Origin: an uncultured Persicobacter sp.
GTDB taxonomy: Bacteria > Bacteroidota > Bacteroidia > Cytophagales > Cyclobacteriaceae
DNA length: 64,000 nucleotides
Direction of reading: 5' to 3'
NCBI GenBank assembly: GCA_947498325.1
Contig: CANMKE010000001.1
Span: forward strand, 248,001-312,000
A program made the position numbers and the translations under genes. Shown in pieces: positions 1 to 64,000 of this stretch; position 1 is the stretch's first letter; each line of letters opens with the position of its first letter. Under the pieces are notes generated by a model. The model was not told where the DNA came from and did not search any database. It worked only from the letters and a program-made list of their open reading frames with translations.

Positions 1-51
1 TATTGACATCAATTCCCTTCTTGAGATGGTTACTCTAAAAAAGGAGGGACG

Positions 52-495
52 ATGCGAGAAGAATTAGTCATGTTACTGGATGAAAATGACCGAAGATTAA
101 GACTGGTCATTAGTGGGGTGGGCACTTTTGCGGTCATTTTACTGACGGTCTTTTTTTTCATGGTGTACGAACAGCATACCCACGCCCCAATTTACGTTAC
201 TGCTTTTTGGGTCGTCGTGGCAGGGATTGCTGGCTATTTCACGTGGATATGGTTCCGCATTAAGCACAAACCTATATATAAGGCCTTGGTGGGTGCTGGT
301 AAGGTGGGGCAGCTTTATTATCATGTCGATTATCAAAAGCAAAGAGCCTGGGCCTCTCGATATTTCATCAAGGTGGTATTGGAAAATGGGGAGGCGCAAT
401 CTTTTTATGTCTCCAAAGCCAGTGGAAAACGCATATTGAAGATCGCCGCAGACCTTTACCCTGAGGTGGTGATCAGCGAGATCTTTGGTCAATGA
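52..495 (+). CDS. two-pass membrane protein, unknown function
   Basis: This 147-residue protein is not recognised. It has two hydrophobic segments at about residues 18-39 and 47-68, separated by a short polar stretch, and then a soluble C-terminal half of about 75 residues with alternating charged and beta-prone segments, presumably cytoplasmic or periplasmic. The start is well supported: AAGGAGGG lies at 41-48, four bases before the ATG, an unusually strong ribosome-binding site for this phylum. The stop codon overlaps the convergent recQ stop by 7 bp. The upstream neighbour lies outside the window, so operon context is unknown. Confidence 0.7.
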   Translation: MREELVMLLDENDRRLRLVISGVGTFAVILLTVFFFMVYEQHTHAPIYVTAFWVVVAGIAGYFTWIWFRIKHKPIYKALVGAGKVGQLYYHVDYQKQRAWASRYFIKVVLENGEAQSFYVSKASGKRILKIAADLYPEVVISEIFGQ

Positions 496-2405
496 TGAAG
501 CGCAAGCAAACCCTTCGAATTGTAAACCACCGTTCCGTTGTTTAACAGCGTTTTCAGGCACTGTTTGAATTCATCTTCATTTCCCGTGTTCAGGGCAGCA
601 TATACTTCCTCAATGGATTTCGGCTTCTCTTTCAGTTGTGAAACGATCAGTACGCGCATCGTTTCTTCATTGGACTGATGGAATTTTGCCGATTTCTTAT
701 GCTCCAGGCACCGATCACAAACCCCACAAGGTTCACTGTTCTCTTCTCCGAAATACTGAAGCAATACCTGTTGACGGCATTTTACGAGCGGAGATACATA
801 AAGGGCAACCGCATCAAGCTTCTCCTTTTCAGCAGCGGAACGTTCTCTTGCCGTGATCAGGTCAAGCGGAAGCGAAACAGCATCATGTCTGGCCGTGAGG
901 AAAGTGACCTGTGGACTGTCAGATTTCGGCTCATAATCAATGGCTCCCAATTCAGCTAATTGCTGTAAGGTCGAAGCAATAGCGCCTGTAGATTTATGCA
1001 GCAGTTTGGCAAGGCGCTTTTCATTGATTTCCACAAACTCACCATAAAGATTGCCGCCATGTTGCCGTAACAACGCTTTGATGACCTCCTCGAAAGCAGG
1101 GTTTTTGACCTGCAATTCATAAAGGGCTCCACTGTTCCAGAGGAAAGAAACCTTCGATGGGCGGAAAACATTTTCTGAAAGCTGAATATAGCCCAAAGTC
1201 GCAAGCCGCTGAAGTGCGTGATGCGTTGGCAGGGGAGGGAGGTTAAATTTCTTGCTGAAAGCAAATAAATCAAAGGGGTAACTCATCAGCAATGCTGACC
1301 CTACGGCAAGGCGGTACTGGTTGGCAAGGGACTGATATACCTGACGGATGAATGCGGGGCTTACCTGCGCATCCTGCCATCGTTTTTGTATTTTTTTTAA
1401 ATCTGAAGCATGATATAGCGTCAGGGCAAAAGCTTTTTGTTCATCTCTGCCCGCCCGTCCTGCTTCCTGATAGTAAGCCTCAAGGCTGTCGGTTAAATCC
1501 AGGTGAATCACCAGTCGCACATCGGGCTTGTCAATACCCATTCCAAAGGCATTGGTCGCCACAATGACCCGTGTTTTATTATCAATCCAGTCCGCTTGTT
1601 TTTGCTGCCTTTCCTGAGTATTGAGACCCGCATGATAAAAGTCGGCAACAATTCCCTGCTGACACAGCCATTGGGAGATTTGCTCGCATTTTTGGCGCGA
1701 GCGCATATAGACAATCCCCGAGCCCTCAATGTTTTTGAAGGCCTGCAGCATTTTACCGCCTTTGTCATCTACCTCCCGAACGTGGTATGCCAGATTACTG
1801 CGGGCAAAAGATTTGGTGTATTTCCGACAGGCGATCATCTCTAATTTCGAAACAATATCTTCCTGCACCTTGGGGGTTGCCGTAGCGGTAACCGCAATAA
1901 TCGGGCAGCTGGGGAAAAAGGCCCTCAAGGAAGCAATTTGTAAATAGGCGGGCCTGAAATCATAACCCCACTGACTGATACAGTGCGCTTCATCAACCGC
2001 AATCAGTTTCACGGGCATCTCCTTGACACGTGCTTGAAATAGGGGCGTTTGAACGCGCTCAGGTGATACATAAAGAAAGGCTGATCCGCCAAACCGGCAA
2101 TTGTCCAAGGTGATGTCAATTTCTCGGCTGCTCATGCCAGAGAAAAGTGCATAAGCCTTGATCCCCCGTTTTTTCAGTTGTGAAACCTGATCCTGCATGA
2201 GGGCAATCAATGGTGTAATAACGATCGAGATGCCTCCAAGTAAAAGTCCTGGCACTTGAAAACACAACGATTTACCACCACCAGTAGGCATCAGCGCGAG
2301 GGTGTCGTGTCCGTCAATAACGGATTGAATAATGTCCTTTTGCAGTGGGCGAAATTTCTTGTAGCCCCAGTACTGCTTTAAAATTTCTTTACTTTTTTCC
2401 GCCAT
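489..2405 (-). CDS. recQ: RecQ-family ATP-dependent DNA helicase
   Basis: A 3'-5' superfamily 2 DNA helicase used in recombination and replication-fork repair. The sequence shows Walker A MPTGGGKS at residues 39-46, the DEAH box at 138-141 followed by the RecQ aromatic-rich loop (HCISQWGYDFRP), and helicase motif VI region QEAGRAGRDEQ. The zinc-binding cysteines characteristic of RecQ are present at about C543, C560, C563 and C566. After these only about 70 residues follow, so there is no HRDC domain; this matches the shorter of the RecQ forms found in Bacteroidota rather than the longer HRDC-carrying one. It converges with the membrane protein gene on its left. An exact TATCTTTG -7 element lies upstream on the minus strand. 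Confidence 0.95.
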   Translation of the reverse strand: MAEKSKEILKQYWGYKKFRPLQKDIIQSVIDGHDTLALMPTGGGKSLCFQVPGLLLGGISIVITPLIALMQDQVSQLKKRGIKAYALFSGMSSREIDITLDNCRFGGSAFLYVSPERVQTPLFQARVKEMPVKLIAVDEAHCISQWGYDFRPAYLQIASLRAFFPSCPIIAVTATATPKVQEDIVSKLEMIACRKYTKSFARSNLAYHVREVDDKGGKMLQAFKNIEGSGIVYMRSRQKCEQISQWLCQQGIVADFYHAGLNTQERQQKQADWIDNKTRVIVATNAFGMGIDKPDVRLVIHLDLTDSLEAYYQEAGRAGRDEQKAFALTLYHASDLKKIQKRWQDAQVSPAFIRQVYQSLANQYRLAVGSALLMSYPFDLFAFSKKFNLPPLPTHHALQRLATLGYIQLSENVFRPSKVSFLWNSGALYELQVKNPAFEEVIKALLRQHGGNLYGEFVEINEKRLAKLLHKSTGAIASTLQQLAELGAIDYEPKSDSPQVTFLTARHDAVSLPLDLITARERSAAEKEKLDAVALYVSPLVKCRQQVLLQYFGEENSEPCGVCDRCLEHKKSAKFHQSNEETMRVLIVSQLKEKPKSIEEVYAALNTGNEDEFKQCLKTLLNNGTVVYNSKGLLALHH

Positions 2406-2510
2406 GAAGGTCGCAGGGTTTTGTGCAGAATTGGAAAAATTAAATTAACTTAGAATTTATATTATAGATTTATTGCGCTTTCAACAGCTTAATCCCAGTT
2501 TTTAACGAGA

Positions 2511-2518
2511 CAAAGATA
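2511..2518 (-). promoter_or_regulatory. candidate -7 promoter element for recQ
   Basis: Read on the minus strand these bases are TATCTTTG, an exact match to the Bacteroidota -7 consensus TAnnTTTG, about 105 bases upstream of the helicase start. No clear -33 TTTG is visible at the usual spacing, so the call rests on the -7 element alone. Confidence 0.3.
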
Positions 2519-2588
2519 AAAAATACTTGGGGGGATTGGCGTTAAAAGATCAGTTTCGAGCGCAAAAAAATGGAGCTAATTTTGACCT

Positions 2589-3836
2589 ATGAGAAAAGTC
2601 CATCAACGGTGTTTTTTGACGGTAATATTGAATATACTCTTTTTTGTGCAAGTTTTTGCGCAAAATAGCATTGTGTTAAGAGGGCAAGTGGTTGATGATC
2701 AGACTAACGCTCCAATTCCATTTGCGACCCTTGAGGTCTTGGGCACCTCTGTGGGTACGGTGGCTAATGAGGAGGGGTTCTTTCGTTTTAGTGTCGATCG
2801 GCAGATTGGCGACTCGCTCGGGATTCATTCAGTGGGGTATCAGTATAAATTTATTGAAATTCCACCTGCTTATGATAATGATAAATTGATGATTCACCTG
2901 TCAGCACAAACCAAGATGCTGTCGGAGGTGGTTGTCGGTGATATGAAGATTACCCCGAGGCGTATTTTACAAAAGTCTGCAAGAAATATCCGCAAAAATT
3001 ACCCGACCAAGCCTTATGTCTTGAATGGTTATTACAGGGACTACCTGAAGCGGAAAAAGGGCGGGTATATTTGTTTTCTGGAAAGTGCCGTGGATATGAT
3101 AGATCCTGGATTTCAGAAAACCCAAAGTAAAATTAAGCTGAACCTTGAGCAGTTGCGCCTGAGTGATTCTTACCTCAAAAATTATCATGAATTTGTGAAA
3201 GCGGATCAGCACGATACCACCAAAGTGCTGTTGCATGGCGTATTGCCGAGCCTGAAGGGGAATGAGTTTGCGAGTATGCTGTTTCACGATCCGTTACGGA
3301 ATCATTTTGAGTCGGTGCCCTTTATTGGCAGTTTTGAGGATTTGTGGGAATCTTCCTATCATTTTGAACTCGATTATTACACCTATATCGGAGAGGATGA
3401 GGTTTATGTGATTTCAATTCAGCCTAACCCAAAGTTGAACTATTGGCATGTTGATGTCGAGGGGCAGCTCTTTATTCGGGTGAAGGACTATGCCGTGATG
3501 AAAATCAATTACAACTATTTTGTTACCAAAAAGCTGGAACGAAAGAAGTGGTATGAATTGAATCTTGAATATACAGATCAGGGAGGAAAGCTTTATTTGA
3601 AGTATTTATCTTACATGAATTACTTCAAGATATTCAATGGCCGAGAAACAGCAGAAATATCTCAGTACAGGGAGTTTTTTGTGAATTCGGTGGTGCCTGG
3701 AAAACCTGACTTAACGCAAATGAAGGGTAAATTGGTGGATTTGTCCAAGCCGATGTTTGAACAGAAGGTTCCTGATATTCCCAACTATTGGTACGATTAC
3801 AACTACTTGCTTTTGGGACAGCCGCTAATGGAATAG
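2589..3836 (+). CDS. secreted carboxypeptidase-like regulatory domain protein
   Basis: This 415-residue exported protein begins with a signal peptide (hydrophobic to about residue 24, ending FAQ) and then a CarboxypepD_reg-like beta-sandwich at about residues 28-110 (GQVVDDQTNAPIPFATLEV, then VGTVANEEGFFRF). That fold is commonly the N-terminal domain of TonB receptors in this phylum, but here no plug or barrel follows. The remaining 300 residues are beta-rich with many Tyr, Asp and Lys, like the DUF5686-related or orphan surface proteins of Bacteroidota. It is probably in the outer membrane or periplasm. The ligand is unknown. It stands alone, with a small ORF 23 bp downstream that may be cotranscribed. 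Confidence 0.75.
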   Translation: MRKVHQRCFLTVILNILFFVQVFAQNSIVLRGQVVDDQTNAPIPFATLEVLGTSVGTVANEEGFFRFSVDRQIGDSLGIHSVGYQYKFIEIPPAYDNDKLMIHLSAQTKMLSEVVVGDMKITPRRILQKSARNIRKNYPTKPYVLNGYYRDYLKRKKGGYICFLESAVDMIDPGFQKTQSKIKLNLEQLRLSDSYLKNYHEFVKADQHDTTKVLLHGVLPSLKGNEFASMLFHDPLRNHFESVPFIGSFEDLWESSYHFELDYYTYIGEDEVYVISIQPNPKLNYWHVDVEGQLFIRVKDYAVMKINYNYFVTKKLERKKWYELNLEYTDQGGKLYLKYLSYMNYFKIFNGRETAEISQYREFFVNSVVPGKPDLTQMKGKLVDLSKPMFEQKVPDIPNYWYDYNYLLLGQPLME

Positions 3837-3859
3837 TTCTGTTTTCTTAAAAAAGGTAC

Positions 3860-4177
3860 ATGTTGCATGTTTGCGATAAATCTACGTTTTTACGGGATTT
3901 TCGTATGTTAAGTATGAGCGCAAATGAACCCAACAACATCCAGCAGGTTCTAAAATCCCCGCCTTGTGGGGCCTTGAGAATCGACGATTTGATTGATCAG
4001 GAGGTAAAGATCGATCAGATTAACGCGCGCATCCGTGATTTAGGGACTTTTTTAAATAATGCGGATGTGAGCAAGAAACCAACTTTCAGGCAGTATCAGC
4101 TGCTGAAAAATGTAAGACAAGAAATTGGCGTGATGAAAGATTATCTTTTGATCACCAAAATGATGGCAGGTGTATAA
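3860..4177 (+). CDS. small hypothetical protein
   Basis: A 105-residue soluble protein of unknown function, charged and mostly helical in appearance, with no cysteine motif beyond C5 and C37. The first ATG at 3860 is preceded by AAAAAAGG, but ATGs at 3905 and 3914 are also possible, and the first fifteen residues look atypical, so the true protein may be about 88-90 residues. A terminator hairpin straddles its stop codon, which supports the reading frame ending here as a real transcript end. Confidence 0.5.
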   Translation: MLHVCDKSTFLRDFRMLSMSANEPNNIQQVLKSPPCGALRIDDLIDQEVKIDQINARIRDLGTFLNNADVSKKPTFRQYQLLKNVRQEIGVMKDYLLITKMMAGV

Positions 4178-4194
4178 CCTGCCATTATTTTTTT
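4165..4194 (+). terminator. intrinsic terminator
   Basis: Stem GGCAGGT / ACCTGCC with a five-base loop, followed by a T-rich tract. The stem includes the stop codon of the small gene that precedes it. Confidence 0.7.
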
Positions 4195-4930
4195 AAAACA
4201 ATCGGCAGGCGAGCCTAAAGCCAAAAGCGACCGAGGGAACGATCTTAATGCCCTGAGTTTTTTGTCGGTTCTGAAATAATGATTCGGTAACGCCGACTTG
4301 CTCTGACCGTGGATTTACTATGTTGGTATAGGTGATTTTTCTGTTGGCAGCACCCAGCCCTATCCACATTTCAATGGAAAACGGATCCATAAAGGTGGTT
4401 TCGTAACCTGCTTTCAGATTGAAGCCCATTTTCCGTTTATTATAATCAGCCTGATCAAAATGCACCTTTTCCTGATCGTCGTTAAAACTGGTGTAATAGT
4501 GACTGTTGGTTGGCTGACTGTCCATGTTCACGTAGAAGAGCTCCACTCCAGTGTAAAAACGCAGCCAGGCATAATTCAAGGTGGTGAATTGAAATTCCGT
4601 CCTAATTTCATGAAGAGAATAGGCATCGGTAAGATTGTTTTTTTCATCCTGCCATCTCCAATGATTGAGGGCTTTACTACCCCTTCCGGCGTCAACTAAA
4701 AACCTGAAAGCGCCATATTGGTAGGCTGCGCCGACTCTCCATCGCGGGAAATAATCCAAGTTCGACAGTGGTGCGTAGGTCAGCTGAAATCCATCTCGAT
4801 CGTGATTGGGTAAAGCAGGCCAAAAGCCACTTCGGGTAGGAGGAGTATCCTGGTCAGTTGTATTGAGGTTTGTTGCAAATGCACTGATACTCAAAAGGGA
4901 ACATAAAAGTAGCGTAAATATTTTTTTCAT
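4193..4930 (-). CDS. outer-membrane beta-barrel-like protein, unknown function
   Basis: A 245-residue exported protein with a clear signal peptide (MKKIFTLLLCSLLSISAFA, cleavage after about residue 19). The mature part is rich in alternating aromatic and polar residues (Y, F, W) with many short beta-strand-like runs, and the chain ends in FRLACRLF with a terminal Phe, as outer-membrane barrels often do. No specific family is recognised. It is transcribed divergently from the ECF sigma factor gene with 149 bp between the starts, so a regulatory relationship is possible but not shown. Confidence 0.65.
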   Translation of the reverse strand: MKKIFTLLLCSLLSISAFATNLNTTDQDTPPTRSGFWPALPNHDRDGFQLTYAPLSNLDYFPRWRVGAAYQYGAFRFLVDAGRGSKALNHWRWQDEKNNLTDAYSLHEIRTEFQFTTLNYAWLRFYTGVELFYVNMDSQPTNSHYYTSFNDDQEKVHFDQADYNKRKMGFNLKAGYETTFMDPFSIEMWIGLGAANRKITYTNIVNPRSEQVGVTESLFQNRQKTQGIKIVPSVAFGFRLACRLF

Positions 4931-5079
4931 ATAAGTAAATTGATATTGGGTGATGAAGGTACTTAATATATGTTGTATATGTTAATAAATACACCTATAT
5001 CAGTATCATAAATATAGTTTTTTATATAAAACAACTTCCGTGCTAAACAAATCGCTCACTTAATAAAGGAGGGTAAATT

Positions 5080-5592
5080 ATGCAAGAGGAAGTAGAATTT
5101 GAAAAAGACCTGAAAAGGCTGTTTCCGCAGTTATATTCGGCGGCATATAAGTTTACGCAAGATTATGACCGAGCGAAGGATCTGGTGCAGGAAACAATGA
5201 TTAAGGCATTTAAAGCACGGACAAAATTCCGCAGGGGAACGAACCTGAAAGCATGGTTATTGGTGATTTTGAAAAACACGTTTTTTACCTCTTATCAGTC
5301 AGAAAAGCGAAGGGGTGAGCAGTTAGATACCATGGATCAGCTCGATGCATTCCTGGGCTGGAAGGGAGGCTCAAATGATAACCTTGCGGATAGCAATATG
5401 GGAGAGCAGGAAATTCGACGAGAGATTGACCGTTTGGATAAGCAATATAAAATGCCTTTTATGCTGCATTTTCAGGGCTTCAGTTATGCAGAAATAGGGG
5501 AGAAACTTTCTTTACCGATGGGCACTGTAAAAAATCGGATTCATCTGGCCAGAAAGGTTCTGAAAGAGAAGCTGTCTAATTTTCGAAGATAA
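5080..5592 (+). CDS. ECF-type RNA polymerase sigma factor
   Basis: An extracytoplasmic-function sigma factor of 170 residues, the usual size. Region 2 is at about residues 10-80 (YDRAKDLVQETMIKAF is the conserved 2.2-2.3 segment, followed by TNLKAWLLVILKNTF), and region 4 at about 110-165 contains the helix-turn-helix FSYAEIGEKLSLPMGTVKNR. The start is supported by AAAGGAGGG at 5065-5073, seven bases before the ATG. No anti-sigma factor gene follows; a shared terminator and the convergent leuS gene come directly after. The divergent beta-barrel gene may be its target. Its inducing signal cannot be read from the sequence. Confidence 0.93.
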   Translation: MQEEVEFEKDLKRLFPQLYSAAYKFTQDYDRAKDLVQETMIKAFKARTKFRRGTNLKAWLLVILKNTFFTSYQSEKRRGEQLDTMDQLDAFLGWKGGSNDNLADSNMGEQEIRREIDRLDKQYKMPFMLHFQGFSYAEIGEKLSLPMGTVKNRIHLARKVLKEKLSNFRR

Positions 5593-5624
5593 AAAAGCCA
5601 CCGTAGTTATTTACGGTGGCTTTA
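5592..5624. terminator. bidirectional terminator between sigma factor and leuS
   Basis: Stem AAGCCACCGTA / TACGGTGGCTT with a six-base loop. The minus strand has a run of six T, so it best serves leuS; the plus-strand tail is TTTAGTTT. Confidence 0.8.
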
Positions 5625-5639
5625 GTTTGTTGTGCTGAA

Positions 5640-8411
5640 TTACAGTACAATATTGACAATCTTATTAGGAACAACGATGACCTTTTTCGGTGCTTTTCCT
5701 TCCGTCCATCGGATCACAGCTTCCTGTTCCAATGCAATCTTTTGGATTTCATCTTTACTCAAAGTAGCCGCTACCTTGATTTCAGCGCGCTTTTTACCGT
5801 TGATCATGATAGGGTAAAGTTTTTCATCCTCTACCAAATACTGCTCATTAAATGCAGGGTATGTTGCAACGGTTACCGATGTTTCGTGTCCGAGTTTGGC
5901 CCATAATTCCTCTGCAATATGTGGTGCATAAGGAGCGATAAGCACGACTAATTGCTCAAGAATTTCACGTTTACGACATTTTAGCGCCTGTAACTCGTTG
6001 GTAACGATCATGAATTGCGACACTGAAGTGTTGAAAACATAATTGTCCAGATCGTGGGTGATTTTCTTAATGGTTGCATGTAAAGCTTTCAATTCTGCCT
6101 TGGTTGCTGCTTCATCGACCACCTTAAATTCATCGCCCTCATGGAAGAGGTTGTAGAATTTACGCAAGAATTTGTAAACGCCATCGATACCATTGGTGTT
6201 CCACGGCTTGAATTGCTCCAATGGGCCAAGGAACATCTCGTACATGCGGAAAGTGTCAGATCCGTATTTTTCAATGATGTCATCAGGGTTGACTACATTG
6301 TATTTCGATTTCGACATTTTCTCCACCTCGGAGCCACAGTGGTATTTGCCCTCTTCAAGGATAAATTCCGCATCAGCGAAGTCAGGACGCCAAGCTTTGA
6401 ATGCCTCTGTATCCAAAATATCATTCGATACAATGTTCACATCCACATGCAATGGATCAACATCATATTCTTTTCTTAAACCGAAAGAAACGAACTTATT
6501 GCTGCCTTTTACTCGGTAAACAAAGTTCGAGCGGCCTTGGATCATTCCCTGGTTGATCAGTTTTTTGAATGGCTCTTCGAAATTCAGGAAGCCCATGTCA
6601 AACAAAAATTTCGTCCAGAAGCGGCTATATAGCAAGTGACCAACAGCGTGTTCCGCGCCACCCACATATAAATCGACTTGGTTCCAGTATTTTAGGGCTT
6701 CTGCGTCAGCGAATTTCTCCTCATTGTGCGGATCCATATAGCGCAAGAAGTACCATGAAGAACCTGCCCAGCCAGGCATGGTCGAAAGCTCATATTGCTT
6801 TCCGTTGTAGTTCCAGTCGGTTGCTCGACCCAATGGAGGCTCACCCGTAGCTGTCGGCTTGTATTCGTCAATGGAAGGAAGTTCCAGCGGTAATTCAGAT
6901 TCCTTCATTAATTTTGGAATCCCGTTCTCGAAATACACAGGAACAGGCTCACCCCAATAGCGTTGGCGACTGAACACTGCATTTCGTAATCGGTAGTTGA
7001 TTTTCCCCTGACCAATTCCTTTTTCTTCCACAAAGTTAATGGCTGCTTCAATGGCTTCTGGTACGGCCATGCCATTCAAGAAGTCAGAATTGATCATGGT
7101 TCCTTTTTTCGGATCGAAATCATCAGCATTGATGTCCGTTCCTGCACCTTCCTGTACTGGGATAATCGGTAGGTTGAAGTGTTTGGCAAAGGCATTGTCG
7201 CGGGTGTCCGAACAAGGGACGGCCATCACAATTCCTGTTCCGTAGCCTGCTAAAACATAATCAGCAATCCAGATAGGAATGCGTTTTCCGTTGAAAGGAT
7301 TTATCGCATAGGCACCAGTAAAAGCTCCAGAGATGGTTTTTACATCGGCCATACGCTCGCGCTCAGAACGGTTTTTCGCCATTTCCACATAAGCTTCAAC
7401 TTCTTCCTTTTGGGCTTCGGTTGTCAGGGTGCTGATCAGTTCGTGTTCTGGGGCGATGGTCATGAACGTTACTCCGAAAGAGGTATCCACGCGGGTGGTG
7501 AAAACTTCAAGGTCAAGCTCAGGCTGTCCGTCCACTTTAAAATGCAGGGCACAACCTTTGGATTTTCCAATCCAGTTGCGTTGCATTTCCTTCAATGATT
7601 CAGAGAAATCGATTTCTTCCAGGCCAGCGAGCAAGCGTTCGGCATAGGCTGTGATTCTCATCATCCATTGCTTCATCAGTTTGCGCTCTACAGGGAATCC
7701 GCCACGTTCAGAAACACCATTTACCACCTCGTCATTGGCCAGTACTGTTCCCAGCTCAGGGCACCAGTTCACAACGGCATCAGCAAGGTAGGTCAGGCGG
7801 TATTTCAATAATAAATCTGACTGCTCTTTTTCATCGTAAGCATTCCATTCTTCGGCACTGAAAACAGGGGTGTCTTCGTCGCAGGAGGCGTTTACTTTTG
7901 CGTTACCTTCTTTAGCGAAAATGGCCACGAGTGAGTCAATAGATTTTGCTTTGTCGGCGTCAGTGTCATAATAGGCATTGAACAGCTGCATGAAAATCCA
8001 TTGCGTCCATTTATAATAGGAAGCGTCTGATGTTCTTACTTCTTTGTCCCAGTCAAAGGAAAAGCCAATGTTGGCGAGTTGTTCCTTGTATCGGGCGATA
8101 TTTTCATCGGTTGTTTTTGCAGGGTGTTGGCCGGTCTGAATAGCATACTGTTCAGCAGGAAGTCCAAAGGAATCAAATCCCATAGGGTGCAGGACGTTAA
8201 AGCCTTTCAGCTTTTTGTACCTCGCCACAATGTCAGAACCAATGTATCCGAGTGGGTGCCCAACGTGCAATCCCGCTCCCGATGGATAAGGGAACATGTC
8301 AAGGGTATAGAATTTTGGCTTTGAAGTATCAATACCTGCTTTGTAGGTTTGTTGATCCTTCCATATTTGCTGCCATTTTTTTTCAGTTGCTCTGAAATTG
8401 TATTCAGCCAT
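5640..8411 (-). CDS. leuS: leucyl-tRNA synthetase
   Basis: Charges tRNA-Leu with leucine in the cytoplasm. The 923-residue class I synthetase shows the HIGH-type motif HVGH at residues 49-52 within a Rossmann fold, the editing domain region with TTRVDTSFGVTFM at about 290-310, and the KMSKS motif at about 697-701. An extra segment around residues 640-690 before KMSKS, containing a KYHCGSEVEKMSKS run, is a typical bacterial LeuRS catalytic-domain insertion. The C-terminal anticodon-binding and tRNA-contact domains are complete. It is monocistronic between a shared terminator and a gap of about 170 bp. Confidence 0.98.
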   Translation of the reverse strand: MAEYNFRATEKKWQQIWKDQQTYKAGIDTSKPKFYTLDMFPYPSGAGLHVGHPLGYIGSDIVARYKKLKGFNVLHPMGFDSFGLPAEQYAIQTGQHPAKTTDENIARYKEQLANIGFSFDWDKEVRTSDASYYKWTQWIFMQLFNAYYDTDADKAKSIDSLVAIFAKEGNAKVNASCDEDTPVFSAEEWNAYDEKEQSDLLLKYRLTYLADAVVNWCPELGTVLANDEVVNGVSERGGFPVERKLMKQWMMRITAYAERLLAGLEEIDFSESLKEMQRNWIGKSKGCALHFKVDGQPELDLEVFTTRVDTSFGVTFMTIAPEHELISTLTTEAQKEEVEAYVEMAKNRSERERMADVKTISGAFTGAYAINPFNGKRIPIWIADYVLAGYGTGIVMAVPCSDTRDNAFAKHFNLPIIPVQEGAGTDINADDFDPKKGTMINSDFLNGMAVPEAIEAAINFVEEKGIGQGKINYRLRNAVFSRQRYWGEPVPVYFENGIPKLMKESELPLELPSIDEYKPTATGEPPLGRATDWNYNGKQYELSTMPGWAGSSWYFLRYMDPHNEEKFADAEALKYWNQVDLYVGGAEHAVGHLLYSRFWTKFLFDMGFLNFEEPFKKLINQGMIQGRSNFVYRVKGSNKFVSFGLRKEYDVDPLHVDVNIVSNDILDTEAFKAWRPDFADAEFILEEGKYHCGSEVEKMSKSKYNVVNPDDIIEKYGSDTFRMYEMFLGPLEQFKPWNTNGIDGVYKFLRKFYNLFHEGDEFKVVDEAATKAELKALHATIKKITHDLDNYVFNTSVSQFMIVTNELQALKCRKREILEQLVVLIAPYAPHIAEELWAKLGHETSVTVATYPAFNEQYLVEDEKLYPIMINGKKRAEIKVAATLSKDEIQKIALEQEAVIRWTEGKAPKKVIVVPNKIVNIVL

Positions 8412-8584
8412 TATATTTATATTTTTACTTAAATTATTACCAGTAAACCGAAGCTAATACGGCTAATTTGACGTAAATGTAATTAAAATATGAGGAAGAT
8501 TGAAACGAGAATAATGGCTATTGTGTGAATGGGAGCATCAATCTTTTAAAGTGCTTAATTAATGCTCAAAATGAAGGAGGGAAA

Positions 8585-8794
8585 ATGAAACGAAAAACTA
8601 CAAATCAGCTTGTTGGGCAATTGGTTCTATTGCTATTTTCATTCGTTATGTTTTTGAACTGTGCCTTATGGGCTGGGGATGTGAGTGTCGGCCTGGGGGT
8701 TGTTTTTGCAGCTTTTATGGCTGGGCTGTTGTTTATTGTGCCTCCTTTTTCGGGTTTACGGATGCTGAGAAAGGTTTGGCGAATGTTGCTGTAG
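8585..8794 (+). CDS. small two-helix membrane protein
   Basis: A 69-residue protein, almost entirely hydrophobic, with two predicted membrane helices at about residues 9-29 and 33-53 and a basic C terminus (RKVWRM). An upstream in-frame ATG at 8525 exists, but the ATG at 8585 is preceded at four bases by AAGGAGGG (8574-8581) and gives a positive N terminus ahead of the first helix, so it is preferred. No function is recognised. It sits alone between leuS (divergent) and a convergent gene. Confidence 0.6.
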   Translation: MKRKTTNQLVGQLVLLLFSFVMFLNCALWAGDVSVGLGVVFAAFMAGLLFIVPPFSGLRMLRKVWRMLL

Positions 8795-8844
8795 GAAATA
8801 GGAGAGGAGGAAACCACGGGGGATGGTTTTGTTAACGAGCAAGC

Positions 8845-9264
8845 TTAGAACTGTCTAGAAGCAGATAGGCTATTATTGAACCAGGATTTTTTATTGGCTT
8901 CGTTAATTTCAATGCGCACGTTGGCGTTGGGGAGTTTTCGGTCGAGGATATCGTGAATTTTTTCGCAATAGTCGATCATCATTGGGCGCGTTCCTGTTAT
9001 CATAATAACATCAAGATAAGGTAATTGAGTAAATTTAGAAATTTGGACTCGCTTCAATTCTGTGAGCGCGTCATCGGGGACATCATCCAAAAGGCGATAA
9101 TCAGAAACCCATCGGTTTAATTTTTTATCGCTGAGGTAGTTCAGTCCAATACCTAAAGCAGTCTGGTATTCTGTTTCATTGAATGCTTGCTTCCAAAGCA
9201 TTTCCAGACACTTCAATTCGGTGTTGTGAATGATCCTCACATAATTTGTTTGAAATACAATCAT
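8845..9264 (-). CDS. hypothetical protein, possibly STAS/SpoIIAA-like
   Basis: A 139-residue cytoplasmic protein from the ATG at 9264; the reading frame extends upstream to 9384, but the extra 40 residues are low in complexity and unlike the rest. The pattern of a short N-terminal strand, a helix around EMLWKQAF, then a strand and helix ending in a Trp-Asp region (NRWVSDYRLL) recalls the STAS-like proteins common in Bacteroidota, which use similar positions. This is a weak resemblance by eye. It is divergent from the hydrolase gene at 9392. Confidence 0.5.
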   Translation of the reverse strand: MIVFQTNYVRIIHNTELKCLEMLWKQAFNETEYQTALGIGLNYLSDKKLNRWVSDYRLLDDVPDDALTELKRVQISKFTQLPYLDVIMITGTRPMMIDYCEKIHDILDRKLPNANVRIEINEANKKSWFNNSLSASRQF

Positions 9265-9278
9265 AGAGTAATAAAGTG

Positions 9279-9305
9279 TTGTGCTATTGTTTATATGTAA
9301 ATTTG
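9279..9305 (+). promoter_or_regulatory. candidate promoter for the alpha/beta hydrolase lipoprotein
   Basis: An exact -7 element TAAATTTG lies at 9298-9305, with TTG at 9279-9281 as a possible -33, a 16-base spacer that is a little short. It would start transcription about 80 bases before the gene at 9392. Confidence 0.35.
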
Positions 9306-9391
9306 ATCTAAATGTTACGCTTATTAGATATTTATGATGAATTAATAGGTTATTGTGATAAGAAAGACAAACATCCCCTTCCACAAAGTGT

Positions 9392-10243
9392 ATGCTATTT
9401 TCAGTAAATAAAATGATTTATTATCCCGTGCTGGCAGTTTTATTGTCGGGTTTATGGGGCTGTAATATGTTTAAATCTCAGGAAACTCAAATTAGGGAGG
9501 TTGTAAAAAAAGAGGCTGTACGTGTAGATTTCGGCCTTTTTAAAGCCCCGTCAGGAAATTTATCACTTGTGAAAATTGGAGAGCGTGCTGCGGTGGGCGT
9601 GTTTTTTATTCATGGAGCTCCCGGAGATATGGGGGCGTTCAAAAAGTATTTTACAGATTCATTGTTGCTGGAGAAGGCGCAGCTTTTTGCCGTCGATCGG
9701 TTGGGTTATGGGCAATCGAGTGATGGGCTTTCTGCGGAGAAAATAAAAAATCAGGCAGAAATTTTAATTCAATTGGTTGAAAAGTTACAAATTTCTGAAG
9801 TGGTTTTGGTGGGGCATTCCTATGGTGGGCCAGTGGCTGTTCGAATGGCCATGGACGCTCCGGATTTGAATATCAGGCGCGTTATTTTATTGGCGCCTGC
9901 CCTGGATCCTGACCATGAGAAAATGTTCTGGGTGAACCGTCCGCTCAGTAATGCCTGGGCTCAGAGATTACTGCCACGAGGTTTAGCGATGGCCAATAGG
10001 GAGAAAATGGTGCATGCAGCAGAACTTCAAAAAATGTTGCCCTTATGGAAAGGGCTTCAGGTGCCAATTACCATGATCCACGGAACAAAAGATGCTTTGG
10101 TGCCCTACGAAAATGTGGCATTCATAAAACGCCATTATCAGGGGGAGGCATTGGAGGTGATTAGCCTGAAGGGGGAAAATCATTTTATTCCCTGGACAAA
10201 GTATGCGCTGGTCAGGGATACGATTCTAAAGTATATTCAATAG
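9392..10243 (+). CDS. alpha/beta hydrolase, probable lipoprotein
   Basis: A 283-residue hydrolase. The N terminus is a lipoprotein signal (hydrophobic segment then LWGC, lipid-attachment Cys at residue 24), so it is probably periplasmic and membrane-anchored. The alpha/beta fold is shown by the oxyanion strand FFIHGAPG, the nucleophile elbow GHSYGG at about residues 144-149, and a catalytic His near the C terminus in GENHFIPW. An Asp in GTKDALVP is the probable acid. The substrate is not evident: such enzymes include esterases and proline iminopeptidases. A second start at residue 8 is possible. It converges with the SEC-C gene. Confidence 0.85.
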   Translation: MLFSVNKMIYYPVLAVLLSGLWGCNMFKSQETQIREVVKKEAVRVDFGLFKAPSGNLSLVKIGERAAVGVFFIHGAPGDMGAFKKYFTDSLLLEKAQLFAVDRLGYGQSSDGLSAEKIKNQAEILIQLVEKLQISEVVLVGHSYGGPVAVRMAMDAPDLNIRRVILLAPALDPDHEKMFWVNRPLSNAWAQRLLPRGLAMANREKMVHAAELQKMLPLWKGLQVPITMIHGTKDALVPYENVAFIKRHYQGEALEVISLKGENHFIPWTKYALVRDTILKYIQ

Positions 10244-10255
10244 TGTATTCAATAA

Positions 10256-10283
10256 AAAAGAGCGACCTGATAAAGTCGCTCTT
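10256..10283. terminator. terminator for the SEC-C protein gene
   Basis: Stem AAAGAGCGAC / GTCGCTCTTT. The T run is on the minus strand, so the main client is the minus-strand gene; it may also stop the hydrolase transcript. Confidence 0.7.
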
Positions 10284-10288
10284 TGTGA

Positions 10289-10480
10289 TTATTTGCCGCA
10301 GCAATGTTTATATTTTTTACCACTGCCGCAGGGGCAGCTGTCGTTTCGGTGTACTTTGTCGTGTTTGGGGGAGGGTTCGCCAATTTTTTTGCTTTTTGAT
10401 TGTGTGTACCAAATGAAAATGCCAAATAGTACAATGGCGAAAATAATTAACCCAATCACTCTGATTTGTATATCATCCAT
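10289..10480 (-). CDS. SEC-C motif membrane-anchored small protein
   Basis: A 63-residue protein with one membrane helix at about residues 7-26 and a C-terminal SEC-C zinc motif, [15 protein letters not shown], in which C-x-C and CC supply the metal ligands. That motif is best known from the end of SecA and from many uncharacterised proteins. Here it is tethered to the membrane by the single helix. It is a separate transcription unit with a terminator directly after its stop. What it binds is unknown. Confidence 0.8.
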
Positions 10481-10556
10481 ATGATCTCTTTTTTAATTAA
10501 AAAAATAAAGCAAAGTATGTTTGATCAGAATAAGTACGACAATTCGTATTTAGTCC

Positions 10557-11840
10557 CTATTGCTTAAATGCATTTCTAAAGGATCTGTTCGGTAATAAAG
10601 CCACCAGCAAAATCATTGACAGGAATACCCATGATGGTATGCCGATGTAAGTAGGCGCCAAAAGCCCCATACCCGTCAGGGTGTCGAAAAGGCTGTAAAT
10701 GAAGACCACCAAAATTGCCGTGGGGAAGATCCAATTGAATATAATGAATTTTTCCAACAAGTACAGAATAATCAAGGTAATAGTCACAGGATACAGGATA
10801 CTCAATAGTGGTCCTGCAAAGGCAATAATTTTATCTAAACCAATTGAAGTTAAAACGATAGAGATGATGACTGTCGCAATAACAACGGGTTTGTAGGGTA
10901 ATTTCCCTTTGGTGTGTTTCTGAAAGAAGTTTCCGGTGATGGCCGTTAAGGCGATAGAGGTAGATAAACAGGCCAGAGCAATGACAATGTCCATGATGAA
11001 TTTACCATGTGTGCCTAAAATCTGAATAATCAAATTTGCCAATAAATCTGGTCGGGTTGCCTCAGCGGGCATCTGTCCACTCATGTTTGAAGCTAAAAAG
11101 AGAATACCTCCGTAAACAAACCCCAAAAGCCCACCGGCGATGAGTCCGGCATTTGTACCCATTTTTATGATGGTTTTCTGGTCTTTGTAGCCTTTCTCCC
11201 GCAGGGCGGCAATCAGTACGACACCCATGAAAACCGTACCGAGTGCATCCATGGTTTGGTAGCCTTCGAGGAAGCCGCGTTTGAAGATTCCTCCATCAAT
11301 ATGCGCACTCGCAACATCATTTACAGGAAATAGCACTCCTTTGAAAATGATGAAAGCCACCAGGATAATCAGTGTTGGCGCTAAATACTTTCCGATTTTG
11401 TCCATGATTCCCGTTGGGCGAATGACGAAGAAAAGGGTGATGGAGAAATAGATAGCTGCAAAAATTAATGGCGTTAATCCAGGGATGAGCCCCTGAAACA
11501 CCAACTCATAAGTGAGCGCGCCATTACGAGGGATGGCGATCAGTGGGCCAAGACATATAATAATGATGCCCTCGATGATGAGCCCGAATTTTGGATGTAC
11601 TTTTTGCCCCAGGGTAGTGGAAGAGCCCGCGGCTTTAAATATGGCCATGACTCCTAAGATAGTCAGCCCCACATCAGAGGTCAGGTAACCCAGTGCGGCG
11701 GTAGTCCATTCAGCACCACTTGCGTGGCCCAATCCTAAAGGAAAGATTAGATTCCCAGCACCGAACATGGTAGCAAAGAAGGCTAACCCTAATATGAGGG
11801 TATCTTTTAAAATACCGTCCTTTTTGTCAATTTTATTCAT
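10557..11840 (-). CDS. brnQ: branched-chain amino acid carrier, LIVCS family
   Basis: A 427-residue inner-membrane permease of the LIVCS (BrnQ) family, which takes up leucine, isoleucine and valine with a cation. It has about twelve hydrophobic segments and the signature LAFFATMFGAGNLIFPLGLG at the start, plus IPRNGALTYELVF in helix 3. It is one of two tandem paralogues; the second lies immediately upstream on the same strand, 57 bp away, with a hairpin between. The two differ along most of their length, so the duplication is old. Confidence 0.93.
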   Translation of the reverse strand: MNKIDKKDGILKDTLILGLAFFATMFGAGNLIFPLGLGHASGAEWTTAALGYLTSDVGLTILGVMAIFKAAGSSTTLGQKVHPKFGLIIEGIIIICLGPLIAIPRNGALTYELVFQGLIPGLTPLIFAAIYFSITLFFVIRPTGIMDKIGKYLAPTLIILVAFIIFKGVLFPVNDVASAHIDGGIFKRGFLEGYQTMDALGTVFMGVVLIAALREKGYKDQKTIIKMGTNAGLIAGGLLGFVYGGILFLASNMSGQMPAEATRPDLLANLIIQILGTHGKFIMDIVIALACLSTSIALTAITGNFFQKHTKGKLPYKPVVIATVIISIVLTSIGLDKIIAFAGPLLSILYPVTITLIILYLLEKFIIFNWIFPTAILVVFIYSLFDTLTGMGLLAPTYIGIPSWVFLSMILLVALLPNRSFRNAFKQ

Positions 11841-11842
11841 TC

Positions 11843-11879
11843 TAAAAAAAGTATTCCTGCCATCAATAATGGTGGCAGG
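11843..11879 (-). terminator. hairpin between the two brnQ genes
   Basis: On the minus strand CCTGCCA / TGGCAGG with a ten-base loop precedes AATACTTTTTTT. It may terminate part of the upstream brnQ transcript, so the two carriers could be expressed unequally. Confidence 0.5.
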
Positions 11880-11897
11880 GTGTCATTGTATTGATTA

Positions 11898-13178
11898 TTA
11901 ATTTTTTGTAAATGAAATCCCCTTTTGCTGGTTGCTGATAAATAGAAACAGCACCATGATGGTTAATGCAGGGTAAATAACGAAAGGAAGATAATTTTGC
12001 AGGTGTTGGAGAAGATCAAGATTTAGGGAAAGGGCAGAGATGATCTGAGAGAAAATGCTCATGGCAAGTGTTACCCAGGTAGTCACTTTAAACGCCCAAT
12101 CCGGTAAGTGATTACCGAGCAAATTTAAGAAAATTAGCGCAATTGTCACGGGATAAAGGATAGAAAGTACGGGCACGGCAAATTTAATGAGTTCATCCAC
12201 GCCTTTGGTGGAGAAGTACCAGCTGAAAAGGCTTGTCGCAACTACCAATGCAGCATAAGGGATTTTGCCGGAAGATAATTTATGGAAAAACTCCCCTACG
12301 GTAGCCGTAAGTCCTACGGAGGTGGTGAGGCAGGCGAAGGTAATGGCAATGGCGATAAGCACCATGCCCGGCTTACCCAGGATATGATTCACCACGCCAA
12401 GCAAGAGGGCACTTGTGGTGATGTCTTTTGGGAATACACCCGATGCTGTGGCGCCAATATATAACAAGCCTCCGTAAATGAATACCAAGCCTGCCGCAGC
12501 AATCATGCCCGCTTTTACTGTGATGTTCATCTGTTGCTGAAAGGTATTGTATCCCTTGTTCTTGAGGGCCGCGAAGGTCAGGCCTCCGAAAAGAATGGCT
12601 GCTAAAACGTCCATGGTCTGATAACCGTCGGTAAACCCTTTACTGAAAGGAGCACTTGTTGGCAGATCAATCGGTGTGCCGATAGGTTTAATGATGCCAT
12701 AAATAACAATGGCAGCCATCGCTACCACAAGCACGGGTGCTAAAATCTGACCAATACGATCAATGATTCCTGTAGGTTTGATGGCAAAAATGATGGTGAT
12801 CAAAAAGAAGACTGCTGTTACAGGCTGAATGGCCACCTCGAAATGCGGAGCGAAAGCCAATTCATAAGTTACGGCTCCCGTGCGGGGAATAGCCAACATC
12901 GGGCCGATAGCCAAAATAATCAGCGTGCCCAATAATTTGCCAAACCAGGGCGTTACTCTGTGGCTGAAGGTGTCTACTGTTCCACCAGATTTTGCCACCG
13001 CAATTATTCCCAGCAATATCAATCCCACGCCTGTAATTAAAAATCCTAACAGACTCCAAACCCAGGCGCTGCCTGTATTAAAGCCAATAGATGGAGGGAA
13101 GATGAGGTTTCCTGCTCCGAAAAACATGGCAAATAAAGCTAAGCCAGCAACAAGGGTATCCTTTTTAAGTGCATTCAT
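11898..13178 (-). CDS. brnQ: branched-chain amino acid carrier, LIVCS family (second copy)
   Basis: A 426-residue paralogue of the carrier at 10557-11840, with the same opening LFAMFFGAGNLIFPPSIGF and the same helix-3 motif IPRTGAVTYELAF, so it is also a BrnQ-type sodium- or proton-coupled importer of branched-chain amino acids. Twelve hydrophobic segments are visible. Lying first in the minus-strand pair, it is read before the other copy. Specificity for leucine, isoleucine or valine cannot be decided from the sequence. Confidence 0.93.
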   Translation of the reverse strand: MNALKKDTLVAGLALFAMFFGAGNLIFPPSIGFNTGSAWVWSLLGFLITGVGLILLGIIAVAKSGGTVDTFSHRVTPWFGKLLGTLIILAIGPMLAIPRTGAVTYELAFAPHFEVAIQPVTAVFFLITIIFAIKPTGIIDRIGQILAPVLVVAMAAIVIYGIIKPIGTPIDLPTSAPFSKGFTDGYQTMDVLAAILFGGLTFAALKNKGYNTFQQQMNITVKAGMIAAAGLVFIYGGLLYIGATASGVFPKDITTSALLLGVVNHILGKPGMVLIAIAITFACLTTSVGLTATVGEFFHKLSSGKIPYAALVVATSLFSWYFSTKGVDELIKFAVPVLSILYPVTIALIFLNLLGNHLPDWAFKVTTWVTLAMSIFSQIISALSLNLDLLQHLQNYLPFVIYPALTIMVLFLFISNQQKGISFTKN

Positions 13179-13188
13179 CGAAAAATGA

Positions 13189-13549
13189 GAACCCTACCCG
13201 CAAAGGGGTATTGATTCCTTAAATTAAATTAATGATAGTTGTTTTAAAGTGCAATATTACAAAATCACAAAATAAACCATACCCTGTTTTGCTTTTTTTG
13301 TTATAAAAATATTGTTGAGGGGCCTTTGGCGTATTTATAATTTTTTGAAATTTTTTTAGCCACCTTAACTATGTTGTTAACCACCAATTTACGCCCTGAA
13401 TTAGCGTCAGGGGGTGTTTTTGCGAAGAAAAAAATCAGATCAATATTTTGGTCTTACAAAAGAACTCCCTATGTTTGCACTCGCAATACGGGAAATGCCC
13501 GTAACGAAATGAGTACTTCGGTACTGCTTTTTTATTGCCGAAACAATAC
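13189..13549. other. gap holding the tRNA-array promoter
   Basis: This stretch between brnQ and the tRNA array has no convincing gene; a 62-codon frame at 13371-13559 runs into tRNA sequence and is rejected. It holds the promoter given separately at 13448-13479. Its left part is A+T-rich and shows no other structure I can name. Confidence 0.5.
13448..13479 (+). promoter_or_regulatory. promoter of the tRNA array
   Basis: TTTTGG at 13448-13453 serves as -33 and TATGTTTG at 13472-13479 is an exact -7 match, with an 18-base spacer. It lies about 70 bases before the first tRNA, as expected for one long precursor read through to the terminator at 14181. Confidence 0.65.
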
Positions 13550-13622
13550 ACGGGTGTAGCTCAATTGGTAGAGTAGTGGTCTCCAAAACCATTGGCTGTG
13601 GGTTCAAGTCCTACCTCCCGTG
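13550..13622 (+). tRNA. tRNA-Trp (CCA), copy 1 of 4
   Basis: A 73-base cloverleaf with anticodon CCA in loop CTCCAAA, T-loop TTCAAGT and discriminator G. CCA is not encoded. The D-stem is GCTC/GAGT, anticodon stem GTGGT/ACCAT and T-stem GTGGG/CCTAC. The acceptor stem ACGGGTG/CTCCCGT has one T-T mismatch at position 6-67. All four Trp copies are identical. Confidence 0.95.
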
Positions 13623-13631
13623 CTATTTTAA

Positions 13632-13716
13632 AGAGAGGTGGCCGAGCGGTTTAAGGCGCACGCCTGGAAAGCGTGTTGGGTGCAAGCCCTCGAGGGTTCG
13701 AATCCCTTCCTCTCTG
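13632..13716 (+). tRNA. tRNA-Ser (GGA)
   Basis: An 85-base type II tRNA with acceptor stem AGAGAGG/CCTCTCT, anticodon GGA in loop CTGGAAA, a long variable arm, T-loop TTCGAAT and discriminator G. It is the only Ser tRNA in the array and lies between Trp copies 1 and 2. Confidence 0.95.
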
Positions 13717-13739
13717 CTATTCATTTACTGAATGTAAAC

Positions 13740-13812
13740 ACGGGTGTAGCTCAATTGGTAGAGTAGTGGTCTCCAAAACCATTGGCTGTGGGTTCAAGTC
13801 CTACCTCCCGTG
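13740..13812 (+). tRNA. tRNA-Trp (CCA), copy 2 of 4
   Basis: Identical to the copy at 13550-13622. Its upstream flank (TGAATGTAAAC) differs from the GAAACAATAC flank shared by copies 1, 3 and 4. Confidence 0.95.
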
Positions 13813-13822
13813 CACTTCATTC

Positions 13823-13897
13823 GGGCTCTTAGCTCAGTTGGTTCAGAGCACCTGCCTTACAAGCAGGGGGTCATTGGTTCGAATCCAATAGGGCCCA
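13823..13897 (+). tRNA. tRNA-Val (TAC), copy 1 of 2
   Basis: A 75-base cloverleaf with acceptor GGGCTCT/AGGGCCC, anticodon TAC in loop CTTACAA, T-loop TTCGAAT and discriminator A. Its 3' end forms part of the spacer hairpin at 13896-13914. Confidence 0.95.
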
Positions 13898-13914
13898 CAA
13901 AGTTTTACTTTGTG
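13896..13914 (+). repeat. spacer hairpin following tRNA-Val, copy 1
   Basis: CACAAAG / CTTTGTG with loop TTTTA, a perfect 7-bp stem that takes in the last bases of tRNA-Val. The same 19 bases recur at 14079-14097. It may guide 3' processing of the Val tRNA. Confidence 0.6.
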
Positions 13915-13923
13915 AAACAATAC

Positions 13924-13996
13924 ACGGGTGTAGCTCAATTGGTAGAGTAGTGGTCTCCAAAACCATTGGCTGTGGGTTCAAGTCCTACCTCCCGTG
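13924..13996 (+). tRNA. tRNA-Trp (CCA), copy 3 of 4
   Basis: Identical to the copy at 13550-13622; this copy opens the second unit of the tandem duplication. Confidence 0.95.
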
Positions 13997-14005
13997 CACA
14001 TATTC

Positions 14006-14080
14006 GGGCTCTTAGCTCAGTTGGTTCAGAGCACCTGCCTTACAAGCAGGGGGTCATTGGTTCGAATCCAATAGGGCCCA
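14006..14080 (+). tRNA. tRNA-Val (TAC), copy 2 of 2
   Basis: Identical to the copy at 13823-13897, followed by the same spacer hairpin (14079-14097). Confidence 0.95.
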
Positions 14081-14097
14081 CAAAGTTTTACTTTGTG
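14079..14097 (+). repeat. spacer hairpin following tRNA-Val, copy 2
   Basis: Exact repeat of the 19-base hairpin at 13896-13914. Confidence 0.6.
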
Positions 14098-14106
14098 AAA
14101 CAATAC

Positions 14107-14179
14107 ACGGGTGTAGCTCAATTGGTAGAGTAGTGGTCTCCAAAACCATTGGCTGTGGGTTCAAGTCCTACCTCCCGTG
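14107..14179 (+). tRNA. tRNA-Trp (CCA), copy 4 of 4
   Basis: Identical to the copy at 13550-13622; it is the last tRNA before the terminator. Confidence 0.95.
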
Positions 14180-14180
14180 C

Positions 14181-14220
14181 AAAAAAACGGTTATCTTTTT
14201 TGAAGGTAACCGTTTTTTTT
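14181..14220 (+). terminator. terminator of the tRNA array
   Basis: Stem ACGGTTATC / GGTAACCGT with a loop of about nine bases, then eight T. It starts two bases after the last tRNA-Trp. Confidence 0.85.
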
Positions 14221-14545
14221 ATGTCAATATTACCTGCCTTCAAAAAATTGTTTTGCTGAAATGATGCAATTTTTAGTTTTTTTAGCTCAAACAGAAAATA
14301 ACGTAATCCAATAGTCGAATTATAATATTATCAATTATTTATGTTTTTACTCCCTTAAGTAAGGGATACTATATGATTTAAATAATAAATTTTATTGCGA
14401 TTATCTCCAACGTTTATAGTAAGGTTTTTTTGTAAATTACATAAGGGTGGCAGTTTTGTGATATTTCGCTATTGTTCTGACAATGAGCGTATAATATAAT
14501 ATGATTTCATACAGTTATAAAAATTAACCAAACTCTTAACTGTAA
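14221..14545. other. A+T-rich leader of the susC locus
   Basis: No gene and no exact TAnnTTTG element is visible here. It is very A+T-rich and presumably carries the susC promoter, but I cannot place it. Confidence 0.4.
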
Positions 14546-17500
14546 ATGAATAAATATTTACTATTACTGCTATGTTGCATGTTATTGTCATCATCAGCTG
14601 TTTTTGCTCAGGAGCGAACAGTAAGTGGGACTGTAACGGCAAGAGATACCGGAGACCCAATTCCGGGGGTGAATGTCCTGCTGAAGGGAGCGTCAACAGG
14701 AACAGTTACCGACATCAATGGTGCCTATTCAATTAGTGTACCTGAAACTGGTGGAACGTTGATTTTTAAATTCATTGGCCTTGCCACCGAAGAGGTCAAA
14801 GTCCGAAACCAGAGTGAGATCGACATGACCATGTCGGCAGATATTCGCCAGCTGACCGAAGTGGTCGTTACCGCTGTGGGGATTGAGCGTGACAAAAAAC
14901 GACTGGGCTATGCCGTTGAAGAGGTGAATGCCAAGGAACTGGTTTCCTCTCGGGAAAGTAACCTGGTTCAGGGCTTGAATGCCAAGGTTGCTGGTGTAAA
15001 TGTCACACAAAATGCAGGTACGCCTGGAGCTGCGTCTACCATCCGTATTCGTGGTAATACATCGATTACAGGCGATAACTCCCCGCTTTTTGTTGTCGAT
15101 GGTATTCCAGTCGATAACTCTATTACCGGTGGTGCAGGTGCAGGAGATGGCGGAACCGAAGGGGTTGCCAACTCCAACCGAATGGTGGATATCCACCCTG
15201 ATGATGTTGAAAGCCTGACCGTTCTCAAAGGAACAGCAGCAACAGCTCTTTATGGATTGCGTGCAGCCAATGGCGCAATTATCATCACCACCAAAAAGGG
15301 GGATGTAAACCAGAAGATGCGACTCAACATCCGTCAGACCAATACCTGGAGCCATTACAACAAGATGCCTGCACTGAATGACCAGTTTGCTCAGGGATCA
15401 GGAGGCGTGTATCAGGGACCTGAAACGGGGCAGAGTGGCTCGTGGGGCCCACGTATTTCGGATATGGTCCGTGTTCCTTCTATTGAAGATCCTTATGATA
15501 AAAATGGCGCCGCATTTACACGTGCGGAAGCGGAAGTGCAGGGACTTGATTTTGTTCCTATGCAGGCATACAATAATGTAGATGACCTTTTTCGTACGGG
15601 TTTTGCCAATGATACTTATCTGAGCCTTAGTGGCGGCGGCGACCGCTCGACTTATTTTGCTTCACTGGGTTTTACCCGTGATGAAGGAATTATTCCTACC
15701 TCATCGTTTCAGCGTGTTACAGGAAAGATTTCTGTCGATCGAAGATTTACTGAACAGTTTAAATTATCGACCTCGGTAACTTACAGTAATTCCCGTGCGA
15801 GACGTGTTCAGCAAGGGTCAAACCTTTCGGGGATCATGCTTGGGTTAGTGCGTACCACACCTTCTTTTGATAACTCGAACGGTTTCGGGCAGGATGCGGT
15901 GAACGAAGTTTCAGCCTATACCTTCCCTGATGGCAGTCAGCGGAACTATCGTGGTGGCGGTGGTTATGATAACCCGTTCTGGGTTGTGAATAATATTCCA
16001 TACCGTGATGAGGTGAATCGTGTGATAGGCGTTTTTCAGGCTGATTATTCTCCCCTGGAATGGATGCACATCGTCGGTAGGTTAGGGAATGATTTCTATG
16101 CCGATAGCCGTAATCAGTTTGCGGAAATCAACTCCAGGAACTTTGCCGCAGGGCAGGTTTATGACCGGCGTATCACCAATCAGGACCTGACGGCAGATAT
16201 TTTTGCGACCATTACACAGGATTTTTCTCCTCTTATTTCAGCACAGTTGATCGGGGGGTATAACTACTTCTACACCATCAACAGGTCGCTTTATACACAG
16301 GGGGATGATTTGTCCTTGCCTGGATTCAATAATATATCCAATGCTGCAACGGTTTTCTCTACGGATAACACCAGCAGACTGAAAAGACACGGGGTGTATT
16401 ATGATGCGCAACTGGCGTTTAAAGACATGGTATTCTTAAATACTACCGGCCGTAATGACTGGTCTTCTACTTTGCCGAAAGATAACAACAGCTTCTTTCA
16501 GCCTACATTCAGTTTAAGTTTCGTGTTCTCGGAGTTATTTGAGTCGAATGCTTTGTCTTTTGGACAATTCCGATCAAGCTGGGGGCAGGTAAAAAGAGAT
16601 GCACCACTTTATGCGACACAGAATTATTTTCAGAGCGCATCCTCTGACGGTACCACCAATCAAATTTCTGATGGATGGACCAATGGGGTGAGTTTCCCTT
16701 TTAATGGAGTGAGCGGTTTTACCCAGCAGAATTCTTTGGGTAACGATGATATCAAACCAGAAACCCAAACAACCTGGGAGCTTGGTTTGGCCATGAAGTT
16801 TTTTGAAAACCGTTTTGGCTTTGATGTGACCTGGTACAATACCATCACTTCAGATCAGATTGTTAACGCACAGCTGTCTTCAGCAACAGGTTTTGGTTCT
16901 ACCATTATTAATGGTGGAGAAATCGAATCTACTGGGGTGGAGGTCATGTTGAATGCGGATGTGATCCGTAAGGGAGACTTCCTGTGGTCGATGAATGGTA
17001 ACTTTACCACTTATGAGAACAATGTGAATTCTTTGGCGCCAGGCCTGACCAACGTACAGCTTGGTGGTTTTACAGGAACAGGTTCATTTGTGGAGGAAGG
17101 CCAGCCGTATGGTGTGTTGCGTGGCGGAGTGTTCCAGCGTAATGATGCTGGGCAGATTATTATTGGTGCTGATGGTTTCCCTCTGGCAGCAACTGATCAG
17201 GGAATTATTGGAGATCCAATTCCAGATTTTACCGCAGGACTTCGAAATACCTTCAGCTGGAAAGGGGTTACCTTGAGCTTCCTGTTTGATTTTCGTCAGG
17301 GTGGTGATATGTGGAATGGTACCAAAGGGGCTTTGACCTTCTTCGGGATGTCTGAGCTGACAGAAAACCGTGGGGAGTCTTTCATTTTCAATGGGGTAAC
17401 AGAAACGGGTGAGGTGAATACTAAACAAGTAACCCTCGACCAGGCCTGGTATCAGGATAATGGTGGCGGTTTCGGTTCTGTTGATGAGCATTTTGTGGAA

Positions 17501-17764
17501 GAAACTTCCTGGGTCAGACTAAGGGATGTTTCTCTTGGTTTTGATTTGCCAAGAAACTGGATACAGGGCGTGGGGCTGTCGAATGCCAACGTGACCTTTA
17601 CAGGGCGTAACCTGTGGTTACAGACTTCCTACTCGGGCATTGACCCTGAGGCGAACCTTACAGGTACAGGAGGAAACGGGTTGTCACAGAATGCGGTGGG
17701 TATCGATTATTTCGTCAATCCAAATACCACCTCATATTCTGCTTCCCTGACCCTTACTTTTTAG
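14546..17764 (+). CDS. SusC/RagA-family TonB-linked outer membrane transporter
   Basis: A 1072-residue outer-membrane transporter that imports oligomeric nutrients using TonB energy. In order it shows a signal peptide ending VFAQ (about residue 22), a CarboxypepD_reg-like domain at about 25-105 (GTVTARDTGDPIPGVNVLL), the SusC plug with the repeated motif IRIRGNTSITGDNSPLFVVDG at about 165-190 and the LKGTAATALYGLRAANGAII segment, and then a large 22-strand barrel ending in the aromatic tail SASLTLTF. It is followed 30 bp later by its SusD partner. No glycan-degrading enzyme is encoded nearby, so the substrate (glycan, peptide or other) is open. Confidence 0.95.
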   Translation: MNKYLLLLLCCMLLSSSAVFAQERTVSGTVTARDTGDPIPGVNVLLKGASTGTVTDINGAYSISVPETGGTLIFKFIGLATEEVKVRNQSEIDMTMSADIRQLTEVVVTAVGIERDKKRLGYAVEEVNAKELVSSRESNLVQGLNAKVAGVNVTQNAGTPGAASTIRIRGNTSITGDNSPLFVVDGIPVDNSITGGAGAGDGGTEGVANSNRMVDIHPDDVESLTVLKGTAATALYGLRAANGAIIITTKKGDVNQKMRLNIRQTNTWSHYNKMPALNDQFAQGSGGVYQGPETGQSGSWGPRISDMVRVPSIEDPYDKNGAAFTRAEAEVQGLDFVPMQAYNNVDDLFRTGFANDTYLSLSGGGDRSTYFASLGFTRDEGIIPTSSFQRVTGKISVDRRFTEQFKLSTSVTYSNSRARRVQQGSNLSGIMLGLVRTTPSFDNSNGFGQDAVNEVSAYTFPDGSQRNYRGGGGYDNPFWVVNNIPYRDEVNRVIGVFQADYSPLEWMHIVGRLGNDFYADSRNQFAEINSRNFAAGQVYDRRITNQDLTADIFATITQDFSPLISAQLIGGYNYFYTINRSLYTQGDDLSLPGFNNISNAATVFSTDNTSRLKRHGVYYDAQLAFKDMVFLNTTGRNDWSSTLPKDNNSFFQPTFSLSFVFSELFESNALSFGQFRSSWGQVKRDAPLYATQNYFQSASSDGTTNQISDGWTNGVSFPFNGVSGFTQQNSLGNDDIKPETQTTWELGLAMKFFENRFGFDVTWYNTITSDQIVNAQLSSATGFGSTIINGGEIESTGVEVMLNADVIRKGDFLWSMNGNFTTYENNVNSLAPGLTNVQLGGFTGTGSFVEEGQPYGVLRGGVFQRNDAGQIIIGADGFPLAATDQGIIGDPIPDFTAGLRNTFSWKGVTLSFLFDFRQGGDMWNGTKGALTFFGMSELTENRGESFIFNGVTETGEVNTKQVTLDQAWYQDNGGGFGSVDEHFVEETSWVRLRDVSLGFDLPRNWIQGVGLSNANVTFTGRNLWLQTSYSGIDPEANLTGTGGNGLSQNAVGIDYFVNPNTTSYSASLTLTF

Positions 17765-17794
17765 TCCATATCATCCAAACTAAAAACCAAAGAA

Positions 17795-19171
17795 ATGAAT
17801 TTACTGAAAATAAATAAATCCCTGATCATGCTGCTCTGTCTTGCAGGCTTATGGTCCTGTGATTTTGGCGATCTAAATGTGGACCCCGCCAACCCCAACG
17901 ATGCGGCGGTGCAAACCTTACTGCCGACCGTTCAGGTGCGGCAGGCTTATATGTACGGCGGGGACATTGCCCGCTATAATGGGCTGTTTACCCAACACCT
18001 TGCAGGAGTGAGCCGTCAGCACCTCGTTATTGGAAGGTATAATTTCACCAATTCTGATGTGAACTCGGCATGGAACCAAATGTATCGGGGAACTTTCCGT
18101 GATATGAAAGTGATCATTGATAAATCTGCTGTGAATGGGGCCAACCATTATTCGGCCATCACAAAAATCCTGCAGGCAGATATGATCGGTGTTGCCTCCG
18201 ACCTTTGGGGCAATGTACCTTTTTCGCAGGCAGGGCTTGGCAGCGATAACCTTAACCCTGCTTACGATTCCCGGGATTCGATTTATATGTCGATACACCA
18301 GTTGCTTGCTGAGGCCCGTACCGCTTTGGCGCAACCTACAGAGATCCCTGTAACGGGCGATTTCTACTACGGTGGCGACGTCGATGCCTGGACGAAAGCA
18401 AGCTATGCGCTGGATGCACGCTATTATTTGCACCGTGGGCAGCTGGATGAAGCACTGGCTGCTGTACAGCAAAGTTTTGATACTCCTGCGGATGACCTGG
18501 TTTTCGATGATTTTAGTGATTCGCCAACCACTTCACACCCTTTGCAGCAATTTGAAGAGCAGCGGGGAGATATCCGAATGGGAAAATTCTTTGTAGACCT
18601 TATGAAGTCGATCAACGACCCGCGATTGCCATTTTTCGCAGCCCAGTTCGATACCCTTGCTGATGGAAGTCCAAATTATGTAGGAGTTGCTGCTGGCGAT
18701 GATAACGAGTCGGCCTCTTTGACGGGCCCATATTATAACAGTCGTGATGCCGTAGTGAACATCATTTCCTATGCTGAAACCAAGTTTATTGAGGCAGAAA
18801 TCATACAACGACAAGGGGGAGACCCAACGGACGCACTCAAGGAAGCCATTACCGCCTCTGTGATGCAAGTAACAGGTGCTGCTGCCGATGCCGCATTTGT
18901 GGATGCGCAGGTAGCCGGCATTACCGATCTCGAAAGCCTGATCACGCAGAAATACATTGCTCTTTTCTATCAGCTGGAATCGTTCAACGATTTAAGAAGA
19001 ACAGGATTTCCTGCACTGCAGCCAGCGCAAGGGGCGAGTGTTGAACAATCGGAAGGCAAAATTCCAGAACGTTGGCCATATCCGATCAATGAACGGCTGT
19101 TCAATGAAGATGTCTACAATGCCAATAATCCAGATGGCGCACCGTTGGCACCGAAATTAAGCTGGGAGTAA
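17795..19171 (+). CDS. SusD/RagB-family nutrient-binding lipoprotein
   Basis: A 458-residue surface lipoprotein that forms the lid of the SusC transporter encoded just before it. The lipobox is at about residues 19-22 (LWSC), followed by DFGDLNVDPANPN, the typical SusD N-terminal start. The chain is helix-rich with TPR-like repeats, and the end has the usual (Y/W)P(I/L)-type motif WPYPINERLFN. It resembles the SusD-like group annotated as SusD/RagB or SusD-like_2. Gene spacing of 30 bp indicates one operon with susC. Confidence 0.93.
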   Translation: MNLLKINKSLIMLLCLAGLWSCDFGDLNVDPANPNDAAVQTLLPTVQVRQAYMYGGDIARYNGLFTQHLAGVSRQHLVIGRYNFTNSDVNSAWNQMYRGTFRDMKVIIDKSAVNGANHYSAITKILQADMIGVASDLWGNVPFSQAGLGSDNLNPAYDSRDSIYMSIHQLLAEARTALAQPTEIPVTGDFYYGGDVDAWTKASYALDARYYLHRGQLDEALAAVQQSFDTPADDLVFDDFSDSPTTSHPLQQFEEQRGDIRMGKFFVDLMKSINDPRLPFFAAQFDTLADGSPNYVGVAAGDDNESASLTGPYYNSRDAVVNIISYAETKFIEAEIIQRQGGDPTDALKEAITASVMQVTGAAADAAFVDAQVAGITDLESLITQKYIALFYQLESFNDLRRTGFPALQPAQGASVEQSEGKIPERWPYPINERLFNEDVYNANNPDGAPLAPKLSWE

Positions 19172-19192
19172 TCACTAAAACTGAATTTAAAC

Positions 19193-19627
19193 ATGAGATA
19201 TATAAAATTATTGATGTTGTCTTTCTTTGTAGTGGCTTTTGCCGCCTGCGATGAAGAAGACTACTTTGAAGGAACCACCGATCTCCGCAAGCCAGAGGTG
19301 GTCATCAGTTTTCCTGACGGCGGCGGCTTTGAGCCTTTCGGGCAGACGGTCGATACCACCCAAACGGATTTTACGGTGAATGTGGAGGTCTCGGGCCCCC
19401 AGGCTGCTCAGGTTACCTCCTTGCAGGTAACGACTTTAGAAAGTGGCGGGCCAGTGGAGTCCATCGCTATTTCAGATGGAAAAGGGACTTTTTCTGGGAC
19501 TTTGGCGGATTATGGCCTGAGTGCAGAAAATGATAATGTAGTGCTCGTTTTTACCGAAAGCGCGACGCCTTCATCCAAAAACTTTGACATTACGGTGGTT
19601 GCTCCACCTGTACCTGAAGCACCATAG
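19193..19627 (+). CDS. small surface lipoprotein of the susCD operon
   Basis: A 144-residue lipoprotein with lipobox FAAC at residues 16-19 (MRYIKLLMLSFFVVAFAAC), immediately followed by DEEDYFEG; acidic residues just after the Cys resemble the Bacteroidota signal for export to the cell surface. The rest is an acidic, Val/Thr-rich single beta-sandwich-like domain and a Pro-rich end (VAPPVPEAP). It lies 21 bp after susD, followed by a terminator, so it is the third gene of the uptake operon. Such accessory lipoproteins often bind the same substrate, but no family is recognised. Confidence 0.7.
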   Translation: MRYIKLLMLSFFVVAFAACDEEDYFEGTTDLRKPEVVISFPDGGGFEPFGQTVDTTQTDFTVNVEVSGPQAAQVTSLQVTTLESGGPVESIAISDGKGTFSGTLADYGLSAENDNVVLVFTESATPSSKNFDITVVAPPVPEAP

Positions 19628-19652
19628 CGGGGCAGTATAAAATTTACATTTC

Positions 19653-19687
19653 AAAAAGGCAGATCAGTGATGGTCTGCCTTTTTTGT
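19653..19687 (+). terminator. terminator of the susCD operon
   Basis: Stem AAAAAGGCAGA / TCTGCCTTTTT with a ten-base loop and a T-rich tail, 26 bases after the lipoprotein stop. Confidence 0.85.
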
Positions 19688-19702
19688 TTGTGCGGTTTCC
19701 TG

Positions 19703-19863
19703 GGGCGTGTTTAAAATTAAAATTCGGAACAAGAATTTGACGTATTGCAGAAGGGGGGGGAGGATTATTTTGAGAGAATAGCAGCCTTATTATTGGTAAA
19801 TAGTTTCGAATCCATTCCAATAATCTGAAGTTGCCATAGGATGGTAAGTTTTTAAACACGCTC
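19703..19863. mobile_element. MITE-like element or insertion sequence remnant
   Basis: A 161-bp stretch bounded by a 12-bp perfect inverted repeat, GCGTGTTTAAAA at 19705-19716 and TTTTAAACACGC at 19850-19861, each capped outward by G/A variants so that the ends read GGGCGTG and GAGCGTG. No transposase is inside; the only frames across it are short. No target-site duplication is obvious, since the flanks are TTTCCT and TTATACC. The form is that of a small non-autonomous element or solo ends of an IS. It contains a run of eight G at about 19753. Confidence 0.45.
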
Positions 19864-19950
19864 TTATACCATATTTGGTATGCTTTTTTCTCCCCAATTA
19901 CCGTTGATGTAAAAATTAGCTGAAACAATATTTTTACTTTTTTGAATATG

Positions 19951-19958
19951 TATATTTG
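19951..19958 (+). promoter_or_regulatory. candidate -7 element for the TonB receptor
   Basis: TATATTTG is an exact match to TAnnTTTG, 33 bases before the receptor start. No -33 TTTG at normal spacing is seen. Confidence 0.4.
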
Positions 19959-19990
19959 CAGCTTGATATATAAATATCTTGACCTAATTT

Positions 19991-22324
19991 ATGAAAATGA
20001 ATCCTATTAAAACCTTGCTGTTGGTGCTGTTTCTGGCATTGGGGCAGGCGGCCTTTGCACAAAATTTTTCTGTCAGTGGTTATCTGAAAGATGGTAAAAC
20101 TGGCGAGGAATTGCCTTTTGCCAATGTGGTGGTCAAAGGGACGACCACTGGTGTTACTACAAACGCCTATGGCTTTTATACCCTTACCCTCCCCGAAGGG
20201 GAATATGAACTGAATTATCAGTTTCTGGGGTACACCACCCTGACCAAGAAAGTCAGCCTAAACAAGAACATCAAATTTACAGCTGAGCTACAGCCTTCCA
20301 CCAAGACACTCGAGGAAGTGGTGATTGAAGGAGAAGCAGCCAATGCCAATGTGGTGAAAAATGAAATGAGTGTGGTGGCACTGTCTCCAAAATCAATTTC
20401 TACGGTTCCCGTATTGTTTGGTGAAAAGGATATTCTCAAAACGATTCAGCTAATGCCAGGGGTGTCCTCTACTGGTGAGGGGAATTCCGGTTTTTATGTT
20501 CGTGGAGGTAGCGCAGATCAAAATCTGATTATTCTCGATGAAGCTCCCGTTTATAATGCTTCGCACTTGCTGGGTTTTTTCTCTGTATTTAACTCTGACG
20601 CTGTCAAGAGCCTGAAACTCTATAAGTCGGGCATTCCTGCGCAGTACGGTGGACGTTTGTCTTCGGTACTGGATGTGAAAATGGATAATGGAAACGACCG
20701 TGAATTTGGCGGTGAAGGAGGCATTGGCTTGATTTCCTCCCGACTCACCCTGGAAGGGCCGATTAAAAAAGGGAAAGGATCATTTATTGTTTCAGGTCGT
20801 CGTACTTATGCAGATTTGTTCTTAAAGCTGAGCAGCAACGAGGGGATAAATCAGTCCAAACTATATTTCTATGATTTAAACGCCAAAGCCAATTACCGAC
20901 TCGGAGATAACGACCGAGTATTTCTTTCGGGCTATTTTGGCCGTGATGTTTTTGGTAATGGAGACCTCTTTGGCTTGCAATGGGGGAACGGAACGGGAAC
21001 CCTGCGCTGGAATCATCTTTTTTCGGATCGATTCTTCTCCAACTCCTCCCTGATTTTCTCTAATTACGATTATCAGATTGGGGTTAATTCTGGAAGTACA
21101 CCGTTTACCATTACTTCAGGAATTCAAGACTGGAATTTTAAGCAGGATTTCGATTATTCGTTTGCGAACAATAACCTGCTGAAGTTTGGTTTCAATATCA
21201 TTCACCATACCTTCCAGCCTGGAAAGTTAGCACCGAAAGAGGGTAACTTCAGTTTTAATCCGATTACAGTTCCTGGCCGTGAAGCCTTGGAAACGGGTAC
21301 CTATGTCACTTTCGAACAAAAACTCGGTGACCGTTTACAGCTTAATTATGGCTTGCGTGTTTCCACTTTCTCCAATATTGGCGGAATGACGGAATACCAA
21401 TTTGCACCCGGCGGTGAAACGCCAACAGATTCCGTAACTTACGGAAATGGCGAACTTTACAACACCCAGGTAGGTATCGAGCCTCGTTTTAATGCCAATT
21501 TTGTGATTGACGAACAAAGTTCGGTGAAGGCTTCTTACGCCCGAACCTATCAGTATCTTCATTTGTTGAGCAATTCCACTGCGGGTTCTCCTACTGATGT
21601 ATGGGTACCTACGACACCAATTATTAAACCAGAGTATGCGGATCAGGTGGCTTTGGGGTATTTCAGGAATTTTAAAGAGAACAAATATGAAAGCTCTGTG
21701 GAGGTTTACTATAAGAAGCTTTACAATCAGATTGATTACAAAAATGGGGCGGAAATTTTACTGAACCCTTTCCTGGAATCGCAATTGGTATTCGGAAAAG
21801 GATATGCCTATGGGATGGAATTTTTCCTGAAAAAGAAATATGGCAGATTCAATGGCTGGATTGGCTATACGCTTTCAACAACCCGACGAGAGTTTAAGGA
21901 GATCAACGATGGAAAGCCTTTTTCTGCAAGACAGGACCGCCGTCATGACATCTCTATTGTCGGGATGTATAAACTCAATGACCGCTGGGATTTATCCGCA
22001 ACCTGGGTTTACAATACTGGCGATGCTGTAACTTTCCCTTCGGGATCTTATGTGATTGAAGACAAACAGGTGCCACTTTATACAGAAAGAAATGGGTACC
22101 GAATGCCTTCTTATCACCGAATGGATTTTGGGGCCACCTTTCACGGCAAAAAACATGAGCATTTTGAAAGCTCCTGGAATTTTTCTGTATACAATCTCTA
22201 TGCACGATATAATGCCTATTTTATTCGCTTTGAAGACAATGAACAAAACCCTGAGGTTTCTGATGTGATTCAAACCTCTCTCTTTTCTTTGGTTCCAGCG
22301 GTTACTTATAATTTTAAATTCTAA
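19991..22324 (+). CDS. TonB-dependent outer membrane receptor with carboxypeptidase-like domain
   Basis: A 777-residue outer-membrane receptor of the FecA/CirA type. It has a signal peptide ending AAFAQ (about residue 24), a CarboxypepD_reg-like domain at about 27-110 (GYLKDGKTGEELPFANVVV), a plug at about 115-230 with GVSSTGEGNSGFYVRGGSAD and GIPAQYGGRLSSVLDVKM, then the barrel ending FSLVPAVTYNFKF. The ATG of the DUF4249 gene overlaps its stop (TAATG), so the two proteins are made together, a pairing repeated in many Bacteroidota genomes. The substrate is unknown; the SusC-like plug motifs of the other locus are absent. Confidence 0.93.
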   Translation: MKMNPIKTLLLVLFLALGQAAFAQNFSVSGYLKDGKTGEELPFANVVVKGTTTGVTTNAYGFYTLTLPEGEYELNYQFLGYTTLTKKVSLNKNIKFTAELQPSTKTLEEVVIEGEAANANVVKNEMSVVALSPKSISTVPVLFGEKDILKTIQLMPGVSSTGEGNSGFYVRGGSADQNLIILDEAPVYNASHLLGFFSVFNSDAVKSLKLYKSGIPAQYGGRLSSVLDVKMDNGNDREFGGEGGIGLISSRLTLEGPIKKGKGSFIVSGRRTYADLFLKLSSNEGINQSKLYFYDLNAKANYRLGDNDRVFLSGYFGRDVFGNGDLFGLQWGNGTGTLRWNHLFSDRFFSNSSLIFSNYDYQIGVNSGSTPFTITSGIQDWNFKQDFDYSFANNNLLKFGFNIIHHTFQPGKLAPKEGNFSFNPITVPGREALETGTYVTFEQKLGDRLQLNYGLRVSTFSNIGGMTEYQFAPGGETPTDSVTYGNGELYNTQVGIEPRFNANFVIDEQSSVKASYARTYQYLHLLSNSTAGSPTDVWVPTTPIIKPEYADQVALGYFRNFKENKYESSVEVYYKKLYNQIDYKNGAEILLNPFLESQLVFGKGYAYGMEFFLKKKYGRFNGWIGYTLSTTRREFKEINDGKPFSARQDRRHDISIVGMYKLNDRWDLSATWVYNTGDAVTFPSGSYVIEDKQVPLYTERNGYRMPSYHRMDFGATFHGKKHEHFESSWNFSVYNLYARYNAYFIRFEDNEQNPEVSDVIQTSLFSLVPAVTYNFKF

Positions 22325-23130
22325 TGGGAAAGGTCATTCAATATTTATGTGGGCTGTTGATCGTTGTTTTTGCACTCACCTCTTGCGATAAAAAAATAGA
22401 TTTGCCATTACGGGTGGGAGATCAGCGCTATGTATTGGAAGGTAATCTAAATGCCGGCGATACGGCCTATTTTACCCTGTCGAAAAGTGGTGCTTTTAAT
22501 AATCCTGATATTGAGAAAGTCATTGGGGCTGAAATTACCCTGACGGATGAGGAAGGAAACAGCGAAAACCTGCTGGATTACAACGAAGGACGGTATGGTG
22601 GAACGAACCTTCATGGGAAAGAAGGAGAAACTTATCGGGTTAGGGTCAAGCATATAGGGCAGGTATTTAATGCCACGGCCACTATTCCCTTCAAGGTGAA
22701 AATTGACAGCCTGACGATCGAGGATGAGGAATTTACCTTCCCAGGGGAGGAGCCAATGAAGGAGGTCGCAATTCATTATACTGATCCCAAAGATGTTGAT
22801 AATTTCTATCGGGTGAAAGTTACCGTGAATGGAGGAGATTACAACAGTATTCGTTTGTCTAACGATAAATTTTATGATGGGAAACAGACGGAATTTCGGG
22901 TTCGTGATTTGGATTTGATTCCAGGTGATACCATAAAAATTAAGTTAATGTCGATTGACGAGGGGACGCATGGTTTCTTTAATTCTTTAAGCGAAATCAG
23001 AAATCAAAACCCTGGTTCTGGTGTGCCATACAATCCTGATAATAATTGGGACAACAATGGGCTCGGGAACTTTTCGGTCTCCAGTACTGATTCCTCCTAT
23101 ATTGTTTATCAGCCGGATATCAATCAGTAA
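22324..23130 (+). CDS. DUF4249 family lipoprotein
   Basis: A 268-residue protein with a lipoprotein signal (hydrophobic segment, lipobox LTSC with Cys at residue 21) and the DUF4249 pattern: an N-terminal beta region with VLEGNLNAGDTAYFTLSKSG, a middle DEEGNSENL / YRVRVKH region and a C-terminal half with Asp-rich loops. Function is undescribed for the family, but it sits almost always directly after a TonB receptor. Here its start codon overlaps the receptor's stop by one base, indicating translational coupling and probable surface partnership. Confidence 0.85.
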   Translation: MGKVIQYLCGLLIVVFALTSCDKKIDLPLRVGDQRYVLEGNLNAGDTAYFTLSKSGAFNNPDIEKVIGAEITLTDEEGNSENLLDYNEGRYGGTNLHGKEGETYRVRVKHIGQVFNATATIPFKVKIDSLTIEDEEFTFPGEEPMKEVAIHYTDPKDVDNFYRVKVTVNGGDYNSIRLSNDKFYDGKQTEFRVRDLDLIPGDTIKIKLMSIDEGTHGFFNSLSEIRNQNPGSGVPYNPDNNWDNNGLGNFSVSSTDSSYIVYQPDINQ

Positions 23131-23143
23131 AAATCTAAAAAAA

Positions 23144-23176
23144 AAGCCTGCTTTGAAGTGAAGCAGGCTTTTTTTT
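23144..23176. terminator. bidirectional terminator after the DUF4249 gene
   Basis: Stem AAGCCTGCTT / AAGCAGGCTT with a seven-base loop, T run on the plus strand and an A run upstream, so it can also end the minus-strand gene that stops at 23175. Confidence 0.85.
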
Positions 23177-23456
23177 AGTTCGTAAAATGATGATAATCTA
23201 CGCCGTCAATAGTGGTGAGATAATCGGAATGTTCATATAGAGACAAAATAATTGTATTCATCTCTTTGATTTGCCCATCGAAAACCATGTGGTCATATCT
23301 GTCAATAATAATGACCTTCTTATGGAAGAATGCAAGGGTATCCACTGGTTTTAAACCAGGGCTTTCTGCAAACGAGAGCGAAAGTGGTTGTCCCAGGGAA
23401 ATGACACATAATAGGACAGAAACGGCAGCGAAGGTTCTCTTAAGGAGGTGATTCAT
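23175..23456 (-). CDS. small secreted protein, unknown function
   Basis: A 93-residue protein with a signal peptide (hydrophobic core ALVSVLLCVISLG type, cleavage probably after SFA at about residue 30). The mature part is about 63 residues with two beta strands and several His and Asp near the end (IDGVDYHHFTN); no family is recognised. Its N-terminal codons after ATG spell AATCACCTCCTTAAG, which mimics the 3' tail of 16S rRNA, a curious feature noted in the findings. The stop overlaps a shared terminator. Confidence 0.5.
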   Translation of the reverse strand: MNHLLKRTFAAVSVLLCVISLGQPLSLSFAESPGLKPVDTLAFFHKKVIIIDRYDHMVFDGQIKEMNTIILSLYEHSDYLTTIDGVDYHHFTN

Positions 23457-23633
23457 GATTGTTTTCGGTGGGTGTAATTATTTAAACTCAGATCGAAAAC
23501 AAGTGGTTTGATTCTTGACCAAAATATAATCTTTGGCGACGTACTATTCGCTTTTTTTTACACCTTACTTGACTAAGGCCATCAATATTCTAAAGCAAAA
23601 GTTAGCCGTTTCCCATGTGGTGGTTCCGCGGTT

Positions 23634-24200
23634 TTATTTTTCATAGGTGAAGGTTATTTTTGGAAATTTACGCTTGAATTCCTCCAGAAATGAGGGTAAA
23701 TATGGTTCCTGATCTATTTGTTCTTTCAACAAACGAAAACCCATTTTCTGATAATTGGGCAAGGCGTTCGGGTGGTCAAATTCACAGGTATGCAACCAAA
23801 CTTTTTTTGCCTGCTTGCGATAGGCCTGAACAATGCAAGTTTGGAGGAATACTTTACCGAGTCCCTTACCAATAAATTCGGGAGTCAGTCCAAAGTAAAC
23901 AATTTCTATCGCTTGATCCGGATGCAGGATATATTCTACAAATCCTGCAACTTGATCCTGATACCTCAAGAGGTATAAAGCGTGTTGATCAGCGGCTAAA
24001 AGTGCACGCAATTCCGTTGTTTTCATCAGAATTCTGCCCGTCCATCCGAAGGGTGCGCCAACAGCTTGATAAATTTTTAAATACTCGTCAACGGTCGGCG
24101 ACCAGGCACTGAATTGATAATCGGCAGGTAATTTTGGGAGGGTCGTGGAGCAGTCGGAATGCTCCAGGTAAAATGTTTTGACAGGAATATGCTGATACAT
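23634..24200 (-). CDS. GNAT family acetyltransferase
   Basis: A 188-residue GCN5-related N-acetyltransferase. The reading frame extends to a TTG at 24230, but the ATG at 24200 is preferred. The acetyl-CoA binding motif A is at about residues 105-125: FIGKGLGKVFLQTCI (the usual R/Q-x-x-G-x-G/A is here GKGLGK). A downstream Lys-Lys-Val-Trp-Leu-His-Thr strand and the motif-B region NALPNYQKMGF follow. Substrate unknown. It may be cotranscribed with the Nudix gene 66 bp upstream. Confidence 0.85.
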   Translation of the reverse strand: MYQHIPVKTFYLEHSDCSTTLPKLPADYQFSAWSPTVDEYLKIYQAVGAPFGWTGRILMKTTELRALLAADQHALYLLRYQDQVAGFVEYILHPDQAIEIVYFGLTPEFIGKGLGKVFLQTCIVQAYRKQAKKVWLHTCEFDHPNALPNYQKMGFRLLKEQIDQEPYLPSFLEEFKRKFPKITFTYEK

Positions 24201-24266
24201 TGCGGAGGAATGAAAAAGGATGGCGTGCAATTGGCAGGCACGCTGTTAAAAATAATGCTGAAATGG

Positions 24267-24815
24267 TTATCGCAGGATTCGAGCGACATTTTGGTGCTCA
24301 TCGAGGTATTTTTGGACGATGACCTTCATTGAGGTTGCTCCAATGTCTTCTAAATGAATATTTTCAGGGGCAATAAATAAGGCCTCGGAGATGTCATCTT
24401 CTGCATGGATATGCTCCATGGAGTCCACTTTGCAAAGAAAGGTGATGTCTGTTGTGAAGTAGCTCAGCCCATTGAAAGTGTATTCATTCGGTACCGAGCA
24501 GAAAAAGTGCAACTGGTCAATTTCAAGGTTCAGCTCTTCTTTAATTTCTCGTCGAACAGCGGTTTCTGCAGACTCCATTGGGTCCACAAAGCCCCCCGGC
24601 AAGTCCAGTAAACCCGCCATTGGTTCAAATTTCCGACGAGTGAGTAGCAGCTCATTTTTTTCATTCAGAATAATGGCCGCCACTGCCGCAGAGGAATTGA
24701 TGTAAAAAGTGAAACCACAATCCTGACAATGGAAATTTTTTCCTGCATAGGGGAATTTATTTCCGCCACATTTTGGGCAATAGGAAATTTGATCTTTGGG
24801 GTGTGTTGTTGACAT
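24267..24815 (-). CDS. Nudix hydrolase with N-terminal zinc ribbon
   Basis: A 182-residue protein that hydrolyses nucleoside diphosphates linked to another group. It opens with a zinc ribbon (CPKCGG at about residues 13-18 and CQDCG at 30-34), as in NudC-like and other Nudix proteins. The Nudix box is intact: GGFVDPMESAETAVRREIKEEL, with the catalytic REIKEEL glutamates. The substrate cannot be told from the sequence, though the zinc ribbon resembles NADH pyrophosphatase-related members. It precedes the acetyltransferase gene on the same strand. Confidence 0.93.
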   Translation of the reverse strand: MSTTHPKDQISYCPKCGGNKFPYAGKNFHCQDCGFTFYINSSAAVAAIILNEKNELLLTRRKFEPMAGLLDLPGGFVDPMESAETAVRREIKEELNLEIDQLHFFCSVPNEYTFNGLSYFTTDITFLCKVDSMEHIHAEDDISEALFIAPENIHLEDIGATSMKVIVQKYLDEHQNVARILR

Positions 24816-24839
24816 GAATGCTCGCTTTAGAAAGCCAAT

Positions 24840-26666
24840 TTAACGGGCTTCCTGAAATTTTTCGGCATCTTTCGTCCCTTTTTTTATACCCAGTGTTAAA
24901 TATTTCATCACGGATTTTTTAAGATCGTTCGGGACGAAAGGTTTGGTGATGGCGCCGTTCATTCCTGCGGATTCAATACGGCTTTTGACTTCCGCAATTG
25001 CAGAGGCCGTCAGGGCAACAATAGGCGTGTTGGTGTTGAATTTCCGAATTTCAGTGGTTGCTTCATAACCATTCATTTCGGGCATCTGAAGGTCCATCAA
25101 TATCAAATCATAATTGTTCTTTTGCGCCATTTCCAGCGCTATCTGCCCATTTTCAGCAACCTCATAGGGCAGGGCCCAGTTTTTCAGGAATTGCGTAGCC
25201 ACCTTCACATTAAATGGATTGTCTTCGACCAAAAGGATCTTTTTATGCGCATAAGAGACGGTTTCCTCCTCCTGATCAAGCTTGGTCAGGGTTTCGTATT
25301 CCTCCTCGCTGCTTGGCAGTAGCTCAAGGGTAAAACGGAAAGTGGAACCTGCCCCCAAAGTACTGCTCACCTCTATATTGGAGTTCATCAGTCGGAGCAG
25401 TTTTTTGGTAATACTCAAACCCAGCCCCGTACCGCCGAATTTTCGAGTGGTAGAGCTTTCCGCCTGTTCAAAATCCATGAATATTTTATCGATATTCTCT
25501 GGATGAATCCCCACTCCCTGATCTTCAACTTCAAAAGTAATATGATTATCGCCGATGGATTCGTTCATAAATACCCGAATTTCAATCAGGCCTTCCTCTG
25601 TAAATTTAACCGCGTTGCTCAATAGGTTATTGATGACCTGCGCAACTCTTGTTGGGTCTCCTTTGAGGATTTTTGGAATCGCTGGATCGACCATCAATTT
25701 TATAGTATTGTTTCTTTCAGTGGCTTTAAAAGTATTGGCCTCTTTGATGTTTTTCAGGTGCTGCACCAGGTTGAAGGGGATATGTTCAATGTCTAATTTC
25801 CCTGCCGATATCTTGTTATAGTCGAGGATGTCATTGATCAAAGAAAGCAGGCTGTCTGCGGAGAATTTCATGATGTTTAAATTCTCCACCTGTTCCTTTT
25901 TAGGGTCGGAATCAATGAGCAAATTGGTGATTCCAATCACGGCATTCAAAGGAGTACGGAGCTCATGGCTCATTGAGGAAAGAAAATTTTCTTTGGATTT
26001 CGACATGGCCTCCGCGGCACTTTTTGCTTCTCTTAAAGAGGCCTCCGTTTGCCTCCGAACGGTAATTTGGGAAAGTAGCTCCTGGTTTTTCTTTTCCAGG
26101 TTTTCATGGAAATACTGTTTCTGTTTCAGTATGGTGAAGCTGTAGACACAAATCAGCAAAAAACAAAAGATGATATTACTGAGCACTAAAGGCATCAATT
26201 CATTGGCAATGGCAGGGTCTTGCTGATAAATCTTATAGGAGATGTCGCAAACTAATCCAGTAAAAATGATAAAATACGATATGATGATGTGCGTGCGCTG
26301 CTTATAAGTAAAAAACAGCAGAGGCAATAAAATAATGGGGAAGAAAAAGATGAAAATATGTGATTTTGCCTCCAAGATAATCGAAAACATTCCCACGGAA
26401 AAAGTGGAAAGAATGATTAATAGATAGCGGGCAAAGGTGGTTTTCTTTAGGTGATTAATCAGTGGAATGGTCAGAAATGTTATTGAGGTTAACAGGCAGG
26501 CCACCGCGAGGTATTCGTATTCAACGGATTGATTAAAGTAAAAAGTATAGGGGAAGATGATCAGCCCCAAAATGATACCAATAAAATTCGAAATTTTGGT
26601 TTTTCTGGCTTGGTCTGAAATTAAGGTGTTGTTATTTTCTAATTGAAAAGTAGCGCTTTCGGACAT
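24840..26666 (-). CDS. hybrid sensor histidine kinase with C-terminal receiver
   Basis: A 608-residue membrane-bound hybrid kinase. Six hydrophobic segments occupy about residues 25-190, so sensing is probably within the membrane. A short coiled coil leads to HisKA, with the phosphoacceptor His in MSHELRTPLN at about residue 233. The HATPase region follows (NLLSNAVKFTEEGL as N box, then GVGIHPEN and GTGLGLSITKKL). A receiver domain ends the protein, with phosphoacceptor Asp in DLILMDLQMP at about residue 523 and the conserved LTAS and PF.P motifs. No cognate output regulator or HPt lies alongside, so its target is elsewhere. Confidence 0.95.
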   Translation of the reverse strand: MSESATFQLENNNTLISDQARKTKISNFIGIILGLIIFPYTFYFNQSVEYEYLAVACLLTSITFLTIPLINHLKKTTFARYLLIILSTFSVGMFSIILEAKSHIFIFFFPIILLPLLFFTYKQRTHIIISYFIIFTGLVCDISYKIYQQDPAIANELMPLVLSNIIFCFLLICVYSFTILKQKQYFHENLEKKNQELLSQITVRRQTEASLREAKSAAEAMSKSKENFLSSMSHELRTPLNAVIGITNLLIDSDPKKEQVENLNIMKFSADSLLSLINDILDYNKISAGKLDIEHIPFNLVQHLKNIKEANTFKATERNNTIKLMVDPAIPKILKGDPTRVAQVINNLLSNAVKFTEEGLIEIRVFMNESIGDNHITFEVEDQGVGIHPENIDKIFMDFEQAESSTTRKFGGTGLGLSITKKLLRLMNSNIEVSSTLGAGSTFRFTLELLPSSEEEYETLTKLDQEEETVSYAHKKILLVEDNPFNVKVATQFLKNWALPYEVAENGQIALEMAQKNNYDLILMDLQMPEMNGYEATTEIRKFNTNTPIVALTASAIAEVKSRIESAGMNGAITKPFVPNDLKKSVMKYLTLGIKKGTKDAEKFQEAR

Positions 26667-26919
26667 ACAAGGCTGAAGATTTAGGTAGATTAAACGCAGT
26701 AACTAATTTAGTTTATATATGCTGTTTAGGCACAACAGACAATGACTAATCATTTTTTATTAACTAATATGATGAATTTAAGTTTTAAAGGATCAAATAA
26801 ATCGATGCTTTATGGTTATTTAAATTTTTTTCATCAATAAGCACCGGATTCTGTGTGCCTCAGCGAGCATGTTTTAAGGATTAATGATTATATTATTTAG
26901 AAAAATAAATAGGAACGCT

Positions 26920-27810
26920 ATGAGGAATATTACAGTAATAGGTGCCGGGACAATGGGCAACGGCATCGCTCACGTTTTTGCGCAAAGTGGTTTTAAGGTT
27001 TGTTTGCTTGATGTCAGTGATCATGCGCTGGAAAAGGCCATAAATACCATTCGTAAAAACCTTAATCGTTTGCTTGAAAAAGAGAAAATCACGAATGAGC
27101 AACTGGAGTTGACCCTTAGCAATATTACGCTGCAAACGGATATGAAAACGGCGGTTCAGGAGGCAGAATTAGTCATTGAAGCAGCAACAGAGAACATTCA
27201 GGCAAAGTTCAGTATTTTTAAGCAGCTCGGGCAGCTGGTCGGAAATCAGGTGATTTTGGCTACCAATACTTCCTCGATATCAATAACCAGTATTGCCAGC
27301 CAGGTCGAGGCGCCTGAACGCGTGATCGGTATGCATTTTATGAATCCTGTGCCTATTATGAAGCTTGTGGAGGTTATTCGTGGCTACAATACCACCGACC
27401 AGACAACTGAGACCATTATGGCATTAAGCGCACAACTGGGGAAGATGCCCGTGGAGGTGAATGATTATGCGGGCTTTGTAGCCAATAGAATCCTGATGCC
27501 CATGATCAACGAAGCGATCATCAGTTTGCAAGAGGGGGTGGCTGGTGTGGCGGAAATTGATACCGTCATGAAACTGGGAATGGCGCACCCGATGGGGCCT
27601 TTGCAATTAGCAGATTTCATAGGCCTGGATGTATGTCAAAGTATTTTGGAAGTGATGCACGAAGGCCTTGGAAACCCGAAATATGCACCTGCTCCTTTAT
27701 TGAAAAATATGGTGATGGCAGGGAAGTGTGGCGTTAAATCGGGGGAAGGCTTTTATGATTATTCAGAAAGTAGAAAGGCGGAAAAGCTCGCCAAGCGTTT
27801 TCAAAAGTAA
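26920..27810 (+). CDS. 3-hydroxyacyl-CoA dehydrogenase (hydroxybutyryl-CoA type)
   Basis: A 296-residue NAD-dependent 3-hydroxyacyl-CoA dehydrogenase. The frame extends to 26884, but the ATG at 26920 places the Rossmann motif VIGAGTMGNGIAHVFA at residues 5-20, the normal position. The catalytic His is in IGMHFMNPVPIMKLVEVI at about residue 140, and the C-terminal domain has GFVANRILMPMINEA and the KCGVKSGEGFYDY end. It fits 3-hydroxybutyryl-CoA dehydrogenase used in fatty acid or butyrate metabolism. It is monocistronic, ending at a terminator. Confidence 0.93.
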   Translation: MRNITVIGAGTMGNGIAHVFAQSGFKVCLLDVSDHALEKAINTIRKNLNRLLEKEKITNEQLELTLSNITLQTDMKTAVQEAELVIEAATENIQAKFSIFKQLGQLVGNQVILATNTSSISITSIASQVEAPERVIGMHFMNPVPIMKLVEVIRGYNTTDQTTETIMALSAQLGKMPVEVNDYAGFVANRILMPMINEAIISLQEGVAGVAEIDTVMKLGMAHPMGPLQLADFIGLDVCQSILEVMHEGLGNPKYAPAPLLKNMVMAGKCGVKSGEGFYDYSESRKAEKLAKRFQK

Positions 27811-28157
27811 TTTTAAATCAATTTCTGCAATCTGATTTTGCAGGAGGGGCTAAGTTTTGTAAAACATGCTCTAAGTTTTCAATGGCCTTAGGTAGCTTTT
27901 CTACCTGAGGCTTTTTTGTGCAGAATTGTAGAAGTTGAACAATTATTAGGTCTGTTTGGGTTACATTACGATAGGTAGGTGCTAAAAATGGCTTTTTAGC
28001 ATATTTTTAGGGGATTGGGAAAGCTATTTTACTTATTCGGCTGTTATATAGGTGTCGGTATTCAGTTTGTGGAGTTTTACAGAGGGCGTAAGTCCTCGGT
28101 CAGCAGCAATGATCCGATGTAATAATTTATCGTTTTATCCTTAAATGAACCTATATT
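27811..28157. other. gap with two hairpins
   Basis: After the dehydrogenase a terminator lies at 27885-27917 (stem CCTTAGGTAG / CTACCTGAGG, then CTTTTTT). A second perfect stem TGCTAAAAA / TTTTTAGCA at 27980-28001 is A+T-rich and followed by a short T tract. Nothing else is seen before the next gene. Confidence 0.5.
27885..27917 (+). terminator. terminator of the dehydrogenase gene
   Basis: Stem CCTTAGGTAG / CTACCTGAGG with loop CTTTT and a T-rich tail (one G-T pair in the stem). Confidence 0.75.
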
Positions 28158-28628
28158 ATGCAACGTCAGGTGATTTATCTTACGAACGGATATATGTCCC
28201 CAAGGGCAAGATTTCTCTTGTTGGCCATTCTTGGTGCCGCTTTTGTTGCGGTCAGTATATTATCCTTAATTTTCATGAGTGATAAAGATGGGATTTTCAT
28301 TGCCTTCATGTCGATGTTGTTAGTTGCTGGGGGAATTATGCTTGCAGATGCTTATCTCTTGCGGCCAGGTTCTCGCTCGATGCCTCGATACGAAGTAGAT
28401 GATGATCAGATTTTGATTATCAATGATGAGATCAGTGGACGGGATACGATTTATGCCAGCGATATCAAGCAAATACATTTGGCCTCTTTTGAGGTAATCG
28501 TCGATTTTTTCGAGCAGGATCGTTTGATTATCAGCATTGCAACCGAAGATGCTGAGGTGTCCAAAGAGGTAAAATCGGCAATTTTTACCTTTGCTTCAGA
28601 AAATAATATTCCTGTTATCGGTGGATGA
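28158..28628 (+). CDS. two-pass membrane protein, unknown function
   Basis: A 156-residue protein with two hydrophobic segments at about residues 20-41 and 46-68 and then a charged cytoplasmic or periplasmic domain of about 85 residues, rich in Asp and Ile with alternating strands. A PH-like pattern of this kind (short membrane hairpin then beta-rich tail) occurs in several unannotated Bacteroidota families. No family is recognised. It ends before a terminator at 28674. Confidence 0.6.
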   Translation: MQRQVIYLTNGYMSPRARFLLLAILGAAFVAVSILSLIFMSDKDGIFIAFMSMLLVAGGIMLADAYLLRPGSRSMPRYEVDDDQILIINDEISGRDTIYASDIKQIHLASFEVIVDFFEQDRLIISIATEDAEVSKEVKSAIFTFASENNIPVIGG

Positions 28629-28673
28629 TCTATCGACTGCGCCTTGCGATTGAATAATATTCCTGAAAAAACA

Positions 28674-28707
28674 AAAGCCATTGGTAGATACCAATGGCTT
28701 TCTTCTT
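28674..28707 (+). terminator. terminator after the membrane protein gene
   Basis: Stem AAAGCCATTGG / CCAATGGCTTT, loop TAGATA, tail CTTCTTT. It is embedded in a minus-strand frame (28451-28771) that I reject. Confidence 0.75.
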
Positions 28708-28893
28708 TAACACCTTTTCGAACGGAAATCAGCAAATTGAGGATTTGTTCATGATCCTCAGCCTTCAACACTTTAAAGGTAAACTTAATTTTGTAATAAT
28801 GAAAAAATGAGGCTAAAAAAATACACTTATTTTTAAATATTTTTTTGAATGCATCACTATTGTTGCTGATGTAGCATAATGCAATTCGTTTGA

Positions 28894-29676
28894 TTAAATC
28901 ATCAGGAGGCTTAGGATGAGCCAGGGGAGCAATGCACTCAGCAGGTTGATGGTAGAGTTGTTCGCCCAGGCTTGTCCGCTAAAGTGCTGTGTGGCTGCAT
29001 TATGACAATGGGTTTTTTCAGTCAGGTGGCCATTTCTGCAAAGGTATTTTACTTGCAGAATTTTGCCAAGCAGGCTGTCAAGTAATGCGCCTGAGAAGCT
29101 GATGGCCGTGATCGTGAGTATGGTGATGGGCATGGTGGAAGGGATCAGTGCAAAAGCCAAAATGCCCATGATTAGCCCACCGACTGCAGCTGCTACCAGG
29201 CCGATGAGGCTTACACCACCTGATAAACCCTGGGTGATGGGCTTCCAGCTGAGGAGGTCGTAAGTTTTACGTTTTTTATAGGTGCCAATTTCTGAGCTCA
29301 TGGTGTCGGCAAGGTGAATGCCCACTGTGCCGAAGTATAATATTAAAAGTGGCACCGACATATATATATAATATAGGATGATGGCAAGTAGGGGTGTTAG
29401 TCCATTGGCCAAGACTTGCTGAGCTGTTCGCGCGTGTTCCTCCTGATGAATATTTTGGATAGGGTTGGGGTGAAACTTTGATAATGCTGAGCCGATGACA
29501 AAGAACAGTAAAAGCGGGAGGTCGGCCGTCAGCCCGCCGCAATAATGTATTCCTGTTCCCAGCAACACCATAGCGAAGCACCCGTCAATAGTGGTGCTCT
29601 TTTTTTTGTAAGCAACCAGGGCGATAATCATGGATATTGGAAGGCCGAGATAGGGGGAGATGGAAGGAATAAGCAT
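28894..29676 (-). CDS. DUF92 family membrane protein
   Basis: A 260-residue integral membrane protein resembling DUF92/TMEM19, a family related to prenyl or phytyl phosphate kinases. The frame extends to 29796, but the preceding residues do not look like coding and the ATG at 29676 opens a typical hydrophobic start. It has about six membrane helices. The family motifs are visible: ADTMSSEIG, then a Gly-rich LSGGVSLIGLVAAAVGGLIMG, and FSGALLDSLLG near the end. A Cys/His-rich stretch follows (LCRNGHLTEKTHCHNAATQH). Function in bacteria is unknown. Confidence 0.8.
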   Translation of the reverse strand: MLIPSISPYLGLPISMIIALVAYKKKSTTIDGCFAMVLLGTGIHYCGGLTADLPLLLFFVIGSALSKFHPNPIQNIHQEEHARTAQQVLANGLTPLLAIILYYIYMSVPLLILYFGTVGIHLADTMSSEIGTYKKRKTYDLLSWKPITQGLSGGVSLIGLVAAAVGGLIMGILAFALIPSTMPITILTITAISFSGALLDSLLGKILQVKYLCRNGHLTEKTHCHNAATQHFSGQAWANNSTINLLSALLPWLILSLLMI

Positions 29677-29969
29677 CCGTTGAGTTGATTTCAGGGTAAA
29701 ATTGTATCCCAATTTAGTCAAAAAAAATAAAATGGTGCCTCGCTGAAACGCTATTTGTAATTCGGGGGGACCTGCCAGAAAGCTGATATATGCCACTCAG
29801 AGGGGTGTTTGGCAATAAATGACAAAAAATGGCTGCAATCTGATAAGAATCTTGCATCCCAAAGCGGTTGGCGCTCCTAACTTAATATTTTCAATTTCGC
29901 TTTGCTAATCACAGAGGTTAACAAAACACTTTGTATAGTTAAGAAAACAAATTTTGGTTAGTTGATTGG

Positions 29970-30101
29970 ACTCACGGATGCTAAAAAGTTTTAGGATGAG
30001 ATAGTATCCTGAAGATGAGAGGTGGTGAGCTGATGCCCTTATGTAGGTGAACTGGGCATCATGTAAAAAGGGCACCCTTGGTGGGGTGCCCTTACTTTTT
30101 T
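29970..30101 (+). ncRNA. candidate structured small RNA ending in a terminator
   Basis: On the plus strand this gap folds into CTCAC / GTGAG (29971-29975 with 30025-30029) closing a region that can form AGGAT / ATCCT (29993-29997 with 30006-30010), then a perfect stem GATGCCC / GGGCATC (30032-30038 with 30054-30060), then a 10-bp stem AAGGGCACCC / GGGTGCCCTT (30068-30093) followed by ACTTTTTT. The T run follows the stem on the plus strand, while no gene follows on that strand. It could instead be leader of the minus-strand DUF92 gene, with the last hairpin also ending mtaB. No Rfam family is recognised. Confidence 0.4.
30068..30101. terminator. bidirectional terminator at the end of mtaB
   Basis: A 10-bp stem AAGGGCACCC / GGGTGCCCTT with loop TTGGTG; T run on the plus strand and a shorter T5 run on the minus strand downstream of mtaB. 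Confidence 0.75.
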
Positions 30102-30112
30102 AATGAAAATAC

Positions 30113-31456
30113 TTAATGCTTTTCGTAAACAGTAGGAAGCTCAATCGCCTCCATTTGGCCTGCATCGTTAATTGCCTTAAGCTTGACCATTTTTAATTCA
30201 TTGACCAAAACAGGGTCGTATTTTACCGCAACGCGGATATAGTTTTCTGTAAAACCAAGCATATGGCCATCATGCACTTCATCTTCAAACAAGACGGTAT
30301 GGGTTGCACCGATATGCTGCTGGTAAAACTGATTTTTCTTTTTCTCAGAAAGAATGCGTAGCATTTTTGCCCGACGGCTCCGCTCTTTTACAGGTACCGT
30401 ACCAGGCATCTCGACGGCCTCGGTGTTGGGTCTTTCAGAATAAGGGAACACGTGCAGGTAGGAGATCGGCAATTCGTTCAGGAAATTATAGGTTTCCAGG
30501 AATAATTCCTCTGTTTCCCCAGGGAACCCAACAATAACATCCACACCAATACTACAGTGCGGCATTAATGATTTGATTTTCTCGACACGGTCTGAATAAA
30601 GATCTCGCTTGTATCGGCGCTTCATCAGTTTGAGGATCTCCGCACTTCCCGATTGAAGAGGAATGTGGAAATGAGGGACAAACTTTTTAGATGCTTTGGT
30701 GAATTCAATCAGTTCGTCGGTCAGTAAATTAGGTTCAATGCTTGAAATTCTTATCCTTTCAAGGCCTTCTACCTGGTCTAAGGCTTTCACTAAATCGACA
30801 AACTTATCCTCACGCTTGCCATTTCGAATACCGAAATCGCCCGTATTAACGCCTGTCAGTACAATTTCTTTTACCCCTGCCGCTACAATTTCATTCGCCG
30901 ACTTGATAATGTTTTCAATGGTGTCGGAGCGACTCGCGCCACGTGCCATAGGAATAGTGCAGTAAGTACATGGGTAATCGCAGCCATCCTGAATTTTCAG
31001 GAACGTACGTGTACGGTCATTCAAAGAATAGGCATTGTGATATTCAAGGGCGTCCTCGATATCGGAATAATATACCTGAGCCTGTTTTTCCTGTGTAAAA
31101 GGGTCGATCTTTGGCTGGAAATTCTCATCCAGAATATCCAGTAAACGGAACTTCTCTTTTGCACCAAATACGGCATCCACCCCAGGAATGGTCGCAATTT
31201 CCGTAGGCTTGAGCTGAGCAAAACAGCCCAGTATGGCAACATATCCTCTTGGGTTGATCTTCATCGCCTCCTGTACAACCTTGCGGCATTTCTTGTCCGC
31301 ATTATCGGTTACCGAACAGGTATTGATAATAAAGATGTCAGGGTTGGCTTCGAAATTAACTTTAGTATAACCTCTTTCCTCGAAATTTCGAGCAATAGTA
31401 GAAGTTTCCGAAAAGTTAAGTTTACAGCCGAGAGTATAAAACGCAACTTTTTTCAT
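30113..31456 (-). CDS. mtaB: tRNA t6A37 methylthiotransferase MtaB
   Basis: A 447-residue radical SAM enzyme that adds a methylthio group to N6-threonylcarbamoyladenosine at position 37 of tRNAs reading ANN codons. The ATG at 31456 (MKKVAFYTLGCKLN) is preferred to an upstream frame start at 31465. The N-terminal UPF0004 domain has its three cluster cysteines (LGCK, NTCSV, GCFAQ), the radical SAM motif is CDYPCTYC at about residues 150-157, and a TRAM-like domain ends the protein. The CxxxCxxC pattern and spacing fit MtaB rather than RimO. An exact -7 element TACCTTTG sits seven bases before the start. Confidence 0.92.
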   Translation of the reverse strand: MKKVAFYTLGCKLNFSETSTIARNFEERGYTKVNFEANPDIFIINTCSVTDNADKKCRKVVQEAMKINPRGYVAILGCFAQLKPTEIATIPGVDAVFGAKEKFRLLDILDENFQPKIDPFTQEKQAQVYYSDIEDALEYHNAYSLNDRTRTFLKIQDGCDYPCTYCTIPMARGASRSDTIENIIKSANEIVAAGVKEIVLTGVNTGDFGIRNGKREDKFVDLVKALDQVEGLERIRISSIEPNLLTDELIEFTKASKKFVPHFHIPLQSGSAEILKLMKRRYKRDLYSDRVEKIKSLMPHCSIGVDVIVGFPGETEELFLETYNFLNELPISYLHVFPYSERPNTEAVEMPGTVPVKERSRRAKMLRILSEKKKNQFYQQHIGATHTVLFEDEVHDGHMLGFTENYIRVAVKYDPVLVNELKMVKLKAINDAGQMEAIELPTVYEKH

Positions 31457-31462
31457 AGCCTG

Positions 31463-31470
31463 CAAAGGTA
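31463..31470 (-). promoter_or_regulatory. candidate promoter for mtaB, possibly leaderless
   Basis: On the minus strand these bases read TACCTTTG, an exact TAnnTTTG -7 element only seven bases before the mtaB ATG, so transcription could begin at or near the start codon. No -33 element is clear. Confidence 0.35.
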
Positions 31471-31701
31471 GTTGTTTTTTACTCTAATTCACCCGATTGT
31501 GTACTGAAAATAACAGGAAGATGATGGCTTGTTAGAATTATTATTTTTTAAATTTATATCATTCAATACCTCAAATTGCGATTTTGGAAATACAACCGAC
31601 TTCCCATTGTGAACATTAAGAAAATAGCAGTTTTTGAGTGCTATATTAAAAAGATGGTAAATGTTTGTGTGGGGTGTTTTTTTGACCAATTGTGATTGAT
31701 A

Positions 31702-31735
31702 TATTGCATATGTAATAAAATCAGGCTTATATTTG
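31702..31735 (+). promoter_or_regulatory. promoter of the type III glutamine synthetase gene
   Basis: TATATTTG at 31728-31735 is an exact -7 match and TATTG at 31702-31706 supplies the -33 TTG, with a 21-base spacer. The start codon lies about 70 bases downstream. The rest of the gap from 31457 shows no gene. Confidence 0.55.
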
Positions 31736-31805
31736 AGCCGTAAATACAGCCGTGATATTTCAAATTCGGAAAATCACGTTAATTTTCAACCCTACAAGAA
31801 CTGAA

Positions 31806-33968
31806 ATGGCACATTTGAGATTCAAAGCGCTTGAAGAGCTTTCTAAAAGATCCGCAGTAGCAGTGGACGAACCTGCTCAACCAATTTCTTCCTATTTTGG
31901 CGTAAATTCATTTGACTTAGACAAAATGAAGCGCACCTTGGCTCCTGAAACATTCAAAAAAGTAAAGGATGCGATCCAGAATGGTAAAAAAATCGACATG
32001 GAAACTGCTGATGCCGTAGCGGCCGCAGTAAAACTATGGGCGATGGAAAAAGGGGTTACGCACTACACACACTGGTTCCAGCCATTGACTGGTTCTACTG
32101 CAGAGAAGCATGATTCATTCTTCGACGCGTTTTCAGGTCTTGAGCGTTTGAAAGGTGAGGCTTTGGTTCGTCAAGAGCCAGATGCATCTTCATTCCCTAA
32201 CGGTGGTATCCGTTCAACTTTCGAAGCACGTGGTTATACGGCTTGGGATCCATCATCTCCAATCTTTATCTTCTCTAATACACTTTGTATTCCAACGGTA
32301 TTTGTTTCTTATACCTCAGAATCTTTGGATTTCAAAGCACCATTATTGAAGGCAATCGAAGCGGTAGATAAGGCTTCTGTACGTGTGGCTCGCTACTTCG
32401 ACCGCAATGTGAATCATATTACAGCTTCTTTGGGTTGTGAGCAAGAGTACTTTGTGATCGACAAAGGCTTGTATTATTCACGTCCTGATTTGGTAATGTC
32501 GGGCCGTACGTTGTTCGGACATTCTCCAGCACGTGGTCAGCAGTTGGATGATCACTACTTCGGTACGATCGCTCCACGTGTATTGGCTTACATGAAAGAT
32601 TTCGAAATCGAGGCTTTGAAACTGGGTATTCCTGTTTCTACTCGTCACAATGAGGTAGCACCTTCTCAGTTTGAGGTAGCGCCATTGTTCGAGGAAGTAA
32701 ACAAAGCTTCGGATCATAATAAATTATTACAAGACTTGATGGACAAAGTGGCAGAGCGCCATGACCTGAAAGTATTGTTCCACGAAAAACCATTTGCCAA
32801 CTTGAATGGTACTGGTAAGCACAACAACTGGTCTTTGATTACAGATACAGGGGTTAACTTGCTTCAGCCTTCTTCTTCGGCACGTGAAAACTTGCAATTC
32901 TTGACTTTCTTCGTGAACACGATTAAAGCTGTTCATGAGCATGCTGATTTGCTTCGTGCATCTACGGCATCTGCAGGTAACGATCACCGTTTGGGTGCAA
33001 ATGAAGCACCTCCAGCAATTATTTCTGCTTTCATCGGTCAGCAATTGTCTGCTGTATTGGATGAGTTGGAGAACAATGGTAATGTTGAAGTTGGTAAAGG
33101 TGACAACATGTACATGAAATTGGGTATCGATAAGATTCCTGAGATCTTGTTGGATAATACTGACCGTAACCGTACATCACCATTTGCATTTACAGGTAAC
33201 AAATTTGAGTACCGTGCAGTAGGTGGCGACGCAAACTGTGCAGGACCAATGTCTGTATTGAATGTGATTGTAGCTGACCAATTGGAGCAATTTGCTGATG
33301 AGGTAGATGCTGCAGTAGAAGGTGGTAAAGAAAAGCGTTTGGCGATTGTTGAAGTACTTCGTCGTTACATCAAGGAGTCTAAAGCTGTTCGTTTTGAAGG
33401 CGATGGTTACTCTGACGAGTGGGTTGTTGAGGCAGAAAAACGTGGTTTGCCAAACATCAAAACTACGCCTGAAGCATTGCAAGCTTATACTTCTGAGCGC
33501 GCAGTGAAATTGTTCGGAAAGCATGGTGTGTTGTCTGAGCGTGAGTTACATGCACGTGTGGAGATCCTTCAGGAGAAATATATCAACAAGATTCAGATTG
33601 AGTCTCGTGTGATGGCTGATTTGGCTGCAAACCACATCATTCCTACAGCAGTTCAGTATCAAAACAAATTGATCACAAACGCTAAAGGATTGAAAGAACT
33701 TGGTTTGGACAATACGGATATCGTTTCAACAATTGAGAAAATCAACAAGCACCTTTCTACTTTGAAAGTAGCGATCACCAACATGACTAACGCCCGTAAG
33801 GAAGTGAACATGATTGAGGATGCAACTGAAAAAGCGAAAGCATACTGCTTCGGTATCAAAGAGAAATATTTCGAAGATATCCGCCACGCAGTTGATAAAT
33901 TGGAATTATACGTGGACAATGAGGATTGGCCATTGACAAAATACCGTGAATTGTTATTCTTGCGTTAA
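31806..33968 (+). CDS. glnN: glutamine synthetase, type III
   Basis: A 720-residue GSIII enzyme that makes glutamine from glutamate, ammonia and ATP. The frame extends to 31752, but the ATG at 31806 (MAHLRFKALEEL) fits the family. GSIII is about twice the length of type I and is typical of Bacteroidota. Characteristic regions seen are HYTHWFQPLTGSTAEKHDSF at about 90-115, the metal and ATP-binding stretches around LGCEQEYFVID and STRHNEVAPSQFEVAP, and NRTSPFAFTGNKFEYRAVGG. It is a single-gene unit with its own promoter and terminator. Confidence 0.96.
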   Translation: MAHLRFKALEELSKRSAVAVDEPAQPISSYFGVNSFDLDKMKRTLAPETFKKVKDAIQNGKKIDMETADAVAAAVKLWAMEKGVTHYTHWFQPLTGSTAEKHDSFFDAFSGLERLKGEALVRQEPDASSFPNGGIRSTFEARGYTAWDPSSPIFIFSNTLCIPTVFVSYTSESLDFKAPLLKAIEAVDKASVRVARYFDRNVNHITASLGCEQEYFVIDKGLYYSRPDLVMSGRTLFGHSPARGQQLDDHYFGTIAPRVLAYMKDFEIEALKLGIPVSTRHNEVAPSQFEVAPLFEEVNKASDHNKLLQDLMDKVAERHDLKVLFHEKPFANLNGTGKHNNWSLITDTGVNLLQPSSSARENLQFLTFFVNTIKAVHEHADLLRASTASAGNDHRLGANEAPPAIISAFIGQQLSAVLDELENNGNVEVGKGDNMYMKLGIDKIPEILLDNTDRNRTSPFAFTGNKFEYRAVGGDANCAGPMSVLNVIVADQLEQFADEVDAAVEGGKEKRLAIVEVLRRYIKESKAVRFEGDGYSDEWVVEAEKRGLPNIKTTPEALQAYTSERAVKLFGKHGVLSERELHARVEILQEKYINKIQIESRVMADLAANHIIPTAVQYQNKLITNAKGLKELGLDNTDIVSTIEKINKHLSTLKVAITNMTNARKEVNMIEDATEKAKAYCFGIKEKYFEDIRHAVDKLELYVDNEDWPLTKYRELLFLR

Positions 33969-34284
33969 TCGTAAGGCCTGACAGTTTTTCAAGAACCTCT
34001 GATTTCGGTCAGAGGTTTTTTTTTATGTCCAAAAAGATAGGAGTCCTGAGTGGGTTCAGCAGGGTTTTTAAAAAGTAGGTTAAGCTTTGCATTGGAGGAC
34101 GGAGTAGGCGAGTTAAGCCTAATCATCCCGTCGTTTGACTAACGGTTAGGGTTCATTTTCATTCTAAATATTACAATGCCTGAAGAGTGATGTCCTGTAT
34201 TTATCGATGCTTACAAAGCAAAAAAATACAAGGCATTTGGCGGCGTGAGATTTTCTCAAAAATGAAAAGTAAATAGACTGTTGT
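33969..34284. other. gap after glutamine synthetase
   Basis: Contains the terminator at 33994-34024 and a small hairpin TAGGC / GCCTA at about 34106-34122. No gene is supported. The A+T content falls in the middle (around 34090-34150), but I recognise nothing there. Confidence 0.4.
33994..34024 (+). terminator. terminator of glutamine synthetase gene
   Basis: Stem AACCTCTGA / TCAGAGGTT, loop TTTCGG, followed by a run of nine T. Confidence 0.9.
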
Positions 34285-34602
34285 TTATTCTGCGGAGGTA
34301 TTCATTTTACTGCTTTTATGAATTTGATAGGCGCCGAATGCCACGCCCAAAATAATTAAATAGGCAATGTCTGTGTCAATAGGCACACTGGTGGTACAAA
34401 ATGCGGGCGGCGTAACGACTCCTGAAGAGGTCGTTCGATCGGCTTGAGATTGTGATCTTTGCGCTCTCGCAGCACTTGAAGAAGCGGCCGAGTTCGTTCG
34501 CTCGATGGATTGCCTTGTAGGTTGCCGTTGGGCAGTACAAGGCATTGAGGTTGCGGCTATTAATAGAATAGCGCAATGCCCAATGATTAGTTTTTTTAAC
34601 AT
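34285..34602 (-). CDS. small PID-CTERM-like secreted protein
   Basis: A 105-residue protein from the ATG at 34602; the frame begins one codon earlier with TTG. It has a signal peptide ending PCTAQ, a Ser/Ala/Arg-rich linker of about 40 residues (SSSAARAQRSQS), and a C-terminal segment SVPIDTDIAYLIILGVAFGAYQI followed by positively charged residues (HKSSK). That tripartite end, PID then hydrophobic helix then basic tail, resembles the PID-CTERM protein-sorting domain of Bacteroidota. If so, it would be sorted by a dedicated enzyme not visible in this window. Partner unknown. Confidence 0.6.
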   Translation of the reverse strand: MLKKLIIGHCAILLIAATSMPCTAQRQPTRQSIERTNSAASSSAARAQRSQSQADRTTSSGVVTPPAFCTTSVPIDTDIAYLIILGVAFGAYQIHKSSKMNTSAE

Positions 34603-35015
34603 CAATTTAGGTGGTGGTGTAAGGTTTGATTTGATCTGTGATTAAAATTAACGTGTAAGAATAATGAATAGATTCTATATTTTTGTAAAAAAAAGGATCA
34701 ACAGGTTAGTTTTTAGATGAGTTAGAATTAATTAATTACTAAAAACATATTGAATATAACTTATTTAATATTGAATAATCTTACATTAATTTATTGTTGC
34801 GAGTGGATGCCGCAGTGTCCAGAAAAGTAACCCTCATGATTGCCAGAATTTGGAGATTTTTTAATTAGACAAAAAAAGACCCAAGCTTATTGCTTAGGTC
34901 TCTTTGTGGTGCTGAGAAATAATCAGCTTAAAATAGTCTGATGAAATGCCCTTTAAAAACAATCATCGGTTGTATTTGCTGTATGCAGGAGTGGGCCTTA
35001 TGTGTTCATTTTTAG
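34603..35015. other. gap between PID-CTERM gene and PLP enzyme gene
   Basis: No gene is supported. It holds a terminator for the minus-strand PLP enzyme at 34871-34901. The left two thirds is highly A+T-rich. Confidence 0.4.
34871..34901 (-). terminator. probable terminator of the PLP enzyme gene
   Basis: Stem GACCCAAGC / GCTTAGGTC with one mismatch, loop TTATT; the minus strand has seven T after the stem. It lies about 115 bases past the stop codon, rather far. Confidence 0.5.
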
Positions 35016-36206
35016 CTATGCGATGATCTCATTGCTTACTTCAATAGCCTGTAGGATATCTGCGGAGATATCATCAATGTGCTCAAGACCACAGGAAATT
35101 CGAATAAGCCCATCGGTGATTCCGACAACAGCGCGCTCTTCTGGAGAGAGTTTGGAGTGTGTTGTAGAAGCTGGATGAGTCGCGATGCTTCGGCTGTCTC
35201 CAAGATTGGCAGTTAAGCTAAGCATTTTTAGTGAATCCAAAAATCTCCGGCCACGCTCCACGCCTCCTTTGATTTCAAAAGACACGATTCCGCCGCCAAG
35301 TTTCATTTGTTTTTTCGCCAAGGCATACTGTGGGTGAGAAGGCAGGTGTGGGTACTTCACCCAATTGATTTCCTCGTTCTCCTCCAAAATCTCAGCCATC
35401 CGCAAGGCATTTGCGCAATGCCTGTCCATGCGTACAGCCAGTGTTTCCAAAGATTTTGAAATAATCCATCCGTTAAAAGGGCTTAAAGCCGGGCCGGTAT
35501 GTCTGCCAAAGAATCGCACCTTTTCAATCAATTCCGCTTTACCTAAAATCACCCCTGCAATTGTTCGTCCTTGCCCATCTAAAAATTTTGTGGCTGAATG
35601 GGTTACAATGTGTGCGCCAAATTCGGCAGGATTTTGCAGATAAGGCGTTGCAAAGCAATTATCCACATTAAGAATCAACTGGTGCTTCTCCGCGAGCTGC
35701 CCTAAAGCCGAAAGATCGAGGATGTCCAGTGCAGGGTTGGAAGGCGTTTCCACAAAAATCATTTTCGTTTCTGGGCGAATATGCTGCTCCCATTCTTCGA
35801 TAGGAGTGTTTACATCCACATAGGTGTGTGTTACGCCCCATTTGGGCATTATCTGCGTCAGGATTTGGTGCGTACTGCCAAAAAGCGATCGGCTGGCAAG
35901 AATGTGATCCCCCGAGGAAACAAATGCGGCGATACTGGTGAACATGGCTGCCATGCCAGAAGCGGTGGCAAAGCCGTCTTCAGTGCCTTCCATTTGGCAC
36001 AGTTTGGCAATCATTTCATTGTTGTTCGGGTTGGAGTAACGGGTGTAAATGTCTCCTTCCTTTTCACTGGCAAACTGCGCTCGGGCATCCTCGGCATCAT
36101 CAAACACAAAGGAGCTTGTGGTGTAAATCGGAACAGCATGTTCGCCATGTGGGCTTCGTTCTGTTTGAGTACGAATAGCGTTGGTTTCAAATTTCTTCTT
36201 TTCCAT
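35016..36206 (-). CDS. metZ: Cys/Met metabolism PLP enzyme, probable O-succinylhomoserine sulfhydrylase
   Basis: A 396-residue PLP-dependent gamma-family transsulfuration enzyme. The PLP Lys lies in HSATKFLDGQGR at about residues 200-211; the DGQGR extension after Lys favours O-succinylhomoserine sulfhydrylase (MetZ) over cystathionine gamma-synthase. Other family marks are IYTRYSNPNNNEM at about 55, the Tyr/Arg region and ETPSNPALDI at about 150. It probably supplies homocysteine for methionine synthesis. The next gene upstream, OsmC, has a gap of only 35 bp and the same strand, so the pair may be an operon. Confidence 0.85.
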   Translation of the reverse strand: MEKKKFETNAIRTQTERSPHGEHAVPIYTTSSFVFDDAEDARAQFASEKEGDIYTRYSNPNNNEMIAKLCQMEGTEDGFATASGMAAMFTSIAAFVSSGDHILASRSLFGSTHQILTQIMPKWGVTHTYVDVNTPIEEWEQHIRPETKMIFVETPSNPALDILDLSALGQLAEKHQLILNVDNCFATPYLQNPAEFGAHIVTHSATKFLDGQGRTIAGVILGKAELIEKVRFFGRHTGPALSPFNGWIISKSLETLAVRMDRHCANALRMAEILEENEEINWVKYPHLPSHPQYALAKKQMKLGGGIVSFEIKGGVERGRRFLDSLKMLSLTANLGDSRSIATHPASTTHSKLSPEERAVVGITDGLIRISCGLEHIDDISADILQAIEVSNEIIA

Positions 36207-36241
36207 GAGGGTTGATGGCTTGTTTGATTGTTGTTGGGTAA

Positions 36242-36655
36242 TTAAGCAGGGAGGATCTCGAAGCTGTAGGTGATTTCAGCCGTTTTCGAAAGCATGATCC
36301 CCACGGAACAGTATTCCTCATTGGAAAGCTTGACCGCCTTTTCTACCTTGGCGGCATCAAGTTCACCAAATGCCTTATAATGTAAATGAATTTTTGTCCA
36401 AACATTGGCTTTGCCTTCCGGGCTGCGTTCGCCAGAAACACTTACCTTAAGATCTTGTAATGGCTGACGCTGTTTTTTCAAGATACTGATCACATCAATG
36501 CTTGAACAACCCGCAACCGCCGCAAGCAACAGTTGCATCGGGCGCATCCCCTGGTTTTTTCCACCAATTTCTGGCGACCCATCCAATTCTATAGTGTTTC
36601 CTTCGCCGTTATCGGCTTTCATATGATAGGCGTCGTCAAGTCTGTATAGTTCCAT
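36242..36655 (-). CDS. OsmC family peroxide-defence protein
   Basis: A 137-residue OsmC/Ohr-family protein. Members reduce organic hydroperoxides with a pair of cysteines. Visible cysteines are in AAVAGCSSIDV at about residue 51 and EEYCSVGIML at about 113, the two expected for OsmC-type peroxidase activity. The intermediate MQLLLAAVAGC run is the signature helix. It lies 35 bp upstream of the sulfhydrylase gene on the same strand, consistent with a sulfur or redox connection. Confidence 0.85.
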   Translation of the reverse strand: MELYRLDDAYHMKADNGEGNTIELDGSPEIGGKNQGMRPMQLLLAAVAGCSSIDVISILKKQRQPLQDLKVSVSGERSPEGKANVWTKIHLHYKAFGELDAAKVEKAVKLSNEEYCSVGIMLSKTAEITYSFEILPA

Positions 36656-37115
36656 ATTGTATTTGATATTATTATTCAGTGTAAAATAGTTGCCGTCAGC
36701 AGGAATAGCAAAGTTGAGGACAACAAAAAACAGAAATAATGATTGATGTGAAATCCTGCCATCGAAAATTTGGTCTGTCAGTAAAATTCATCCGGAAATG
36801 ACGGCCTAAATTTGGCTGGTTTTCTTTATCAAGGCTTATTTTTGCTTGATGTGTTCGCTAATCGGTAAATTTGGGCACCTGCCGAAAAAATTAACCAACA
36901 CCATTTTTGTGGTCTGACAACAGCAGTGCTTTGAATTTTCCCTGACATTGATTATTTTCTTGTGGCCAATGTTTGGTGAGCCAAAAGCAGGGAAAGCGCT
37001 TTGTGGGGTTTATTTTTTCACTCCTCAGCGGATTTATTGATAAATTCCTTAGGCTTTATTCATTTTTGCCTAAATTAACATCTACCTTTAAACCTATTGA
37101 AAAAACCTTATCACC
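36656..37115. other. 460-bp gap between OsmC and rhodanese genes
   Basis: No gene is supported. An 8-bp inverted pair, TTTCCCTG near 36939 and CAGGGAAA near 36988, lies beside repeated AGTGCTTTG / AGCGCTTTG strings. A TACCTTTA near-match at 37083-37090 may be the -7 element of the rhodanese gene. Confidence 0.4.
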
Positions 37116-37433
37116 ATGAAAGAAATTACAGTACAGCAACTCAAAAGTATGATAGATGCAGGCGAGGACTTTCAGCTTGTCGATGTCCGCGAACCACATG
37201 AATATGAGTTGACCAACATTGAAGGAGAATTGATCCCTTTGGGAGAAGTAGCGGCAAGAGCTGATGAAGTGGAAGCAGACAAGAAAGTCGTTGTGATGTG
37301 CCGTTCAGGAAAGCGAAGTGCTACCGCTATTGAGTATCTTGAAGATACCACAGGGCATGAAGAATTGTATAACCTTGTCGGTGGAATCTTGGCTTGGGGA
37401 CGTGAAATAGACGATAAAATCGTTCAATATTAA
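37116..37433 (+). CDS. single-domain rhodanese
   Basis: A 105-residue single-domain rhodanese, in the size range of GlpE-like proteins. The active-site loop CRSGKRS is at about residues 68-74 with the nucleophilic Cys at its start, followed by AT. The typical opening LVDVREPHEYELTNIEGELIPLGEV carries the conserved Asp-Val-Arg-Glu. It probably moves sulfane sulfur in the cytoplasm. Which acceptor it serves is not indicated by the neighbours, though the OsmC and sulfhydrylase genes lie on the other side of the gap. Confidence 0.93.
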   Translation: MKEITVQQLKSMIDAGEDFQLVDVREPHEYELTNIEGELIPLGEVAARADEVEADKKVVVMCRSGKRSATAIEYLEDTTGHEELYNLVGGILAWGREIDDKIVQY

Positions 37434-37669
37434 CGTTATTAGTGACTCATTTTCCTGCCTTTTCACTGCCATAGTTTCCTTTTTGAAGTAAATTTTAAGG
37501 CAGTATTGTTTTTGCGTGTAGTGAGTGATGTTTAGTGAAGATTTGATAATCAGTCTGTTATGTTTTGCTTGCGGTTTTTAGTGGATTTTTCTGTTAAAAA
37601 TTGTGGTGCATATTAATTAAAAACAATATATCTTAGTGTCTTTAATTGAGAACAGGCTTCAATATATAT

Positions 37670-38620
37670 ATGCTTTTGGAATTTGAAAAACCCATAGTAG
37701 AGCTTGAAAGCAAGCTTGCGGATATGAAACAACTCGCCGTAGATAGCGGGGTAGACGTATCGGATGCGGTCCATAAATTAGAAACAAAGATTCAATCATT
37801 AAAGGTTGAAACTTACCGTAACTTAACAAGATGGCAACGTGTGCAAATGTCACGACATGCTGATCGTCCTTATACTTTTGACTATATTCACGAGATCACT
37901 GATGAGTTCGTGGAAATTCATGGTGACAGGAATGTAGCAGATGACAAAGCAATGGTCGGTGGATTCGGGCGTATTGGTGAGCAAACTTATATGTTCATTG
38001 GTCAGCAAAAAGGCCGAAATACCAAAGATCGTCAGGAACGCCGCTTCGGGATGCCTAACCCTGAAGGCTATCGCAAAGCTTTACGCCTGATGCGTATGGC
38101 TGAGAAATTTGACAAGCCAATTGTTTGTTTGATCGATACTCCTGGTGCGTTCCCTGGTCTTGAGGCTGAGGAGCGAGGACAGGGCGAGGCAATTGCGCGT
38201 AACCTGAAAGAGATGTTTTCTTTGAAGGTGCCTGTGATCTGTATCGTTATTGGTGAAGGTGCCTCAGGTGGTGCCCTTGGGATCGCTATCGGTGACCGCG
38301 TGATGATGCTGGAAAATACCTGGTATTCAGTGATTTCACCTGAATCTTGTTCATCAATTTTGTGGAGAAGCTGGGATTTCAAGGAACAAGCTGCTGAAGC
38401 ATTGAAACTGACTGCCGACGATATGCATTCTTTTGGGTTGATTGATGAGATCATCCCTGAACCGTTAGGTGGTGCCCATACGAATATCAAAGCGATGGCA
38501 CGGACTTTGTCGGATACTATCCACAAGGCATTCACGGAATTAAATGCTTTATCTCCTGAAGAGCGGATCATTCAGCGTATTGATAAATTCTCTAACATGG
38601 GCGTTGTTCAGGAAGCATAA
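37670..38620 (+). CDS. accA: acetyl-CoA carboxylase carboxyltransferase subunit alpha
   Basis: A 316-residue AccA that, with AccD, transfers carboxyl from biotin carrier to acetyl-CoA to make malonyl-CoA. The frame extends to a TTG at 37646, but the ATG at 37670 ([13 protein letters not shown]) is standard for AccA. Signature regions are the N-terminal helix pair, [39 protein letters not shown] and the oxyanion Gly-rich [15 protein letters not shown]. It is complete; accD is not near. A terminator follows. Confidence 0.96.
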
Positions 38621-38655
38621 TTTTGCAATAAAAAAGACAGTGACCAAAATACAAG

Positions 38656-38686
38656 AAAGCCGTGTTCCTTGAAGGACACGGCTTTT
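38656..38686 (+). terminator. terminator of accA
   Basis: Stem AAAGCCGTGTTCC / GGACACGGCTTT with loop TTGAA and a T5 tail, between accA and the metallo-hydrolase gene. Confidence 0.8.
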
Positions 38687-38707
38687 TCCATTTTATTTAT
38701 TTTGAAG

Positions 38708-39574
38708 ATGAAGTTACACGTAATAGACGCAGGAGATTTTAAACTGGATGGTGGTGCGATGTTTGGTGTTGTTCCCAAAAATTTGTGGGGTAGATATGTG
38801 GAGGCTGATGAGCGAAATTTGGTTCCTCTAAAAATGCGTTGCCTGTTAATTGAGGATGGCGATCGTAAAATTTTAATTGACACGGGCCTGGGAAACAAGC
38901 AGGCGGAAAGCTTTTTCAAGCATTATCATTTGTTTGGCGACGGTACCCTCTTGGGTTCTTTGGAGAAAGTAGGGGTTTCTCCTGAAGACATTACCGACGT
39001 TTTTATCACTCATTTTCATCTTGATCATGCTGGCGGAGCCATCGTACACCATGGCCCAGACAATACACCTGCCTACCAATTTCCAAATGCAAAATACTGG
39101 ACCAACCGCAGGCATTGGGAATGGGCCACGAAACCGAACCCACGGGAGGCGGCTTCCTTTCTGAAGGAAAATATCTTACCGATTGAATCCCTCGGGCAGA
39201 TGCATTTTGTGGAAGACGGGGCTGATTTCCCTTTTGAGATTATCTTTTCTGATGGGCATACAGAAGGGCAAATGTGCCCTAAAATCAGAATTGGAGATCA
39301 AACATTGATATTTATGGCTGATTTTCTGATGCCGACCGTAGCACATATTCCATTGGCGTGGGTTGTCGGTTATGATACCCGCCCGTTGCTTACCTTTGAC
39401 GAGAAAAAAGCATTCCTGCAAGAAGCAGCAGATCAGCAGTATTTGCTGTTCATGGAACATGATATTAAGGTAGAGGTATGCACTGTTAAGCATACTGAAA
39501 AAGGTGTCCGCCTTGACAAAAGTATGACACTTGCGGAAGCGCTTGCTGATTGTGCCTCCGTTGTTACCGCATAA
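38708..39574 (+). CDS. MBL-fold metallo-hydrolase
   Basis: A 288-residue metallo-beta-lactamase-fold hydrolase. The frame extends to a TTG at 38669, which would fall in the terminator, so the ATG at 38708 is used. The metal motif THFHLDH is at about residues 100-106 and a further His in SDGHTEGQ at about 183, then Asp in FMADFLMP and His near the C-terminal EHD. The lactonase-like arrangement suggests lactonase or hydrolase action on a small substrate. Not a glyoxalase II or RNase Z by motif order. Its substrate is unknown. Confidence 0.85.
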   Translation: MKLHVIDAGDFKLDGGAMFGVVPKNLWGRYVEADERNLVPLKMRCLLIEDGDRKILIDTGLGNKQAESFFKHYHLFGDGTLLGSLEKVGVSPEDITDVFITHFHLDHAGGAIVHHGPDNTPAYQFPNAKYWTNRRHWEWATKPNPREAASFLKENILPIESLGQMHFVEDGADFPFEIIFSDGHTEGQMCPKIRIGDQTLIFMADFLMPTVAHIPLAWVVGYDTRPLLTFDEKKAFLQEAADQQYLLFMEHDIKVEVCTVKHTEKGVRLDKSMTLAEALADCASVVTA

Positions 39575-39593
39575 CTTCAGTAAAATATAGGGC

Positions 39594-39630
39594 AAAAAAA
39601 AGCACGGTTTCCAACTGAAGAAACCGTGCC
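39594..39630 (-). terminator. minus-strand terminator with no gene attached
   Basis: Minus-strand stem GCACGGTTTC / GAAACCGTGC, loop of eight bases, followed by eight or nine T. The T run is on the minus strand only, so it ends a minus-strand transcript from the gap to its right. Confidence 0.7.
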
Positions 39631-39850
39631 ACCTTTCTGTGGTTCAGAAAGCAAAGCAATCATTAGAGAATTAGGATTTATCTTTCGACTTTGATAGAAT
39701 CGGGGCTCATCCAATGCCCTTAATTAAACGAACTAGGAATCATAAGTTGAGGCTGACAGGCAATGTAATGCCCGTATAAATGTTTTAGGCCCAAAGGCGG
39801 TACATCCAACCATTTGCTGCAGTCTTTTTAAGGAAACTTGAACAATATAA
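39594..39850 (-). ncRNA. candidate orphan structured RNA in a gene-free gap
   Basis: Between the metallo-hydrolase and hydrolase genes (39575-40060) there is no convincing protein gene, yet a minus-strand terminator is present. Upstream of it on the minus strand are further stems: CCAC / GTGG near 39631-39644, a GGGCAT stem near 39704-39720 and GGGCA / TGCCT near 39757-39772. The start is not located, so the 5' limit is a guess. A 60-codon minus-strand frame at 39733-39915 lacks any coding signs and is rejected. No known RNA family is recognised. Confidence 0.35.
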
Positions 39851-40060
39851 TCACTTTTTTTATACGAATATTTTCTTGTAATTATTCCTACAAACCTGCG
39901 AATAGATTGATCCACAGTAGTTTTTATGATTAACTTCAGTTTTTTAAATGATAAACTGCCTCTGATTAAACTAACGTTTGCCGTGCTTTCTGGTTGTTAA
40001 TTCGTTTCTAAATTTGTAAAATAATAGAAATATATTTTTAGAAATCAGTCTGAAATACCC

Positions 40061-40993
40061 ATGACAAGTCAAACAACATCGCCATTAGTACAATCTTCAG
40101 ACCTGCACCTGCAAGTGGAAGATCAACGCCTGTTCATTAAACAATGGCATGCCCCCACACCGAAGGCGATGATGTTGTGCGTTCATGGAGCCATGGAAAA
40201 CGGGAAGATCTTTTATTCCAAAGGCGGTCGTGGTTTTGCGCCTTTTATGGCACAACAAGGTTATGAGGTTTTTGTGGTGGATCTTTCAGGGCGGGGAAGA
40301 AGCGAGCCCACAGCAGGCAAGGGGCATCGGGCGGATCAGACCTTTGCGATCACCACAGAGATTCCTGCAGTGCTTATCATGATGCAGGAAAAATTTCCCT
40401 CTCTGTCATTGCACCTTGCAGGACATTCATGGGGCGGGGTTTTAATTCTTGCGGCCATGGCAAGAAGTCTCGAATCCTTTCGGCCGAAAATTAAGTCCAT
40501 GATTTTCTTTGGCAGCAAAAGAAGTTTAAAAATTAAAACCCTTCAGAAACGTATTCAGGTCGATATTTTTTGGTCAAGGATTTTTCGGCTTTATGCACAG
40601 CTTAAAGGCTACTTTCCTGCCAAAGAATTGCGGATTGGATCCGACAACGAGCCCTTGGCGTTTTATACCCAAGTGGTGGATTGGGTGAATGCTGAGGCAT
40701 GGCAGGCGCATGATATTCCGCTGGATTATGCTGCGGCTTTGCAGAAAATAGGATTGCCCCCAACACTTTATCTGGCGGGGAAGAAGGACCTGCTCCTCGG
40801 GCATATTGATGATGTAAAACGACTGAAAGCGGAAACTGGAGCGGCAAAGGCGGAAATCTGGTGGCTTGCCAAATCAGCGGGATTTCAGAAGGATTATGGG
40901 CATATCGATATGTTGACCGCCCGATCTTCGGTCAATGATCATTTCCCTAAAATCAGTGAATGGATTGACAATCAGCCTGATAATGGGTTTTAA
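40061..40993 (+). CDS. alpha/beta hydrolase
   Basis: A 310-residue hydrolase of the monoglyceride-lipase or serine-aminopeptidase-S33 type. It has the N-terminal strand MMLCVHGAMENG (oxyanion region), the nucleophile elbow GHSWGG at about residues 121-126, and a catalytic His in KDYGHIDMLT at about residue 287, with Asp in GKKDLLLGH at about 246. No signal peptide is seen. A lid-like insertion lies between the elbow and the Asp. Substrate unknown. The upstream gap is gene-free. Confidence 0.85.
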   Translation: MTSQTTSPLVQSSDLHLQVEDQRLFIKQWHAPTPKAMMLCVHGAMENGKIFYSKGGRGFAPFMAQQGYEVFVVDLSGRGRSEPTAGKGHRADQTFAITTEIPAVLIMMQEKFPSLSLHLAGHSWGGVLILAAMARSLESFRPKIKSMIFFGSKRSLKIKTLQKRIQVDIFWSRIFRLYAQLKGYFPAKELRIGSDNEPLAFYTQVVDWVNAEAWQAHDIPLDYAAALQKIGLPPTLYLAGKKDLLLGHIDDVKRLKAETGAAKAEIWWLAKSAGFQKDYGHIDMLTARSSVNDHFPKISEWIDNQPDNGF

Positions 40994-41078
40994 TTCGTTA
41001 ATATTTGGGTGGAAATTTAGACATTTTCTTTTTTTTTAGTACCTTGTTTTTGAAATATTTAAGGAGGCATTTAACCTA

Positions 41079-41123
41079 TTGAAAGCCTTTGATTCCTTCA
41101 TTTTCAAACTCAAAAGACGATGA
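41079..41123 (+). CDS. possible 14-codon leader peptide of the S24 regulator
   Basis: A TTG-initiated frame of 14 codons (LKAFDSFIFKLKRR) follows AAGGAGG at 41061-41067 and its TGA overlaps the regulator's ATG (ATGA). The Shine-Dalgarno to start spacing of eleven bases is long, so this is only a candidate. Confidence 0.2.
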   Translation: MKAFDSFIFKLKRR

Positions 41124-41878
41124 AATTTTTCGCTGATAATTTAAAATACCTCCGTAAAGCACGGAAACTTACACAGGAAAAATTCGGATTAGCCATCGGG
41201 ATAAAAAGATCGACCTACAAGGATTACGAAGTAGGAAAAACGAAACCTGACTTTTCTGTTTTATGCAAGATTGCCGATTTCTATAAAGTTACTCTTGACG
41301 AACTTATCCGAAAAAATATTCCGAGCATCGGTCTTGAAAATCTGGAATCACAGGATCATAATTCCATCATGAAACCCTTAGAGCGTGTTTTGGCTTTGTC
41401 TGTGGATTTTCAGGGGGAGGAAAATATTGAGTTTGTCCCTGAAAAAGCGCATGCAGGTTATTTGAATGGCTATAACGATCCTGAATATATGCTTGGTTTG
41501 CAGAAGCTGAGTATCCCCAAAACCAAAAATGGTACTTATCGGGCTTTCAGCATTAAAGGGCATTCCATGGCACCATACTTTCAGAATGGAGGGGTGTTCG
41601 TAGGGAAATATGTTGAGAATCTTTCAGAGCTCAAACATGGCAAAACCTATGTGTTGGTTACAGAATTCGACGGGGTAGTTTGTAAAAATATCGCCAGAGG
41701 TAAAAGCGATGAGAATAAGCTGATGCTTTATTCGTTGAACCCAAGCTACGAGCCTTATTTTATCGAGACTTCATCGATTAAAGAAGCTTGGGAATTCCAC
41801 GCCCTGATCCACTTTAATCCACCAAGTGAAAATACAGTAGTCGAGAAGGTCTTGGGGCATGTAGGTGCTTTTGCCTGA
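41120..41878 (+). CDS. XRE-type regulator with LexA-like S24 peptidase domain
   Basis: A 252-residue regulator. The N-terminal Cro/C1 helix-turn-helix is at about residues 1-62 (LRKARKLTQEKFGLAIGIKRSTYKDYE). A linker leads to an S24 domain with the catalytic Ser in FSIKGHSMAPYF at about residue 153 and the Lys in GVVCKNIAR at about 191. A possible self-cleavage Ala-Gly bond is seen in KAHAGYLNGY at about residue 115. Such proteins, like LexA or phage repressors, can self-cleave upon DNA damage, but no phage genes are nearby, so it is likely a host stress regulator. Its targets are unknown. Confidence 0.85.
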   Translation: MKFFADNLKYLRKARKLTQEKFGLAIGIKRSTYKDYEVGKTKPDFSVLCKIADFYKVTLDELIRKNIPSIGLENLESQDHNSIMKPLERVLALSVDFQGEENIEFVPEKAHAGYLNGYNDPEYMLGLQKLSIPKTKNGTYRAFSIKGHSMAPYFQNGGVFVGKYVENLSELKHGKTYVLVTEFDGVVCKNIARGKSDENKLMLYSLNPSYEPYFIETSSIKEAWEFHALIHFNPPSENTVVEKVLGHVGAFA

Positions 41879-41906
41879 TCCACTATTCAAGAATAACAGA
41901 CGCAAT

Positions 41907-41935
41907 GAGGGCATTCGGTAGAATGCTCTTTTTTT
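41907..41935 (+). terminator. terminator of the S24 regulator gene
   Basis: Stem GAGGGCATTC / GAATGCTC (one bulged G), loop GGTA, T7 tail. Confidence 0.8.
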
Positions 41936-41939
41936 GTGC

Positions 41940-41972
41940 AAAAAAAATCGCCTGAATACCACTTCAGGCGAT
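41940..41972 (-). terminator. terminator of the EamA transporter gene
   Basis: Stem ATCGCCTGAA / TTCAGGCGAT with loop TACCAC; the T run lies on the minus strand. Confidence 0.75.
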
Positions 41973-42111
41973 CACAAACTAAACTATCCGATAGTGACAT
42001 ATTTGTCGTCATCGAGTAAAATAAACCATAAGCTAACAGTGTTGATCTGTATAATCAATAAGCACTTGCTTGGGGGTTTTGTTCGTCATTTTATTGATTA
42101 AATATTAGGAA

Positions 42112-43074
42112 TTATTCTTTGTGAGTTTCCGATAATTTAATCTCCTTATTTTTCAAGTCCTTCTTTTTCAGCTTTTTACTTCCCACCACAATCGCAACAC
42201 CAAACAGGATGATGAGTCCGCTGAAGGCGGTGAAGATGTCCATTTTGGGCACTGTAATCCATTCGATCTGAAAGGCCTGCATAATGGCAAGGCAAACAAA
42301 AGTAATGACAGGGTTAAGGGTGATGATCACGCTCACCTTATTGGCTTCTGTGTATTTTAAAGCTGATGCAAGGCAACCGTATGCCACCAGGGTATTGAGG
42401 CCCAAAAATAGCAGGAGTGCCCACCCCATTATATCAAGCTGCCCAATCGCGGTAAATGAGGTAGAAGGGATGTACAGCAGCGCAGGCAAACCATAAAGGA
42501 ACAAATTGAGCTGTTGTGGTGGGTGGTCGATCACCAATTTTTTTTGCAACAAGGCGTAGGTCGCCCAGGTTACAGCACCAAAAACCACCCACAGGGCACC
42601 GTAAATAAAGGTGTCTTCCTGCCCTGCAAAAAGATCATTGACCTGATGCCTGAAGAAAAGGAAAAAACCCACCGTTACAATCGCAAAACCCATCAGTTGC
42701 GCCCTGCTCAGCTGTTCTTTGAAAAACACCACGCCACCCACGGCCAACAGCATCGGCCCAAGCTGAATAATAACCTGTGCACCTGCTGGCGAAATCAGAT
42801 CTATACCCATGGTGTAGCCCAGATAATTACAACTCAGCGCAACGGTAGCCACCACCAGCAAAAAGGGTGGTTTGATCAGAATTTTTAAAGTCTGTGGTGA
42901 TTTCCACAGAAAGTAAAAGAACATGGCAATAAATGCGATGGTAAATCGGGCCCAAATAATGGTGGTCGGAGGAATGAAATTGGTGGCATACTTAATGGCC
43001 AATGACAAAAATCCCCACAAGAAGGCTGTTGTACAGGCAAGAAGGATCCCTTTTTGGGACTGACTTTGATCCAT
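42112..43074 (-). CDS. EamA-type drug/metabolite transporter
   Basis: A 320-residue inner-membrane exporter of the DMT superfamily with two EamA repeats and about ten membrane helices (first repeat from LLACTTAFLWGF, second from IYGALWVVFGAVTWATYALL). The frame extends to 43155, but the ATG at 43074 gives the usual short cytoplasmic start (MDQSQSQKG). A charged tail (KKLKKKDLKNKE) ends the protein. Substrate is unknown. An exact -7 TATATTTG lies at 43102-43109 on the minus strand. Confidence 0.88.
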   Translation of the reverse strand: MDQSQSQKGILLACTTAFLWGFLSLAIKYATNFIPPTTIIWARFTIAFIAMFFYFLWKSPQTLKILIKPPFLLVVATVALSCNYLGYTMGIDLISPAGAQVIIQLGPMLLAVGGVVFFKEQLSRAQLMGFAIVTVGFFLFFRHQVNDLFAGQEDTFIYGALWVVFGAVTWATYALLQKKLVIDHPPQQLNLFLYGLPALLYIPSTSFTAIGQLDIMGWALLLFLGLNTLVAYGCLASALKYTEANKVSVIITLNPVITFVCLAIMQAFQIEWITVPKMDIFTAFSGLIILFGVAIVVGSKKLKKKDLKNKEIKLSETHKE

Positions 43075-43386
43075 GCTGATTAAAGGTAAATTGTTTGGCT
43101 GCAAATATAGGTAATTTCCAAGTGCAGGAAATGCTACCTTAGGGCTTTGATGCAAATAAATTGGGTAAATATTAATTTGAAGCTAAACTTATTGCATAAC
43201 AATGAAAATAGCGTTATAATCAGTTGGAATAGTGCAATTTTCATATCCTTGTCAAGTGATTTGTTTATCGTAGATAGGAATTTTCACGATCATCAATCAT
43301 ATTTGTAGCTTGATGCCCAAAATCTTAAACACCACCATTGATTTTTTTATCATTACAGCGTTGGCCCTGTATTATTAATTTGGACT
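43075..43386. other. divergent gap between transporter and coiled-coil gene
   Basis: Holds the transporter's -7 candidate at 43102-43109 and a near-match CATATTTG at 43298-43305 for the coiled-coil gene. Nothing else is seen. Confidence 0.4.
43102..43109 (-). promoter_or_regulatory. candidate -7 element for EamA transporter
   Basis: Minus-strand TATATTTG, exact match to TAnnTTTG, 28 bases before the ATG. The -33 is unclear. Confidence 0.4.
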
Positions 43387-44466
43387 ATGGATAAGCAATT
43401 GCTTGAAGAAAATGAAGAGCTAAAGACAACAGTAAGGTCTTGCCGTAAAAGAGATAAAATGCAGAAGAAAAAGACATGGATCATCATGGCTACGGTACTT
43501 TTGGTTGCCGTGGCGTTGGTCACCACTTATCGTTTCAATGAAAAGAACCGCGTGCTGCGTCAGAATAAAATGGAACTTAAAGCCTCTTATCAAGCATTGG
43601 ATTCCATGAATTCGCTTTATCAGGAACGAATTGATGAAATTAAGTCGCTCAATGGTAAAGCCGATGACCTGTACCGTGCCAAAGTGAAGCTGGAAACTGA
43701 ACTCGATCAGTTAACCGAGATGATGCTTCTTTTGGATGGTAAGCCTATTCCGATGCGTCAGGGTCAAAACCTGGATCCCGAGAATCCAAACCAAATTCAG
43801 GAGGCAAAATATACGCCTGAGGAGCGCAAAGAATTGATCGACAATGCACTGTCGTCTTTAAAATATAAATTGCTGGAATCGAAAAAACAATTGGCAGGAT
43901 ACACCCAGCTGTTGGTGGAAAAAGATGCCGAGATTGTAAAGCTCAAAAAGGTGAATGATCAGTTACTGACGGAAAATTCTACCCTTAAAGAGAAGCAGAA
44001 TGAGCTTTCAACAAATATTTCAGACCTGAAGAAAGAAAAGTCCAAGCTGACAGAAAAACTGGAAGTGGCAGCTAAAATCAAGGCAGGAACGGTACTTGTG
44101 GAGGCCATCAACCGCCGCGACAAAGTTTATGATGCGCCTTTCAGATTACGTCACCTTGATAAACTCAGTATCACGGTTACGCTCGAGAAAAATGAGGTGG
44201 CCAAAGTTCAGGGACATACGGTTTATCTTAGAATTTTGGATGATGACCAGCAGGTGATCATGGATCCTAATGGTTCTTCAGGGGAGTTTAAGGCCGTTGG
44301 GGAAAACCAGATCTATACGCTGAGCAAAGAAATTCTTTTCGATAACACAGGGCAAAACGTCAATTTTGTTTTGCCAAACCATGAGTTGTTTGAAAAAGGA
44401 AAATATACCGCAGAGCTGTATTTGGATGATTACACCTTGAAGGTCGTTCCTTTCAATATTCGTTAA
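43387..44466 (+). CDS. single-pass membrane protein with long coiled coil
   Basis: A 359-residue protein with a short cytoplasmic N terminus, one membrane helix at about residues 31-47 (TWIIMATVLLVAVALVTTY), and then a long heptad-rich region to about residue 235 interrupted by a Pro-rich stretch near 120-135. The C-terminal 120 residues look beta-rich and globular. The topology suggests a tethered periplasmic coiled coil. No family is recognised. The unit ends at a good terminator. Confidence 0.65.
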   Translation: MDKQLLEENEELKTTVRSCRKRDKMQKKKTWIIMATVLLVAVALVTTYRFNEKNRVLRQNKMELKASYQALDSMNSLYQERIDEIKSLNGKADDLYRAKVKLETELDQLTEMMLLLDGKPIPMRQGQNLDPENPNQIQEAKYTPEERKELIDNALSSLKYKLLESKKQLAGYTQLLVEKDAEIVKLKKVNDQLLTENSTLKEKQNELSTNISDLKKEKSKLTEKLEVAAKIKAGTVLVEAINRRDKVYDAPFRLRHLDKLSITVTLEKNEVAKVQGHTVYLRILDDDQQVIMDPNGSSGEFKAVGENQIYTLSKEILFDNTGQNVNFVLPNHELFEKGKYTAELYLDDYTLKVVPFNIR

Positions 44467-44487
44467 TCAGGCCTTAAAAAGCAGATG

Positions 44488-44523
44488 AACACTCACTTGA
44501 TGATTCAGGTGGGTGTTTTTTTA
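44488..44523 (+). terminator. terminator of the coiled-coil gene
   Basis: A 13-bp stem AACACTCACTTGA / TCAGGTGGGTGTT (with G-T pairs), loop TGAT, T-rich tail. Confidence 0.85.
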
Positions 44524-44681
44524 TACCTTCATTTTACTTTTGGCGTGGACATTGCGCCTGATAAAGTGAAGCGCATAAACCTCTTTAGATAATTAGGGGA
44601 GCAAACGAAAAAATCGTAATTTGCAGTGTCAGGGGCTCATTTTTGAAGGCCCAGACATTAATCAACACAAATAACAAGAAT

Positions 44682-46145
44682 ATGAATCAGGATGTGATGA
44701 ATCTGGAGCCTAAAGCGCTTTGGACAAACTTTGAAGCCCTAAATGCAGTGCCACGCCCTTCTAAAAAAGAAGAGAAAGTGATTGCATTCTTGTTGGATTT
44801 CGCAAAAGAACATGGCATTGAAGCCTTCCAAGATAAAATCGGTAACATCATTATGAAAAAACCTGCTTCAGCGGGTATGGAAAATCGCCAGACGGTCGTT
44901 TTGCAGTCACATATTGATATGGTTTGCCAAAAAAATGCAGATACAGATTTCGACTTCGATACGCAAGGCATTCAGTCTTTTATTGATTGCGAATGGGTGA
45001 AAGCTAAAGGAACAACTTTGGGTGCTGATAACGGTATTGGTGTTGCGACTATGATGACCGTTCTTGCAGACAAATCTTTGGTTCATGGTCCAATTGAGTG
45101 CTTGTACACCATCGACGAAGAAACGGGGATGACAGGTGCTTTTGGTTTGGAAAGTGGCCTTTTGGATGCGACCATTTTGTTGAACCTTGATACGGAAGAC
45201 GAAGGGGAATTGACGATCGGTTGTGCTGGTGGTGTAGATACTACCGTAACGGCAACTTACGATCAGGAGGAATTACCTGCAGGTTACAAATCTTTCCGCT
45301 TGTCATTGCGCGGCCTGAAAGGCGGTCACTCTGGTGGAGAAATTCATTTGGGACGCGGTAATGCCAACAAATTGATGAATCGCCTGTTGTGGTTGACCAA
45401 CAAAACTTATGGTTTGCTTGTTAGCGAAATCGAAGGAGGTAGCCTGCGTAATGCGATCCCTCGCGAGTCTTTTGCAGTGGTTTCGGTTTTAGCCAACAAA
45501 GCAGCAGATTTCAAACAGCATGTTGCTGAAATGGAAGCGATTTTTAAATCAGAATATTCTAAAGCAGATCCGTTGGTAGAAATTGCTGTGGAGGAAGTCA
45601 ACAACCCTGCACAGGTGATGACTGCCAAATTCCAGGAGCAATTGCTGAACGCAATTCAGGCTTGCCCTAATGGGGTTATCCGTATGTCTAACGACATCGA
45701 AGGATTGGTGGAAACTTCCACAAACCTGGCACAGGTGAATATCAAGGATGGTCAATTTGAAGTATTGACCTTGCAACGTTCTTCGGTAGATACTGCCAAA
45801 GATGATATCGCACGTTCAGTAGGCGCTCCTTTCCGATTGATGGGCTGTAAAGTTGTTCATGAAGGTTCTTATCCTGGCTGGGCACCAAACCCAAGTTCAG
45901 CGGTATTGAAGGAAATGGAAAGCTTGTTTGAAAAGCAGTTCGGCAGAGCAGCTGTGGTAAATGCGGTTCACGCTGGTTTGGAATGTGGTATTATTGGCGA
46001 AGCTTACCCTGGCTTGGACATGGTATCTTTTGGACCAACGATCAAAAATCCGCACTCACCAGATGAAATGGTAGAAATTGGCACAGTAACCCGCTTCTAC
46101 GATTACTTATTGGCGATTTTGAAAGATATTCCTGTTAAAGGATAA
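44682..46145 (+). CDS. pepD: aminoacyl-histidine dipeptidase (peptidase D)
   Basis: A 487-residue cytosolic metallopeptidase of family M20 that cleaves X-His dipeptides such as carnosine. The frame extends to a TTG at 44643; the ATG at 44682 is preferred. The metal-binding motifs are HIDMVCQKN at about residues 77-85, GADNGIGVATMM at about 110-121 and DEETGMTGAF with the catalytic Glu at about 146-155, then LNLDTEDEGE at about 168-177, and a C-terminal His in NPHSPDEM. It is complete and closes at a terminator. Confidence 0.96.
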   Translation: MNQDVMNLEPKALWTNFEALNAVPRPSKKEEKVIAFLLDFAKEHGIEAFQDKIGNIIMKKPASAGMENRQTVVLQSHIDMVCQKNADTDFDFDTQGIQSFIDCEWVKAKGTTLGADNGIGVATMMTVLADKSLVHGPIECLYTIDEETGMTGAFGLESGLLDATILLNLDTEDEGELTIGCAGGVDTTVTATYDQEELPAGYKSFRLSLRGLKGGHSGGEIHLGRGNANKLMNRLLWLTNKTYGLLVSEIEGGSLRNAIPRESFAVVSVLANKAADFKQHVAEMEAIFKSEYSKADPLVEIAVEEVNNPAQVMTAKFQEQLLNAIQACPNGVIRMSNDIEGLVETSTNLAQVNIKDGQFEVLTLQRSSVDTAKDDIARSVGAPFRLMGCKVVHEGSYPGWAPNPSSAVLKEMESLFEKQFGRAAVVNAVHAGLECGIIGEAYPGLDMVSFGPTIKNPHSPDEMVEIGTVTRFYDYLLAILKDIPVKG

Positions 46146-46167
46146 TCAATTTTAGCGATAAAATGGA

Positions 46168-46201
46168 AAGCGCATTCTTTTTCAAGGGTGCGCTTTTTTT
46201 A
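46168..46201. terminator. terminator between pepD and the convergent secreted protein gene
   Basis: Stem AAAGCGCA / TGCGCTTT with a 14-base loop, T7 on the plus strand. Confidence 0.7.
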
Positions 46202-46912
46202 TTTTGACATATACTGCGCCTGAAAATCATTCAGGTATAAATCCAAATTCTCTTTGGTAATTTTCTTCCCTTTGAGGCTTGGGTCAATTTTTTTCAGTCG
46301 CTTGATTATTTTTTTGGGGTTTTGTGTCCGATTGATAATCTCGCCTGTTTGGGTGTCGAGGCAGAATGTGATCTTTTTTATCGATCGGTTGTACATTGCA
46401 GGCGGGTTATTTCCGCCACCTGAACTGATGCCCGTCCCCATCATGCTGCCGCCCATACCCCCCATACTCATGGCGCCCATGCCTAAACCGACACTTGGGC
46501 CACCACCATTTCTGCTGGCCTTTGGTGCTTCTGCAATGGTGTAAGACATCAGTGGGCAGTTGGTGCCATAAAGTTTACTTAATAGAATGTGCTTCCTCTT
46601 GCCTGTTTTCTTCCCGAACCCTTCCGCCTTTATATATTGGCGACCATTGATGGCGATGGCGAAAATACTTTCAATATTCAGGTTTTTACTTTCTCCAGCG
46701 GCAGTATAGTTGATTTTTTCAATAACCCCCGAAGCGTTGATGGAGAGATAGTTGACCGCTTCCTGACTGGCGTGATCCAACTGTTGAATTGGGAGGTCTG
46801 GCCTTCCACTGACAAAGGACTCGAAACTCAAAAATATCCCTTCTGATGTTTGTCCAAAAGCATTTGCGATAGACATCAAGAAGCATAAAATGAAATAGGC
46901 TGGTTTTATCAT
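46199..46912 (-). CDS. secreted protein with Gly/Met-rich segment
   Basis: A 237-residue exported protein with a signal peptide ending NAFGQ. Its N-terminal half is a beta-rich domain; a linker at about residues 141-168 is composed mostly of Gly, Met and Ser (GLGMGAMSMGGMGGSMMG) and is followed by GGNNPP. The last 60 residues are basic (FCLDTQTGEIINRTQNPK). No family is recognised. The Gly/Met-rich stretch looks like an expanded low-complexity insertion. Confidence 0.6.
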   Translation of the reverse strand: MIKPAYFILCFLMSIANAFGQTSEGIFLSFESFVSGRPDLPIQQLDHASQEAVNYLSINASGVIEKINYTAAGESKNLNIESIFAIAINGRQYIKAEGFGKKTGKRKHILLSKLYGTNCPLMSYTIAEAPKASRNGGGPSVGLGMGAMSMGGMGGSMMGTGISSGGGNNPPAMYNRSIKKITFCLDTQTGEIINRTQNPKKIIKRLKKIDPSLKGKKITKENLDLYLNDFQAQYMSK

Positions 46913-47051
46913 AATCTGATGTTTTTAGTTGAAAAACAAGCAGAAGTCACAGGTTCGTATGGCCTAAAGTTAGGCAGAATTGAAAACATCTACAACAGTA
47001 GAAGGTCGAGCCTCAGCGATGGTTCACTGAGGCTTGAGTAACAGACCGCTT

Positions 47052-48191
47052 TTATGACAAGCGGTTTTTATAATCTTCAAAGCCGAATTTACGCACCAGT
47101 CGGAATTTCCCTTCCTGATCAATAATTCCTATTGAGGGGTGTTGTACACCATTGAAGGTGGTCGTTTTTACCATCGTGTAGTGGATCATGTCCTCAAAGA
47201 TGAGGTGATCCCCAATGTTCAGGGGTGCATCAAAACCATAGCTTTCCATGAAATCCCCCGCAAGGCAGCTGCCTCCGCCAATGCGGTAATGGTAGGGGGC
47301 CTCATTGTTTTCATGTGCGTTGCGAATCTCTGGTCGATAAGGCATTTCAAGGCAGTCGGGCATATGGGCGGTAAAGGAAATGTTCATCATGGCCGTGGAT
47401 GCACTGCCATTTTCTACAATATCCAGCACGGTACTTTTCAGAAAACCCGTTTGCCAGCCAAATGCGCTCCCTGGTTCGAGGTAAACTTTCAGGTGAGGGT
47501 ATTTTGCCCGAAATTTTTTCAGTACCATAATCAGATGCTCCTTTTGGTAACCCTCCTTGGTCACTAAATGTCCACCACCGAAATTCACCCATTCGAGCTG
47601 ACTGAAATACTGGCCGAAGCGTTCTTCAAAAGCATGAATAACCTTTTCCGTAGTATAGCTGTCGTTTTCGCAAAGGGCATGGAAATGCAGCCCCTTCACC
47701 ACATCAGGCAGCTGGGCAGGCAAATTTTCTTTTCTGATGCCCAGCCTGCTGTTGGGTGAGGCAGGATTATATAGATCCGTTTCAATTTCAGCATATTCTG
47801 GATTGACGCGTATGCCAACAGAAACCTTTGCGTCCTGTGCTTTTTGGGCATAAGCTTTTAGCTGATTCATGGAGTTGAAGGTAATATGCGACGAATAGGA
47901 GAGGATTTCATCAATTTCCTCAGGCGCATAAATAGGGGCGTAGGTGTGCGCCTTGTTTTTCATCTCCTCGAAACAAAGCCGTGCCTCATGCAGCGAGCTG
48001 GCCGTTGAAGTATTGATGTATTCCCGCAGGATGGGGAAAGTCGACCACATAGCATAGCCCTTAAAAGCAACAATAAACTCTACGCCTGCCTGATCCATAA
48101 TATGGCGAATAGCAGCGAGATTTTTTCGTAGCTTAACCTCTTCGAGTACAAAACAGGGGCTCGGAATTTGGTCTAATAGATTGTCATTCAT
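47052..48191 (-). CDS. nspC: carboxynorspermidine/carboxyspermidine decarboxylase
   Basis: A 379-residue PLP-dependent decarboxylase of the alanine racemase-like fold that removes CO2 from carboxyspermidine (or carboxynorspermidine) to give spermidine (or norspermidine). The PLP Lys lies in EFIVAFKGYAMW at about residue 43, and signature regions HALCENDSYT, NFGGGHLVTKEGY and GGSCLAGDFMESYGF are present. The last supplies the Cys at the second active site. It is the second enzyme of the polyamine pathway whose first enzyme is the next gene upstream on the same strand. Confidence 0.93.
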   Translation of the reverse strand: MNDNLLDQIPSPCFVLEEVKLRKNLAAIRHIMDQAGVEFIVAFKGYAMWSTFPILREYINTSTASSLHEARLCFEEMKNKAHTYAPIYAPEEIDEILSYSSHITFNSMNQLKAYAQKAQDAKVSVGIRVNPEYAEIETDLYNPASPNSRLGIRKENLPAQLPDVVKGLHFHALCENDSYTTEKVIHAFEERFGQYFSQLEWVNFGGGHLVTKEGYQKEHLIMVLKKFRAKYPHLKVYLEPGSAFGWQTGFLKSTVLDIVENGSASTAMMNISFTAHMPDCLEMPYRPEIRNAHENNEAPYHYRIGGGSCLAGDFMESYGFDAPLNIGDHLIFEDMIHYTMVKTTTFNGVQHPSIGIIDQEGKFRLVRKFGFEDYKNRLS

Positions 48192-48238
48192 TTGTTAAAG
48201 CGTTATCAGTGGGCAGGACGATCGTCCGCTTGTGGGCA

Positions 48239-48272
48239 CAAAAAAAGGGACTAAGCACATTGGCTCAGTCCC
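48239..48272 (-). terminator. terminator between the two polyamine genes
   Basis: Minus-strand stem GGGACTGAGC / GCTTAGTCCC (one G-T pair) with a six-base loop and T7. The wobble works only on the minus strand. It suggests the two genes are read separately or with attenuation. Confidence 0.7.
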
Positions 48273-48294
48273 TGAAATATTGTTAAGCAAAGAA

Positions 48295-49494
48295 TTAATA
48301 CTCGTGAGGGAGTGTCAATCCTACTTTTTCGTTCCAAGGCAAACCATGCTTGTTCAGCATTTCCATAAAAGGGTCAGGGTTGAATTCTTCCACATTGTAA
48401 ACCCCTGCTTTCATCCACTCTCCGGTAATCATCATCATGGCACCGATCATCGCAGGAACACCCGTTGTGTAAGCTACACCTTGTCCGCCAACTTCATCGT
48501 AAGCCGCCTGGTGCGAACAGTTATTCCATACATAATAAGTCTGATCTTTGCCGTCTTTCTTTCCTTTGATCTGGCAACCAATAGAGGTTTCCCCTTCATA
48601 GTTTTCTCCCAAAGAAGAAGGCTCAGGCAATAGCGCTTTCAGGAATTCCAAAGGAATAATCTCTTGTCCCTGAAACTGAATAGGCTCAATGCTGGTAATA
48701 CCGACATTTTGCAATACCTCAAGGTGCTTGATGTACTCCTGCCCGAAAGTCATCCAGAAACGCGCACGTTTGATGGTTGGGAAGTTCTTCACCAACGACT
48801 CCAGCTCTTCATGATACAACAAGTAAGACTCGCGGTCACCGATGTTCGGGTAGTCGATAGGTTTGTGGAATTCCAAAGGTTCGGTTTCCACCCACTCGCC
48901 ATTTTCGTAATAACGCCCCTTTTGGGTAATCTCACGAATATTGATTTCAGGGTTGAAATTCGTCGCAAATGCTTTGCCGTGATCGCCCGCATTACAGTCC
49001 ACGATATCCAAATACTCGATTTCATCAATATGGTGCTTGGCCGCATAAGCCGTATAAACACCCGTTACGCCTGGGTCGAAACCGCAGCCCAACAAGGCCA
49101 TCAAGCCTTTTTCCTTGAATCGATCCTGATACGCCCATTGCCAGCTGTATTCAAACTTGGCAACATCCTTAGGCTCATAATTGGCGGTGTCCATATAGTG
49201 AACACCTGTTTCCAAACATGCATCCATGATGGTTAAATCCTGGTATGGCAGCGCGACATTGATCACCATAAAAGGTTTGAAATCATTGATCAAAGCCACC
49301 AATTCTGGCACGTTGTCGGCATCGACCTGCGCCGTACGAACGGTTTGATTTTTGATTTCTGATGCAATTTTATCGCATTTGGATTTAGTACGGCTTGCAA
49401 GCATAATTTCGCTGAAAACCTCTGGAAGCATGGCGCACTTTTTAGCTACGACATTACCCACACCCCCAGCACCAATAATAAGAACTTTTGACAT
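48295..49494 (-). CDS. carboxynorspermidine/carboxyspermidine synthase (saccharopine dehydrogenase family)
   Basis: A 399-residue NADPH-dependent enzyme that joins aspartate semialdehyde to putrescine (or diaminopropane), forming carboxyspermidine (or carboxynorspermidine). The frame extends to 49569, but the ATG at 49494 places the Rossmann motif VLIIGAGGVGNVVAKKCA at the start as expected. Family marks are ALLGCGFDPGVTGVYTAYA at about residue 135 and the C-terminal GGQGVAYTTGVPAMIGAMMM. It lies upstream of the carboxynorspermidine decarboxylase gene on the same strand, so the pathway is complete here. Confidence 0.9.
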   Translation of the reverse strand: MSKVLIIGAGGVGNVVAKKCAMLPEVFSEIMLASRTKSKCDKIASEIKNQTVRTAQVDADNVPELVALINDFKPFMVINVALPYQDLTIMDACLETGVHYMDTANYEPKDVAKFEYSWQWAYQDRFKEKGLMALLGCGFDPGVTGVYTAYAAKHHIDEIEYLDIVDCNAGDHGKAFATNFNPEINIREITQKGRYYENGEWVETEPLEFHKPIDYPNIGDRESYLLYHEELESLVKNFPTIKRARFWMTFGQEYIKHLEVLQNVGITSIEPIQFQGQEIIPLEFLKALLPEPSSLGENYEGETSIGCQIKGKKDGKDQTYYVWNNCSHQAAYDEVGGQGVAYTTGVPAMIGAMMMITGEWMKAGVYNVEEFNPDPFMEMLNKHGLPWNEKVGLTLPHEY

Positions 49495-49596
49495 TCGGTG
49501 ATTGGAATAATTTAAATTAAAATGATTTTGCGCAATATAGTACAAAGAATCAGATTGCGTTACTCTCAAAGATAAATTTTACCAACTGATTCTTTT

Positions 49597-49715
49597 GCTT
49601 TAATAAGCCGCCAATACGGGCGATTGTTTAAAAGGGGGGCATACCCTACGGCCTGAGGGTTGGCGCTGCGGTATCCCTGTGCCGACAAGTGATGGGCAAT
49701 ACGGCGGTTAAAAGC
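49597..49715. repeat. GC-rich inverted repeat, candidate structured RNA or dispersed palindrome
   Basis: A 119-bp element with outer arms GCTTTAATAAGCCGCC and GGCGGTTAAAAGC, inner arms GGGCATACC / GGTATCCC with a bulged C, and a tip CCCT / AGGG. The sequence CAATACGG appears in both outer arms. It is much richer in G+C than its surroundings. It may be a dispersed repeat or an RNA leader. It sits 103 bp upstream of the polyamine synthase (minus strand) and about 270 bp before heme A synthase (plus strand). Confidence 0.45.
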
Positions 49716-49868
49716 AATATCTGGCCATTATTTTTGGGTTGTGGGGGGAGAAAGATGCCCTTTTCGCCTGTTTTTTTTATAGATAATTACATGAACATTA
49801 TCAATATTTTTTAGCCTGCCAAGGGCTTTTTTCTATCTGTAAAAAGGATGAAATTCATTTTTTTGCTC

Positions 49869-49876
49869 TACATTTG
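49869..49876 (+). promoter_or_regulatory. candidate -7 element for heme A synthase
   Basis: TACATTTG, an exact match to TAnnTTTG, about 110 bases before the ATG; the -33 is not clear. Confidence 0.35.
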
Positions 49877-49984
49877 AATGATCCCTTATGTTGAAAATAG
49901 CAGAGAGAAAATAGGGAATGCCCCTTTAACAAAAGATTCTCTGTATTGAAGACAAATTATTAATCAATCAAACAAACCACTCCC

Positions 49985-51097
49985 ATGAATCAATCTACCT
50001 CACTAAAAGGCGTTTATTGGTGGCTGCTCTCAGGTTGCGCCCTGATTTTTTTAATGGTGGTCATCGGGGGAATCACCCGCCTGACGCAGTCGGGACTTTC
50101 CATGACCGACTGGCGGCCAATTACGGGTACACTGCCCCCGCTGACGGATACTGCCTGGCAAATCGAATTTGCCAAATATCAAAACTCCCCAGAATTTCAG
50201 AAGCTCAATTACCATTTTGAACTCGCCGATTTCAAGTCGATCTTTTGGTGGGAATACATTCACCGATTGTTGGGCAGGGTTATAGGCATGGTGTTTTTCA
50301 TCCCCTTTATTGCTTTTGCACTCATGGGTAAGCTGAAAAATGGCCTGATGAAACGTTGTTTATGGATTCTGGCACTTGGATTTTCGCAAGGACTCATGGG
50401 CTGGTATATGGTGAAGTCAGGTTTGGTGGATCGGCCTTATGTGAGCCATTATCGACTGGCGGCGCACTTTTCTTTAGCCCTCATTACTATGGCGGTCATT
50501 TTCTGGACTGCCCTTCAGGTGAAGCACCATCAGTTCCGAAAAAGCCTGGTGCTTTCTCAGCAGCGCAAAGCAAGTAACCTGATGAAGGTATTTATAGGAG
50601 CAATAGGCCTGCAACTGATTTACGGCGCTTTTGTCGCTGGGCTGAAGGCTGGACATATTTACAATACCTTTCCCAAAATGGGCGAGCGATGGGTGGCGGA
50701 AAGCGTAACGGCAATGTCGCCATGGATTAATAATTTCCTGAGCAATGGCGCAGGGGTGCAGTTTGTTCACCGTTACCTCGGGATAGCCTTGTTTTTAGGC
50801 ATTGTGGGCATGAGTGTTTATGCTTATCGAACCGACGACCTGCTTAACCGACAGCGCAGGGGTGTTTATGCACTGATGGGAATAATTCTTCTTCAGGTGG
50901 CCTTGGGTATAGGTACCTTATTGATGAATGTTCCTGTATTTATGGGCGTGATTCATCAGGCCGTAGCCGTAGTGGTGCTACTGACAGCCCTGTATTCATT
51001 GTTCAGTTTGCGTAGCCCACTGATCGAAAAAACAAAAAATACGCGGGAGGCCTCAAATTCTGAAGTAATAAATACAGAAAAAACGGCGATTTTGTAG
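49985..51097 (+). CDS. ctaA: heme A synthase (COX15/CtaA family)
   Basis: A 370-residue inner-membrane enzyme converting heme O to heme A for cytochrome c oxidase. Eight membrane helices are visible. Heme-ligand histidines lie in YIHRLLGR at about residue 93-100, VSHYRLAAHFSLA at about 152-165, FVHRYLGIA at about 260 and VIHQAVAV at about 322. The opening VVIGGITRLTQSGLSMTDWRP is the COX15-type signature. The cytochrome oxidase genes and cyoE are not nearby. It ends in a charged tail and is followed by the Crp/Fnr regulator gene with an inverted repeat between. Confidence 0.95.
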   Translation: MNQSTSLKGVYWWLLSGCALIFLMVVIGGITRLTQSGLSMTDWRPITGTLPPLTDTAWQIEFAKYQNSPEFQKLNYHFELADFKSIFWWEYIHRLLGRVIGMVFFIPFIAFALMGKLKNGLMKRCLWILALGFSQGLMGWYMVKSGLVDRPYVSHYRLAAHFSLALITMAVIFWTALQVKHHQFRKSLVLSQQRKASNLMKVFIGAIGLQLIYGAFVAGLKAGHIYNTFPKMGERWVAESVTAMSPWINNFLSNGAGVQFVHRYLGIALFLGIVGMSVYAYRTDDLLNRQRRGVYALMGIILLQVALGIGTLLMNVPVFMGVIHQAVAVVVLLTALYSLFSLRSPLIEKTKNTREASNSEVINTEKTAIL

Positions 51098-51111
51098 TAT
51101 AAAACGTAGTT

Positions 51112-51133
51112 GATAAAGATGTTCACCTTTATC
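51112..51133 (+). promoter_or_regulatory. inverted repeat upstream of the Crp/Fnr regulator
   Basis: GATAAAG / CTTTATC (7 bp perfect, 8-base spacer) centred about 45 bases before the regulator's ATG. It could be an operator bound by the regulator itself, or a transcript hairpin. The left part TTGAT resembles an FNR half-site; the right half does not. Confidence 0.35.
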
Positions 51134-51167
51134 GGTAATTTTAGAGAAGAAATACAACTTATAAATC

Positions 51168-51851
51168 ATGGGAGATAGTCAAATTTGGTACTTAGAAGAG
51201 GTTGATCTGTTCAAGATTTTGTGCCCCCGAAAGGCCGCAATGATGGATGAGAAACACAGCCTGAATGAGTTTGCCAAAGACGCTTTTATATATATGGAGG
51301 AAGATCCTTCGGATCAAATCTATTTGATTGCTCAGGGGCGTGTAAAAATCGGTGGGTACACCGCTGATGGCAAAGAGATTGTGCGGGCTATTTTAGGTGC
51401 GGGAGAGGTCTTTGGCGAGATGGCCCTGGCGGGAGAAACCCGTCGTGCAGACTTTGCGCAGGCGATGGATAACGATACTCAGCTTTGTAAAATGAGTATC
51501 GAAGACCTGCAGGAGATGATGCGCTCCAATCAGCCGTTGAATTTGCAAATGATCAAACTGATTGGTTTCAGGCTGCGGAAGCTCGAACGCAGAATCGATG
51601 CCCTGGTATTTAAAGACGCCCGAACACGTATTGTGGAGTTCCTTACAGACCTGGCGGAAGAAAAAGGGCAAAAAGTGGGTTATGAAGTGATGGTGAAAAA
51701 CCACTTTACCCATAAAGACATTGCCAAGCTTACGGGTACATCGAGGCAGACGGTAACGACGATTCTCAATGAATTGAAGGAGAAAAACCTGATTACCTTT
51801 GATCGTCGACGAATCCTGATCAGGGATTTGGAAGCTTTGCACAACAGCTGA
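51168..51851 (+). CDS. Crp/Fnr family transcriptional regulator
   Basis: A 227-residue regulator with an N-terminal cyclic-nucleotide-like beta-barrel (about residues 20-115, YLIAQGRVKIGGYTADGKEI and GEVFGEMALAGETRRADFA) and a C-terminal HTH_Crp domain, with the recognition region HKDIAKLTGTSRQTVTTILNELKEK at about residues 175-200. No [4Fe-4S] ligand cysteines of FNR type are evident (only C22 and C104), so it is not a classic oxygen sensor. It lies after heme A synthase and may be cotranscribed or separately controlled. An inverted repeat precedes it. Confidence 0.92.
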   Translation: MGDSQIWYLEEVDLFKILCPRKAAMMDEKHSLNEFAKDAFIYMEEDPSDQIYLIAQGRVKIGGYTADGKEIVRAILGAGEVFGEMALAGETRRADFAQAMDNDTQLCKMSIEDLQEMMRSNQPLNLQMIKLIGFRLRKLERRIDALVFKDARTRIVEFLTDLAEEKGQKVGYEVMVKNHFTHKDIAKLTGTSRQTVTTILNELKEKNLITFDRRRILIRDLEALHNS

Positions 51852-51868
51852 TCGATAGGCTGACAAAG

Positions 51869-51906
51869 AAAAACGGCTCAAGACCTCGATCTTGAGCCGT
51901 TTTTTT
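51869..51906. terminator. bidirectional terminator after the Crp/Fnr gene
   Basis: Stem AAAACGGCTCAAGA / TCTTGAGCCGTTTT, a 14-bp perfect stem, loop CCTCGA, with T runs on both strands. Confidence 0.9.
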
Positions 51907-51917
51907 ATGGGCTGATT

Positions 51918-52805
51918 TTACTTTTCAGCAATGGCCATAAAGAACTGCGTCGCATAATTTTTCAGCAGTTCAGTGTGCTCGGGCAATGTATTGCCTTCGT
52001 AGGGGTGTTTCCCTCCGAAAACATGATTGGCCCCTTCAATAATCATTTTTTTACTTAAAGGGTTGCTGAATTTAAAATCCTCAAGGTGTTCCACCGCAAG
52101 GGTTTCGTCGGCATCGCCATGAATAATCAGGATCGGCGAGGGGCAGTTTTTCGCACTTTTGAGCACCTCAAGCTGGTCGATATTGGCGTAGTAATCCAGC
52201 ACCGTGTCATAACTCAAGGGCATATTTTGCTTCGTTCGGCCATTATAAACATAGATCACCCCCTGTTGCTGCCAGGCTTTCTTTCCTTCTTCAGACCATT
52301 TGCTGTCGTAAGAATGCACAGGCGCCATCGCACATGTTCCTTTCACACGTTCATCAGCACAGGCGTAATTGATCACCCCGCCTCCTCCTCGGCTGTGTCC
52401 TAAAATAAAGAGCTGGCTCAAATCCATTTCCCCTTTCGGAATGCTGCATTTTCCGCTGAAGAGCCAGTCGATAGTGGCCCGAAAGTCACGCTGTTCCATG
52501 CTCAAAGTATTATTTCCAAAAGCGTCGAGGTCCACAAATGTTGTTGGGGCATCAGGCGAAGTCCCGTTATGCGAAACATTTACTTTAACAAACACAAAAC
52601 CAGCATTGGCAAAGGCATCCGCCATTACATTGAAGTGCCCCCAATCCTTGAACCCCTTGAATCCGTGAAGGAAAACGATGATCGGCTTCGGGGTGTTATT
52701 TTTCCGAAAACGGTAATCGATCACATTGAAATAGCCATCTTCAGGCGCTGCAAGCCTAATTCCATCTTCCTTATTCATAGGGGTTTTCAATAGATTTTGG
52801 TTCAT
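51918..52805 (-). CDS. alpha/beta hydrolase, dienelactone-hydrolase-like
   Basis: A 295-residue cytoplasmic hydrolase. The oxyanion strand IIVFLHGFKGFKDWGHFN is at about residues 44-60, the nucleophile elbow GHSRGGGG at about 137-144, then Asp in IHGDADETLAVEH and a catalytic His in GANHVFGGKH. The long region SHNGTSPDAPTTFVDLDAF between the first strand and the elbow is typical of the BAAT/acyl-CoA thioesterase-like and xylan-esterase-like groups. Substrate unknown. It converges on the Crp/Fnr gene. Confidence 0.85.
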   Translation of the reverse strand: MNQNLLKTPMNKEDGIRLAAPEDGYFNVIDYRFRKNNTPKPIIVFLHGFKGFKDWGHFNVMADAFANAGFVFVKVNVSHNGTSPDAPTTFVDLDAFGNNTLSMEQRDFRATIDWLFSGKCSIPKGEMDLSQLFILGHSRGGGGVINYACADERVKGTCAMAPVHSYDSKWSEEGKKAWQQQGVIYVYNGRTKQNMPLSYDTVLDYYANIDQLEVLKSAKNCPSPILIIHGDADETLAVEHLEDFKFSNPLSKKMIIEGANHVFGGKHPYEGNTLPEHTELLKNYATQFFMAIAEK

Positions 52806-52966
52806 AATTGCTTTATTGTTTTTTTATCGTAAATAATGCTCGTATTTTTATTCCTTGATTTAGGAAGAAAAATTAACTCCACAAAGGATTAGTAATTTTT
52901 TAAGATAGATTCATTACCCACAGTGGGTCTGTCCTGTTACAAATTCGATTGTGGAGAAGCAAACAT

Positions 52967-53941
52967 ATGGAATTGACACTTAAGGATATACAACAACCCA
53001 TCATTGCAGACATGAAGGTTTTCGAGAAGAATTTTCGAAAATCCATGAAAACAAAGGTGCTATTGTTGGACACGATCACCAACTTTATTATTAAAAGCAA
53101 AGGGAAGCAAATGCGGCCGATGTTTGTTTTTCTGTCTGCTGGCACTGTTGGGCAGGTGGCAGAAGCGACGCATCGTGGTGCTGCACTGATTGAATTGTTG
53201 CATACAGCGACCCTGGTGCATGATGATGTGGTGGACGATGCCAATTTCAGAAGGGGATTTTTCTCGATTAATGCTTTGTGGAAAAACAAGGTAGCCGTGT
53301 TGGTCGGCGATTACCTGCTTTCTCGCGGACTGTTGCTGTCGGTGGAAAATGGGGACTTTGAGTTGCTGAAAATCGTGAGTACGGCCGTAAAGGAAATGAG
53401 TGAAGGGGAACTGCTGCAGATGGAGAAGGCCCGCAAGCTCGACATTACCGAAGAAGTTTATTATGAAGTTATCCGCCAGAAAACGGCCTCATTAATTGCG
53501 GCTTGTTGTGGGGTGGGGGCGGCAAGTGCTGGCGCTTCTGAAGAGGTTATCGGGCAGATGACCCAGTTCGGAGAAAAGGTCGGTATGGCCTTTCAGATTA
53601 AAGACGACCTGTTTGATTTTGGTGAAGAGGAGATCGGGAAACCGCGGGGTATCGACATCAAGGAGAAGAAAATGACCCTGCCGCTGATTCATGCCTTGAA
53701 ACATGCCGATTGGGCTACCCGCCGAAAAATACTCCATAAAATAAAAAATAAAACGGACGATCCTGAAGAAGTTCGCAAAGTGATTGACTTCGTGCATCAG
53801 TCTGGTGGGATTGCATACGCTCAGCAAAAAATGGAGCAATACCTTAAAGAGGCTTTGGCGATTGTTGAGGACTTTCCTGCATCGGAATATAAAACTTCTT
53901 TGATTCAGCTGGTGGAGTTCACCATGCTTCGGAAGAAATAA
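52967..53941 (+). CDS. polyprenyl diphosphate synthase
   Basis: A 324-residue trans-prenyltransferase that elongates isoprenoid diphosphates, probably supplying the quinone side chain (octaprenyl-type) . The frame extends to 52949; the ATG at 52967 (MELTLKDIQQPI) is preferred. The first Asp-rich motif DDVVD is at residues 86-90, followed by NFRRG, and the second, IKDDLFDFG, is at about residue 206. The Lys-Gln-Met-Arg-Pro binding motif lies at residues 47-51. It is monocistronic, with a terminator to its right. Confidence 0.93.
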   Translation: MELTLKDIQQPIIADMKVFEKNFRKSMKTKVLLLDTITNFIIKSKGKQMRPMFVFLSAGTVGQVAEATHRGAALIELLHTATLVHDDVVDDANFRRGFFSINALWKNKVAVLVGDYLLSRGLLLSVENGDFELLKIVSTAVKEMSEGELLQMEKARKLDITEEVYYEVIRQKTASLIAACCGVGAASAGASEEVIGQMTQFGEKVGMAFQIKDDLFDFGEEEIGKPRGIDIKEKKMTLPLIHALKHADWATRRKILHKIKNKTDDPEEVRKVIDFVHQSGGIAYAQQKMEQYLKEALAIVEDFPASEYKTSLIQLVEFTMLRKK

Positions 53942-53943
53942 TT

Positions 53944-53997
53944 TGAGGGCATCATTATCGGGGAAGCCTATTTCCCTTTCGTGATAAATAGCCCTCA
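53944..53997. repeat. long imperfect inverted repeat after the prenyl synthase gene
   Basis: TGAGGGC at 53944-53950 pairs with GCCCTCA at 53991-53997, with inner ATTATC / GATAA-type and GGGAA / TTCCC pairs. No T run follows, so it is not a plain terminator. It may stabilise the mRNA end. Confidence 0.4.
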
Positions 53998-54042
53998 GCT
54001 GATGATGTATTCAGAAAAAGAGTGATCAGATATTAGAGTTTA

Positions 54043-54074
54043 GCGGTAGCACAAGGGGCTTACCGCTTTTTTTT
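54043..54074 (+). terminator. plus-strand terminator after the prenyl synthase gene
   Basis: Stem AGCGGTA / TACCGCT with a 12-base loop and T8. The T tract overlaps the 3' end of the convergent CAP-domain gene. Confidence 0.7.
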
Positions 54075-54695
54075 GCCATAAAAATCCTGCACACAGTTGT
54101 AATCATATTTCTGGTGCTTTTTTATCGATATCCCAACATGGTTGCTCGCTTTGTTGAAGATGGCTTTTCGGTGTCCGAGCGAGGGCGTATGGTCGTCAAT
54201 CAGTAATTGGAAATTAATCGCAATTGGGTCGTTAAAACCATAAGAGCAATTTTCATCCATTGTGTCTGCACGAAGAAATTTGAACCAAAAGGAGAAAGAA
54301 GGACGGTTTGGTGAACTATGCCCAGTTTTACCTTTTCTGCCCATATAGCGAGCGTGCCATTTGGCGTTGAGGGTCATCCAGAAGCTGGGCTTCAGTAAAG
54401 GAAGATTTTTAACCTTTTGCGCATCCCGATTCAAGGAGGCTACATACGTTGGGCTGTTTGGTAGGTAATGCTGAAGTTCCCGCGCTAATCTATAGCTCTG
54501 GTAATAGGTGTCGAGGTAAAGGGTGGCGTCGGTACGGACAAGGTTGAGGTGGAGTAAAACCTGTCTGGATTTTTTGCTCATGTACCAGGCATTTTTTCCT
54601 GTGTTGGCAGCATCGACCTGTGCGGCGGTAAAGCCCTGAGATTTTGCACTGAAAGACAACAAAAACAGCAGTAGTACAACAATATAGTTTTTCAT
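54060..54695 (-). CDS. secreted CAP-domain (SCP-like) protein
   Basis: A 211-residue exported protein with a signal peptide ending FSAKSQ. It has a CAP (SCP/TAPS-like) domain: a helix around TLNAKWHARYMGRKGKTGHSS and the later ENCSYGFNDP and TPSLGHRKAIFN, with the His residues of the cavity in WHARYMG, GHSS and LGHR. The extended Lys-rich end runs into a terminator. Bacterial CAP proteins are often cell-surface or secreted, with roles unproven. It is followed on the same strand by no gene within 350 bp. Confidence 0.8.
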   Translation of the reverse strand: MKNYIVVLLLFLLSFSAKSQGFTAAQVDAANTGKNAWYMSKKSRQVLLHLNLVRTDATLYLDTYYQSYRLARELQHYLPNSPTYVASLNRDAQKVKNLPLLKPSFWMTLNAKWHARYMGRKGKTGHSSPNRPSFSFWFKFLRADTMDENCSYGFNDPIAINFQLLIDDHTPSLGHRKAIFNKASNHVGISIKKHQKYDYNCVQDFYGKKKR

Positions 54696-54725
54696 GGGTA
54701 ATGTTGGGGCAGGGGATAGAAGGTG

Positions 54726-54765
54726 AAAAAAAGGCTTTCAACCGTGGAAGTTAAAAGCCTTTTTA
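54726..54765. terminator. terminator of the TlpA-like gene
   Basis: Stem AAGGCTTTCAACC-type (AGGCTTTTAAC / GGTTGAAAGCCT on the minus strand) followed by T7 on the minus strand. Confidence 0.75.
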
Positions 54766-54774
54766 AAAGATGAT

Positions 54775-56001
54775 TTACTGAAGCAAATGGTCAACAGTTT
54801 CATTAAAATGCTTGATGTAATCTTCGTAGTATGTCCCTGTACTTGGGCCATTAAATCCAGTATGAATTTTATACACTTTTCCTTCTTTGTCTAAGAAGAT
54901 AGTGGTTGGGAACGATTTGATTTTTTCGAGCATAGGCATGGCTGCATCTGCATTTTTGCGTGCCCCACCAATGACAAACGGATAGGTCGCCTGATATTTG
55001 CGCACCACTTTTTCCACCCGCTTTTTTGAATGTTCAAAATTGTCGTTACGCTCAAAGGCAATGGCCACCACCTCAACGCCACGATCTTTGTTTTTCTTGT
55101 ACCAGTCTGCAATAAAGGCTGTTTCATCCATACAGTTCGGGCACCACGATCCGAAAATCTGCACCACAGTAGGCTTTCCTTTAAAGCGGGCGTCCTCTTG
55201 AAAATGAACGATTTTATTGTTCAGGTCTGGGAAGCTGAAATCAAATGCCTGATTTTTATTGGTCAGCTTCGTGAGTGAATAAGCATTTGGCAATTCAAAT
55301 TCAGGGTCTTTTTCTGCCGTCCACTGGGTATGGAACCCACGCCCCGACCAAAATTCTCCATGAATTTTTTCTCCCTGCATTTGTGCTTCAAAGAGGTAAA
55401 GGTGTTCCCCGTCGAAAGCCGACATATAAAGCGAGTCGCCTTGCACGTTACCTGCCAAAAAGCGGTAGTCGCCTGTGGTGGTTCTGAAAGTCCCCTCAAC
55501 CTTATCTCCTTGCTGTTTGAAAATCCCCATGGCAAAAACAGAATCTGCCTTATGGCTGAAGTGTGTTTTCCATTTTCCGCCGAAGTCGGCACCAGTCTGT
55601 TTTTTATCACTGACCATCGGACGGAAACGGTATCGCTTATTTGGGAAGGCTGTAAATGGCAGCAGATAATCTTCTGCCTGTGGTTTTTTAAACGTCCCTT
55701 CGAGATGGTCGCCTACCCATTTTGCAGAGATCGAATTTTCGAAAATATGCATCGGCAAATGGAGGGAGTCCCCTTGAAGGTAAAATTCATTGATGGGTAA
55801 TTTTTCCTGACCATTAATAAGGTAAACCACCGATTGCTGATCTTTCTTTTCAATGCTGAACTGAAAAGGGATGTCTTTATGCTGGGTATGAATGGTAGCG
55901 CGGTAATTACCGAAAGGTATTTGTTGCTTGCCCGTTTCATTTTGGGTATTACAAGCCCCAAGGAGGAACATGCCCGAAAAAAGGTAAAGGAGTTTTTTCA
56001 T
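54775..56001 (-). CDS. TlpA-like thiol-disulfide lipoprotein
   Basis: A 408-residue lipoprotein, with lipobox LLGAC at residues 13-17. The first 240 residues are an extended beta domain of the DUF4369-like or TlpA N-terminal type (FGNYRATIHTQHKD, and repeated KWVGDHLEGTFK / GDKVEGTFRTT). The C-terminal thioredoxin-like domain starts near residue 260, with the redox site GSWCPNCMDE at about residues 288-297 and cis-Pro in KSFPTTIFL. It is anchored in the periplasm and may act in cytochrome or disulfide maturation. Divergent from rsmH, 250 bp apart. Confidence 0.88.
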   Translation of the reverse strand: MKKLLYLFSGMFLLGACNTQNETGKQQIPFGNYRATIHTQHKDIPFQFSIEKKDQQSVVYLINGQEKLPINEFYLQGDSLHLPMHIFENSISAKWVGDHLEGTFKKPQAEDYLLPFTAFPNKRYRFRPMVSDKKQTGADFGGKWKTHFSHKADSVFAMGIFKQQGDKVEGTFRTTTGDYRFLAGNVQGDSLYMSAFDGEHLYLFEAQMQGEKIHGEFWSGRGFHTQWTAEKDPEFELPNAYSLTKLTNKNQAFDFSFPDLNNKIVHFQEDARFKGKPTVVQIFGSWCPNCMDETAFIADWYKKNKDRGVEVVAIAFERNDNFEHSKKRVEKVVRKYQATYPFVIGGARKNADAAMPMLEKIKSFPTTIFLDKEGKVYKIHTGFNGPSTGTYYEDYIKHFNETVDHLLQ

Positions 56002-56175
56002 CGATTAGATTTTATGCTGTTTCGCAGAAAGATAATAAAATTAATTAATTCAGCCCGTAGAGTGGGCTTTTATCCTGTATCTTTGCAGTGTAAAATCGGT
56101 GGGAAATTAATTTTTCGGAAAATATGGATTCAAGGCATGAAAAAATTGTCCGAAATTTTACCTTTGTGCTTACAT

Positions 56176-56206
56176 TTTGGGATACATGCGCCCTGTATTA
56201 CTTTTG
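56176..56206 (+). promoter_or_regulatory. promoter of the dcw cluster
   Basis: TTTG at 56176-56179, a 19-base spacer, and TACTTTTG at 56199-56206, which match the Bacteroidota consensus at both elements with ideal spacing. The rsmH ATG is about 49 bases downstream. A further exact -7, TATCTTTG at 56078-56085, lies upstream without a -33. Confidence 0.7.
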
Positions 56207-56254
56207 GGCAAAGCATGAATTCGATAATATTATATTAATCTTGATAGGAAAACA

Positions 56255-57166
56255 ATGAGTGAACAATACCACCTGCCAGTAATGCTGAAAGAATGCATCG
56301 ATGCCATGGAAATTGATCCGAAAGGCAATTATGTGGACGTAACTTTCGGTGGCGGCGGACACAGCAAGGAGATTTTGAAGGGAATAGAAGGCGGGAAATT
56401 GTTTTCTTTTGATCAGGATGAGGATGCCGCAAAAAATGTCGACATGATTGACCATGATGGCTTTCAGTTTGTGCCTGCCAATTTCAGACATTTGGTGCGC
56501 TACCTGAAGATGTACAAGGTCAATGGCAAAGTAGATGCGATTTTGGCCGATCTTGGAATTTCCAGCCATCAGATCGATGAGCCTTCTCGGGGTTTTTCCA
56601 CTCGCTTTGATGCCCGCCTTGATATGCGGATGGATCAGAGCCAGGAATTTTCTGCCTGGGAGGTGATCAATGAATACGAAGAGAAGGAACTCCATAAAAT
56701 ATTGGGCATGTACGGAGAGATCCGAAATGCCAAAACCGTGGCTCGCGCGATAGTTTCTGCACGATCAACCACCGAAATCAACACCATTGAAGAGCTGAAA
56801 ACACTCCTGAAAAATTTTGCGCCAAGAGGCAAGGAAAACCGCTTTTACGCGCAGGTATTTCAGGCTATTCGCATTGAGGTGAATGAAGAATTGAAAGTGC
56901 TCGAGGAGTTTTTGGAGCAAACGGCAGAGGCACTCCGCCCTGGTGGACGTTTGGTGGTGATGTCTTATCACTCGCTGGAAGATCGCCTGGTGAAGAATTT
57001 TATTGCCAAGGGGAAATTCCATGGGGCAGTAGAGAAGGACCTTTATGGCAACGATATCCGTCCGCTTGATCCTGTAACACGAAAGCCTATTGTGGCGGAT
57101 GAGGAGGAGTTGCAACGCAATCCCCGTGCCCGAAGTGCGAAATTGCGTGTCGCTGTTAAACGATAA
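56255..57166 (+). CDS. rsmH: 16S rRNA (cytosine1402-N4)-methyltransferase
   Basis: A 303-residue SAM-dependent methyltransferase that modifies C1402 of 16S rRNA. The sequence shows the start HLPVMLKECIDAM, the SAM site VDVTFGGGGHSKEILK at about residues 28-43, DLGISSHQIDEPSRGFS at about 100-117 and SYHSLEDRLVKNF at about 237-249, all signature regions. Normally mraZ precedes this gene at the head of the dcw cluster, but here it is first. Close spacing (14 bp) to the next gene indicates one operon. Confidence 0.97.
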   Translation: MSEQYHLPVMLKECIDAMEIDPKGNYVDVTFGGGGHSKEILKGIEGGKLFSFDQDEDAAKNVDMIDHDGFQFVPANFRHLVRYLKMYKVNGKVDAILADLGISSHQIDEPSRGFSTRFDARLDMRMDQSQEFSAWEVINEYEEKELHKILGMYGEIRNAKTVARAIVSARSTTEINTIEELKTLLKNFAPRGKENRFYAQVFQAIRIEVNEELKVLEEFLEQTAEALRPGGRLVVMSYHSLEDRLVKNFIAKGKFHGAVEKDLYGNDIRPLDPVTRKPIVADEEELQRNPRARSAKLRVAVKR

Positions 57167-57180
57167 ACCTATTTGATCAA

Positions 57181-57585
57181 ATGGCCGAAAACACCCTCAG
57201 AAAACCCAAGCCGTCACCGCCTAAGGTAACGACCAAAAAGCAGAAACAAAAGAAGAAGAAAAAAGGGCTTTGGAATGCCATTGAAGATTCTTTCAAGCAG
57301 TCTTATCTGGGCCGCAATGGGATCGATCTTCAATTGCTCAAGCCTTGGGTGTTGTTTCTGTTGCTTGGGGTAATTTATATTTTTAATAGCCACTACACAG
57401 AAAAAACCTCCCGCAAGATTGATAAACTCAAGCAGGAGGTGCTTGACCTGCGCTCAAGGTACACGACCATGAAATATTCTTATATGTATGACAGTAAACA
57501 GTCAGAAGTGGCCAAGCGTGTCAAGCCGTTGGGGTTGGAAGAGAGTGAAGTACCACCATACAAAATAGTCATCAAGGAGCAGTGA
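57181..57585 (+). CDS. FtsL-like division protein
   Basis: A 134-residue bitopic membrane protein at the FtsL position of the dcw cluster. A basic N-terminal tail of about 50 residues (KKQKQKKKKKG) precedes one membrane helix at about residues 57-72 (WVLFLLLGVIYIFNS), followed by a coiled-coil-like segment (RKIDKLKQEVLDLRS) of some 25 residues, the expected FtsL form. Its stop overlaps the GTG of the next gene by 4 bp. It probably joins FtsB and FtsQ in recruiting the division transpeptidase. Assignment rests on position and topology, since FtsL is poorly conserved. Confidence 0.75.
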   Translation: MAENTLRKPKPSPPKVTTKKQKQKKKKKGLWNAIEDSFKQSYLGRNGIDLQLLKPWVLFLLLGVIYIFNSHYTEKTSRKIDKLKQEVLDLRSRYTTMKYSYMYDSKQSEVAKRVKPLGLEESEVPPYKIVIKEQ

Positions 57586-59696
57586 AAAACATAAAACAAT
57601 CCATTCAACTACGCCTTCTTTTAGTGATGCTTGGGATGATTGTTTCGGGGCTTGTGATCTTGTATCAGGTGCGCGGTATCCAGCAATGGGATCAATCCAC
57701 CTGGGATAAACTCCGCCATTCCGAAAAGCAGATTTCCAAAGTTATTGAGCCTACCCGGGGGAATATTTATTCCGACAACGGGAGCTTGCTGGCGACTTCT
57801 GTGCCATTTTATACGGTGGCCATGGACCCTACTGTCGCTTCTGATGAGCTTTTCAATGCAAAAATTGACTCCCTTGCTTTGCTGTTTTCTCAGGAATTTC
57901 CTAAAAAATCCAAATGGCAGTATAAGCACATTTTGGTGAATGCGAGAAAATCAAAGCGCAGGTATGTACGCATCAGTAACGAGCGGATCAATCACCTGAA
58001 ACGCCGTAAGATGGAGGCTTGGCCGATTGTCCGCCGAGGGAAAAACCGCGGTGGGGTAATTTTTGAAACCATCAATAAGCGTTATACACCCTTTAAGTCT
58101 ATGGCTTACCGAACCATCGGTTATATTAATGATAACCATGTGGGGGCGGGCTTGGAATACAGCTTCGACAAAACCCTGCGAGGTGTGGATGGCTTCGGTA
58201 AATTCCGCAAAGTAGCAGGTGGTGCCTGGCGGATGATCCACGACGAAAATGAGCTTGAACCTATTAATGGGGACGATATTCATACGACAATTAATGTCAA
58301 TATTCAAGATGTAACCGAGGCGGCATTGAAACGGCAGCTGGCCAAAGTGCAAGCTAAATACGGTTGCGCAATTGTAATGGAGACCGCCACTGGCGAGGTA
58401 AAAGCAATTTCCAACTTTACGAAAAATGCCGACGGAGATTATATCGAATCTTATAATTACGCTGTAGGGAAGCAGGGCAAACATGAGCCTGGCTCTACCT
58501 TCAAGCTGGCTTCCATGATCGCGCTTCTCGAAGAAAAACAGCTGAACCTCACCGATACCATCGATACTGGTGATGGGGAGTACCGTTTTGCGAAAAATGC
58601 CGTGATGCGCGACTCCAAGGTAGGGGGCTATGGCAACCTGACCATTCAGGGAGTGTTTGAGCACTCTTCCAATATTGGGGTGTCGCGTTTGATCGACCGT
58701 GTGTTTGGCCTCAACGAGAAAAAATATATCGAGCACCTGAAGGAAACAGGGATTCTTGACGAACTCGGTTTTCAGCTTCAGGGATATGGAACGCCGTTCT
58801 ACAAAGAGCCTACAGAAAAGGACTGGTCAGGGACTACATTGCCCTGGATGTCGATTGGCTATGAGGTACAAATTACCCCATTGCAAACCCTGACGCTCTA
58901 TAATGCTGTGGCCAACAATGGAACCATGTTGCGTCCGCGGATTGTCAAGAGTATCTCCAACGGTGGGCGTACACTGAAAACATTTGAGCCGGAGGTCATG
59001 CGCAAACACATTTGCAGTGAAGAAACCCTGCATAAAGTTCAGCAGATGCTGGAAGGTGTAGTGGAAAATGGTACGGGTCGAAATATCAGGAACAACCACT
59101 ATAAGATTGCCGGAAAAACAGGCACCGCTCAGGTCTTGCATAATGGCCGTTATATCCGGAGATATTACACCACTTTCGTGGGGTACTTCCCTGCCAAGAA
59201 GCCGAAATACAGTTGTATCGTGGTGATTAATGAACCGCAGGGAGGCTATAATTACGGTAGCTCTGCCTGTGCACCGGTGTTTAAAGAAATCGCTGATAAG
59301 ATCTTTGCCACAGATTTAGATATTCATAAGCCGTTGGTGTTGAATGATTCCACCACCAACAAACGCTTCCCGGTGATTCGGGCAGGCTATGAAAAAGATT
59401 TGAGGTATTTGAATGATAATTATTTTAAACTGCCCATCTTGGATAAATCAACACATGATGAACAGTGGGTGCGCACCCGTATTGTCAGGGATAGCATTCA
59501 GCTGGTCAGTAATGCGTTGGCACAATCCAAAGTGCCAAACGTGAAGGGGATGACCCTCCGCGATGCCATTTATTTACTGGAAAATCAAGGCCTTCGGGTC
59601 AGCTATCAGGGCGAGGGCCGAGTGGTGAAACAGAGCCGTGCGCCAGGAGCAACTTTTAAATCGGGCAGTCAAATACAACTACAACTATCGTGGTAA
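57582..59696 (+). CDS. ftsI: division-specific penicillin-binding protein with C-terminal PASTA domain
   Basis: A 704-residue class B PBP that cross-links septal peptidoglycan. It starts at a GTG overlapping the FtsL stop (GTGA). Order: membrane helix at about residues 10-27, dimerisation domain with EPTRGNIYSDNG at about 52-63, transpeptidase with catalytic Ser in GSTFKLAS at about residue 305, SSN at about 367 and KTGTAQ at about 510, and a single PASTA domain at about 645-703 (KVPNVKGMTLRDAIYLLENQ). The PASTA domain is known in Bacteroidota division PBPs. The stop overlaps murE's start by one base. Confidence 0.95.
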   Translation: MKNIKQSIQLRLLLVMLGMIVSGLVILYQVRGIQQWDQSTWDKLRHSEKQISKVIEPTRGNIYSDNGSLLATSVPFYTVAMDPTVASDELFNAKIDSLALLFSQEFPKKSKWQYKHILVNARKSKRRYVRISNERINHLKRRKMEAWPIVRRGKNRGGVIFETINKRYTPFKSMAYRTIGYINDNHVGAGLEYSFDKTLRGVDGFGKFRKVAGGAWRMIHDENELEPINGDDIHTTINVNIQDVTEAALKRQLAKVQAKYGCAIVMETATGEVKAISNFTKNADGDYIESYNYAVGKQGKHEPGSTFKLASMIALLEEKQLNLTDTIDTGDGEYRFAKNAVMRDSKVGGYGNLTIQGVFEHSSNIGVSRLIDRVFGLNEKKYIEHLKETGILDELGFQLQGYGTPFYKEPTEKDWSGTTLPWMSIGYEVQITPLQTLTLYNAVANNGTMLRPRIVKSISNGGRTLKTFEPEVMRKHICSEETLHKVQQMLEGVVENGTGRNIRNNHYKIAGKTGTAQVLHNGRYIRRYYTTFVGYFPAKKPKYSCIVVINEPQGGYNYGSSACAPVFKEIADKIFATDLDIHKPLVLNDSTTNKRFPVIRAGYEKDLRYLNDNYFKLPILDKSTHDEQWVRTRIVRDSIQLVSNALAQSKVPNVKGMTLRDAIYLLENQGLRVSYQGEGRVVKQSRAPGATFKSGSQIQLQLSW

Positions 59697-61144
59697 TGAA
59701 TTTCGAAAATATACTAAACGGCGTACGCTGTAAAAAAGTCATCGGGGAGGTGGATGTTGAGGTTCAGCAGCTGCAATTTGATTCCCGAAAACTGGAAGCA
59801 GGAGATGTTTTCATTGCCCAAAAAGGGACGCAAACAGATGGACATGATTATATTCCAATGGCGGTGGCACGGAAGGTTAAAGCGATTGTCTGTGAAGATT
59901 TACCTGCCGATATCGCCTCAGGGGTGGTGTATGTGCAGGTAGAAAATGCCGCCAGGGCACTTGGGCTGATGGCCTGTAATTACTACGATCACCCTTCCAA
60001 GGACCTGAAGTTGGTGGCCGTAACAGGCACCAATGGCAAAACCACAACGGTTACATTGCTTTTCGATTTATTCAGAAGACTGGGCTACCGGACAGGTTTG
60101 CTTTCTACGGTAGTGAATAAGATTGATGAGCAGGAAATTCAGTCGACACACACGACAGGCGACGCCTTGCAGATCAATCAGTTGCTTCGCAATATGGCCG
60201 ATCAGGGTGTACGGTACTGTTTTATGGAGGCGAGTTCTCATGCAATTCATCAGCATCGGATTGCGGGACTTGATTTCGATGGTGCAGTATTTACCAATAT
60301 TTCTCACGATCACCTCGATTATCACCATACCTTCAAGGAGTATATTTTTGCCAAAAAAATGCTTTTCGATCAGTTGCCAAAGCATGCCTTTGCGCTGGTA
60401 AATGCTGACGATAAACGTGGCTTGGTAATGTTGCAGAATTGTGCGGCGACTCATTATACTTATGCTCTGAAGGGATTGTCTGATTTTCCGGCTAAGATAG
60501 TCAACAATGCCTTTGAAGGACTGGAAATGGAGATTGAAGGAACGCCGGTATTTTTCCGACTGGTAGGGGAGTTCAATGGCTACAACCTCATGGTGGCTTA
60601 CGGTGTGGCAAAATTACTCGGAGTGGAAACACAGGAGATTTTGCTTGAACTTTCCATGCTTCAGGGGGCAAAGGGGCGTTTTCAGCTCATTCCAAATCCG
60701 CTAAATAAAGTGGCGATTGTAGATTATGCCCATACGCCTGATGCGCTGGAAAATGTATTGAAAACCATTCAGGCGGTGCGTCAGGACAATCAGCAGATTA
60801 TCGCTGTGGTGGGTTGTGGCGGAGATCGCGATAAAACCAAGCGCCCTGAAATGGCAGCTATTGCAGCTAAATATTCAGACAAGGTAGTGATGACTTCGGA
60901 CAATCCAAGGACGGAAGACCCTGCGCAGATTTTAAAAGATATGGAGGCGGGCTTGACCATCACCATGCGACCAAAAGCCTTGCAGATTCTGGATCGGAAA
61001 GAGGCCATTCGTACGGCAAATATGCTTGCCGGACCAAAAGATATTTTGCTTGTTGCTGGGAAAGGCCATGAAGATTATCAGGAGATCAATGGGGTGAAAC
61101 ACCACTTTGACGACGGCGAAATATTACAGGAAATTCTGGTTTAA
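59696..61144 (+). CDS. murE: UDP-MurNAc-L-Ala-D-Glu meso-diaminopimelate ligase
   Basis: A 482-residue ATP-dependent amide ligase adding meso-diaminopimelate to the peptidoglycan stem peptide in the cytoplasm. The frame begins at a GTG at 59690, but the ATG at 59696, whose A is the last base of the ftsI stop (TAATG), is preferred. Walker-type site TGTNGKTTTVTLLFDLF is at about residue 112, and DNPRTEDP at about 402 is the DNPR motif that marks meso-DAP (not lysine) specificity. KGHEDYQ near the end is the typical closing. It is complete. Confidence 0.96.
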   Translation: MNFENILNGVRCKKVIGEVDVEVQQLQFDSRKLEAGDVFIAQKGTQTDGHDYIPMAVARKVKAIVCEDLPADIASGVVYVQVENAARALGLMACNYYDHPSKDLKLVAVTGTNGKTTTVTLLFDLFRRLGYRTGLLSTVVNKIDEQEIQSTHTTGDALQINQLLRNMADQGVRYCFMEASSHAIHQHRIAGLDFDGAVFTNISHDHLDYHHTFKEYIFAKKMLFDQLPKHAFALVNADDKRGLVMLQNCAATHYTYALKGLSDFPAKIVNNAFEGLEMEIEGTPVFFRLVGEFNGYNLMVAYGVAKLLGVETQEILLELSMLQGAKGRFQLIPNPLNKVAIVDYAHTPDALENVLKTIQAVRQDNQQIIAVVGCGGDRDKTKRPEMAAIAAKYSDKVVMTSDNPRTEDPAQILKDMEAGLTITMRPKALQILDRKEAIRTANMLAGPKDILLVAGKGHEDYQEINGVKHHFDDGEILQEILV

Positions 61145-61212
61145 CATCAGGCAGGAGTTTCTTGTGCAAAAATTAAATTATTGATTTAGAAAATTACTAA
61201 CCGATTTTTCGG

Positions 61213-62421
61213 ATGCTATACCATTTATTCAATTTCTTAAATAAAGAGTTTGACCTTGTTGGCGCCTCATTATTTAACTACATTACTTTCAGGGCTGCAA
61301 TGGCCATGATCGTCTCTTTGATTATTACCATTACCTTCGGAAAAAGAATCATCCGAAAATTACAGTCATTACAGATTGGTGAAACTGTTCGCGAGCTCGG
61401 GCTCGATGGGCAATCAGAGAAGGCCGGTACACCTACAATGGGTGGACTGATTATCATTTCAGCCATTGTAATTCCTGTGTTGCTTTTCGCTAATCTGACC
61501 AATATTTATATCATAGTATTGCTCATTACTACCCTTGGGCTTGGCGGGATCGGCTTTTTGGATGATTATATCAAGGTCTTCCGTAAAAATAAAGAGGGCC
61601 TCGCTGGTCGCTTTAAAATTGTAGGGCAGGTGGGGATTGGCTTGATCGTCGGCCTGACGTTGTTTTATCACCCTGATGTGGAGGTAAGGCAATATTACGG
61701 CGCTGAAGGTCAGCCGGTAACAACGGTAACTGATTCCTATAAAGATATTAAATCTACAAAAACGACGATGCCATTTGTGAAGGACAATGATATCGTTTAT
61801 TCAGATTTAATTCCATTCCTGCCGAAAGGGTTCGAAGTGATTATTTTTGTATTGGCCGTTACGTTTATTATCACTGCGGTGTCCAATGGTGCCAATATGA
61901 CGGATGGAATTGACGGGCTCGCAGCGGGTACCTCCGCCATATCGTCCACCACTTTACTGATATTCACCTACCTGTCGGGGAATGTGATCTTTTCCAATTA
62001 TCTCAATATCATGTATATCCCGCATTCTGGCGAGCTGGTGATTTTCCTTGCGGCCTTTACCGGGGCATGTATTGGCTTTTTGTGGTATAATGCTTTTCCG
62101 GCACAGGTATTTATGGGTGATACGGGATCGTTGGCCATTGGAGGAATTATTGCCGTACTGGCCATTGCTATTCGTAAAGAATTTTTGTTGCCGGTGGTAT
62201 GTTTCATCTTTATGATTGAAAGCCTTTCGGTCATGATGCAGGTAGGCTATTTCAAATACACAAAACGCAAAACGGGTACTGGGAAACGGATCTTCCTGAT
62301 GGCGCCGATCCATCACCACTATCAGAAAAAAGGCATTAAAGAAGCAAAAATTGTGATGCGCTTTTTCATTGTGGCGATCTTGTTTGCACTGATTTCATTA
62401 ACCATCTTAAAAGTTCGCTAA
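61213..62421 (+). CDS. mraY: phospho-MurNAc-pentapeptide transferase
   Basis: A 402-residue inner-membrane enzyme that transfers phospho-MurNAc-pentapeptide to undecaprenyl phosphate, making lipid I. About ten membrane helices are visible. The signature [10 protein letters not shown] is at about residues 75-84, DDYIK at about 117-121, [17 protein letters not shown] at about 235-251 with the catalytic Asp, and APIHHHYQ at about 375-382. A hydrophilic insertion of about 55 residues (about 158-210, RQYYGAEGQ and [10 protein letters not shown]) is seen, as in Bacteroidota MraY. Two bases separate it from murD. Confidence 0.96.
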
Positions 62422-62422
62422 C

Positions 62423-63757
62423 ATGAAAAAGTTAGTTGTTTTAGGAGGCGGAGAAAGCGGTGTTGGGGCGGCATTGCTCGGGAAAGCGAAAGGTTATGAA
62501 GTGTTCCTTTCTGACCTTTCAAAAATTACACAGGAGCGCAAAGATACCCTGACTGCTGCGGGTGTGATCTATGAGGAGGCACAACATTCCGAAGCGAAAA
62601 TTTTGGCGGCGGATGTAGTGGTGAAAAGCCCCGGAATTCCTGATACTGCGCCACTGATTCAGCAATTGGTGGCCAAAGAAATTCAGGTGATCAGTGAGCT
62701 TGAATTTGCTTTTCAGTTTACCAAAGCGCGGTTTTTGGCGATCACTGGAACCAATGGAAAAACCACCACCACCATGCTGACCTATCACCTGTTGAAATCT
62801 GCAGGATATAAAGTTGGTTTGGCGGGCAATGTGGGTTACTCCCTGGCGCAGCAGGTTATTGCTGATGAATTTGACTGGTATGTCCTGGAGGTGAGTAGCT
62901 TTCAGCTCGACGGCATGTACAGGTTCAAGGCCGATGCCGCCGTGATTACCAATATTACGCCCGATCATCTTGATCGCTATGATCATAAGATGGAAAATTA
63001 TATCGCTTCCAAAATGCGTATTGCTCAGAACATGACGGTGGATCATCCGCTGATAGTGCTCAAGGAAGACGAAGCCATTGCCGAGGGGTTGCAAAAAGGC
63101 AAAGTGGAAGCCAACCTGAAAACCTTCAGCCTGTCATCGAGAAGTGCTTCGGCTTTTGTGGAAACAGACCGGATGGTAATTCCTTCAGCAAATTTTGAAT
63201 TTGAACTTGACGAACTGACCATTCAGGGGCCTCATAATGTGCAGAATGCGATGGCAGCAGTATTGTTGGCGCAGCACGCAGGATTGAACAAAAGTGAGAT
63301 CAGACAAGGCCTGAAGTCTTTTGTTGCGGTGGCTCATCGCCTGGAGTTTGTGGCCAATATCAATGGAGTAGCGTATTACAATGACTCCAAAGCGACCAAT
63401 GTTGATGCTGTAAAGTATGCATTGGACAGCTTTAAACAACCGATCGTCTGGGTAGCCGGAGGAAAGGATAAAGGTAATGATTATCAGTTGATTGCTTCTC
63501 TGGTAGAGCAGCATGTAAAGGCTTTGGTTTGCCTTGGAGCAGACAATCAGCCTTTGCTGGATTTCTTTTCAGATAAATTACCTGTTTTCGATACAAATAA
63601 TCTTGAAGATTGTATATTGAAAGTTCAGCAATTGGCTGATAATGGGGATGTTGTGTTGCTTTCGCCTGCCTGTGCAAGCTTCGATTTATTCGACAACTAT
63701 GAGCATCGTGGCGATTGTTTTCGTCAGGCTGTTTTGGCCATGGAAAATAAAGTATGA
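62423..63757 (+). CDS. murD: UDP-N-acetylmuramoyl-L-alanine D-glutamate ligase
   Basis: A 444-residue cytoplasmic ATP-dependent ligase adding D-glutamate to UDP-MurNAc-L-Ala. The N-terminal Rossmann segment VVLGGGESGVGAALLGKAKG is at residues 5-24, the ATP site GTNGKTTTTMLTYHLLK at about 111-127, EVSSFQLDG at about 155-163, NDSKATN at about 317-323 and SPACASFDLFDNY at about 413-425. The ATG follows mraY's stop by one base. It is complete, with 22 bp before ftsW. Confidence 0.96.
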   Translation: MKKLVVLGGGESGVGAALLGKAKGYEVFLSDLSKITQERKDTLTAAGVIYEEAQHSEAKILAADVVVKSPGIPDTAPLIQQLVAKEIQVISELEFAFQFTKARFLAITGTNGKTTTTMLTYHLLKSAGYKVGLAGNVGYSLAQQVIADEFDWYVLEVSSFQLDGMYRFKADAAVITNITPDHLDRYDHKMENYIASKMRIAQNMTVDHPLIVLKEDEAIAEGLQKGKVEANLKTFSLSSRSASAFVETDRMVIPSANFEFELDELTIQGPHNVQNAMAAVLLAQHAGLNKSEIRQGLKSFVAVAHRLEFVANINGVAYYNDSKATNVDAVKYALDSFKQPIVWVAGGKDKGNDYQLIASLVEQHVKALVCLGADNQPLLDFFSDKLPVFDTNNLEDCILKVQQLADNGDVVLLSPACASFDLFDNYEHRGDCFRQAVLAMENKV

Positions 63758-63779
63758 ACTATTCAAAATATTGATATAG

Positions 63780-64000
63780 ATGAAGTTACTGAAGAGGATT
63801 AGTTCGAAATTACTCTATTACGAAAACTGGAGAATCAGCGGCGACCCATATATTTTGGGTTGTGTGCTGTTTTGGACTTTTGTAAGTATCCTTTCTGTGT
63901 ATAGTGCTACTGGTACCCTTGCCTTCAAGAAAATGCATGGCAATACAGAGCACTACCTTTATTCCCACGGACTGAAATTTATTTTCGGATTGGGGGCCAT
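63780..64000 (+). CDS. ftsW: FtsW-like peptidoglycan polymerase, truncated by window end
   Basis: The first 73 residues of a SEDS-family membrane protein; the window ends inside it. The start MKLLKRISSKLLYYENWRIS is followed by GDPYILGCVLFWTFVSILSVYSATGTLAF, the first FtsW helix, then LYSHGLKFIFG at the edge of the second helix. Position after murD is the normal place of ftsW. FtsW polymerises lipid II at the septum with its partner class B PBP, here the protein encoded at 57582. Confidence 0.93.
   Translation, partial: MKLLKRISSKLLYYENWRISGDPYILGCVLFWTFVSILSVYSATGTLAFKKMHGNTEHYLYSHGLKFIFGLGA

Follow-up and report, generated by a model that had tools for sequence, protein, structure and literature searches.

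Four identical tRNA-Trp genes in one Persicobacter array, a probable local part of genome-wide tandem tRNA amplification

The window, i.e. the whole stretch of 64,000 nucleotides analysed here (positions 248001-312000 of contig C1 in G000, a 5.66 Mb Persicobacter assembly of 194 contigs), contains an array in which the tRNA-Trp(CCA) gene occurs in four identical copies. Very probably, this array is a single-promoter operon whose Trp copies stem from the genome-wide tandem amplification of tRNA genes in Persicobacteraceae, with conversion keeping the copies alike and the extra dosage serving the rRNA pool and growth. The phenomenon as a whole is already published and the Trp array is one small part of it, the striking local repeat being the visible tip of a known genome-wide state: Anda et al. 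(2023; PMC10645730) report 128-173 tRNA genes in Persicobacteraceae with tandem duplication as the mechanism, rRNA operons located on plasmids only, and a tie of the tRNA inflation to faster growth and to a high number of rRNA operon copies. The main text of that paper neither singles out Trp nor mentions gene conversion or homogenisation; the small addition made here, drawn from sequence comparison, would be the concerted evolution of copies located at unlinked loci.

Organisation of the array and its transcription signals

Seven tRNA genes are found at 13550-14180 in the order Trp-Ser-Trp-Val-Trp-Val-Trp, as called by ARAGORN and in agreement with the Rfam tRNA matches. The features of the operon are as follows:

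13446..13477, + strand, probable tRNA operon promoter (TTG at 13448-13450, 19-base spacer, TATGTTTG at 13470-13477)
13488..13536, + strand, leader with two hairpins, the second being AGTAC-TTCG-GTACT followed by GCTTTTTT (fold z -2.03 for 13440-13549)
13550..13623, + strand, tRNA-Trp(CCA) copy 1 (ARAGORN, Rfam)
13632..13717, + strand, tRNA-Ser(GGA) (ARAGORN, Rfam)
13740..13813, + strand, tRNA-Trp(CCA) copy 2 (ARAGORN, Rfam, sequence comparison)
13819..14181, + strand, Val-hairpin-Trp unit duplicated in tandem (exact identity of 180 bases at an offset of 183)
13823..13898, + strand, tRNA-Val(TAC) copy 1 (ARAGORN, Rfam)
13924..13997, + strand, tRNA-Trp(CCA) copy 3 (ARAGORN, Rfam, sequence comparison)
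14006..14081, + strand, tRNA-Val(TAC) copy 2 (ARAGORN, Rfam)
14107..14180, + strand, tRNA-Trp(CCA) copy 4 (ARAGORN, Rfam, sequence comparison)
14181..14222, + strand, intrinsic terminator closing the operon (fold of 14175-14230: -21.3 kcal/mol, z -6.53)

All four Trp copies exhibit the canonical fold and the CCA anticodon (ARAGORN, RF00005), score 65 bits each in the Rfam search and carry U.U at the acceptor pair 6-67. They are identical over 73 bases, or 74 when the single templated 3' C is counted, so that the sequence-only reading was right both about four tRNA-Trp(CCA) genes in one array and about their 73-base identity. The 183-bp tandem duplication it described stands as regards the repeat itself, with a period of 183 (2.4 copies, 99% matches) and an exact identity of 180 bases between 13819-13998 and 14002-14181 at an offset of 183; the two units it named measure 184 and 183 bp, since the Trp-Val spacers differ (ACTTCATTC and ACATATTC). 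Besides, Trp copies 1, 3 and 4 have in common an 84-base exact match including ten leader bases, the leader of copy 2 being different.

Regarding transcription, the TTG-19-TATGTTTG pair upstream of the array is what we take to be a likely -33/-7 promoter of the Bacteroidota type. The TATGTTTG box is retained in the congener Persicobacter sp. CCB-QB2 (G001) and in the genome G011, and TA..TTTG occurs upstream of 18 of the 24 tRNA loci of a second genome of the same species, G064 (shuffle mean 2.4). With the promoter-like pair at 13446-13477 on one side and the strong terminator at 14181-14222 on the other, the array has the look of a single transcription unit, and the seven genes would be co-transcribed from one promoter. 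A longer form, TA..TTTGCA, lies near the start of 14 of the 24 G064 tRNA loci (L105-L124, L126-L129; shuffle mean 0.1), is often followed by TCC, corresponds to 13470-13479 in the window and may be a discriminator or start region common to these loci. As for the leader, its second hairpin together with GCTTTTTT looks terminator-like by form, and the CCB-QB2 array also has a related leader, in which the hairpin-like stretch differs. With this UUCG-loop hairpin and the T run after it, both placed before the first tRNA, the leader (window 13488-13536) resembles an attenuator.

Conservation of the array in the species and its relatives

A fifth identical tRNA-Trp gene was found in G000 on contig C15 between tuf and secE-nusG (neighbours named by eye), tuf-Trp-secE-nusG being the usual tRNA-Trp location. 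The same-species genome G064 (6.1 Mb, 10 contigs) likewise carries a fifth Trp gene; it is 99.1% identical to the window in an alignment of 17,004 bases, with the seven tRNA genes in the same order. Both strains most likely belong to Persicobacter psychrovividus, for which 173 tRNA genes with a largest cluster of 22 are published (PMC10645730), figures that the 171 tRNA genes and 22-gene cluster of G064 fit; the paper gives 13 replicons or scaffolds for this species, vs. 10 contigs for G064.

The window strain and CCB-QB2 are of the same genus. At the matching place, CCB-QB2 holds Trp-Ser-Trp-Val-Trp-Ser, in addition to a tuf-secE Trp copy, and two transporter genes and a SusC-like gene neighbour the array in both genomes; the two transporters resemble carriers of branched-chain amino acids, as judged by eye. 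The sequence-only reading had proposed a recent amplification or conversion, of which the homogenisation of the copies and the duplication of Val-Trp in tandem stand; the event is not recent at the strain level, since the layout is also in G064 and three array copies are already present in the congener. As Trp-Ser-Trp-Val-Trp is common to both species, this older core would be ancestral, one Val-Trp unit having presumably been gained in the window species and the final Ser in CCB-QB2.

That reading had also flagged the array as an assembly-sensitive repeat, and the copy number could in principle be an artefact, as the assembly holding the window does break at tRNA arrays: a tRNA gene is found 250 bp or less from 28 contig ends of G000, and 48 of its 83 RF00005 matches lie as close to an end, a zone that holds only about 1.7% of the genome. 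The caution applies to many other G000 arrays. For the Trp array itself, the artefact is largely refuted and hardly credible, given the identical layout at 99.1% identity in the second, 10-contig assembly of the species and the related array in CCB-QB2, a genome reported as PacBio-sequenced (PMC10645730).

The array could also be thought mobile or horizontally acquired, after the manner of the arrays of Mycobacterium, Anabaena and others, as the Persicobacter arrays are similarly large and dense. This is highly improbable, however, considering the synteny conserved with CCB-QB2 and the few anticodons per array, and PMC10645730 itself sets the Persicobacteraceae arrays apart from the Mycobacterium/Anabaena group, whose anticodon repertoire is larger. 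Searching a plasmid collection with the array yielded no record covering 80% of the query, the matches being scattered and at the level of single tRNAs.

In wider relatives, a single Trp gene is the norm, in line with the claim that most bacteria have one: among 390 family genomes searched for tRNA-Trp, 224 of the 235 with a match had one and 11 had at least two, on the basis of the best two candidates per genome, and the 155 without a match at E 1e-7 are not counted as lacking tRNA-Trp. In a set of 39 genomes, a match was found in 36, with five in G000, four in CCB-QB2, two each in G005, G010 and G011, one plus a 25-base partial match in G026 and one in each of the other 30. The whole-genome count that the sequence-only reading had called for comes to five identical genes in G000, five in G064 and four matches in CCB-QB2.

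In G005 (C248/C218) and G010 (C52/C109), the contigs break at tRNA-Trp, between the tuf side and the nusG side, a pattern that points to a small tandem duplication of the Trp gene in these genomes. G011 holds Trp-Thr-Thr-Thr-Thr-Trp, and a search of the genus around it returned no second genome. Upstream of the nusG match at 1501 of its locus L132, the tuf-secE gap contains acceptor-like ends and an intact-looking T-arm sequence, other sequence replacing the D and anticodon arms; no tRNA-Trp is called there by ARAGORN, no Rfam tRNA match is found and the free fold lacks the T-arm, so that this remnant may be a tRNA that has decayed or a processing signal that was retained.

Amplification across the tRNA complement

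The genome-wide state would account for what seemed particular to Trp. Counted by ARAGORN on 24 extracted loci, as the tRNA family searches score a limited number of candidates (150 for one genome, 67 in a search of 60 genomes), G064 has 171 tRNA genes, mostly in tandem arrays, the largest cluster comprising 22 genes; this falls within the published range of 128-173 genes, and the fragmented G000 gives 83 matches, which indicates how much tRNA amplification draft assemblies hide. Among the RF00005 matches listed, CCB-QB2 has 151 and G011 137. By amino acid, the G064 genes include Met 19, Leu 16, Val 15, Thr 12, Gly 12, Arg 11, Ser 10, Glu 10 and Trp 5, among others, and single classes reach eight genes for Asn, Gln and Phe and nine for Leu(CAA). 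The Trp array is one among many and not the largest, with nothing special about Trp.

An unusual demand for Trp decoding or a regulatory dosage of tRNA-Trp, both put forward from the sequence alone, would be alternative drivers of the array. Three array Trp copies are retained in the congener, and Trp has 4.67 genes per percent of residues, more than most amino acids and third behind Met and Cys. Yet Cys is similar at 4.94, Trp makes up just 1.07% of residues in the 42 window ORFs, and many classes are amplified equally or more, including Asn (8), Leu(CAA) (9) and Val (15). Since most tRNA classes are tandemly amplified, neither demand nor regulatory dosage is called for, and selection specific to Trp is very unlikely as the driver. 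Across 18 amino acids, with residue use taken from the 42 window ORFs only and with Ile and Ala excluded, as PMC10645730 places such genes on rRNA plasmids, tRNA gene number follows residue use (Spearman 0.53, p 0.023; 0.71, p 0.0016 without Met). The high ratio of Trp, like those of Cys and Met, means that simple proportionality is not exact, and there may be some Trp effect beyond it.

The reading preferred remains the genome-wide amplification. Short duplications between identical tRNA genes would lengthen the arrays, units being duplicated by unequal exchange, gene conversion would keep the copies alike, and the added tRNA genes would provide a supply that matches rapid growth and the many rRNA operons carried on plasmids, a link made in PMC10645730. 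For 16S, an Rfam search and a primer-like pattern each gave no match in any of 10 genomes, among them single-contig ones, which is read as sequence missing from the records and not as true absence. The likeness to the Persicobacteraceae inflation described there extends to the genus, most likely the species, the chromosomal tandem duplication of tRNA genes, the few anticodons per cluster and the 22-gene cluster. In Pseudomonas fluorescens SBW25 (Ayan et al., 2020; PMC7661048), tandem duplication likewise adds copies of an existing tRNA gene, but there the laboratory duplications span 45-290 kb, whereas in Persicobacter the units are short (183 bp in the Trp array) and fixed in the lineage.

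Likeness of copies at unlinked loci

Position 57 is A throughout the ten Trp genes that G000 and G064 contribute (five each) and G in the other 30 in-register rows of the alignment, three of the 43 rows (L050, L053, L060) being left out of the counts at positions 57 and 67 as an indel puts them out of register. The U6.U67 acceptor mismatch is also in ten of the ten genes of the species; in CCB-QB2, the array copies have U67 and the tuf-linked copy A67 (U6-A67), and outside the genus U67 occurs only in L035 and L049 among the in-register rows. A57 is taken as the derived state, and the U6.U67 mismatch is unusual. Besides, the tuf-linked Trp gene of the window species is preceded by the same extra AC as the array copies. 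The simplest reading would be that the tuf-linked copy was converted by array sequence, A57 being shared between the loci.

Among the Val genes, a variant in which one T-stem pair is altered occurs both in the Trp array and on G064 contig C4 and is absent from the other two Val loci, and the Thr(TGT) copies are species-specific in sequence at two loci each. Comparing the two species over 19 anticodon classes, the CCB-QB2 set being the loci among the matches listed with three Lys-like ARAGORN calls of unclear anticodon unassigned, 13 classes have no sequence in common and six have one, and copies within a species are mostly identical.

Whether ectopic gene conversion homogenises tRNA genes at loci that are unlinked, or even on different contigs, is in our judgement evenly balanced; it would have carried the array-type A57 and U6.U67 into the tuf-secE copy and hence placed the mismatch in all the Trp genes that the species was seen to have. 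The alternative may be that mutations arose independently or that a few variants were selected. If conversion is at work, tandem amplification would allow a tRNA variant with a slight defect to replace all other copies of its isoacceptor, and the cross-locus homogenisation would offer a natural setting in which to measure how bacterial tRNA genes convert one another. In the CCB-QB2 Lys array (L134), three of the nine genes have an unclear anticodon call, perhaps from sequencing indels in a T run.
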